DNA of 36,293 nucleotides, from assembly GCA_029824475.1 (NCBI GenBank), contig JALGYA010000002.1, positions 1-36,293 of the forward strand. The letters run 5' to 3'. This document shows positions 1 to 36,293 of the stretch, in pieces. The first letter of the stretch is position 1. Every line of letters begins with the position of its first letter. The notes under the pieces are model-generated. The model did no database searches and was not told the DNA's origin. It saw only the letters and a program-made list of their open reading frames with translations. This DNA comes from Fimbriimonadia bacterium (GTDB lineage: Bacteria; Armatimonadota; Fimbriimonadia; Fimbriimonadales; Fimbriimonadaceae). The translations under genes were made by a program, and so were the position numbers.

Positions 1-2
1 GC

Positions 3-569
3 CACCAGCTGGACGTCGTGACATGGATGACGGGGCTCTATCCTCGCAGCGTCATCGGAGAAGGCGGAATCGACTTCTACCGCGATGGCCGTGAGGTCTA
101 CGACAATGTCTACTTGATCTACAACTACGAGCGCCCCGCTGTCGGCGGTGCCAAGCCGAAGGATGTCCGTGTGATGTACTCGTCGATTCAGACGAACGCG
201 TACTCCGCTGCCTCCGAACTGATCATGGGCACCAAGGGCACGCTGTTCCTCACGGAGGGCAAGGGAATGTTCTATCGAGAGGCCGCCTACCGTGACTCCA
301 ATGAATTGCCCGAGCAGGAAGGACTGCAGTTGGTGAAGTCCGGAAGGACTCTCAAGGTCTCCAATGACCCCTGGGCGCACCGGGGCGATGCGGTCGAGCT
401 GAACACCGAAGGCGACTCAACCAGGAATGAACTGGTGCTCTTCATTGACAGTGTCCGGCGGAACGACCCCGAGACGGTCTGTACGGTCAGAACAGGCATG
501 ATCAACACGGCTTCAGCGATGATCGGGCACCATGCCATGCGCGAAGGAAAGCGGATTCTCAACATTTAG
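3..569 (+). CDS. Gfo/Idh/MocA-family oxidoreductase, C-terminal part
   Basis: The reading frame is open from base 3, so the true start lies before the window and about 188 residues of the C-terminal half remain. It begins with HQLDVVTWMTG, which matches the conserved His/Asp helix after the Rossmann domain of Gfo/Idh/MocA proteins; a similar segment (HLVDWVLG) occurs in the second family member at 1422-2417. The rest fits the alpha/beta substrate-binding domain, ending in the usual helix with the residues MREGKRI. These enzymes are NAD(P)-dependent dehydrogenases, often on sugars or inositols; the substrate here cannot be told. The GTG at 18 is not the start, because the similarity continues upstream of it. 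A strong terminator follows 24 nt after the stop. Confidence 0.85.
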   Translation, partial: HQLDVVTWMTGLYPRSVIGEGGIDFYRDGREVYDNVYLIYNYERPAVGGAKPKDVRVMYSSIQTNAYSAASELIMGTKGTLFLTEGKGMFYREAAYRDSNELPEQEGLQLVKSGRTLKVSNDPWAHRGDAVELNTEGDSTRNELVLFIDSVRRNDPETVCTVRTGMINTASAMIGHHAMREGKRILNI

Positions 570-592
570 CTCCGCTTATTCCAATGGATCAG

Positions 593-626
593 CGGCCCTC
601 TGCCAAACCTGGCAGAGGGCCGTTTC
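593..626 (+). terminator. Rho-independent terminator after the oxidoreductase gene
   Basis: A perfect GC-rich stem is formed by CGGCCCTCTGCC (593-604) and GGCAGAGGGCCG (611-622) with a 6-nt loop, followed by TTTC. It lies just after the stop codon at 569. The T-run is short, but the stem is strong. Confidence 0.85.
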
Positions 627-798
627 TATGCCAAATCACCGAAATTTCAACAAAGATTGAACGTCTGAGGGTTGAGAGAGCACCTAACTTACGCAGGTGC
701 GGTTGCCAGATGGAGAATCTGTTCTCCGGAACATGTGTCCCGGGAGGTCCTAGAGGCAGCGGAACCTGAGGGCAAGTTCGAGTGTTTATGGGGAACAA

Positions 799-827
799 GG
801 TGGCCAAGCGCCACCAAATCACAGGAG
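799..827 (+). promoter_or_regulatory. Small hairpin and Shine-Dalgarno site of the sigma factor gene
   Basis: GGTGGC (799-804) and GCCACC (810-815) can form a 6-bp hairpin with a 5-nt loop. AGGAG (823-827) follows, 10 nt before the ATG at 838. This is one of the few genes in the window with a clear Shine-Dalgarno site. The hairpin could affect access to the site, but that is only inference. The rest of the 570-837 gap holds the terminator at 593 and a second small stem, GCACCT/AGGTGC, at 680-700. I see no convincing promoter in it. Confidence 0.45.
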
Positions 828-837
828 AAAAAGAGAA

Positions 838-1425
838 ATGCAGGCTGAACTGAATGTCAAAGATCTGAACCGCTTTAACAAGCTGATGAACAATTCGTAC
901 AAGAAAGTCTTCAGCCTTGCGTATCGTCTATCGGGGAGCAGGGCAGATGCGGAAGATTTGACGCAGGAAGCTTTTTACAGAGCCTACCGAGGCTTTGACA
1001 CCTACCAGGGAGACAGACCATTCGAGAACTGGATCTTCCGGATCGTGACCCGTCTCTACTTGGACTTGAGACGACGAGCCGGACGCAGGGTGAAGGCGAT
1101 GTCTTTCGACGCCCCGATCCGACCGGACGGTGCAGACGACTCGGTTAGATTCGAGGTCGCTGACGACAGGCCGAACCCGGAGCAGGTGCTCATGAATGGC
1201 AATGTCTCGGAAGAGATGGAGGAGTCGCTAAACCGGCTCACCGCCGAGCAGCGAGAGCTCGTGTTGATGGCAGACGTCGAGAGGATGCCCTACGCCGAGA
1301 TCGCCGAGAAGCTGGATGCACCAGTTGGAACCGTGAGGTCACGGCTTCACAGGGCTCATAAGCAGCTCAGGGCGCACCTTGAGTCGCTTCAGGGCCAGCA
1401 GCTAAACCTCTGTCCTAACTGCTAA
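838..1425 (+). CDS. RNA polymerase sigma factor, ECF (sigma-70 family)
   Basis: 195 residues, normal for an extracytoplasmic-function sigma factor. Region 2 spans about residues 15-85, with the typical A-D-A-E-D-L-T-Q-E-A-F motif near 36-46 and a -10-binding helix around ENWIFRIVTRLYLD. Region 4 spans about 130-182, with the helix-turn-helix PYAEIAEKLDAPVGTVRSRL followed by HRAHKQLRAHL. The protein ends in a short CPNC tail. It would direct core RNA polymerase to a specific regulon. No anti-sigma gene lies beside it: the upstream neighbour is an oxidoreductase and the downstream gene is convergent and overlaps it by 4 nt. The start is fixed by AGGAG 10 nt upstream. Its targets are unknown. 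Confidence 0.93.
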   Translation: MQAELNVKDLNRFNKLMNNSYKKVFSLAYRLSGSRADAEDLTQEAFYRAYRGFDTYQGDRPFENWIFRIVTRLYLDLRRRAGRRVKAMSFDAPIRPDGADDSVRFEVADDRPNPEQVLMNGNVSEEMEESLNRLTAEQRELVLMADVERMPYAEIAEKLDAPVGTVRSRLHRAHKQLRAHLESLQGQQLNLCPNC

Positions 1426-2417
1426 ATCTGGATCGTTTTGCCGGTCTTGGCTGACTCTTCGGCTGCCTCTAAAATCGCGATAACGCGACGGGCATCCCGG
1501 GCTAAGACCGGCGGATCACACATCCCACGGATGTGCTTTGCCACGATCTTGTAGTACTCACCCCAGGTCGACTCCTTCGGCTCGATCGTCGATTCCACCA
1601 GCTCATCGCCTTCGGCAACTTTGAGGGTGATGTCCTCATCCCAGTCACATGTGATTCCGCCCTTCGTGCCGAGGATTCGCCACTTGGGCTTTGTAATGCT
1701 GACGAGCTGTCCAACCTGGATGTCCGCCGAGGCTCCACTCTCGAACCGGATCACTACTTGGCCTTGATCTTCATTTGTGACCCCTTTCCAATGCCCGGAC
1801 CAAAGCGCGCCCTGGACGCCTTTGATGTCTGACTTTTCGAGGCCGAGAACCCAGTCCACTAGGTGCGCGCCCCAGTCGAACATGACGCCGCCGCTGATCT
1901 CTTTGTCTGATCGCCACCAGTCTTGGGGCTGGCCGTAGCTTCCGATTGCTGCCTCGATGTGGACGATGTCGCCGATAGTGCCAGCCTCGACGATCTCTTT
2001 GATCGACATGTAGTCGCCGTCCCAGCGGCGGCTGTGGAAGACGCTGAGCATCATGCTGGTCCGCTCCGCGGCGTAAATCATTCTGTCGGCCTGCTCGGTG
2101 CTGAGACACATCGGCTTCTCGCTCACGACGTGTGTCCTCTTCTTTGAGCACTCGATGGCGACCTCGGCATGGATGTCGTGGGGAAGGATGACCGCGACAA
2201 GGTCAAGCTCGGCTGTATCGAGCATGTCGTGGTAGTCGAACCAGGTTTCGATTCCGGGATTCTCTTCGGTCGCTGCTTCGCAGCGAGCCGGGTCGATGTC
2301 GCACACGGCGACGAAGTTCATCCCCGCTTCGCGCATCCACTCCGCGTGGGCTTTGCCCATGTTGAATGCTCCGCCGTATCCGATCGCGCCGCACCGGATC
2401 TGTTTGCCACTGGCCAT
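1422..2417 (-). CDS. Gfo/Idh/MocA-family oxidoreductase
   Basis: 331 residues, full length for the family. The N-terminal Rossmann fold has the glycine-rich loop GAIGYGGAFNMGKAH (residues 10-24) and an acidic residue after strand 2 (VCDID). The family motif EKP is at 100-102. The C-terminal domain contains GGVMFDWGAHLVDWVLG, with the His expected near the active site. It probably oxidises or reduces a sugar-like substrate with NAD(P); which one is not visible. It lies 32 nt downstream of the amidase gene on the same strand, so the two may be co-transcribed, although TATAAC sits 8 nt before its ATG. Its 3' end overlaps the sigma factor gene, convergently, by 4 nt. Confidence 0.92.
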   Translation of the reverse strand: MASGKQIRCGAIGYGGAFNMGKAHAEWMREAGMNFVAVCDIDPARCEAATEENPGIETWFDYHDMLDTAELDLVAVILPHDIHAEVAIECSKKRTHVVSEKPMCLSTEQADRMIYAAERTSMMLSVFHSRRWDGDYMSIKEIVEAGTIGDIVHIEAAIGSYGQPQDWWRSDKEISGGVMFDWGAHLVDWVLGLEKSDIKGVQGALWSGHWKGVTNEDQGQVVIRFESGASADIQVGQLVSITKPKWRILGTKGGITCDWDEDITLKVAEGDELVESTIEPKESTWGEYYKIVAKHIRGMCDPPVLARDARRVIAILEAAEESAKTGKTIQI

Positions 2418-2449
2418 CGCTTGGCGTTATATCTGTTTTTTGCGGTGTT

Positions 2450-4120
2450 TTAGGAGCCGTCCGGGTCGAAGGCTTCGATTACATCCATATCTGGGCGTTT
2501 TCGATACTGACCGAGTGTGCCCTGCAAGTGGTGCCCAACTTTGCAGAGAGCGGGTTCGCCGTACAGTCTTCCAATCAGGGAGATGCCGCCTTTCTCTGCA
2601 GGCAGATAGAGCTGTGGATGCCCGGTGAGGTTTGTGCTGAGCAGAAGATGAGATCCCCTGTCTGGGGCAGCGATCACGTCGTAGTCCTTCAGCTGCTTCT
2701 CAAAGGTCGCCATCAGCATCGTTCTGGCCCTCAGGCTCTGAACATAGTCGACGGCCAGGTGGTAGCGCTGGGCCCGGAAGATGCCTGGCCAGGCTGACTT
2801 TTGAATCTTGTTGACGACACCGGTGCGCGTGATCTCCTCGAAGGCTGCGGAAGACTCTGTTGAGAGACCAGTAAGAAGCGAACCATCTGGGCCGTCGATC
2901 TCGACCGGATCGGCTTTGATGCCGGCGGCCTTTAGCTGTTCAGCAACCTTCTCGGAGCCCGCCAGATAGCCGACCTTCACTTTGTCATGACTGCGGGGAT
3001 CCAGGGCGTAGTTGCCGGGTGACTGATACCTTGGCCGACGCCAAAGTGTGCCTGGGTCGCGTCGATCTGCGCCTTCTAACGCGGCGAGCACGATCATGCA
3101 GTCCTTCGCGGTCCGGCAGATCGGCCCGACCTTATCCATCGTCCAGGAGAGGGCCATCGCGCCATGCCTGCTGATCGCGCCGTACGTTGGCCGCAGGCCG
3201 GTGACTCGGCAGCGATTTGAAGGGGAGATGATCGAGCCGAGCGTTTCGGTGCCGATGGTGAATGGCAGGAGCCCAGCAGCCATCGCACTCGCTGATCCAG
3301 CGGATGATCCGCTCGAGCCCTGTTTAGGATTCCAGGGATTACGAGTGCGTCCCTTGTGCCAGTGGTCGTTCATGGCGAGGGCACCGAGGCTGAGCTTCGC
3401 GCAGATGATCGCCCCGGCCTCGCGCAGATTCTCGACAACAGCAGCGTCGTAGTCAATCTTTCGGTCAACAAAGGGCTCCGCCCCCCACGTGGTGGGGTGA
3501 CCCTTGTATGCAAACAGGTCCTTGACACCGGTTGGGATGCCGTGCAGCGGGCCACGGTAGTTGCCGTCAGCGATCTCTCTGTCCGCTTTCTTAGCCTCAG
3601 CCATCGCCTCCTCTTCCAGAAGTGTGATGACGCAGAGCAGATGGGGGCCGTACTTCTTTAGCCGATCCAGGCAGATGCGGGTCAGGCGTTCTGACGTGAT
3701 CTTTCCGGTTCGTACGCCGACCGAAAGCTCGGCGACTGTCATGAACGCGATCTCTTCGTCGTTCCGATAGGTGTACTTGTCTTGGACGTACACTCCGTCC
3801 CAATCGTGATACGCTGCTGGCCGCCCGCTCGGCTGGAAGTGGACCGCAGGGGCCGCTTCGTAAGGGATCTCCATCTCTCGCAGGGTCTTGTATTCGCCCT
3901 GCATCTCCTTCACCGTGGAGAGCGCCGCCTTGCGCTCCTCATCGCTGAACGAGAGCCCTGCCAGCTTTTCGACCACGGCAAGGTCAGCTTCGGTGATTTC
4001 ACCTTCTTGCGCTGCCAAAGAAGACAGGTCGCCGGAGAACCCATCCGCCCAAGGCAGAAGCAGCCCCCCGCCCGCAGCTCCCAAGAATTCCTTTCTGGTC
4101 AGAGATGTGTCGAAGCCCAT
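2450..4120 (-). CDS. Amidase-signature enzyme with Tat-like signal
   Basis: 556 residues. The amidase-signature catalytic triad is visible: Lys200 in GVKDLF, cis-Ser272 in GSSGSSAGSA, and the nucleophile Ser296 in TLGSII, with the usual 24-residue spacing between the two serines. The enzyme should hydrolyse a carboxamide; the substrate is unknown. The N-terminus LTRKEFLGAAGGG (residues 7-19) resembles a Tat signal with Arg-Lys in place of Arg-Arg, so export is likely but not certain. Residues 41-85 form a helical segment resembling GatC, here fused ahead of the GatA-like domain. GatA itself is unlikely because of the signal and because no gatB or gatC is nearby. It is divergent from hisI. Confidence 0.88.
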   Translation of the reverse strand: MGFDTSLTRKEFLGAAGGGLLLPWADGFSGDLSSLAAQEGEITEADLAVVEKLAGLSFSDEERKAALSTVKEMQGEYKTLREMEIPYEAAPAVHFQPSGRPAAYHDWDGVYVQDKYTYRNDEEIAFMTVAELSVGVRTGKITSERLTRICLDRLKKYGPHLLCVITLLEEEAMAEAKKADREIADGNYRGPLHGIPTGVKDLFAYKGHPTTWGAEPFVDRKIDYDAAVVENLREAGAIICAKLSLGALAMNDHWHKGRTRNPWNPKQGSSGSSAGSASAMAAGLLPFTIGTETLGSIISPSNRCRVTGLRPTYGAISRHGAMALSWTMDKVGPICRTAKDCMIVLAALEGADRRDPGTLWRRPRYQSPGNYALDPRSHDKVKVGYLAGSEKVAEQLKAAGIKADPVEIDGPDGSLLTGLSTESSAAFEEITRTGVVNKIQKSAWPGIFRAQRYHLAVDYVQSLRARTMLMATFEKQLKDYDVIAAPDRGSHLLLSTNLTGHPQLYLPAEKGGISLIGRLYGEPALCKVGHHLQGTLGQYRKRPDMDVIEAFDPDGS

Positions 4121-4169
4121 ATGGCTCAGTCTGACACGGCAAACGGCCTTTTGAGGCGAATCTGTAACG

Positions 4170-4175
4170 TATCCT
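4170..4175 (+). promoter_or_regulatory. Predicted -10 element of hisI
   Basis: TATCCT lies 10 nt before the hisI ATG at 4186. The identical hexamer at the identical distance precedes the DUF1549/DUF1553 gene at 17033. I see no good -35 box. A transcript starting here would have almost no leader. Confidence 0.4.
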
Positions 4176-4185
4176 CCGACTTGTC

Positions 4186-4644
4186 ATGCCTGGCATCCCG
4201 GAATCGATTTTTGACAGCCGCGATCAACGCAAAGCAGTAGAGGAAGGCCTCGGCTTTGCCCCCAAATTCGGCGCGGATCGCCTGATCCCCGTTGTCGTCA
4301 CCGACCATCAATCCGGCCACCTCCTCATGCAGGCATTCATGAATAAAGAGGCGCTGCTGAAGACGATCGAGCTTGGCGAGGCCGTCTTCTTCTCCCGCAG
4401 CCGAAACGAGCTGTGGCACAAGGGCGCGACTAGCGGCCACACACAGAAGGTGATCGAAATGCGAACCGACTGCGACCAGGACTGCATCTGGCTGCGCGTC
4501 GAGCAGAGCGGCGCGGCCTGCCACGTCGGCTACACCTCGTGCTTCTACCGGTCGTATCCGGTGGGTGAGGCTTGGACAGAAGATGCGAAGCTCGTCATGG
4601 AAGAGGACGAGAAGGTCTTCGATCCGAACGAAGTTTACGGCTGA
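4186..4644 (+). CDS. hisI: Phosphoribosyl-AMP cyclohydrolase
   Basis: 152 residues. It catalyses the third step of histidine synthesis, opening the purine ring of phosphoribosyl-AMP. The metal-binding signature DCDQDC is at residues 95-100 (Asp95, Asp97 and Asp99 for Mg; Cys96 for Zn), and further zinc-ligand cysteines are at 112 and 119. [20 protein letters not shown] just before it is the family's most conserved segment. The HisE pyrophosphohydrolase domain found fused in some bacteria is absent. No other his gene is in the window, so histidine genes are scattered in this genome. The gene stands alone, ending in a strong terminator. Confidence 0.95.
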
Positions 4645-4654
4645 TCAGACACAA

Positions 4655-4688
4655 AAACGCCCGTGGCTCAGCTGAGTCACGGGCGTTT
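4655..4688. terminator. Bidirectional terminator between hisI and the rhuM-family gene
   Basis: AAACGCCCGTGGCTCA (4655-4670) pairs with TGAGTCACGGGCGTTT (4673-4688), with one G-T wobble. The A-run on the left and the T-run on the right let it work on both strands. It separates the convergent hisI and rhuM-family genes, whose stops lie within 11 nt on either side. Confidence 0.9.
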
Positions 4689-4692
4689 CTCG

Positions 4693-5697
4693 TTAAGGTT
4701 CTGGAGTGTCTTCATTGGATCCTGACTCGAGTTGCTTTGCAGATCGAATGGCCTCGTCGAAGTCCCGCTCAACTCTAGTTTGGGAGTTTGCGGTCAATGA
4801 CCGATACTTTTCGTATTCTAAAGTGGCCGTTTTCTCTGCCTGCTCTCGCGATGCTTTGCCTGCGTGATCCAAGATTCCCCGCTCAGATAGCCTGAGGAAA
4901 TCATCCAGCTTGGAGATCCAATCCGCCATGGACATGAGCTTTCTGCTCATCGCCTGGAGCTCGGCAAAATCTAGGTAGAGAGACACGATCAGATTGAGGG
5001 CCTCCAGCTCTTCCTTGGTCAGGTAGTTCTTGGCGATGACGACGTCCCTCTTTAGCGGCCTCCCACCAGGGAAGTTGGTCATGCCAACATCGGGCTTGTC
5101 GGCGTCCACACGCTCGACTACGATCTCTGCGGCCGTGTGTCCATGGGCGGCCCAGTGCATCTTGTTCTGGATCGTCGCGAAGAACCGTTTGGTCGGCTCA
5201 GCCTGAGGATCATAATCAGTGCTGGTGGCATAGATGTCCAGGACTTTTCTCCAGAAGACTTTCTCCGATGAGCGGATGTCACGGATACGCTGGAGCAGCT
5301 CTTCAAAGTACCGGCCGCTCTCACCCTCCCGGAATCGGTCATCGTTAAGGAGGAAACCCTTGACCAAGAACTCACGCAGCTGTTGCGTTGCCCAGATTCT
5401 GAACTGAGTGCCCCGGTTTGATTTGACTCTGTAGCCGACCGAAATGATGACATCTAGGTTGTAGAAGGCAACTGGCTTGTCAGACTTTGCAATATGCATT
5501 TTTTGCATATTGCTCTCTAGGATGAGTTCGCCATCTTCACCAATATTGCGCAGATGTCGAGCGATGACAGATTGATCCCGCTCGAAAAGCGTGGCCATCT
5601 GTGCTTGACTCAGCCAGACGGTCTCTTCGCCAGCCGGGACTTCCAGCCGCATCTGGCCGTCGTCCGACTGATAGATTAGGAACTCGGGCTCTCTCAT
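4693..5697 (-). CDS. RhuM-family protein (virulence RhuM)
   Basis: 334 residues, usual for the RhuM family first named from Salmonella pathogenicity island 3. Family hallmarks are present: an N-terminal region with WLSQAQMATLFERDQSVIARHL, which looks like a DNA-binding helix-turn-helix segment, then AFYNLDVIISVGYRVKS and GTQFRIWATQQLREF, and a C-terminal half with LTKEELEALNLIVSLYLDFAE. The molecular function is not established. Such genes are patchily distributed and often sit in islands, so this one may have been acquired horizontally, but no integrase, tRNA or direct repeat is visible around it. It is 81 nt downstream of nuoI on the same strand, with TAAAAC 7 nt before the ATG. An AT-rich perfect inverted repeat lies inside it at 5489-5513. 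Confidence 0.9.
   Translation of the reverse strand: MREPEFLIYQSDDGQMRLEVPAGEETVWLSQAQMATLFERDQSVIARHLRNIGEDGELILESNMQKMHIAKSDKPVAFYNLDVIISVGYRVKSNRGTQFRIWATQQLREFLVKGFLLNDDRFREGESGRYFEELLQRIRDIRSSEKVFWRKVLDIYATSTDYDPQAEPTKRFFATIQNKMHWAAHGHTAAEIVVERVDADKPDVGMTNFPGGRPLKRDVVIAKNYLTKEELEALNLIVSLYLDFAELQAMSRKLMSMADWISKLDDFLRLSERGILDHAGKASREQAEKTATLEYEKYRSLTANSQTRVERDFDEAIRSAKQLESGSNEDTPEP
5489..5513. repeat. Perfect 10-bp inverted repeat inside the rhuM-family gene
   Basis: GCAATATGCA (5489-5498) and TGCATATTGC (5504-5513) are exact reverse complements around a T5 spacer. It lies in codons for NMQKMHIA, so it may be a by-product of the coding sequence. Confidence 0.6.
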
Positions 5698-5778
5698 TGG
5701 AACAGTTTTACTCTGATCCCGGCGGACGGTGGACGTGAAACCACGGCACGCGGTTGCCTCAGGTGATAGCGTGCTGCG

Positions 5779-6234
5779 TTAGACCGTCTCTCGAACCGGT
5801 TCGAGCAGCATCTCTTTTGTGAAGATGAAGTCGTCCCGCTCGTAGTTGGCGAGCTCGAAGTCCTTCCGCAAAACGATTGCCCCAGTCGGGCAGGCGTCCG
5901 CGCAATAGCCGCAGAAGATGCAGCGCAGCATGTTGATCTCGTACCGGACAGCGTGCCGTTCACCCGGCGAGAGGCGGTTCTCTTCTGTGTTCTCGCCAGC
6001 GTCGACATAGATGCAGCGTGCCGGGCAGGCGCCAGCGCAGAGGGAGCAGCCGATGCATCGCTCAAGGCCGTCGTCGTGACGGGTCAAAACGTGTCGCCAG
6101 CGGGTGCGTTCGTACTGCTCTCGCCGCTCCAGCGGGTACTGGATCGTCACCTTTTTGCGGCCAAGCCGCTTTGCGGTGATGCTGAATCCTCCGAGGATCG
6201 GCTTGGCGACGTCAGCGAAGACCTCGAAGCTCAC
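5779..6234 (-). CDS. nuoI: NADH-quinone oxidoreductase subunit I
   Basis: 151 residues. This is the ferredoxin-like subunit of respiratory complex I that carries clusters N6a and N6b on the path to NuoB. The first 4Fe-4S motif is C60-x2-C63-x2-C66-x3-C70-P and the second is C105-x2-C108-x2-C111-x3-C115-P. The segment [15 protein letters not shown] resembles actinobacterial-type NuoI. It starts with GTG at 6234, overlapping the nuoB stop codon by 4 nt (GTGA), so translation is probably coupled. Only nuoB accompanies it; the subunits usually found between and after them (C, D, H, J and so on) are not in the window. Confidence 0.95.
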
Positions 6235-6827
6235 GAGCCGACCTCCTCAAGTTCACGCGCCTTCAATTCGATCAGTTTGAGCTGGCCGCGCTTGGCATCT
6301 CGGTGCTTGATCTTGGACTGCAGTTTAAGAATCGCGTACATCAGAGCATCTGGCGACGGCGGGCAGCCGGGGACATACACATCGACCGGCACGACCTGGT
6401 CGGCGCCCTGGATGATCGCGTAGTTGTTGTAGACGCCGCCCGAAGATGCGCAGGCACCCATGGAGATCACCCACTTTGGCTCGGGCATCTGGTCGTATAT
6501 CTGCCGCAGAACCGGGGCCATTTTTTTGCTCACGCGGCCAGCAATGATCATCACGTCGGCCTGGCGGGGGGTGGCCCTGAAAGCTTCTGAACCGAATCGA
6601 GCGAGGTCGAATCGTGCCGCGACGGTAGCGATCATCTCAATGGCGCAGCACGCGAGGCCAAAGGTGAGAGGCCACAGCGAGTGGGCTCGACCGGCGCCGG
6701 CAGCGCCTTCGATCCTCTCAAGCAGGCTCTCCTTGTTCGCAAGGACAACGCTGCCCGCCTTTTCAATGTCGCCGAACACGGGCGTGGCGCTGTCGTGCAG
6801 CACCAGGGTTTCGACTCTCTTCGGCAT
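6231..6827 (-). CDS. nuoB: NADH-quinone oxidoreductase subunit B
   Basis: 198 residues from the ATG at 6827. It holds the terminal N2 cluster of complex I that passes electrons to quinone. The four ligands are visible: the adjacent Cys60 and Cys61 in [10 protein letters not shown], Cys126 in MGACASSGG and Cys155 in [11 protein letters not shown]. The frame is open further upstream to 6950, but that extension would overlap mfd, has no family similarity and is rich in Arg and Ala, so I reject it. A TAGAAT box ends 7 nt before the ATG, which would place the transcription start at or next to the A of the start codon. It heads a two-gene unit with nuoI and is divergent from mfd, with 89 bp between the starts. 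Confidence 0.95.
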
Positions 6828-6834
6828 CGCGCTG

Positions 6835-6840
6835 ATTCTA
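6835..6840 (-). promoter_or_regulatory. Predicted -10 element of nuoB-nuoI
   Basis: On the minus strand TAGAAT ends 7 nt before the nuoB ATG (6827). This is the classic leaderless spacing. The same hexamer faces the other way before mfd at 6901-6906. Confidence 0.5.
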
Positions 6841-6900
6841 CTCGCTCTTGTCTGCCTGTGTGGACGAAACGGGGCGATGGGACCTGCTGCATTCCGGCGG

Positions 6901-6906
6901 TAGAAT
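6901..6906 (+). promoter_or_regulatory. Predicted -10 element of mfd
   Basis: TAGAAT lies 10 nt before the mfd ATG at 6917, leaving room for a leader of only a few bases. There is no Shine-Dalgarno site. No strong -35 is seen. Confidence 0.45.
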
Positions 6907-6916
6907 CGTGCGCTGA

Positions 6917-9900
6917 ATGCAGCTGACTGATTTCGTCGGCTGGATTGCAAGACATCCAGACTTTGAAGGGGAGCTTTCAGGTTTCGACGGTGGGCGACAT
7001 TGGGAGTCCACGGCAGTTGAGGCCCGCCCTCTTTTTGTCTCAGCCTCCTGGCAGATACAGCCGCGCCGCATCCTTGTTGTCACTGGATCGTACGACAAAG
7101 CCCTCCAGTGGCAGGCCCGACTCGGCCTCTGTGGAGTGCCCCGCGAGAAGATCGTCATCCTCCCCAGCGGCCAGAGCACGCTGTTTGAAGACGCAGCGCC
7201 GGAAGCCACCGCACTTTCCGACAGGATAAAGGCCTTGCGCATGCTCACTTCAGGTGAGCCGTGTGTGGTTGTTGCCCCTCCTGGATCGGCACTAGAACGG
7301 ACGCTGCCGCAGGATGTCCTCGATGAAGTCTTCTTTGAATTCAGGGTTGATCAGGATTTGGATGTAGAGGCTGCGCTGGAGCGCCTCCAGAGGCTGGGTT
7401 ACGAGCCAGCCGAACCCGTGCGAGTTCCAGGTCAGTTTTCGAGAAGAGGCGGCATTCTTGACCTCTTCCCGATGGGCCGCGAGCTTCCGGTCCGCATAGA
7501 GTTCTTCGGCGACACCGTCGAGAGCATGCGGCAGTTCGACCCGATGACTCAGCGATCGGTCGGCCAGATCAAGGTGCTCGACCTGGCACCGTCGAGAGAG
7601 ACGCTTCTGCCTCCCTCAGATGCGGGCATCCCCGAGATGCTAAAGCGGACGCTGGCGATTGAGGCGGCTCACCATACAGAGGAAGCAGCAGATCACCTGC
7701 ACGAGATGATTGAGGGCGATCTTGAGGCTCTAGGAAACCGAGTCTTCTTCGATCGGATCGATCTCTACCGGCCGCTGCTGCACCCTGATTCGGGCTGCGC
7801 GATCGACCTGCTAGGCGATGACGGCCTGCTCGTGCTGGATGAACCCCTGGAGCTCGACGCCAGCGCTGCGAGAAGCGAAGAGGAACTCGGCCAAGCCTTG
7901 TCAGCCAGGGCCGCGAGGGGCGAAATCCTCGACTCCGAAGTCCACGACTTCATGCTTCCACCGGAGCGGTTTGGTCACACGGAGAACACGTTCAGCTTCA
8001 CCGTTTTGAACGGCCACCCTCAGTGGCTGCACCCTGCTGAAACACTGGACATCGGCGCGAATCCGCTGCACACGTTCCAGGGGCAGCCGGAGATGCTGGG
8101 GCAGACGCTTGGCAACTGGCTGAACGAAGGATGCGCGGTCACTGTCAGCACAGACCAGCCAAGCCGGGCGAAGTCGATGCTCTCGCAGATCGACCTGTAC
8201 GCATTGGCACCGACCGACGAGATGACACCGGGCCTGCATGTCGCACACGGGAATCTCGCGGGCGGCTTCGTTCTCCCGAACCAGAAGATCGTCCTCCTGA
8301 CAGACCAGGAGCTGTTCGGTGTCGGCCGCCTCAAGCTCCCGCAGAAGAAGTTCAGCCAAGGCGTCCCGATCACTTCCGTGCTCGATCTCAAGCCGGGTGA
8401 TTTTGTCGTCCATATCTCCTTCGGAGTCGGCATCTACCGAGGCCTCGTGAGCCGCGAGATGGATGGAATTGAGCGCGAATATCTCCACCTGGAGTACAAG
8501 CAGCCCGACCAGCTCTACGTGCCCTCAGACCAGCTTGATCGCGTCCAGAAGCACCTGTCGCCCAACGACGCGTCACCTAAGATCTTCCGCTTGACAGGCA
8601 CCGAGTGGAAGAAGACTGTCTCAAAGGCGAGAGAGGACGCGAGAGAGTTTGCCAAGGAGCTGATCGCTCTCTACGCCCAGCGAAAGGAGATCAGCAGACC
8701 CTCCTTCGGCCCCGACAGCCCGTGGCAGGCTGAGATGGAGGCGACGTTCCCCTGGATCGAGACCAGGGGCCAGCTGGAAGCGATCAACGAAGTCAAGGAG
8801 GACATGGAGCGCGAGTATCCGATGGATCGCCTTGTGTGTGGCGATGTCGGATTTGGCAAGACCGAAGTAGCAATCAGGGCTGCCTTCAAAGCGGTTCAGG
8901 CGGGCAAGCAGGTCGCGGTTCTCTGCCCGACCACGATTCTCAGCGAGCAGCATGGCCGGTCTTTCGCCGAGCGCTTGGCCGGGTTCCCCACCAAGGTGGG
9001 CGTGCTCAATAGGTTTATCCATGCGAAGGCCCGAAGACAGCTGCTGGCCGAGCTTGAATCAGGCGAAGTCGGGATCATCATCGGCACGCATGCACTGCTT
9101 TCCAAGGACCTGAAGTTCAAGGATCTCGGCCTGCTCGTCATCGACGAGGAGCAGAAGTTTGGCGTCAAGCACAAGGAGTCGCTCAAGCAGCTCCGCCTCA
9201 GCGTCGACGTCCTCAGCATGTCGGCGACTCCCATCCCACGAACGCTCAGCATGGCGATGATGAACGTGCGTCAGATGTCCGTCATCGGCGACCCGCCCCC
9301 GGGCCGACTGCCGATTCGAACCTTCGTCAAGCCGCACGGCGACGAGGTCGTCGCGGAGGCGATCCTCAGAGAGATGGCCCGCGGCGGCCAGGTCTTCTAC
9401 GTCACCGACAAGATCCAGGGCATCAACCATTTAGCAGAGCAGCTGCAGAAGATGATTCCGTCGGCCAACATTGCCATCGGACACGGTCAGATGAGCGAAG
9501 CCCAGCTTGAGCCGGTGATGATCGGGTTCATCCGTGGCGAGATCGATATCCTGCTGAGTACGACCATCGTCGAGAACGGCCTGGATATCCCGAACGCGAA
9601 TACGCTCATCGTCGATAATTCCGACAGGTTCGGCCTGAGCCAGCTGTATCAGCTTAGAGGCCGTGTGGGCCGAAGCGATCGCCAGGCGTACGCGCTGTTC
9701 CTCTACTCCGATAGGAAATCCCTGACCGAAAACGCTGAGCAGCGGCTGAGATCACTCGCAGAATTCTCGCAGCTTGGCGCTGGCTACTCGCTGGCCGTAA
9801 GAGACCTCCAGATCAGGGGCGCCGGCGACATGATCGGCAAGAAGCAGTCTGGCCAGATGGCAAACGTCGGTTACGAACTCTACGCACAGCTCATCGAATC

Positions 9901-10444
9901 CGAGGTTCAGTTCCTCAAGGCGATGGCAGACGGCACCGAAGGAGCTGTTCTGCGAGACCCCCTTGAAGAGCTGGAGCCGCTGCCGATGATCGACTTGCCG
10001 GTCAACGCCTTCCTGCCGCAGGACTACATTCAGGAGGAAGGCCAGCGGCTCTACTTCTATAAGAAGCTGATGAGCTGCCGTGATCGGGCCGGCCTGATTG
10101 AGGCCTCATCGGAGATGACCGACAGGTACGGCATCCAGCCTCATGAGGCGGCTCAGGCGATTACGATGATCTCGCTGCGGCTCAAGGCCAAGGATGCTGG
10201 GATCAGAGAGATTGAAGCCCGTCATGGGAATCTCGCGATCAAGTTCCCAGACGATTTTGATATCCCGCCACGTGTCGCGGCGATCATGCACAGAGCTCAG
10301 CGCGGCATGCATCTGTCCAACGGCGAGGTGATCTGGCCCATCGGGCAGAGCGCCATCGACTCCTGCGAAAAGTGCATCGAAGTCTTCACTGAAGCCCTTC
10401 AGCAGGTGATGGACGAAAGAGAAGAAATCGAAAAAATCTACTGA
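6917..10444 (+). CDS. mfd: Transcription-repair coupling factor
   Basis: 1175 residues, usual for Mfd, an ATP-driven translocase that removes RNA polymerase stalled at DNA damage and recruits UvrA. The order of domains is normal: an N-terminal UvrB-like module (about 1-330) whose nucleotide site is degenerate, an RNA-polymerase-interacting CarD-like domain (about 490-555, [15 protein letters not shown]), a RecG-like motor with Walker A GDVGFGKT at 642-649 and a DEEQ box at 743-746, the RGRVGR motif, and the TRCF C-terminal domain from about 1010. DEEQ is followed by KFGV rather than the commoner RFGV, a conservative change. The start sits just after a TAGAAT -10-like box. Three small genes follow on the same strand and are probably co-transcribed. 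Confidence 0.98.
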
Positions 10445-10489
10445 ATCTGATTCAGGTCGGCATGCTGCTGCGTCTCTTTGTCAAGAGCG

Positions 10490-10768
10490 ATGGACGAACA
10501 GCCTCCTGCAGAACCGATCGACGTTCGACAGATAATGGCGATGATGGTGAATCAGCTTGGTGAGATGGCCTGGATCAAAATGGGCCTCCAAGCGGACCCA
10601 ATCACCGGCCAGACTGACAAGGACATGGTTCAGGCCAAGTATGCAGTCGATGCTGCCTCCGCCCTCTCGGACCAGCTAATGCCTCACCTCGATGAGGAAG
10701 ACAGCCGTCAAATCCAGAATCTCGTGCGAGATCTGAGAGTCAATTTTGTCCAGAAATCTGAGGTGTGA
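10490..10768 (+). CDS. DUF1844 family protein
   Basis: 92 residues from the ATG at 10490; a TTG at 10478 would add four residues and cannot be excluded. It matches the small DUF1844 family: IDVRQIMAMMVNQLGEMAWIKMGL, then a helical part with QAKYAVDAASALSDQL and a C-terminal QIQNLVRDLRVNFVQ. It is acidic, all-helical and soluble. The function of the family is not known; it is common in Acidobacteriota, Planctomycetota, Verrucomicrobiota and related groups. It lies 45 nt after mfd and 4 nt before the next gene, suggesting one transcript. Confidence 0.8.
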   Translation: MDEQPPAEPIDVRQIMAMMVNQLGEMAWIKMGLQADPITGQTDKDMVQAKYAVDAASALSDQLMPHLDEEDSRQIQNLVRDLRVNFVQKSEV

Positions 10769-10772
10769 TTGA

Positions 10773-11186
10773 ATGATCCCTGCTCTTCCATTGCCGGACC
10801 ACGCTGCCGCCCAAGTCAAGACAAAAACGCTGCCTCTGACTGGTTTCTGTGACCAGTTGAGCGGAGCACTCTCTCTGCTCGAAGAGATATTCGACGATGC
10901 GACTAAATACGGGCCTTCCTCAGAGCTGCAGCACCGGTATGCGTTCGTCAGAAAGTGGTTCATGCAGAACTACCGCCCGGTGCGAGCCGTGCTCTCCCGC
11001 GGGACCACGCGACAGCAGGCAGCGATTGCGACGTGGACGTTGGACGGAGGATCTGGCGACCGACTGTTCCGCTTGATCGCACCGCCGATTCTCAGCGACG
11101 CAGAAGTTGGATCTGATCGCTGGCGGAAGATTGTGGCGCTGTCTAGGTCTGAACTCAAGCATAGTTTCGAGGCTTCATCGCATTGA
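10773..11186 (+). CDS. Conserved-looking hypothetical protein
   Basis: 137 residues with no family I recognise. It has no signal peptide or membrane segment. It is mostly helical, with a hydrophobic helix near QLSGALSLLEEIFDDA and a basic stretch (RYAFVRKWFMQNYRPVRAVLSRG) in the middle; aromatic and arginine residues there could bind nucleic acid or another protein, but this is a guess. Reality is supported by context: it follows the DUF1844 gene by 4 nt, and its TGA overlaps the TTG start of the GNAT gene by 4 nt (TTGA). Confidence 0.7.
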   Translation: MIPALPLPDHAAAQVKTKTLPLTGFCDQLSGALSLLEEIFDDATKYGPSSELQHRYAFVRKWFMQNYRPVRAVLSRGTTRQQAAIATWTLDGGSGDRLFRLIAPPILSDAEVGSDRWRKIVALSRSELKHSFEASSH

Positions 11187-12121
11187 CGCCTGGCAGTCGA
11201 CCACTCACCGAAGTTGATCCTATTGAGCTCGTTGGCCTATGGGCAGAGCTTTATCCCGCCCAATTCGTAATTGGCACTGATGTCATCCGGCAGCAGATCT
11301 TTCAGTGCCCGCTGCTGGAGCCAGGGCTGAGCAGGTTGGAAGATGAAGCCTTTATTGCCTGCAAACGCGGGGCTTCGCCTGAGCTCTTTGCCGGGCCAAA
11401 GTCGGGGGCTCTCCACATTTCCGCCTTCGCCTTTTCCGATCCCGGAGATGGTCTTGAGCTGCTGGAGAGCATCTCTGCCAGCGCGCGAGAGCAGGGATAT
11501 CAGTCGATCGTTTTTGGGCAGGATCACGATCACCTGCTTCCGGGATGCCCCAAGGGTTTGACCAGCCTCGAAGGCGTGCTCCAAACGGCTGGTTTTGTGC
11601 CGAGCGGGGAAGAGGTTGATCTCGAGCGAGACATGGCTGGATACACCCCACCAGCAGGCTGCCTCAAAGCCGTTTCAGCTGCAGGCGCAGAGATCAGGAC
11701 CGCCGCTCCAGCCGACTTCGAGAGCGCTGAGCGGTTTCTGCTGACCGACTTCCCGGGCCGGTGGCATCACGACGTTATGCGTAAGCTCTCCGAAGAGCCG
11801 CATCAGGTTGACCTGCTCTTCCATGAAGGCCGCTGTGCGGGATTCTCATTCACCCAGGATCCAACCTCCAAGCACCCGGTCGCTGGCTGCGTTTGGAAGG
11901 CTAGCTTGGGGGATGAATGGGGTGGTCTGGGCCCGATCGGAGTCTCCGCTTCAGTACGCGGCAAGGGCCTCGGCGGAGCGCTCTTGGGGGCAAGCCTGCA
12001 GCGGCTCAGCCGAGAGGGCCGTCGCCAGACGATCATCGACTGGACGACCCTGGCAGCGTTTTATGAGAAGCACGGATTTGAGGTGACTCGCACCTACGCC
12101 AGCTGGAGCCGCACGCTCTAG
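11183..12121 (+). CDS. GNAT-family N-acetyltransferase, probably two-domain
   Basis: 312 residues. The C-terminal half (about 170-312) is a clear Gcn5-related acetyltransferase: the acetyl-CoA loop is at RGKGLGGAL (259-267), and the ending AFYEKHGFEV is the usual beta6-alpha4 motif. The N-terminal half has a weaker acetyltransferase-like pattern (ESISASAREQGYQSIVFGQD), so a tandem fold as in mycothiol synthase-type proteins is likely. The substrate is unknown. The start is TTG at 11183, overlapping the previous stop in a TTGA quartet, which suggests translation by coupling. It is the last gene of the mfd unit; sucC starts 59 nt later with its own -10-like element. Confidence 0.82.
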   Translation: MTPGSRPLTEVDPIELVGLWAELYPAQFVIGTDVIRQQIFQCPLLEPGLSRLEDEAFIACKRGASPELFAGPKSGALHISAFAFSDPGDGLELLESISASAREQGYQSIVFGQDHDHLLPGCPKGLTSLEGVLQTAGFVPSGEEVDLERDMAGYTPPAGCLKAVSAAGAEIRTAAPADFESAERFLLTDFPGRWHHDVMRKLSEEPHQVDLLFHEGRCAGFSFTQDPTSKHPVAGCVWKASLGDEWGGLGPIGVSASVRGKGLGGALLGASLQRLSREGRRQTIIDWTTLAAFYEKHGFEVTRTYASWSRTL

Positions 12122-12160
12122 GCCGGTGCCCGCCGAGTGTCCCTAATCAGCCCTGCTGCT

Positions 12161-12174
12161 TGGTATGATTGGAG
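12161..12174 (+). promoter_or_regulatory. Extended -10 element and weak Shine-Dalgarno of sucC
   Basis: TGGTATGAT (12161-12169) is an extended -10 (TGN-TATGAT). It ends 11 nt before the sucC ATG at 12181, with GGAG at 12171-12174 in between. Both cannot serve the same transcript if it starts about 7 nt after the box, so either the leader is nearly absent or an upstream promoter supplies it. Confidence 0.45.
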
Positions 12175-12180
12175 CCTGCA

Positions 12181-13332
12181 ATGAAGCTCCACGAGTACCA
12201 GTCCAAGGACCTCCTCGCCAAGTACGGCGTGGCGGTCCCCGGCGGCCAGGTCACTTCTGATCCAGAGGAGGCGCGCAAGATCGCCGAAGACCTCGGCGGC
12301 AGCTGTGTCGTCAAAGCTCAAGTTCTGATGGGAGGCCGTGGCAAAGCCGGCGGTGTCAAGCTGTTCGACAACGCTGATGACGCAGGCACCTTCGCCAAAG
12401 AGCTGCTCGGCAAGAAGCTTGTCAGCATCCAGAACCCGGACGGAATGATCGTAGAGCAGATCCTCATCGGCGAGCTGATCGATATCGCCGAGGAGTACTA
12501 CCTCAGCGTCCTGCTCGACAGGGCGGAGCAGAAGCTCGTTGTGATGATCAGCAAAGAGGGCGGTGTGGAGATCGAGCAGGTTGCCCACGACACTCCTGAA
12601 GCGATCGTCCGGCTTCATGTGGACAACGCGTGGGGGCTCGACACATTCCAGGTGCGCGACGCGGTTGCTCAAGCAAACATCCCCGCCAAAGCGCAGCGAC
12701 AGATGGTCGCGATGATCATCAAGCTCGTTGAGGCCTATCGTGGCAGCGACGCAGAGATGATCGAGATCAACCCCGTCGCCTGGACACCTGACGGCAAGCT
12801 CATTGCAGCCGACGCAAAGGTTGCACTTGACGACAGCGCACTTTTCCGACACAAAGAATTTGCGGCAACAGCTGACGAGAGTGCAGAGCACCCGATTGAG
12901 GCAGAAGCAGCACGCAGAGGCATCGCCTACGTCAATCTGGGCGGTGAAATCGGAATCATGGGCAACGGGGCTGGCCTGGTGATGTGCTCACTTGACGAAG
13001 TCAACGCAGCAGGCGCGAGCCCGGCAAACTTCCTCGACGTCGGCGGCGGAGCGAAGGCCGAGCGCGTGAAGTCCTGCATTGAGCTCGTCCTGATGGACGA
13101 GAACGTGACAGGTCTTCTGATCAACATCTTCGGCGGCATCACTCGATGCGACGAAGTCGCTAAAGGAATCCTCCAGGCATTTGACGAAATGGAAGTCAAC
13201 ATCCCGGTCGTCGCCCGAGTGGAAGGCACTGCGGCTGAAGAAGGCCTCCGGCTGCTCGAAGGCAGCCAGATCATCGGCGCACAGACGATGCAGGAAGCTG
13301 CAGCGAAGATCGTCGCGGCTGTCAAAGCCTAG
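12181..13332 (+). CDS. sucC: Succinyl-CoA ligase (ADP-forming) subunit beta
   Basis: 383 residues starting MKLHEYQSKDLLAKYGV, the family's standard N-terminus; a TTG at 12169 is rejected. It is the nucleotide-binding subunit of the citric-acid-cycle enzyme that makes ATP or GTP while releasing succinate from succinyl-CoA. The ATP-grasp domain has VVKAQVLMGGRGKAGGVK, and the C-terminal ligase domain has NIFGGITRCDEVAKGI and the contact region for the alpha subunit. The partner sucD usually follows within a few bases, but here a terminator follows and then a convergent hydrolase gene, so sucD must be elsewhere. Confidence 0.96.
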   Translation: MKLHEYQSKDLLAKYGVAVPGGQVTSDPEEARKIAEDLGGSCVVKAQVLMGGRGKAGGVKLFDNADDAGTFAKELLGKKLVSIQNPDGMIVEQILIGELIDIAEEYYLSVLLDRAEQKLVVMISKEGGVEIEQVAHDTPEAIVRLHVDNAWGLDTFQVRDAVAQANIPAKAQRQMVAMIIKLVEAYRGSDAEMIEINPVAWTPDGKLIAADAKVALDDSALFRHKEFAATADESAEHPIEAEAARRGIAYVNLGGEIGIMGNGAGLVMCSLDEVNAAGASPANFLDVGGGAKAERVKSCIELVLMDENVTGLLINIFGGITRCDEVAKGILQAFDEMEVNIPVVARVEGTAAEEGLRLLEGSQIIGAQTMQEAAAKIVAAVKA

Positions 13333-13351
13333 ACTTCATTCAGATAAGGTC

Positions 13352-13387
13352 CAGCCTAGTTTCGAGGAATCGGAACTAGGCTGTTTG
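13352..13387 (+). terminator. Rho-independent terminator of sucC
   Basis: CAGCCTAGTTTCGA (13352-13365) pairs with TCGGAACTAGGCTG (13370-13383) with one G-T wobble and a GGAA-type tetraloop, followed by TTTGGTTT. The left arm overlaps the last codons and the stop (13356-13358) of the convergent hydrolase gene, so the stem is coding on the other strand. Confidence 0.9.
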
Positions 13388-14513
13388 GTTTAAGGGCTGT
13401 GCTAGGAAGAGGGTGAGTGTCTGAGAATGTCCTCATCTGCTCCCAAGGCTCTATGGTCACTCTCGACTCATCGTAAGTGCCGTCAGCCTTCAATACACCC
13501 CACTCATCCAGCTTGAGGTGCCTCGCGAGGAAAGGATAAGCGGCCTGCCGTTTGCTCGGGCCGTAATCGTGCTTCTCGTCACCGAAGTGTGCGTAGTTCA
13601 CAAGATGCGGTTTGCCGTAGGCGAGGTACACCTCAGAAATATACGGGTACTCAACATGCGGCGTGTTCTTCGTCCAGTCATCTCCGTCGGAGATGATCAG
13701 CTGGGGCCGCGGCGCAGCCAAGGCTGCGATCTCTACATTGCTGGTCTTGTGCTCATCGGTTGAGTGGATCGGGCGTCCGCTTTCGCAAATGCACCCACCG
13801 AAGAAGTGGGCTGAGACTTGAACCGTTGGCACGGTCACGGCAACTCTGTCATCTACTGCCGCGAGCATAAAGGACTGTGTTCCTCCCCCGGAAGCACCCG
13901 TTACTGCAATTCGGTCCGCATCAACGTCTGGCAGTGCAGTCAAGTAGTCGACAATCCTCATGCTCGACCAGAGTTGGAGGGGCATCGACTGAATCTGCTT
14001 ATGCTCCCATCCCAGCAGCCCGGAGTCTCCAAAACCGACCATGTCGTATGAGAAGACAACTGCGCCCATCTGGGCCAGCACCGCGCAGCGTGTTTGGTTG
14101 GCAGGCCGGAATCTTCCGCCACCATTTGGTTGATAACCATGCCCGTGTGGGCAGAGAATGCCCGCGTACGGCCCTTCCTTGCCGACAGGGCGATAGAGGC
14201 TGCCGATCACGTGATAGCCAGGCAGGGCTTCCAGTGCAATCGACTCGACAGAGTAGCCGTCATAGACCCGCTTGGAGTGAATGATCGGCTTGAGCGGCGT
14301 GCGCATCGGGAGAGGACTGAGGCCGGCACCTTCCAGCAGTTTCCGTTTCAGAAGGGAGGCACGCTCTTCCCACTCCGCCTCGTTCGACCAGAGGGTGCGG
14401 AAGTGACCGAGTTCAGCCACAGCTGCCTCCTCTGTGTGGAAATAGCCTTGCCGCAGTTGAGCCGCAGGATCCTGCGTATCAGCAAGTGCTGCAGAAATCA
14501 AGGCCATGAGCAT
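13356..14513 (-). CDS. Exported alpha/beta hydrolase, acetyl xylan esterase-like
   Basis: 385 residues. The catalytic nucleophile is Ser208 in GASGGGTQ, with His315 in GDEKHDYG and Asp276 or Asp278 in ISDGDDW completing the triad. The oxyanion region is ILCPHGHG. The fold and motifs fit the esterase/dienelactone-hydrolase-like proteins often annotated as acetyl xylan esterases. The substrate is unknown. The N-terminus is a short hydrophobic stretch ending in ALA, consistent with a signal peptide, although its basic end is missing; ATGs at 14513 and 14507 are both possible. TATCCT lies 6 nt before the first ATG. The 3' end lies within the sucC terminator. Confidence 0.82.
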   Translation of the reverse strand: MLMALISAALADTQDPAAQLRQGYFHTEEAAVAELGHFRTLWSNEAEWEERASLLKRKLLEGAGLSPLPMRTPLKPIIHSKRVYDGYSVESIALEALPGYHVIGSLYRPVGKEGPYAGILCPHGHGYQPNGGGRFRPANQTRCAVLAQMGAVVFSYDMVGFGDSGLLGWEHKQIQSMPLQLWSSMRIVDYLTALPDVDADRIAVTGASGGGTQSFMLAAVDDRVAVTVPTVQVSAHFFGGCICESGRPIHSTDEHKTSNVEIAALAAPRPQLIISDGDDWTKNTPHVEYPYISEVYLAYGKPHLVNYAHFGDEKHDYGPSKRQAAYPFLARHLKLDEWGVLKADGTYDESRVTIEPWEQMRTFSDTHPLPSTALKPNSLVPIPRN

Positions 14514-14519
14514 GGCCTT

Positions 14520-14525
14520 AGGATA
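14520..14525 (-). promoter_or_regulatory. Predicted -10 element of the hydrolase gene
   Basis: TATCCT on the minus strand, 6 nt before the ATG at 14513 or 12 nt before the ATG at 14507. It is the same hexamer as before hisI and the DUF1549/DUF1553 gene. It overlaps the end of the gap after the GNAT gene, which stops at 14537. Confidence 0.35.
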
Positions 14526-14536
14526 GCAGGGATGCC

Positions 14537-15022
14537 TTAGTCGAGCTTCAACTCTAGCTCGATCTCGTCAAGGATCGGAATGCCGTTGAGGCCCATATCT
14601 TCCATCTGCGGCTTGACGGAAATCTCTTTTTTCAGTGAGTCGGGGTGGACGGCCGTCATCCGCCATCCTCTCCGCTGATAGAAGCCGAGCGCCTGGAGAT
14701 TATCGTTGGTGGTCACGAGGTGAAGCCTCTTACACCCGTTGTCCGCAGCGATCTCCCTCATGCGATCCATGAGGCAAGTGCCCACGCCGCGCCGCTCTGC
14801 TTCTGAGTGGAGGGTGACGATCTCCATTCGGTCGCCTTCGATCCGATACGTGAGCGATCCGAGCGGCCCCTTGGAGTCTTCTGCAACCAGTCCTTCGATA
14901 GCCTCAAAGTCGACTTCGATCCCCAGCACGAACATCGGCAGGCCACCGAAGTGCTTCTGGATCATCTCCCGGAGCCACACCTGATCGTCCGACGTCAGTG
15001 GGCGGATCTCAAAGTCGGGCAT
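14537..15022 (-). CDS. GNAT-family N-acetyltransferase
   Basis: 161 residues from the ATG at 15022; a GTG at 15043 would add seven residues. The acetyl-CoA loop is RRGVGTCLMDRM, followed by the conserved NDNLQALGFYQRRGWRMTA, a standard single-domain GNAT pattern. It would transfer an acetyl group from acetyl-CoA to an amine of unknown identity. The acidic C-terminal tail ends ELELKLD. The hydrolase gene follows 23 nt downstream on the same strand. The gene is divergent from the OsmC-family gene, and a CCCAGAAA/TTTCTGGG inverted repeat lies between the two. Confidence 0.88.
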   Translation of the reverse strand: MPDFEIRPLTSDDQVWLREMIQKHFGGLPMFVLGIEVDFEAIEGLVAEDSKGPLGSLTYRIEGDRMEIVTLHSEAERRGVGTCLMDRMREIAADNGCKRLHLVTTNDNLQALGFYQRRGWRMTAVHPDSLKKEISVKPQMEDMGLNGIPILDEIELELKLD

Positions 15023-15070
15023 ATGAGGTCTATTCTGGCTCACGAGTACAGATACGAGACGGGCCCTTGA

Positions 15071-15106
15071 CCCAGAAAATAAGGGGGAAAACGACCCATT
15101 TCTGGG
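15071..15106. promoter_or_regulatory. Inverted repeat in a divergent promoter region
   Basis: CCCAGAAA (15071-15078) and TTTCTGGG (15099-15106) are exact inverted repeats with a 20-nt spacer. They lie in the gap between the divergent GNAT and OsmC-family genes. The spacer and right flank carry two similar GGGGAAAA tracts. It could be an operator for a dimeric regulator; no regulator is adjacent. Confidence 0.4.
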
Positions 15107-15153
15107 GAAAATATCGCCGTCCGTTCTGCCCGGTGCAGCATCACCACCGAAGG

Positions 15154-15159
15154 TAATCT
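15154..15159 (+). promoter_or_regulatory. Predicted -10 element of the osmC-like/tpiA/thioesterase operon
   Basis: TAATCT ends 8 nt before the ATG at 15168. The same hexamer serves atpZ on the minus strand near 28680. There is no Shine-Dalgarno site in the short stretch that remains. Confidence 0.45.
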
Positions 15160-15167
15160 TTCACGCC

Positions 15168-15623
15168 ATGAGCACAGTTCACGGCTACCCCGTTTCCGTC
15201 ACTTGGAACGGCGGCCGGACAGGGAGCGGCGAAGCCGTCGCGGCCAACTCTAACACGACTTTTCCACTCGCCGTTGGAACCGAATACCACGGCACAGGCG
15301 AGGGGACAAATCCGGAAGAACTTCTGACAGCGGCAGTCGCTGGCTGCTGCACCATCACCATCGGCATCATGGCCGAGCATCGCAAGCTTCCTCTGGTCTC
15401 GCTCAACGTGACCGCGGAAGGCGAGGTTGAGCAGCAGGGAGTTGGACTGACGTTCAAGAAGGTCATTTTGAGGCCGCACCTAGTGCTCGAATCAGATGTC
15501 GATGACGCTGCAATGGCTGCCGCCGAGCAGCTGGCTCACAAAGCAGACCAGTACTGCCCAATAACCAACGCCGTGCGAGACAAAGTAGAGATTGTGGTGG
15601 AAGTTAAGGTGGAGCGAGCTTGA
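15168..15623 (+). CDS. OsmC-family peroxiredoxin-like protein
   Basis: 151 residues. OsmC/Ohr proteins reduce organic or inorganic hydroperoxides with a pair of cysteines. Here Cys60 (in NPEELLTAAVAGC, with a further Cys61) and Cys130 (in QYCPITNAVR) match the two reactive positions. The context GTGEGTNPEELL is typical of the OsmC branch rather than Ohr. It is the first gene of a tight three-gene unit: its stop overlaps the TTG start of tpiA. Co-expression with a glycolytic enzyme and a thioesterase is unexplained. A TAATCT box ends 8 nt before the ATG. Confidence 0.9.
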   Translation: MSTVHGYPVSVTWNGGRTGSGEAVAANSNTTFPLAVGTEYHGTGEGTNPEELLTAAVAGCCTITIGIMAEHRKLPLVSLNVTAEGEVEQQGVGLTFKKVILRPHLVLESDVDDAAMAAAEQLAHKADQYCPITNAVRDKVEIVVEVKVERA

Positions 15624-16417
15624 GCACACGGACGAAACTCATCGCGGGCAACTGGAAGATGAACCTCACATCTGCTGAGGGCGCCGCTCGCGTTGAGTCT
15701 TTCATCCAGCACGCTGAGTCAAAGGAAGATGTTGACGTCGTCGTCTGCCCGCCCTATTTGGCACTGCCAAAGCTCAGCGAAATCCTCAAGTACTCCAGCG
15801 TCAAGCTTGGGGCTCAGGATGTTTTCTGGCTCGACTCCGGTGCCTACACCGGCAACGTCAGTGCGCGGCAGCTTTACGAGTTTTGTGTCGATTACTGCAT
15901 CGTTGGCCATTCCGAGCGGCGGGGCCGATTTGGTGTGATGGAAGTTCCGGAATCGACTGTCGGCTACTTTGGTGAGACTGACGAGACGATCAACCTGAAA
16001 ATCCAGGCCCTTTTCAAATACGGCATCAACCCGATCATGTGTGTCGGCGAGACTCTGGCTGAGCGTGAAGCAGGGAAGACCGACGAAGTGATTTGTGCCC
16101 AGCTCGCAGCAGGCCTCAAGGGAGTCCATCCCGCTGAGATGCACCTCTTTGTTGCTGCCTATGAGCCCGTCTGGGCGATCGGCACTGGCAAGGTCTGTGA
16201 TGCTGATGAAGCGAATCGCGTCTGCGGAATGATCCGGACTTGGATCGCTGAGAACATCGAGGTCGAGGCTGCGAATGACGTTCGCATCCTTTATGGCGGC
16301 AGCGTCAAGCCGGGCAATGCAGCTGAGATCTTTGGCACTTCTGATATCGACGGCGCGCTTGTCGGCGGCGCGAGCCTCAAGCCGGAGGACTTTTCGGCTA
16401 TCGTAAGCGCAGCATGA
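15620..16417 (+). CDS. tpiA: Triosephosphate isomerase with an insertion
   Basis: 265 residues, longer than the usual 250. It interconverts dihydroxyacetone phosphate and glyceraldehyde 3-phosphate. Catalytic residues are Lys13 (AGNWKMN), His97 (VGHSERR) and Glu182 (AYEPVWAIGTGK). The phosphate-binding YGGSVKPGNA is also present. Between HSERR and YFGETDE there are about 14 extra residues (about 102-115), which explains the late position of the Glu. The start is TTG at 15620, overlapping the previous stop (TTGA), and its own TGA overlaps the next ATG, so all three genes of the operon are joined by 4-nt overlaps. Confidence 0.96.
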   Translation: MSTRTKLIAGNWKMNLTSAEGAARVESFIQHAESKEDVDVVVCPPYLALPKLSEILKYSSVKLGAQDVFWLDSGAYTGNVSARQLYEFCVDYCIVGHSERRGRFGVMEVPESTVGYFGETDETINLKIQALFKYGINPIMCVGETLAEREAGKTDEVICAQLAAGLKGVHPAEMHLFVAAYEPVWAIGTGKVCDADEANRVCGMIRTWIAENIEVEAANDVRILYGGSVKPGNAAEIFGTSDIDGALVGGASLKPEDFSAIVSAA

Positions 16418-16974
16418 CCCAGAAACGAGTCTCCGAGACCTACACCCGCATGGCGCAGATGATGACGCCAAACGATGCGAACATCGTCGGGAGTGTTTTC
16501 GGGGGCTCGATTCTTGCCCTCATCGACTTGACCGCGGCTGCGACTGCCCAGAAGTTCTCTGGTGAGATTTCTGTTACTGCGTCATTTGATCGCGTGGATT
16601 TCCACGAGCCGATTCGTGTGGGGGAGCTGGTAGAGCTTGACGGACACGTTTCGTATGTCGGTCGCACGAGCCTCGAAGTTACGATCGAGGTCCACTCGAC
16701 CAATCTCAAAACGAGCGAAAAACGGCACTCCAATACAGCGCGGGTGACGATGGTTGCGATCAAGGATGGCAAGCCGTTCGAGGTGCCGCGCCTGGTCTGC
16801 GAGACGAAGGACGAGAAGCGCCAGTTCCTGATGGGCAAGATCAGGCGTGAGATGCGCGCTCAGCGCATTCGCGATCTCGCCGAGATCGACAGCCGGCTTG
16901 CCGCCGCCGGTGAATCTGAATTGGACGCGATGATGCAGTCTCCCGAGGCTGTTCTCGCATTCTTGAAGAACTGA
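16414..16974 (+). CDS. Acyl-CoA thioesterase, hotdog fold
   Basis: 186 residues. The hotdog motif NIVGSVFGGSILALIDLTAAA (about 23-43) resembles YciA/ACOT enzymes, with the Asp that polarises water. The next segment, FDRVDFHEPIRVGELVELDG, is also typical. It hydrolyses acyl-CoA to free acid and CoA; chain-length preference is unknown. The C-terminal 50 residues form an extra helical, charged tail (KIRREMRAQRIRDLAEIDS) absent from minimal YciA. ATG at 16414 overlaps the tpiA stop (ATGA). It is the last gene of the operon. Confidence 0.9.
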   Translation: MTQKRVSETYTRMAQMMTPNDANIVGSVFGGSILALIDLTAAATAQKFSGEISVTASFDRVDFHEPIRVGELVELDGHVSYVGRTSLEVTIEVHSTNLKTSEKRHSNTARVTMVAIKDGKPFEVPRLVCETKDEKRQFLMGKIRREMRAQRIRDLAEIDSRLAAAGESELDAMMQSPEAVLAFLKN

Positions 16975-17016
16975 CAATCGGATGGTTGAAAGGTCAATAT
17001 TTTTGGCCTGCTCCGG

Positions 17017-17022
17017 TATCCT
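17017..17022 (+). promoter_or_regulatory. Predicted -10 element of the cytochrome/DUF1501 operon
   Basis: TATCCT, 10 nt before the ATG at 17033. Hexamer and spacing are identical to those before hisI. It supports 17033 as the start rather than the upstream in-frame ATG at 16982. Confidence 0.45.
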
Positions 17023-17032
17023 GCGGGCGCTC

Positions 17033-20000
17033 ATGAAGCCTCGCGACTTCACTAGATTGGCAGCCCTGATTCCAGGCATCGGCCTCGCCGCGTTTGGAAT
17101 CTGGTCAACGCCGCCTGCCGCTGAGCCAGCTCAAGATGAGACGGTTCGGTTTGCACGGGATGTTCTGCCGATCCTCTCGGACAAGTGCTTCCTCTGCCAT
17201 GGACCCGATATCAGCTCGCGTATGGCCGATCTGAGGCTCGATCTTCGTGAGCACGCCGTCGCTGATCGTGACGGCTTCCCGGTCATCGTGCCTGGCGATG
17301 CGGATGCTAGCTTCTTGGTGGAGAGGATCTTTGACGAGGAGTCACCGATGCCGCCGGAAGGCGCCAAGCCGCTGACTTTGGATGAAAAGGAGACCCTCAA
17401 ACGCTGGATCGAACAGGGCGCGAAGTATGAGAAGCACTGGGCTTTTGAGGCCTTGCCAGACTCAGTGGCTGTTCCAGGTGGCAGCAAGTGGGCGAATGAT
17501 GACCTTGACCGGTTTGTGGAGGCCGGCCTCAATACGGCAGGCCTGAAACCGAGCCGGGCGGCGACTCCCGAGAGATGGCTGAGACGCGTCACTTTCGATC
17601 TGACTGGCCTTCCCCCCACGCCTGAGGAGATATCTAAGTTCCTTGCCGACGGCTCCAAATCAGAGGTCGTTGATCGTCTCTTGGCCAGCGAGCACTACGG
17701 GGAGCGAATGGCCGTCCCGTGGCTCGATGCCGCACGATACAGCGACAGTTACGGCTATCAATCCGACCTGCTCAGCCCGAACTGGCCATACCGAGATTGG
17801 GTGGTCAGGGCGTACAACGAGAACCTGCCTTACGACGACTTCCTGACCTGGCAGCTCGCTGGTGATCTTCTCCCCAACTCGACAAGGGACCAGAAGCTGG
17901 CAACGGCCTTCAATCGCATTCACCGGATGACGAACGAGGGCGGCTCCATTGAAGAGGAGTTCCGCACAGAGTACGCCTCAGACCGAGTTGACACGTTCGG
18001 CACATCGGTGCTCGGCCTGACAGTCGGCTGCGCGAGGTGCCACGACCACAAATTCGACCCCTTCAGCCAGAAGGAGTACTACCAGCTCGTCTCGTATTTC
18101 AACTCGATCGACGAGTACGGGATGTACATCTCAACTGAGATTGTGCCGGCTCCGACACTCCTGCTGCCGGACGCTGAACAGGAGACCCGGCTGAGGGCCC
18201 TCCGCAAGGCCTCAGAAGATGCAAACGCGGATTTCGAGCGTGTCGGCTCCCTGATGCGGCCGATCTACAGCAAGTGGCTGGCAAACATGGAGCTGCCGAC
18301 GGAGCCCGCAGGTGCGGCAGCACACTACAGCCTTGATGCCTTGAAGGATGGCAAGTATCCCGACGCGCTCGGCGGCGAGACCACGGCAAACCTGCTCGGC
18401 GCACCTGAATCTATTGAAGGCGTGTCAGGGAAGGGGCTCAAGCTCAATGGCGACAATGGCATCTCATTCCCTGGAATGGCCACGCCGTCAAGATGGACGC
18501 CGTTTACCTGGTCGTTCTGGATCAAGGACACGATGCTCGCCGACCGTTCAACAGTGGTCATCCACAAGACAGGCGGCACTGATGTCGGCTTTAGCGGCTT
18601 TGACCTGATGATCGACAAGGGGATATTGATGGCAAGGGCGATGCGTCAGTGGCCAGGAAACGCGGTCGCGATCAAAACCAAGAAGCCGATCAAGAAGGAC
18701 GCGTGGACGCATATTGTCTGGAGCTATGACGGCCGGAGCAAGGCTTCGTCGTACCGGCTCTTTATCAACGGCGAGCAGGCCGAAACGGAGGTCGTTCGCG
18801 ACAGACTCTGGAAGTCGGCGAATGCCTATGGCGACCACGGGCCGAGCGGCAACAAGTGGTCTATCGGCCAGCGATTCCGAGATTTTGGGTTCAAAAGTGG
18901 CCTGGCGGATGAGTTCACCTACTACACGCGTGTATTGAGTAGTCTGGAGGCGAAGCACCTCTACGATGGCGAGACAATGGCGAAGGCTGCTGAGCATCCC
19001 GAGCGATATCCTGCTGAGCTGTACGATCACTATCTGTGGACGGTGGACTCGTCCGCCGCCGCTCTTCTCAAGCGGGTTCATGACGCTGAGAAGCCCCTCA
19101 CCCAGCACGAAAACACGATCTACGAAGTGATGGTCATGGAGGAGATGCCGGAGCAGCGGCCCACCTATCTCCTCGCGAGAGGTGACTACGACGCACCGAA
19201 GACAGAAGACGTCCGCGTTAGCCGGGGCGTGCCTCAGGCGATGGGGATTGAGGTCCCCGAAGGCAGTCCAGACAATCGACTCGGGCTGGCGAATTGGGCG
19301 ACCGATCCGAATCACCCACTGACCGCACGCATTGCCGTGAACCGGATTTGGCAGACGCTGTTTGGACGAGGCCTGGTTGAGACACAGGAGAACTTTGGCA
19401 TTCAAGGTTCGTACCCATCGCACCCAGAACTCTTGGACTATCTTGCGAGGGAATTCGTTGATTCAGGCTGGGATACGAAGGGGCTGATCAAACGTATTGT
19501 CCTGAGCTCGACTTACAGCCAGGATTCGGCCTTGAATCAGGAGCTGCTGGAGAATGACCCGGAGAATCTGCTGCTGTCGCGGGGACCGAGTCACAGGCTT
19601 TCTGCCGAAATGCTGCGCGACCAGGCATTGGCCGCGTCTGGCCTGCTCAATAAGAAGTTAGGCGGTGCACCAGTCAGCCCGTACCAGCCGCCAGGGCTTT
19701 GGCGGGAGAACAACGGGTTCTCACCCGCCTATGCTCAGAGCAAGGGTGACGATCTCTATCGCCGCAGCCTCTATACGGTCTGGAAGCGGACAGCCCCTTC
19801 GCCATCTATGATGGCGTTCGATTCGACTAGCCGTGAATTCTGCACGGTGCGCCGGTCATCGACGAACACGCCGCTGCAGGCGCTGGTTTTGCTGAACGAT
19901 GTTCAGTTCTTTGAGGCATGCCGAGTCCTGGCGGAGCGGGCGATGGAGTCGTCCCCGGGAGACCAAGACAGAATCCAATTCAGCTTTGTCCGACTGGCTG

Positions 20001-20212
20001 GCCGTAATGCAACGACCGCTGAATTAGAGATTCTCATTCAGCTCTTGGCAGAACAGCGAGCCGAGTTCAGCTCCAAACCCGAGGACGCCACCAAGCTGCT
20101 CGGGCCCGGACAGACCAAACCAGACGAAGCCATCAGCCTGATTGAGCTGGCGGCCATGACCACAACCGTGCAGGCGATGATGAATATGGACGCCTGCGTA
20201 TGGAGCCGCTAA
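17033..20212 (+). CDS. Exported PSCyt1/DUF1549-LamG-DUF1553 protein
   Basis: 1059 residues from the ATG at 17033, which gives a signal peptide (MKPRDFTRLAALIPGIGLAA). Domain order: planctomycete-type cytochrome c domain with heme motif CFLCH at 52-56; DUF1549 with a second motif CARCH at 333-337 (VGCARCHDHKFDP); a LamG/concanavalin-like beta domain at about 425-650; and DUF1553 from about 710 (NPWATD-like region LANWATDPNHPLTARIAVNRIW). The family is exported and expected to bind heme, but its reaction is not known. The upstream ATG at 16982 would spoil the signal peptide. Only one base separates it from the DUF1501 gene, its standard partner. Confidence 0.93.
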   Translation: MKPRDFTRLAALIPGIGLAAFGIWSTPPAAEPAQDETVRFARDVLPILSDKCFLCHGPDISSRMADLRLDLREHAVADRDGFPVIVPGDADASFLVERIFDEESPMPPEGAKPLTLDEKETLKRWIEQGAKYEKHWAFEALPDSVAVPGGSKWANDDLDRFVEAGLNTAGLKPSRAATPERWLRRVTFDLTGLPPTPEEISKFLADGSKSEVVDRLLASEHYGERMAVPWLDAARYSDSYGYQSDLLSPNWPYRDWVVRAYNENLPYDDFLTWQLAGDLLPNSTRDQKLATAFNRIHRMTNEGGSIEEEFRTEYASDRVDTFGTSVLGLTVGCARCHDHKFDPFSQKEYYQLVSYFNSIDEYGMYISTEIVPAPTLLLPDAEQETRLRALRKASEDANADFERVGSLMRPIYSKWLANMELPTEPAGAAAHYSLDALKDGKYPDALGGETTANLLGAPESIEGVSGKGLKLNGDNGISFPGMATPSRWTPFTWSFWIKDTMLADRSTVVIHKTGGTDVGFSGFDLMIDKGILMARAMRQWPGNAVAIKTKKPIKKDAWTHIVWSYDGRSKASSYRLFINGEQAETEVVRDRLWKSANAYGDHGPSGNKWSIGQRFRDFGFKSGLADEFTYYTRVLSSLEAKHLYDGETMAKAAEHPERYPAELYDHYLWTVDSSAAALLKRVHDAEKPLTQHENTIYEVMVMEEMPEQRPTYLLARGDYDAPKTEDVRVSRGVPQAMGIEVPEGSPDNRLGLANWATDPNHPLTARIAVNRIWQTLFGRGLVETQENFGIQGSYPSHPELLDYLAREFVDSGWDTKGLIKRIVLSSTYSQDSALNQELLENDPENLLLSRGPSHRLSAEMLRDQALAASGLLNKKLGGAPVSPYQPPGLWRENNGFSPAYAQSKGDDLYRRSLYTVWKRTAPSPSMMAFDSTSREFCTVRRSSTNTPLQALVLLNDVQFFEACRVLAERAMESSPGDQDRIQFSFVRLAGRNATTAELEILIQLLAEQRAEFSSKPEDATKLLGPGQTKPDEAISLIELAAMTTTVQAMMNMDACVWSR

Positions 20213-20213
20213 G

Positions 20214-21713
20214 ATGATCCCCTTCGATCCTGAACACCCGATGAGCCGACAGCTCGGCTTGACCCGACGTCAGTTCTTCGGCCGCATCGCTGGCGGTTTG
20301 GGCGGCGCTGCACTGGCCTCACTCATGCCGTCTGAAGCAGCCGCATCTGAACCGGCCATCCAGGTGCCAGGCGGCCCTCACTTCCCACCGAAAGTCAAGC
20401 GTGTCATCTACTTGTTCCAGGCTGGCGGTCCAGCTCATCAGGAGCTGTTCGACCCGAAGCCGCTGCTGAATGAGCGGCACGGCGAGCCCCTTCCTGACGA
20501 GGTTCGAGGCGGTCAGCGCCTCACAGCAATGACTGCCCAGCAGGGCATCTTGGCGATGGTCGGATCACCGTTCAAGTTTGCTCAGCACGGTGAATCAGGT
20601 GCGTGGATGAGTGAGCTTCTCCCGCACACAGCGAAGCATGCAGATGACATCTGCATCATCCGCTCGATGTTCACCGAAGCGATCAACCACGACCCGGCAA
20701 TTACGTTCTTCCAGACCGGCGCGCAGCTTGCGGGTCGGCCTTCGATGGGCTCCTGGGTGACTTATGGCCTCGGCTCGATGAGCGAGGATCTTCCGGGGTT
20801 TGTTGTGTTGGCCAGTGCTGGTCAGGGCGGGCAGCCGCTCTACACACGGCTGTGGGGAAGTGGATTCCTCGACAGCCGGTATTCCGGAATCAGGTTCCGA
20901 TCAGGCAAAGAGCCGGTTCTCTATCTGACCAATCCTGACGGTGTGTGCCAGTCCGGTCGTCGGGCGATGCTCGACCGATTGGGCGAGCTGAATCAGCTCC
21001 AGTACGAGCAGGAGCTCGACCCTGAAATCGAAAGTCGAATCTCTCAATATGAGATGGCTTACCGCATGCAGACGAGCGTCCCTGAGGTCACCGATACTTC
21101 AGATGAGCCTGAGTCAGTGTTCGAAATGTACGGCCCCGACGCCAAGAAGCCGGGCACCTACGCTGCGAACTGTTTGCAGGCCAGACGCCTGGCTGAAAAA
21201 GGCGTGCGATTCATCCAGCTCTATCACCAAGGCTGGGATCATCACGGCGGCATCAAGGGCGCGATCACCGGCCAGTGTCAGGAGACCGACCAGCCGACGG
21301 CTGCCCTTCTGCAGGACCTCAAACAGAGGGGAATGCTCGATGACACGCTTGTGATCTGGGGCGGTGAATTCGGCCGCACCAGCTACTCACAGGGGCCGAT
21401 CGCTTTGAACCAATTTGGGCGTGACCACCACCCGCGCTGCTTCTCCATGTGGATGGCAGGCGGCGGCGTCAAACCGGGGATCACCTATGGCCGGACAGAC
21501 GACTACGGCTATAACATTGCGGATGCCGACGGCAACCCGATTAGCCCAACCAGGCATGAGTTTACGCCGGGGGCGGTGCATGTCCATGACCTGCAGGCGA
21601 CGATCATGCACCTGCTGGGGGTTGATCACACGAAGCTCTCGTTTGCGTACCAGGGACGTGATTTCCGTCTCACCGATGTTCACGGGCACGTCGTGCACGA
21701 CATTCTCTCCTAG
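20214..21713 (+). CDS. DUF1501 family protein, Tat-exported
   Basis: 499 residues. Near the N-terminus TRRQFF at 17-22 followed by a glycine/alanine-rich hydrophobic stretch is a twin-arginine signal, so the protein is probably exported folded. DUF1501 proteins have a sulfatase/alkaline-phosphatase-like fold; visible family motifs are YLFQAGGPAHQELFDPKP, IRSMFTEAINHDPA, YHQGWDHHGG and IWGGEFGRTS. The biochemical role is unknown. It is nearly always encoded just after a DUF1549/DUF1553 gene, as here, where the gap is one base. The next gene begins 3 nt after its stop. Confidence 0.94.
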   Translation: MIPFDPEHPMSRQLGLTRRQFFGRIAGGLGGAALASLMPSEAAASEPAIQVPGGPHFPPKVKRVIYLFQAGGPAHQELFDPKPLLNERHGEPLPDEVRGGQRLTAMTAQQGILAMVGSPFKFAQHGESGAWMSELLPHTAKHADDICIIRSMFTEAINHDPAITFFQTGAQLAGRPSMGSWVTYGLGSMSEDLPGFVVLASAGQGGQPLYTRLWGSGFLDSRYSGIRFRSGKEPVLYLTNPDGVCQSGRRAMLDRLGELNQLQYEQELDPEIESRISQYEMAYRMQTSVPEVTDTSDEPESVFEMYGPDAKKPGTYAANCLQARRLAEKGVRFIQLYHQGWDHHGGIKGAITGQCQETDQPTAALLQDLKQRGMLDDTLVIWGGEFGRTSYSQGPIALNQFGRDHHPRCFSMWMAGGGVKPGITYGRTDDYGYNIADADGNPISPTRHEFTPGAVHVHDLQATIMHLLGVDHTKLSFAYQGRDFRLTDVHGHVVHDILS

Positions 21714-21716
21714 CAA

Positions 21717-22484
21717 ATGCCTCCCATCATCGCTGAAGTTGACCTCATCCGATTCTTTGGCAGGATGCACTTTCTGTTTGTGCATCTACCGATTGGGTTG
21801 ATCTCTGCGTGGTTTTTGATCGAAGTCTTTGGGCGGCACAAGGATCATACGGACAGCAAGGTCCTGCCGATCATTGTTTGGGGCGCTGCCTTCGCTGCGC
21901 TGCTCTCGGTTAGTGCTGGGTTTGTTCTCTCGACCCGAGAGCCAGGCTATCTTCCAGAAATGGTCTCCCGCCATCGGTCCATGGCATTGACATTGACGGG
22001 CATCTGCCTTGCTGGAGCGTTCAGTGTCTCTTTCAAGTACAAGCGCGCTAAGGCGGTTCGCAGGACTGCGCTAGCAGCAGCAATGGTGGCGATGTTTATC
22101 ACGGGCCATCTTGGGGGAACGATCACACATGGGCAGAGTGCACTGAGTGAATTCGCGCCCGACGTGCTGAAGCCGATCCTGGGTGGGGCGACGGTAGTCG
22201 CTGCTCCTGAGGGCTCGGATTTCGCAGAGAAGGTCTATCCTATTTTGGAAAGATACTGTGCCGAATGCCACGGCCAAGGTGAGCGCTCAGGCGGGTTCAA
22301 TATGGACACTCTTGAGGCTGTCCAACTAAGAGTTCAACCCGGCGATCCGTACCGATCGGAGATCATCAGGATGCTTGAGCTTCCGCTCGAAAGCGACCAC
22401 CACATGCCGCCTGATGGCTTCGATCAGCCGTCTGCTGAGGAGATCCTTGAGATCAAGGCTTGGATCGCTGGTGGGGCGGACTGA
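21717..22484 (+). CDS. DUF2231-like membrane protein with C-terminal cytochrome c domain
   Basis: 255 residues. The N-terminal 145 residues hold four hydrophobic segments (about 17-40, 50-72, 85-103 and 115-135) with MHFLFVHLPIGL, the start typical of DUF2231 membrane proteins. The C-terminal part (about 165-255) is a planctomycete-type cytochrome c domain with heme motif CAECH at 181-185 and MPPDG further on, which may supply the distal methionine. It likely anchors a heme on the outer face of the membrane and could pass electrons to or from the two exported proteins encoded before it. The gap to the DUF1501 stop is 3 nt. A REP-like repeat cluster follows. Confidence 0.85.
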   Translation: MPPIIAEVDLIRFFGRMHFLFVHLPIGLISAWFLIEVFGRHKDHTDSKVLPIIVWGAAFAALLSVSAGFVLSTREPGYLPEMVSRHRSMALTLTGICLAGAFSVSFKYKRAKAVRRTALAAAMVAMFITGHLGGTITHGQSALSEFAPDVLKPILGGATVVAAPEGSDFAEKVYPILERYCAECHGQGERSGGFNMDTLEAVQLRVQPGDPYRSEIIRMLELPLESDHHMPPDGFDQPSAEEILEIKAWIAGGAD

Positions 22485-22543
22485 CGGGCCGGCAGTCTCA
22501 TCTGAGTTGCGGAGCAGATTGGACGAGCCCTGGCCTTTTGAAG

Positions 22544-22575
22544 CCCCTTCCTCCTCGTTTGAGAGGAGGAAGGGG
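22544..22575. repeat. REP-like palindrome, unit 1
   Basis: CCCCTTCCTCCTC (22544-22556) pairs perfectly with GAGGAGGAAGGGG (22563-22575) around a 6-nt loop. The flank GGTTGGGGGATGGAGG reads, on the other strand, as the C-rich lead of the repeat family. Confidence 0.75.
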
Positions 22576-22613
22576 GTTGGGGGATGGAGGTTTCTCGGGA
22601 TTGGAGATTGGTC

Positions 22614-22637
22614 CCTCTCCCTCGAACGAGGGGGAGG
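22614..22637. repeat. REP-like palindrome, unit 2
   Basis: CCTCTCCCTCG (22614-22624) pairs with CGAGGGGGAGG (22627-22637) with one G-T wobble. On the minus strand it is preceded by CCTAACCTCCCCC and followed by ACCAATC, matching unit 5 at 23036-23060 in reverse orientation. Confidence 0.75.
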
Positions 22638-22727
22638 TTAGGAGGGGGACAGATAAGTCTTGAGTTCTTGAATCCTGACCTTGGCTCCCTCTAGTTTTCA
22701 TGAGGGTCAAGTTGACGCTCGAGCAAG

Positions 22728-22895
22728 GCCCCCTCTCTTAATCTCCCCCTCTCCCGTTGGTCGAAAGGGAGAGGCCAGAACCAAGAACCTCCTCACCCTA
22801 GCCCTCTCCTCCTCTCGAACGAGGAGGAGAGGGAACCGCAACGTTGAATTCTGGCCTCTCCCCCGGCTTGGGGCGGGGGAGATTAGAGAGGGAGG
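22728..22895. repeat. Compound inverted repeat of two REP-like units around a third hairpin
   Basis: The left unit (CCTCTCTTAATCTCCCCC, then stem CCTCTCCC 22748-22755 with GGGAGAGG 22767-22774, then CCAGAA) and the right unit (TTCTGG, stem TCTCCCCC 22857-22864 with GGGGGAGA 22875-22882, then GATTAGAGAGG) face each other as an imperfect inverted pair. Between them sits a perfect 13-bp hairpin, CCCTCTCCTCCTC (22802-22814) with GAGGAGGAGAGGG (22821-22833). The whole could fold as one long branched structure. Confidence 0.75.
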
Positions 22896-23035
22896 GTCCG
22901 CCAAAGAGGGCTGCCATAAGCAGCGCTCGACGTGGAAGGCGACCGAAAGGAGCGGTCTTTGCGTTAGCCTGAGACTGATGGTCTGCAGCTGGCGCTCCCG
23001 TCAGCTGTTCCGGCCGAAGGCCGGCCCCATCCTAG

Positions 23036-23060
23036 CCTCCCCCACCCTTCGTGGGGGAGG
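23036..23060. repeat. REP-like palindrome, unit 5
   Basis: CCTCCCCCAC (23036-23045) pairs perfectly with GTGGGGGAGG (23051-23060). It is preceded by ATCCTAG and followed by ACCAATCCAAGAACTCC, the same flanks as in unit 2 and in the left half of the compound repeat. Confidence 0.75.
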
Positions 23061-23084
23061 GACCAATCCAAGAACTCCAGGCAC

Positions 23085-23120
23085 AAAAAAGCGGTGCAGA
23101 CACGAATGCCTGCACCGCTT
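23085..23120 (-). terminator. Rho-independent terminator of the ATP synthase operon
   Basis: AAGCGGTGCAG (23089-23099) pairs with CTGCACCGCTT (23110-23120). On the minus strand it is followed by a run of T (A23085-A23090 on the plus strand). It lies 10 nt after the atpG stop, proving that the operon ends there, before any beta or epsilon gene. Confidence 0.93.
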
Positions 23121-23130
23121 GATTTTGAAC

Positions 23131-23994
23131 TTAGCCGTTCAGAGCTTCGGCGCCGCCGACGATCTCGAGGATCTCGGTGGTGATGCCGGCCTGGCGGACT
23201 CGGTTGGCCGTCAGGGTCAGTTCGTCGATCATCTGGCCAGCGTTGTCGGTTGCACTAGTCATAGCTGTCATTCGAGCGCCGTGCTCAGAAGCTGTCGCTT
23301 CAAGCATCGACTGAAGAACAACTGTCAGGACGTACTTTGGAAGAAGCAGACCGAGAAGCTCGGTTGGAGCTGGCTCGAACTGGTAGTCCTTGGATGCACC
23401 AGATTCAGCTTCCTCAGACTCAGGCGGCTCGATCGGCAGCAGCTGAATCACCTGCGGCTGCTGAGTGATCGCCGAAACGAATTTGCTGTAGCAGAACCTG
23501 ATCGAGTCAGCTTCACCTGAAGTGAACAGCTCGGTCACCGCTGCGGTGACCTTCTGCGCGTCCTCAATGCCTGCACCGACACTCGGCACAGTGATCTCTT
23601 GGATCACGTTGTAGCCGCGCTTCTTGAAGAACTGTGCGCCTTTTTTGCCAACGCAGATCAGCGACATCTCTTCTTCTGAATTGTCCAGGTATTCCTGGGC
23701 AGTCTTCAACAGATTAGTGTTGTAGGAGCCAGCCAGGCCTCGGTCAGCAGTGATCAATACCAGGCAGGTCTTCTTGACCTCGCGGCGATCCAGAAGCGGG
23801 TGCTCGGGCAGCTCTCCAGCTCCTCCGACGCTCGACATGAAGTCTCGCATCTTAAGGCTGTAGGGGCGTGCCTCTTCCACTCGATTCTTGGCTCGGGTGA
23901 GGCGTGCAGCAGCAACCAGCTTCATCGCGCGTGTGATCTGCTGGATGTTCTTCGACGTGCGTATTCGCTGTCGGATCTGCTTTAGCGTTGCCAT
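23131..23994 (-). CDS. atpG: ATP synthase F1 subunit gamma
   Basis: 287 residues. The gamma subunit is the rotating central stalk of F1. The N-terminal helix MATLKQIRQRIRTSKNIQQITRAMK and the C-terminal helix with MTSATDNAGQMIDELTLTANRVRQAGITTEI are the conserved coiled-coil pair that turns inside the alpha3beta3 head. The middle has the usual Rossmann-like domain (LVLITADRGLAGSYN). A 15-20 residue acidic stretch (PPESEEAESGASKD) near 190-204 is probably a surface loop. AGAGG lies 7 nt before the ATG. It is the last gene of this atp operon, followed by a terminator; atpD and atpC, which normally come next, are missing from the locus. Confidence 0.97.
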   Translation of the reverse strand: MATLKQIRQRIRTSKNIQQITRAMKLVAAARLTRAKNRVEEARPYSLKMRDFMSSVGGAGELPEHPLLDRREVKKTCLVLITADRGLAGSYNTNLLKTAQEYLDNSEEEMSLICVGKKGAQFFKKRGYNVIQEITVPSVGAGIEDAQKVTAAVTELFTSGEADSIRFCYSKFVSAITQQPQVIQLLPIEPPESEEAESGASKDYQFEPAPTELLGLLLPKYVLTVVLQSMLEATASEHGARMTAMTSATDNAGQMIDELTLTANRVRQAGITTEILEIVGGAEALNG

Positions 23995-24020
23995 GTTTGC
24001 CTCTTAGCCTCTCGCTGCTC

Positions 24021-25553
24021 TTACTTGCCCTGGTTGAACGTTGCGACGAACTCTTCGCATGCCTTTGTGAGGGATGCCTGTGACTCGTCGGTCACCTTCA
24101 GCTCGGTTCGGATCGATTCGACGACGTCCGGATACTTCTCAGCAACGTGTGCGAGGAGTCCAGTCTCGAAGTCTGCGACCTCATTGTTCTCGACCATGTC
24201 GAGGAAGCCGTTTGTACCGGCGAAGATCGCGATGATCTGGTTCTCAAGCTTGTAAGGTGAAGCCAGGCCCTGCTTCAGCAGCTCGGTCAGTCGCTGACCT
24301 CGCTTGAGCTGGAGCTGGGTCGCCTTGTCCAGGTCTGAAGCGAACTGAGCGAACGCCTGAACCTCTCGGAACTGGGCCATCTCAAGCTTCAGCTTACCGG
24401 CGACCTGCTTCATAGCCTTTACCTGAGCGTTGCCGCCAACACGTGAGACTGAGATGCCGACGTTGATCGCGGGGCGAACGCCTGCGAAGAACAGATCCGG
24501 CTCGAGGTAGATCTGACCGTCGGTGATCGAAATCACGTTGGTCGGGATGTACGCCGAAACGTCGCCTGACTGGGTTTCGATAACCGGAAGCGCTGTGAGC
24601 GATCCGCCGCCATTCTCATCTGAGAGCTTGCAGGCACGCTCGAGGAGGCGCGAGTGGAGATAGAAAACGTCGCCGGGATAGGCTTCTCGACCTGGAGGTC
24701 GTCGCAGAAGAAGTGAGACGGCTCGGTAGGCAACCGCGTGCTTGCTCAGGTCATCGTAGACGACCAGGCCGTGCATGCCTTTGTCTCGGAAGTACTCGCC
24801 CATTGCTGCACCGGTGAAGGGAGCTAGGTACTGCATAGCGTTCGAGTCAGCGGCGCTTGCGTTGATGACGATTGTGTACTTCAGAGCGTCGTGCTCCTTC
24901 AGTGTCTCAACAACTCGTGCGATAGCGGCAGACTTCTGTCCGATAGCAACGTAGATGCAGTAGACCGGGCTTCCGCCGGGCTCGTGCGTCTCTTTCTGGT
25001 TCAGGATCGTGTCGATGCAGATCTGGGTTTTGCCAGTCTGTCGGTCGCCAATGATCAGCTCTCGCTGACCGCGGCCGATCGGGATCATGGCGTCGATAGC
25101 CTTGATGCCTGTCTGAAGCGGTTCGGTGACCGGCTGTCGGTCAACAACACCGGGTGCCATTTTGTCGAGCAGCTGGAAGCTGTCGGCTGCGATGGCTCCT
25201 CCGCCGTCGATCGGCTGGCCGAGCGTGTTGACAACGCGTCCGAGCAGAGCCTCTCCGACGGGCACTTCAATGATGCGGCCGGTCTCTTTGACCGAGTCGC
25301 CTTCTTTGATGTGCGCGGATTCGCCGATGAGGACGGCACCGATGGAGTCTTCCTCAAGGTTCAGTGCGAGGCCGAAGGTTCCGCCAGGGAACTCAAGCAT
25401 CTCACCGACCTGACAGTCGGGGAGTCCGTAGACACGCGCAATGCCGTCGCCGACCTGGATGACAGTGCCGACGTGATCTGTTTCGACCTTCTTGTCAAAG
25501 GCCTGGAGCTCCTGCTCCAAGATCGAGGTGATTTCTTCCGGTTTGATCGCCAT
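24021..25553 (-). CDS. atpA: ATP synthase F1 subunit alpha
   Basis: 510 residues, usual length. Three alpha subunits form the catalytic head with beta and carry non-catalytic nucleotide sites. The P-loop GDRQTGKT is at residues 169-176. Other family landmarks are [11 protein letters not shown] near the N-terminus, the signature [14 protein letters not shown] with the arginine that reaches the beta active site, and the C-terminal helical domain with [12 protein letters not shown]. No unusual feature is visible. It lies 17 nt after atpH and 26 nt before atpG. Confidence 0.98.
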
Positions 25554-25570
25554 GGTAGTTGCTTCAGTGA

Positions 25571-26125
25571 TTAGCTCTGCTTGAGCAGGTCGTAAAGGAG
25601 GGACTCTTTGATGCGGTTTAGACTTCCGCGTGCTGTTCCGTCCAGAACAAAATTGTCGTAAGTGACGCGGACGCCGCCCAATAGGCTTGCGTTCACGTTG
25701 AATTCTGGGTCGACTGTACGGCCGGTCGATTCTGCAACCTTGCCGAGAACAGCCTTCTGCTGGTCGTCGCTGAGGGGGAAAGCTGACTCGATGAGCGCCT
25801 TGACGATGCCCTCGTTGTCTCGCTTGAGCGCCGCAAATTCGAGTTGAATTGCGAATATCTCAGCTTCCCGACCCTTCTTGACCAGGAGCTGAAGCAGCTG
25901 GCCTGTCAGGTCATTGACCTTTCCATCGAATGCCTTGGCGAAGAGCTCTTTCTTGTCCTTGTCAGATGTGACAGGGGAGAAGACGAACTCCTTGACCTTA
26001 GGGCTGGAAGCGAGACCTGACGTGATGCTGGTCAGGTCATCGTTGACAGCCGTCGCAGCATTCTGCTTCTGCGCAGCATTGAACAGCGCTCGGGCGTATC
26101 TCTTGGCAGCGCGGCTGTCGGTCAT
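25571..26125 (-). CDS. atpH: ATP synthase F1 subunit delta
   Basis: 184 residues, usual length. Delta caps the F1 head and joins it to the peripheral stalk formed by the b subunit. Landmarks are [17 protein letters not shown] at the N-terminus, and [15 protein letters not shown] and a C-terminal [25 protein letters not shown], the family's best conserved block. Its ATG overlaps the atpF stop by one base (TGATG), so translation is probably coupled. Confidence 0.95.
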
Positions 26126-26742
26126 CAGTTCTTCGCCTCGACTGAGGTGATGAAGTCGTCAACGAGCTTGCGGTTCTTGTCGCTGTCCATATTCTCGCCG
26201 ACGATCTTTTCAGCCGCCTGGATCGAGAGTGTGGCCACGTGAACGCGGAGCTCCGTCAGAGCCTTCAGCTTTTCAGCAGTGATCTCATCATTGGCCTTGG
26301 CTAGCAGGTCATCAGCTGCCGCGGAGGCTTCTGACATGAGCGTCTTCCGAAGATCCTGAGCTTCTTTGATCTGAGCCTGAATCTGTTCGCGTGCCTGAGC
26401 TTCTGTGGAGGCCAGCTGCTTTTCGTAGCCGGACTTCATTTCTGCCATTTCAGACCGAAGCTGTTCAGCCTCGGTGAAAGTCTTTTCGAGGTTCTCGCTT
26501 CTGTCGTCAATCGCCTCTTTGAGCGGCTGAAGGTAGAAGAAGTCGATTGCAGGGCTGACGATCAAGAAGACGCCAATAGCTGCAAGGGTCTTGCCTAAGT
26601 CGAGCGGCAGGCCGAGTGCTTCCAATAGGGTGGCCTGGAGATCCGCCGTATTGGCTGAAATCCACATGCCGCCGACCATCATGCCTGCGCCGATGACCAG
26701 TTTTGGGAGGAACTTAGGCCAGAAAGCTTTTTCTTTGCTCAT
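26125..26742 (-). CDS. atpF: ATP synthase F0 subunit b
   Basis: 205 residues, longer than the usual 156-175. The b subunit is the peripheral stalk: a membrane anchor followed by a long coiled coil. The coiled-coil part (about 75-190, rich in Glu, Lys, Gln and Ala, such as EAEQLRSEMAEMKSGYEKQL) is clear. There are two hydrophobic segments rather than one: about 13-30 (LPKLVIGAGMMVGGMWI) and 50-70 (LAAIGVFLIVSPAIDFFYL). The second fits the normal anchor, so the first could be a signal peptide or an extra helix. Only one b-type gene is present. Confidence 0.93.
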   Translation of the reverse strand: MSKEKAFWPKFLPKLVIGAGMMVGGMWISANTADLQATLLEALGLPLDLGKTLAAIGVFLIVSPAIDFFYLQPLKEAIDDRSENLEKTFTEAEQLRSEMAEMKSGYEKQLASTEAQAREQIQAQIKEAQDLRKTLMSEASAAADDLLAKANDEITAEKLKALTELRVHVATLSIQAAEKIVGENMDSDKNRKLVDDFITSVEAKN

Positions 26743-26780
26743 GTGAGTGCTGCGAGTTCTTGTTTCTTGTAGAAGTCATG

Positions 26781-26806
26781 GTGCCGGGGGTTCCATCCCC
26801 CGGCAC
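26781..26806. other. Strong hairpin between atpE and atpF
   Basis: GTGCCGGGGG (26781-26790) pairs perfectly with CCCCCGGCAC (26797-26806) around a 6-nt loop. It lies 8 nt after the atpE stop. There is no T-run behind it on the minus strand, so it is not a standard terminator. It could protect the atpE mRNA end or partly stop transcription, adjusting c-subunit yield; this is inference. Confidence 0.7.
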
Positions 26807-26814
26807 AAAGATGA

Positions 26815-27072
26815 TTAGTGAGCTTCCGCGTCCGCTTCGATTGCTGCGGGTGCGCCGCCAGCGATCTTAACTTCAGCAGTTGCCATGAAGCCAGGCAGCA
26901 GGAAGATTGTCAGCAGGCCGACGAGCTCAACGAAGGCCATAGCGATCAGCATAGCTGTCTGCAGCTTGCCGATTGCTTCTGGCTGTCGAGACATGCCGCC
27001 CATTGCGCCGTATCCGATGATTCCAAGGCCGAGGCCGACGCCCATGAGGGCGAGTCCGAGTCCGATTCCCAT
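26815..27072 (-). CDS. atpE: ATP synthase F0 subunit c
   Basis: 85 residues, two transmembrane helices joined by the polar loop with RQPE (29-32). Glu49 in AFVELVGLL carries the proton. The residue after the Glu is Leu, and the Gln and Ser/Thr ligands of sodium-type rings are absent, so the ring is probably proton-driven. The N-terminal helix is glycine-rich (GIGLGLALMGVGLGLG), as needed for tight packing in the ring. About 15 polar residues follow the second helix, more than is common. GGAG lies about 12 nt before the ATG, and a strong hairpin follows the stop. Confidence 0.96.
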   Translation of the reverse strand: MGIGLGLALMGVGLGLGIIGYGAMGGMSRQPEAIGKLQTAMLIAMAFVELVGLLTIFLLPGFMATAEVKIAGGAPAAIEADAEAH

Positions 27073-27131
27073 GTTCTTGTTGTTCTCCGTGTTGTTTTCG
27101 TTTTGAAAATTTTGAGGTCAGTAAATCGTGT

Positions 27132-27887
27132 TTATGGAGCTGCTGCGAGCTCAGGATCGTGTGAGTGATCCTCTTCGTGGTGTGTGACCAAGGACAGGTA
27201 CACGCAGGTCAGCAGGCAGAAGATGAGAGCCTGAACTATGACCGTAAGCACCTTGATGGGCATGAGGAACATCCCGATGGGGACGTAGAAGTCCGCACCG
27301 AGCGCGTTCATCGCCTCAACAGCCTGGTGGCCGCCATCGATGTTTCCGAAGAGCCTGAGCGAGAGTGAGAGGTTCTTCATCACCTCTGAAATGATCTCGA
27401 TCAGGAAGATAAGCGGAGTTACAAAGATCGCTAGAACTATGGGGAGGCTTGGTCCCGCAAAGTGCTTGAAGTGGCCTCCGGCTCCGTTCGCCTTCATCCC
27501 TTCCCACTGGACATAGCCGATGGAGATCAGCGCCATGCCGAGATTGAAGCTGAGATCTGCTGTTGGTGAGGTGGAAAAGAAGAGTGCGGTTGCGTTGCCA
27601 AAGAAGATGATCAGCCAAAACGTCAAGATCATTGGCACGTACTTGCGGCCGTGCGATCCGATGATGCCAACGCAGAGATTCTCGATGAAGAGGTAGAGCT
27701 GTTCAAAGCGTTGGGTGAATGGGTTCTTGAAGACTCGCTCACCCATGCCCTTCTTAGCCTGGCCAAGGAAGAGGAAGATCGCGAGCACGATCAGGGCCAC
27801 ATAGATCATCAGGCCGATGAAGGAGGGGCCATGATGGCCGTCGCTGGCAGCGACTAGCGTGATTGCAGACTTCCCGATGAACTCCAT
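27132..27887 (-). CDS. atpB: ATP synthase F0 subunit a
   Basis: 251 residues, about six hydrophobic segments. Subunit a forms the proton half-channels facing the c ring. The essential Arg178 lies in SLSLRLFGNI, preceded by the conserved IEIISEVMKNL with Glu164 or Glu168. An N-terminal segment after about residue 22 (FIGLMIYVALIVLAIFLFLG) is the first membrane helix. The C-terminus has a His-rich, acidic tail (THHEEDHSHDPEL), perhaps a surface feature. It begins 9 nt downstream of atpI. Confidence 0.97.
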   Translation of the reverse strand: MEFIGKSAITLVAASDGHHGPSFIGLMIYVALIVLAIFLFLGQAKKGMGERVFKNPFTQRFEQLYLFIENLCVGIIGSHGRKYVPMILTFWLIIFFGNATALFFSTSPTADLSFNLGMALISIGYVQWEGMKANGAGGHFKHFAGPSLPIVLAIFVTPLIFLIEIISEVMKNLSLSLRLFGNIDGGHQAVEAMNALGADFYVPIGMFLMPIKVLTVIVQALIFCLLTCVYLSLVTHHEEDHSHDPELAAAP

Positions 27888-27896
27888 TGGCGCTCT

Positions 27897-28259
27897 TTAA
27901 TCGGCCTTATTGGAATGCACACTCCAACCGACCAGCGCGCAGTATACCAACGCCAATCCGGCCAAAAAGAATCCTGGGCCGAGTGGTCCCAAACGTTGGG
28001 CCAGAAGCCATCCGCCATAGATCAAAGGGAGCTTGAAGAGGACCGCACCGAAGATCAGCAAGGGGTGCGGAGGCTTGTGCCCGTCGCCTCCATAGCCTGC
28101 GCCGATGGTTCTCACCAGGAGCCAGGAACAATAGAGGTATCCGCTGGTCCCTGCTGCGCCCATCAATGATGAGACTGCTGGCTGCCATCCGCCCGTGATC
28201 AGTGCCCCCAGTGCAAGGGCAGCCACTGCCGCTATGAAAGTGTTGACAAGCGCATTCAT
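27897..28259 (-). CDS. AtpI-like ATP synthase assembly protein
   Basis: 120 residues with four hydrophobic segments (about 5-23, 27-50, 67-87 and 94-113), as in AtpI, a membrane protein encoded ahead of subunit a that helps c-ring assembly or magnesium supply. Sequence similarity in this family is weak, so the call rests on topology, size and position. It starts in an ATGA overlap with atpZ, and atpB follows 9 nt later. Confidence 0.7.
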   Translation of the reverse strand: MNALVNTFIAAVAALALGALITGGWQPAVSSLMGAAGTSGYLYCSWLLVRTIGAGYGGDGHKPPHPLLIFGAVLFKLPLIYGGWLLAQRLGPLGPGFFLAGLALVYCALVGWSVHSNKAD

Positions 28260-28666
28260 GATCGTTTGGAGAGTCGCACCGTGTAGAGGACCGCAACGGA
28301 CGCGCCGACGAGTAGGCCAAGCGCCTGCCCAAGGGCCTCCACCCCGAGCCGACTGCCGATGAACCAGCCGCCTGCTAAACCTGCCATCGGCATCCAGAGG
28401 ATTGCAAAAGCGATCGACATGCCAGAGCCTGTTGGCCCACCGCCGCCGTGGGATGGCCCGCCTCGCTGTTCTTCGATCGTCCCCTCGCTTCTGGCTTTAG
28501 CTTTGCGAATGCGCTCTTTGGCATCTGACAGCTTTGCCTCAAGGTCACTCGGATCAGGCGGAGCAGCAAACTCCACGTCTGCTGCCGCCTTAACCTTCTC
28601 CTGAAGCTCCTTCAATCGGGCCTCTTCCTGATTTTCTGGCTCCGGCGGAGCCGCTTCATCCGGCAT
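28256..28666 (-). CDS. AtpZ/AtpI-type ATP synthase accessory protein
   Basis: 136 residues. The N-terminal half is charged and probably helical (EEARLKELQEKVKAAADVEF; KLSDAKERIRKAKARSE), then a Gly-rich hinge (GGGGPTGSG) and a C-terminal pair of transmembrane helices (SIAFAILWMPMAGLAGGWFIG; ALGLLVGASVAVLYTV), the arrangement of AtpZ-type proteins at the head of many atp operons. The long soluble N-terminal part is more than the minimal family has. It is the first gene of the operon; its ATG is only 21 bp from the divergent recG ATG. Confidence 0.72.
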   Translation of the reverse strand: MPDEAAPPEPENQEEARLKELQEKVKAAADVEFAAPPDPSDLEAKLSDAKERIRKAKARSEGTIEEQRGGPSHGGGGPTGSGMSIAFAILWMPMAGLAGGWFIGSRLGVEALGQALGLLVGASVAVLYTVRLSKRS

Positions 28667-28674
28667 GATTCGAG

Positions 28675-28681
28675 TAGATTA
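28675..28681. promoter_or_regulatory. Overlapping divergent -10 elements for recG and atpZ
   Basis: TAGATTA reads as TAGATT on the plus strand (28675-28680), 7 nt before the recG ATG at 28688, and as TAATCT on the minus strand (28676-28681), 9 nt before the atpZ ATG at 28666. The whole intergenic gap is 21 bp, so both -35 regions, if any, lie in the opposite gene. Confidence 0.5.
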
Positions 28682-28687
28682 AAGCAG

Positions 28688-30835
28688 ATGGCAGAGGGAG
28701 CCCGGAAGGACGGTCTAAGCACAGACGTCCAGTATCTCAAAGGTGTCGGCCCCCGAGCGGCCATGCATTTGCGCAAACTTGGGCTGGAAACAGCCGAAGA
28801 TGTCCTCTGGCATTTCCCCCGGCGCATGGAGGACAGATCCAACCTTCCGCCCATCATGATGTGTCGCCCCGGCTATCCAGCCACCGTCCGCGGCAGGCTC
28901 ACAGGCGTCAACACTCGCCCTCTTCGTGGCGGAAAAGTTCTGCTCCGAGCGACAGTTGATGACGGGACCGGCGTCATCGACCTCATCTGGTTCAACCAGC
29001 CCTGGGTGGCACGCGACCTCAACAAAGTAACCGGGGAGATCATCGCCTACGGAATGGTCAAAGAGGGCCGCCGAGGCCTCGAGATGAGCAGCGCCGAGTG
29101 GGAGGCGATCGACGAAGACGACGAGGCAGAGGACTTCGCGCGCATCGTTCCGGTCTATCCGCTTAAAGAAGGTGTCCCTCAATGGGCAGTCCGCAAGGCG
29201 GCTCACAGTGCGGTCGAATACTTCGCCTCCCAGGTCAAGGATCCGCTCCCTGACTCCATAAGAAAGAAGTGGAAGCTGCCCCAGCTCTCCTGGTGCCTGC
29301 GGCAGATGCACTTGCCCGATTCGGAAGATGACCGGGCCAGGGCTCGCGAGCGGCTAGTTTTTGAGGAATTCTTGTATCTCCAGCTCGCGCTGCAGATGCT
29401 GCGCAGTGAGACCAAGCACGAGATCGGCATCGCTTTTCCGCTGGATGATCTGCCGGATGCTGGATCGACTCCCTCCAGTCTTTTCGGTGATGACGCAGAG
29501 CAGGCAGGAAGCCTTGAGGACCAAGTCCACAAGATGCTCCCGTTCGATCTGACCGGCGCGCAGAAGCGCGTCATCGACGAGATTTGGTCCGACATGAAGA
29601 TGCCCGCCCCGATGAATCGCCTGGTCCAAGGCGATGTCGGCTCAGGCAAGACGGCTGTCGCCGCTTGCGCAATCCTCGGTGCTGTTCGGTGCGGTTACCA
29701 AGCTGCGCTGATGGCCCCCACAGAAATCCTTGCAGAACAGCATGCGATGGGGCTGCGTCAACTTTTCGAGCCGCTGGGAATAGAAGTGTCGCTCCTCGTC
29801 GGCAAACAGACAGCCGCACAAAAACGCAAAGCCCTCCAAGCAGCTGCCAGCGGCGAAGCACGGCTCTGCATCGGCACGCACGCCCTTATTCAAGAGGGTG
29901 TGGAGTTCCAGAACCTCGGCCTGGTTGTCATCGATGAGCAGCACAGGTTTGGTGTCATGCAAAGGGCCGCTTTACGGGCCAAAAGCGATCAGCACCCTGA
30001 CGTGCTCGTCATGACTGCCACACCGATCCCCCGCACGCTCACGATGACGTTTTACGGTGATCTGGATCTGAGTGTCATCGACGAGATGCCTCCCGGCAGA
30101 AAGCCGATCAAGACTCATTGGAAGCGCCCTAACCAGCGAGACCAGGTGTACGACACCGTCCGAAGCCTCATTAAAGAGGGAAGGCAGGCGTACTTCGTCT
30201 GCCCGATGATCTCCGAGTCAGAGAAGATGCAGGCGCAGGCTGCTGAGGACCTCTACTACCGGCTCAAAGAGGGCGTCTACAAGGATTTGCGCCTCGGGCT
30301 TCTGCACGGCCAGATGAAGGGCGTCGAGAAGGATGAAGTGATGACCCAGTTCCGGAATCACGAGCTCGACATCCTCGTCAGCACCGTTGTGATTGAAGTC
30401 GGTGTGGATGTCTCAAATGCGAGCGTGATGGTTGTTGAAGATGCCTTCCGGTTTGGCCTCTCCCAACTGCATCAGCTGAGGGGCCGCGTTGGACGAGGCG
30501 ATGACCAGTCCTTCTGCATCCTTATTTCGGAAGCCAAGACACCAGACGCCGATCAGCGCCTCTCAATCATGGCCCGCACGTCAGATGGGTTCGAGATCGC
30601 CGAAGAAGACCTCAAGCTAAGAGGCGCGGGCGACATTGCCGGCACTCGCCAGAGTGGCAGAGGAGATTTCCGGCTGGCTGACCTGATCAAAGACGGCGTC
30701 CTACTCGAACGAGCCCGCCAAGCGGCGATGGAGATCATAGAGGCAGACCCCAAACTAGAAAAAGCCGGAAGCGACGAACTCGTGGCAGCCGTTAAGTCAC
30801 GGCGCAGCGATATGGCACTCGCCACGGTCAGCTGA
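28688..30835 (+). CDS. recG: ATP-dependent DNA helicase RecG
   Basis: 715 residues, usual for RecG, which reverses stalled replication forks and branch-migrates Holliday junctions. An N-terminal helical part with VQYLKGVGPRAAMHLRKLGL leads into the wedge (OB-fold) domain at about 60-165. The motor has Walker A GDVGSGKT at 315-322, a DEQH box at 416-419, the motif [19 protein letters not shown], and the RGRVGRG motif near the end. It is divergent from the atp operon and is followed by a rhodanese gene after 18 nt. Like mfd in this window, it is a translocase that handles stalled machinery on DNA; their closeness is probably chance. Confidence 0.97.
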   Translation: MAEGARKDGLSTDVQYLKGVGPRAAMHLRKLGLETAEDVLWHFPRRMEDRSNLPPIMMCRPGYPATVRGRLTGVNTRPLRGGKVLLRATVDDGTGVIDLIWFNQPWVARDLNKVTGEIIAYGMVKEGRRGLEMSSAEWEAIDEDDEAEDFARIVPVYPLKEGVPQWAVRKAAHSAVEYFASQVKDPLPDSIRKKWKLPQLSWCLRQMHLPDSEDDRARARERLVFEEFLYLQLALQMLRSETKHEIGIAFPLDDLPDAGSTPSSLFGDDAEQAGSLEDQVHKMLPFDLTGAQKRVIDEIWSDMKMPAPMNRLVQGDVGSGKTAVAACAILGAVRCGYQAALMAPTEILAEQHAMGLRQLFEPLGIEVSLLVGKQTAAQKRKALQAAASGEARLCIGTHALIQEGVEFQNLGLVVIDEQHRFGVMQRAALRAKSDQHPDVLVMTATPIPRTLTMTFYGDLDLSVIDEMPPGRKPIKTHWKRPNQRDQVYDTVRSLIKEGRQAYFVCPMISESEKMQAQAAEDLYYRLKEGVYKDLRLGLLHGQMKGVEKDEVMTQFRNHELDILVSTVVIEVGVDVSNASVMVVEDAFRFGLSQLHQLRGRVGRGDDQSFCILISEAKTPDADQRLSIMARTSDGFEIAEEDLKLRGAGDIAGTRQSGRGDFRLADLIKDGVLLERARQAAMEIIEADPKLEKAGSDELVAAVKSRRSDMALATVS

Positions 30836-30840
30836 CCGGG

Positions 30841-30846
30841 TACCTT
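30841..30846 (+). promoter_or_regulatory. Predicted -10 element of the rhodanese gene
   Basis: TACCTT, exactly 7 nt before the ATG at 30854, in the 18-nt gap after recG. If active, the transcript would be leaderless and independent of recG. Confidence 0.35.
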
Positions 30847-30853
30847 CAAGACG

Positions 30854-31174
30854 ATGACACCTGAGATTTCAGTCCAAGAGCTGCGCGATGCGCTGGTGGC
30901 CAGCAAAGACCTCCTTCTCCTCGATGTTCGGGAAGAGGACGAGCTTGAAATCAGCCGCCTGGACGGAATCGTACATATCCCCATGGACGATGTCATGGAC
31001 CGGCTCGAAGAGATCGACAAGGGCGCAGACATCATCGTCGTCTGCCGCACTGGAAGGCGAAGCGAGACGATCACGGACATGCTGCTCCAGAGCGGATTCA
31101 CCCAAGTCCGCAACATGGTGGGTGGCATGAACCTGTGGGCCGATGAGATCGACCCGACAGTTCAAAAGTATTAG
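30854..31174 (+). CDS. Rhodanese-domain protein, single domain
   Basis: 106 residues, one rhodanese domain. The active loop CRTGRRS begins at Cys64, which would carry a persulfide; the basic six-residue loop is normal for sulfurtransferases such as GlpE or PspE. The N-terminal ISVQELRDAL and the DVREEDE strand-turn are family landmarks. It probably moves sulfane sulfur in the cytoplasm, since no signal peptide is present. The acceptor is unknown. Its stop overlaps the topA stop by 3 nt convergently. Confidence 0.9.
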   Translation: MTPEISVQELRDALVASKDLLLLDVREEDELEISRLDGIVHIPMDDVMDRLEEIDKGADIIVVCRTGRRSETITDMLLQSGFTQVRNMVGGMNLWADEIDPTVQKY

Positions 31175-33783
31175 CTCTTTTTGCGCCGCTTGGTAAAGCG
31201 CTTCTTGCTGGGGCCAGCAGCAATTTTCGCCTTGACCAATTCAGCAGCCTTTTCAGCTGTGACAGCCTCGGGCTCGATATCCTTCGGGATAGTCGCGTTG
31301 ACCTTGCCGTTGGTGACGTAGGGGCCATAGCGCCCGGCCATCAGCTTGACTTCGCCTTCGATCCCGTCCAGCACGCCAAACACCTTGATCGGCTCCTTGT
31401 TGGCGCGGGCTTTGGACTGCTTCAAGACTTCCATCGCCTCGTCAACCGTGACGGTCAGGGCGTGTCGCCAGTCCTTGAGGCTGCCATTCAGGTCCCCGCA
31501 TCGCAGGTACCCGCCGTATTTGCCGATGGCGGCCATGATGTCGTCGCCAGTCTCTGGGTGCTTGCCGATCGAGCGGGGGAGTGAGACGAGGTCAATGATC
31601 TCCTCTTCACTCAGGTCGCTGACTTCAGTCTTTGGCGGCATCGTAACTCGCTTCGGCTTGGTCTTTGCCTCAGTCTCTTCGGCGGTTGCTTCGAGCTCAA
31701 GGTAGGCGCCAAATCGGCCCGACTTGAGAAGAATCTTGCGGCCTGTTGCCGGGTCTGTGCCGAGAGCCTCTGGTCCCTGTGATCGCAGCTCGATCAGTTT
31801 GAGGGCGTCCTCGGCTGTCAGGTCGGCGGGTGGCATGTCATCCGGCACACTGGCCGTGTTGCCTTGACCGCCTTCGCCGCGCTGAATGAACGGGCCGTTG
31901 CGGCCGATGCGTACGGCCAAGTCTTCAGCAAGCTCAATGTTGGGATAGGGGATGTCTTTGCCCTGCTCAGCGACCTGACGGTCGATGCCAGGGACTTCAT
32001 CATGCCCTTCATAAAAGTCTTTGAGATGCTTGAGCGAATCCCGCTTGCCCTCCGCGATCTCGTCAAGCTCCTCCTCCATCTGGGCGGTGAAGCCGAGGTC
32101 CACGAGGCCGTCGAAATGGCCTTCCAGAAGATCGATGACCGCAAACGCTGTGAACGTCGGAATCAGCTCGTTCTTTCTCTTGAAGATGTAGCCGCGGTCC
32201 TGGATCGTTCCCATGATCGAGGCATAGGTGGATGGGCGGCCAACGCCTTCGGCTTCGAGCGTTCGGATCAAGGTCGCTTCCGTATAGCGTGCAGGCGGTT
32301 TTGTGGCGTGCGTGGTCGCGTCCACTTTGTTGGCCTGAAGAGTCTCGCCGACCGAAGTCTTCGGGAGGATGGTCTCCCTGTCGCCGAGCTCCGCGTCGGG
32401 TTCGTCTGAGCCCTCAACGTAGGCTCTGAGGAATCCGGGGAAGATGATCGACTTGCCGGAGGCGCCAAAAGTGAGGAGCTTGTCGGTGTCCTGGACCTGG
32501 ACTTCAACTCTGGTCCGCTCGACTCGCGCGGGCTGCATTTGGCAAGCGATGGTTCGCTTCCAGATCAATTCATACAGCTTGGCCTGGTCATCTGACAGCT
32601 GGCTTCGCGCTGCCTGAGGCAGTCTGCTCAGCTCTGTCGGTCTAATCGCCTCGTGAGCTTCCTGAGCGTTCTTCGCCTTCGACTTGAAGATGCGAGGCTT
32701 GCTCGGCAGGTAGTCGGCGCCGTACTGGGCAGCGATGACCTCGCGGGCCTGGTTCAAGGCGCGACTGGCAAGAGTCAAGCTGTCGGTTCTCATATATGTG
32801 ATGAGACCGGTGCGCTCTCCACCGACATCGATGCCTTCGTAGAGCTGCTGAGCCGTCTGCATGGTTCGCCGAGCGGTCCAGCCGAATTTTCGGTTCGCTT
32901 CCTGCTGAAGCGTGGAGGTCATGAAGGGTGCCGGCGGGTTCTCTGTCCCGGGTTTCTTGTCAACTGCGGAGACCGTCCAGGGCGTGGTCTGTTTGAGCCG
33001 GCCTGCCCAATCCTTTGCCTCGGGCTCCTTGAGCCAATAAGCAGACTTGGCCGAAAGCTGGCCTGCTGCATTGAAGCTCTGACCAGATGCAACCGCATCA
33101 GCATCGACCCGCGTCAGTTTTGCGGTGAAGGAACCATCTGCTGCCTTAAGCGCGGCCTCGATGCCTGCATAGCTGGCGACGGTGAAGTCCTTTCTTGCTC
33201 TTTCTCGCTGTACAACGAGGCGTACGGCGACACTCTGGACTCGCCCGGCACTCAGCTTTGGTGCCACTTTCTTCCAGAGAAGAGGAGAGAGCGTGTAGCC
33301 GTAGAGCCTGTCGAGAATGCGGCGCGTCTCCTGAGCCTTGACCAGATCTTCGTCGAGGTCGCGTGGATTTGCGAGGGCCTCTTCGATCGCTTCTGGAGTG
33401 ATTTCGTGGAAGACGATGCGCTGGATGACGGTCGATTTCTTCGGCTTGAGGAGCTGCAGAATGTGCCAGGAGATCGATTCGCCTTCGCGATCTTCGTCAG
33501 TTGCGAGCAGGATCTTGTCCGCACCTTTAGCGGCGGCGCGAAGCGCTGCCACGTGCCGGCTCTTGTCAGAGCTGACCACATAGATCGGTTCGTAATCGGC
33601 TGTGACGTTGACGCCGAGTCGGGCCCATTTCTCCTTGCGGATGGCCTCAGGAATCTGATCGCTCTTTTCCGGGAGGTCCCGGACATGGCCATAGCTGGCC
33701 AGCACTTCGCAGCTGCTGTCCAAGAACCTGCTGATTGTCTTTGCTTTCGCAGGTGACTCGACTATGACAAGCGTCTTCCCCAT
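31171..33783 (-). CDS. topA: DNA topoisomerase I
   Basis: 870 residues from the ATG at 33783, the standard start MGKTLVIVESPAKAKTI. It relaxes negative supercoils by cutting one strand. The Toprim acidic cluster is TDEDREGES and the catalytic Tyr330 lies in GLITYMRTDS. After about residue 600 there are several Toprim-C-type repeats (GRFGAYLEL, GKYGGYLRC, GRYGPYVTN) and a lysine/arginine-rich tail (KKRFTKRRKKS). No zinc-finger cysteine motifs are visible, so the enzyme resembles the actinobacterial and cyanobacterial type. A 48-residue in-frame extension up to 33927 lacks family similarity and is rejected. It is divergent from the transglutaminase-like gene. Confidence 0.96.
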   Translation of the reverse strand: MGKTLVIVESPAKAKTISRFLDSSCEVLASYGHVRDLPEKSDQIPEAIRKEKWARLGVNVTADYEPIYVVSSDKSRHVAALRAAAKGADKILLATDEDREGESISWHILQLLKPKKSTVIQRIVFHEITPEAIEEALANPRDLDEDLVKAQETRRILDRLYGYTLSPLLWKKVAPKLSAGRVQSVAVRLVVQRERARKDFTVASYAGIEAALKAADGSFTAKLTRVDADAVASGQSFNAAGQLSAKSAYWLKEPEAKDWAGRLKQTTPWTVSAVDKKPGTENPPAPFMTSTLQQEANRKFGWTARRTMQTAQQLYEGIDVGGERTGLITYMRTDSLTLASRALNQAREVIAAQYGADYLPSKPRIFKSKAKNAQEAHEAIRPTELSRLPQAARSQLSDDQAKLYELIWKRTIACQMQPARVERTRVEVQVQDTDKLLTFGASGKSIIFPGFLRAYVEGSDEPDAELGDRETILPKTSVGETLQANKVDATTHATKPPARYTEATLIRTLEAEGVGRPSTYASIMGTIQDRGYIFKRKNELIPTFTAFAVIDLLEGHFDGLVDLGFTAQMEEELDEIAEGKRDSLKHLKDFYEGHDEVPGIDRQVAEQGKDIPYPNIELAEDLAVRIGRNGPFIQRGEGGQGNTASVPDDMPPADLTAEDALKLIELRSQGPEALGTDPATGRKILLKSGRFGAYLELEATAEETEAKTKPKRVTMPPKTEVSDLSEEEIIDLVSLPRSIGKHPETGDDIMAAIGKYGGYLRCGDLNGSLKDWRHALTVTVDEAMEVLKQSKARANKEPIKVFGVLDGIEGEVKLMAGRYGPYVTNGKVNATIPKDIEPEAVTAEKAAELVKAKIAAGPSKKRFTKRRKKS

Positions 33784-33951
33784 GGTAAATGGCCGGCGAA
33801 CTCCTCGCCGCGGGAGATTCTTCCAGGTATCCAGACGGACCACTCGGGCCCCAATAGGTCCATCCGAAAAGCCGAAAGGCGAGAATCGCTGAAACATTGA
33901 GACTGCTGGAAGAGTCAGAAAGTTCATCAGGGAGAATCAACCTTCGGTTAA

Positions 33952-35349
33952 ATGAAAAAGCTCGTCCTGTTCCTGGCTCTTGTCCTGTCAGCGGTCCCAG
34001 CGATCGCGGAGGAAGAGTGGCTCGGAATCTATCTCCAGGGTCAGAAGATCGGCTGGACACACACCGTCGTGACCGAAGATGCCACCACGGGCGAGTCCCG
34101 ATCCGAATCTGCATCAGAAATGCACGCGCTCATGCTGGGGCAGCGCATCGATATGGTCATCACGAGCCTCTCACGGTTCACGAAGGATGGGCGATTACTA
34201 AGACACAGATTCCACATGGAGAGCGGCGGTCGGACCCTCAAGGTCAGCGCCGAATTTGGGGAGACTGAAATCGAAGTTGAAGCGGACGCTCAGGGTGAGG
34301 TCACTGAAAAGACGATCCAGATTCCAGAGGGTGCTCTCATCGTTGACGACCCCACTCAGTATCTGGCAAGTGGACTGACCACGGAAGCTGACAACCTCTA
34401 CGCATTCGATGCTCAGTCCCTCAGCCTCATCAAGTTTGAGGCCCACATAGAAGAGGGGATCAGGGTCGAGATGGCCGACGGCAAGATTGCGACGAAGAAG
34501 ATTGTCATTGACGATCCCCGCGCTCCGACAACCGTTTTCTTGGACGCTGATGGCGAGATGCTGAAGTCTGTCGGCCCTCTCGGAATGGAGATGATCCCTG
34601 AGCCGATGGAGAAGGCGATGTCTCTTCCAGACGGCCCCGTTCAGGTCGATATCGCTGACGCTTCCTCGATCAAGCCAGATGTCCCTATAGAAGATGTCCG
34701 CACCCGGAAAAACCTCCGATTGCGTGTCACCGGAGTAGACCTGAGTCATCTCCCCAGCGGTTCACACCAGACCGTCACTCAAGACGGAGATGGCTGGATC
34801 GTAGAGCTCCATCCTGTTGACCCCAGGGAAGTCAAAGCACCCGGGGAACCGAGCGCTGAGCAGCCCAAGGAGTGGGTTGAGCCGGACTTTCGTGTTCCAT
34901 GTGACGCAGCAGAATTCCAGGCATTAGCGAAAAAACTAGTGAACGAAACAGATGATCCGCTCGTCGCGGCTGAAGCGGTGCGGATGTTTGTTCACCGGAA
35001 AATCCGGGCGAACGCCGGCATCGCGGTGATGCGTGACGCATCAGAAATCCTCGAAACCGAAGAGGGTGTCTGTCGTGATCATGCGGTGGTGATGGCCTCA
35101 GTTTTGAGGGCGGCAGAGATTCCTACTCGTCTCGTGTCTGGCTTGGTCTATCAGGGTGACCGGTTCTTTTATCACGCTTGGATTGAGGTTTGGAACGGTG
35201 AAATCTGGGTAGGGTTTGATTCAACACGATTTTCGGGGAAACTGACGGTGGGGCATATAAAAACTGCGCAAGGGTCTGTTGCGGATGCCTTCTCACATTT
35301 CCTTCTAGATGGTGCAAAAATAGAAGTGCTCAATGAGCAGGACGGATGA
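33952..35349 (+). CDS. Exported transglutaminase-like protein
   Basis: 465 residues with a clear signal peptide (MKKLVLFLALVLSAVPAIA, cut near AIA/E). The C-terminal 130 residues form a transglutaminase-like papain-fold domain with the triad Cys374 (GVCRDHA), His408 (YHAWIEVW) and Asp423 (FDSTR). The first 300 residues are a beta-rich region that carries no family I recognise. It probably acts as a protease, amidase or crosslinking enzyme outside the cytoplasm; the substrate is unknown. The last 17 nt overlap the start of the next gene in another frame, suggesting coupling. The 168-bp gap before it, toward topA, holds no clear promoter. Confidence 0.85.
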   Translation: MKKLVLFLALVLSAVPAIAEEEWLGIYLQGQKIGWTHTVVTEDATTGESRSESASEMHALMLGQRIDMVITSLSRFTKDGRLLRHRFHMESGGRTLKVSAEFGETEIEVEADAQGEVTEKTIQIPEGALIVDDPTQYLASGLTTEADNLYAFDAQSLSLIKFEAHIEEGIRVEMADGKIATKKIVIDDPRAPTTVFLDADGEMLKSVGPLGMEMIPEPMEKAMSLPDGPVQVDIADASSIKPDVPIEDVRTRKNLRLRVTGVDLSHLPSGSHQTVTQDGDGWIVELHPVDPREVKAPGEPSAEQPKEWVEPDFRVPCDAAEFQALAKKLVNETDDPLVAAEAVRMFVHRKIRANAGIAVMRDASEILETEEGVCRDHAVVMASVLRAAEIPTRLVSGLVYQGDRFFYHAWIEVWNGEIWVGFDSTRFSGKLTVGHIKTAQGSVADAFSHFLLDGAKIEVLNEQDG

Positions 35350-36293
35350 GGTTCAGGCAACCGCTTCGGAGGCGACTCCGATGCGGCGGAAGCTTTCTAC
35401 TTCTAAGAAAGCGATAAAGAGCAGAGCGCGCAAGCGCGCCACGCTGTTTATGGCCGTGTCCGCGTCTGTCTGCGGCATCGCTGGCGCGATTTTCCTGCCC
35501 GAGGCATTGCAGCAGCTCTCAGCCCTTCCGTGGTTTAGGGTGCCCGGCAGCGATGGGGCTAGCATCGAGTACACCAAGTACTGGTTTGCTCGGCCAGCAA
35601 TGGCATTGCTTGGTCTTATTGCCGGTGCCGGCGTCGGTCGGTTTTTGCAGCAGGTCTTCGCCAAGCTATTCGGCAGCTGGGATCGGATGCACATCGGCGA
35701 CAAAGTCGATCTGTTCCTCGGCATCTTCCTGGGCATCGTCGCCTCCCTCCCGCTGCTGTTTGTTTTCCAAGGTCTTGGCAACACGTTGGGGCCGCTTCTC
35801 ACGTTCACTCTTACGGTTGGATTCTCAGCCGTCTCGGTCTACGTTCTAAAGTCGATCAGCGAGATCCTGCCTTGGCACAAGACCGCCGGTCTTGCGCACT
35901 CCACCGGCATCAAGGTGCTGGACACGAACGTTTTAATTGACGGCAGGCTCTTCGATATCATTCGAACCGGCTTCCTTGAAGGCGAGCTCTATGTCCCCAA
36001 GTTTGTTCTTCTGGAGCTGCAGCATATCGCCGATTCAGCCGACAGCCAGCGAAGGCAGCGCGGCCGAAGAGGCCTCGATGTTCTTCGCCTCATGCAGGCG
36101 GATTTCCACGTTGAAGTCGGCATCTACGACAAGTTCGCTCCAGACGAGAAAGAGGAAGTCGATTCCCGCCTCGTCAGATTGGCCAAGGCCGTAGGCGGCG
36201 AACTGGTCAGCAATGATTTCAACCTGAATCGTGTCGCGAAGATCCAGGATGTTCCTGTTCTAAACGTCAACGACTTGGCCCTCGCTCTCCGGT
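35333..36293 (+). CDS. Membrane PIN-domain protein (YacL-like), 5' part
   Basis: The gene runs off the end of the window; 320 residues are visible. It starts with ATG at 35333, inside the end of the transglutaminase-like gene, and the frame is open to the last base. After a basic N-terminus there are four hydrophobic segments (about 35-55, 83-103, 120-143 and 146-172). A PIN domain begins near 190 with KVLDTNVLIDGRLFDI (first metal-binding Asp197), followed by PKFVLLELQHIADSAD and SNDFNLN. This arrangement matches the YacL/PIN-TRAM family, membrane-bound putative RNases; the TRAM domain expected at the C-terminus would lie past the window. Its RNA target is unknown. Confidence 0.88.
   Translation, partial: MSRTDEVQATASEATPMRRKLSTSKKAIKSRARKRATLFMAVSASVCGIAGAIFLPEALQQLSALPWFRVPGSDGASIEYTKYWFARPAMALLGLIAGAGVGRFLQQVFAKLFGSWDRMHIGDKVDLFLGIFLGIVASLPLLFVFQGLGNTLGPLLTFTLTVGFSAVSVYVLKSISEILPWHKTAGLAHSTGIKVLDTNVLIDGRLFDIIRTGFLEGELYVPKFVLLELQHIADSADSQRRQRGRRGLDVLRLMQADFHVEVGIYDKFAPDEKEEVDSRLVRLAKAVGGELVSNDFNLNRVAKIQDVPVLNVNDLALALR

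Follow-up and report, generated by a model that had tools for sequence, protein, structure and literature searches.

A probable bidirectional, leaderless core promoter between recG and the ATP synthase operon in a Fimbriimonadia bacterium

The recG gene and the ATP synthase (atp) operon are divergent in an uncultured member of the class Fimbriimonadia, and the short spacer between their start codons carries a near-symmetric sequence that reads as a -10 hexamer on both strands. The anatomy of this junction, a TANNNT signal ahead of genes throughout the lineage and the conservation of the junction were observed directly. We think it probable that the spacer is a bidirectional, leaderless core promoter common to recG and the atp operon, with predicted start sites, an orientation presumably chosen by the polymerase and presumed leaderless translation.

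Genes at the recG/atp junction

The window, that is, the whole stretch of DNA that was analysed, is 36,293 bp long with ~58% GC and is one contig of the fragmented host assembly, G000. The named RecG relatives nearest to the window protein are from Armatimonadetes/Fimbriimonadales assemblies, which places the host in the Fimbriimonadia lineage. The features of the junction, as read from the window letters, the ORFs and family profiles, are as follows.

28688-28690, + strand: recG start codon ATG (window sequence)
28664-28666, - strand: start codon of the atpZ-like gene, CAT on the + strand (window sequence)
28667-28687, no strand: spacer GATTCGAGTAGATTAAAGCAG, 21 bp between the start codons (window sequence)
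28688-30835, + strand: recG, ATP-dependent DNA helicase RecG, 715 aa (ORF and family profiles)
28256-28666, - strand: atpZ-like first gene of the ATP synthase operon, 136 aa (ORF and operon position)
27897-28259, - strand: atpI-like gene, 120 aa, overlapping the end of the atpZ-like gene (operon position; ATP-synt_I only at E 0.47)
27132-27887, - strand: atpB, F0F1 ATP synthase subunit a (ORF and family profiles)
Beyond atpB down to 23131, - strand: other atp genes (ORF list)

The product of recG is certainly RecG; it matches TIGR00643 with 748.6 bits against a cutoff of 659.4, and ATG28688 is the sole ATG, GTG or TTG start possible ahead of the conserved RecG N-terminus. The first gene of the atp operon is less easily named. 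The window protein gave no family match of its own in Pfam or NCBIfam profile searches and by the curated cutoff it falls outside the AtpZ family (PF09527), while its syntenic homologues match PF09527 just under the cutoff (best 6.7e-5, 23.3 bits against 26.6). The tentative name AtpZ-like therefore rests on operon position and on this weak, sub-threshold similarity of the homologues, whose N-termini agree with the start codon assigned here. Neither recG nor the atpZ-like gene has a Shine-Dalgarno-like sequence in the 21-bp spacer.

Two other regions of the window were noted in passing. The reading frame of the topA ORF (33783-33927) is open for 48 codons upstream of the conserved MGKTLVIVESPAK start; the true start of topA is probably near 33783, and the apparent 24-bp gap to a divergent 465-aa gene would thereby be wider. 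The intergenic region 22541-23127 has several inverted repeats of 14-41 nt that are 80-100% complementary and REP-like in look.

A probable symmetric -10 element in the spacer

The original prediction was that a single 7-bp sequence serves as the -10 element of both genes and leaves their transcripts almost no leader. Its description of the junction agrees with the window letters, both in the position and distance of the two start codons and in the two hexamers and their gaps. The candidate elements and the predicted start sites are listed here.

28675-28680, + strand: recG -10 TAGATT, ending 7 nt before the ATG; 7.18 bits with the -10 matrix for leaderless genes of this lineage
28676-28681, - strand: atp operon -10 TAATCT in the reciprocal register, ending 9 nt before the ATG; 5.09 bits
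28678-28683, - strand: alternative atp -10 TTTAAT, 11 nt before the ATG; part of a GCTT(T/A)AAT element
28687-28688, + strand: recG mRNA predicted to begin at G28687 or at A28688, the first base of the ATG, with a leader of 0-1 nt; from the -10 spacing
28669, - strand: atp mRNA predicted to begin here, at an A of the minus strand, with a 3-nt leader, AUC; from the published 18-bp geometry

The sequence TAGATTA at 28675-28681 is a TANNNTA 7-mer in which the two hexamers are offset by one base. A28676 and T28680 are each the -11A for one direction and the -7T partner for the opposite one; both strands thus share an ANNNT core. Most bidirectional bacterial promoters have this TANNNTA register with reciprocally paired -11A and -7T and with starts 18 bp apart; a -18T has also been described in them, and their start spacings are 7-25 bp (PMC10268837). 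The predicted starts at 28687 for recG and 28669 for atp are likewise 18 bp apart, and this distance together with the exact register argues for sharing. Position 28669 on the + strand is a T, which is the -18T of the recG promoter, and the reciprocal atp -18 position is a C.

The matrix with which the hexamers were scored was built from genes of this lineage that are preceded by TANNNT. By this matrix TAGATT and TAATCT are each the top-scoring -10 in the 400 bp upstream of their own gene, TAATCT scoring among the weaker members of the training set. No -35 element and no extended -10 was found beside either hexamer (the best -35 had 2/6 matches), and a scan with the sigma-70 consensus found no promoter near the spacer. 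A weak TAATCT with neither of these supporting elements is odd for an ATP synthase operon and counts against sharing. With TAGATT at a gap of 7 nt and no Shine-Dalgarno sequence, recG has the make-up of a leaderless gene. For the atpZ-like gene the gap is 9 nt, with a predicted 3-nt leader, against 6-7 nt in most relatives.

These weak hexamers raise the question whether the match is due to chance, with neither being a promoter and with recG and atp transcribed from undetected promoters farther off. When the 21-mer is shuffled at constant composition an in-register TANNNTA appears in 5.3% of cases, and 0.18% of random genomic 21-mers hold one, so that the 7-mer on its own exceeds chance only modestly. 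Every TANNNT holds the palindromic core ANNNT and, therefore, a second, opposite -10 costs just one extra base. A chance match would also fit the lack of a consensus sigma-70 promoter nearby. What speaks against it is that there is no better -10 within 400 bp and, above all, that the peak of TANNNT which the genome shows 6-7 nt ahead of ATG and the conservation among genomes that keep the gene pair, both described below, place the junction well above chance. We consider this explanation improbable.

Probable leaderless genes in the lineage

Zheng 2011 (PMC3160421) gives a TANNNT motif ~12 bp before the start codon as the signature of leaderless genes, and the signal has been tested in Deinococcus (PMC12340547). 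We looked for it in 315 kb of G000 and in 400 kb of G033, a member of the same family (L064-L083 and L108-L147), with a rough ORF caller that places every start at the first ATG, and the gene counts are therefore approximate. In G000, TANNNT ends 6-7 nt before the ATG in 17 ORFs out of 210 where 1.3 were expected (13-fold, P ~7e-14); the count in G033 was 22/235 against an expected 1.5 (15-fold). At gaps 6-7 no other hexamer pattern with three fixed positions was as enriched in G000 or in G033, and the local consensus of these -10 hexamers is TAGAAT. The anti-Shine-Dalgarno table of PMC10783764 gives Fimbriimonadia a value of 25, which would fit few Shine-Dalgarno-led genes if the figure is a percentage of genes. 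By the TANNNT enrichment, leaderless genes appear to be common in Fimbriimonadia.

Other candidates are found within the window and the sampled genomes. A rhodanese-domain gene begins 18 nt past the recG stop (30835-30866) with TACCTT 7 nt before its ATG, and it may have a leaderless promoter of its own at the end of recG. Another candidate leaderless promoter, on the - strand, is a TATCCT 6 nt ahead of an ATG at 14513-14525. The recG/atp pair is not special, since the sampled genomes hold further closely spaced divergent genes that have a -10 in each direction, such as L115 7314/7332 and L147 17530/17553.

Conservation of the junction

The original prediction can be followed in relatives by asking if TAGATTA is kept. 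In G001, a genome of the same genus, the contig reads CAT-GATCGTGTAGATTTAAGCAG-ATG across the junction and retains GTAGATTtAAGCAG-ATG, which means that TAGATT and its 7-nt gap before recG are kept. The seventh base of TAGATTA, A28681 in the window, is a T in G001 while the AGATT core is retained; the atp-direction hexamer there is AAATCT, in which -11A and -7T are kept and -12T is lost. This change weakens the atp-direction hexamer in G001 and is a point against sharing. Between the window and G001, 18/20 aligned bases of the spacer are identical compared to ~69% in the flanking coding DNA (binomial P ~0.03). Six of the seven bases are thus kept within the genus; beyond it the arrangement recurs as geometry and not as the string.

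The junction was then compared in the 44 genomes, the host included, in which recG and the atp operon are divergent. The atp-direction TANNNT is present 5-12 nt before atpZ in 30 of them. The start codons are at most 30 bp apart in 22, and in these short spacers the atp-direction TANNNT is found in 15 against 3.55 expected by shuffling (P ~7e-8), the recG-direction TANNNT in 7 against 3.16 (P 0.03; 0.07 without the window) and both in 5 against 0.83 (P ~0.001; 0.007 without the window). These P values assume independent genomes, an assumption that holds only in part. In many relatives that keep the pair the start codons are 33-136 bp apart, and there the adjacent recG -10 is lost and the atp -10 is kept. 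The atp-direction element is, in short, deeply conserved and the recG-direction element is missing in most relatives; that the latter alone is only marginally enriched also counts against sharing.

These data bring up the possibility that the spacer is only a conserved leaderless atp promoter, that recG is expressed mainly from a promoter inside atpZ and that TAGATT is a by-product of symmetry. Besides the imbalance between the two directions, this explanation can draw on the palindromic core that every TANNNT has, on plus-strand TAGCTT and TAACCT (6.2 bits) inside atpZ, 184 and 91 nt upstream of recG, and on relatives with 14-15 bp spacers (L008, L009 and L030), where a reciprocal start would lie inside recG and recG must therefore use another promoter. 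In the window, however, TAGATT outscores TAATCT (7.18 against 5.09 bits) and is the hexamer that G001 retains letter for letter. In addition, recG has no Shine-Dalgarno sequence, which would more often be expected on a leadered mRNA. Weighing these, we regard a promoter for atp only as unlikely.

An overlap of the two hexamers as in the window is seen in a few other genomes. In G010 (L095), which belongs to another genus, the layout is identical, with 21 bp, TAGGGTA and gaps of 7 and 9 nt. Overlapping -10 pairs are also present in L023 (TATAGT/TAAACT) and L029 (TACCCT/TACGTT), and L024 has an overlapping pair, CATTAT/CATAAT, in the same one-base register. In a tree of RecG N-termini the window groups with L023 and L024, both of which have overlapping -10s, but in a tree of full-length RecG the genomes that bear the overlap do not group together. 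We therefore do not claim one ancestral shared bidirectional promoter; the arrangement probably arose or persisted piecemeal. A separate motif, CGTCTA, which lies 6-24 nt before recG in relatives with long spacers (L007, L014, L025, L031, L169 and L171), was considered as a promoter element and rejected because it is not enriched before genes.

Candidate hexamers for the atp operon

The sequence ATT(A/T)AAGC on the + strand, or GCTT(T/A)AAT on the - strand, is common to the window and six relatives (G001, L006, L013, L020, L027 and L089), and L006 and L013 retain ATTAAAGCAG-ATG without TAGATT. Ahead of atpZ, TTNAAT is exactly 6 nt from the start in L020, L027 and L089 and, as TTGAAT, in L028; it is -10-like, but its second base is a T where an A is usually essential. 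As a general -10 of the lineage TTNAAT was rejected, since it is not enriched before the genes of G000 or G033, and it is kept as a local alternative.

The atp hexamer of the window could accordingly be TTTAAT (28683-28678) instead of TAATCT. It would overlap TAGATT by 3 bp, with starts ~16 bp apart, which is within the spacings of 7-25 bp by which bidirectional promoters are defined. The retention of GCTT(T/A)AAT in relatives and the position of TTNAAT before atpZ in four of them favour this register, whereas the absence of the critical -11A, the lack of enrichment and a distance of 11 nt from the window start codon are against it. We take this register as a possibility of the lesser sort, and as a sub-case of sharing. 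Since TAATCT and TTTAAT both overlap the TAGATT of recG, shared -10 DNA holds with either of them; there is less certainty about the precise 7 bp.

A proposal for the shared promoter

We propose that RNA polymerase with the housekeeping sigma factor would melt one shared -10 region, 28675-28683, in either orientation. In the + orientation TAGATT would be read and the recG mRNA would begin at 28687/28688, at the AUG. In the - orientation TAATCT, or TTTAAT two bases further upstream, would be read and the atp mRNA would start at ~28669 (or 28671), 3-5 nt before the AUG. As both genes lack a Shine-Dalgarno sequence, their mRNAs would be translated by the leaderless route. The sharing itself would come about because, in this lineage, the -10 of a leaderless gene lies ~6-9 nt from its start and two such divergent genes are only 21 bp apart. 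The atp leaderless promoter would be the old, conserved part, and recG would use that core in the host genus and in a small number of others, its start codon being so near the atp promoter that the leaderless -10 of recG would fall on the same bases. As for the original prediction of one near-symmetric core for both genes with almost no leaders, the published geometry, the best -10 in 400 bp, the leaderless-rich genome and the core kept in G001 make it, in our judgement, more likely than not.

The same prediction also held that polymerase must choose between the genes, so that one could rise as the other falls. Overlapping -10 elements bar simultaneous binding and steric exclusion thus fits the geometry. 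However, in the five E. coli bidirectional promoters that have been tested, basal activity was too low for the two directions to interfere, and they did so only once one of them was strongly activated (PMC12825309). Both -10s are weak here and have no -35, which makes interference at rest unlikely, and a coupling of recG and atp is not conserved. The switch is thus unsupported and anticorrelated expression from the shared -10 is very doubtful; in the basal state each direction probably gives a modest output that depends little on the other. We found no regulator or operator at the recG/atp junction. It is equally hard to believe that back-to-back leaderless genes on one symmetric -10 are a recurrent, selected architecture in Fimbriimonadia and, at the same time, that polymerase orientation at recG/atp balances ATP synthase against a fork-repair helicase. 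A regulatory link between ATP synthase and RecG is speculation.

Comparison with known systems

Divergent gene pairs with overlapping promoters are known generally, as two operons back to back. The recG and atp operons are like these in being back to back with overlapping promoter DNA, but here the overlap lies in the -10 itself.

The junction resembles the bidirectional promoters of Warman, Grainger and colleagues (PMC10268837 and PMC12825309), with which it has in common the TANNNTA core, the reciprocal -11A/-7T, the 18 bp between predicted starts, the -18T on the recG strand and weak flanking elements. It differs in that its products would be leaderless mRNAs of recognisable genes and in that its starts are predicted. 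With the leaderless genes of Zheng 2011 (PMC3160421) and of Deinococcus (PMC12340547) it shares the motif, on the recG side the distance, and the lack of a Shine-Dalgarno sequence. Unlike in that work, as far as the part of Zheng 2011 used here goes, the phylum is Armatimonadota, which is not among its leaderless-gene groups, and the consensus is TAGAAT-like.

The junction would thus bring together symmetric -10 promoters and leaderless genes, both of them known, in a little-studied phylum. This suggests a rule that, in genomes rich in leaderless genes, two such genes that diverge across less than ~25 bp must share -10 DNA. The more useful by-product may be the computational evidence of widespread leaderless genes in Fimbriimonadia, of which we found no earlier report in the literature that we searched on leaderless genes in Armatimonadetes/Armatimonadota or Fimbriimonas. 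The recG/atp junction itself is probably an example of the known two-way kind of bacterial promoter and not a new regulatory device.
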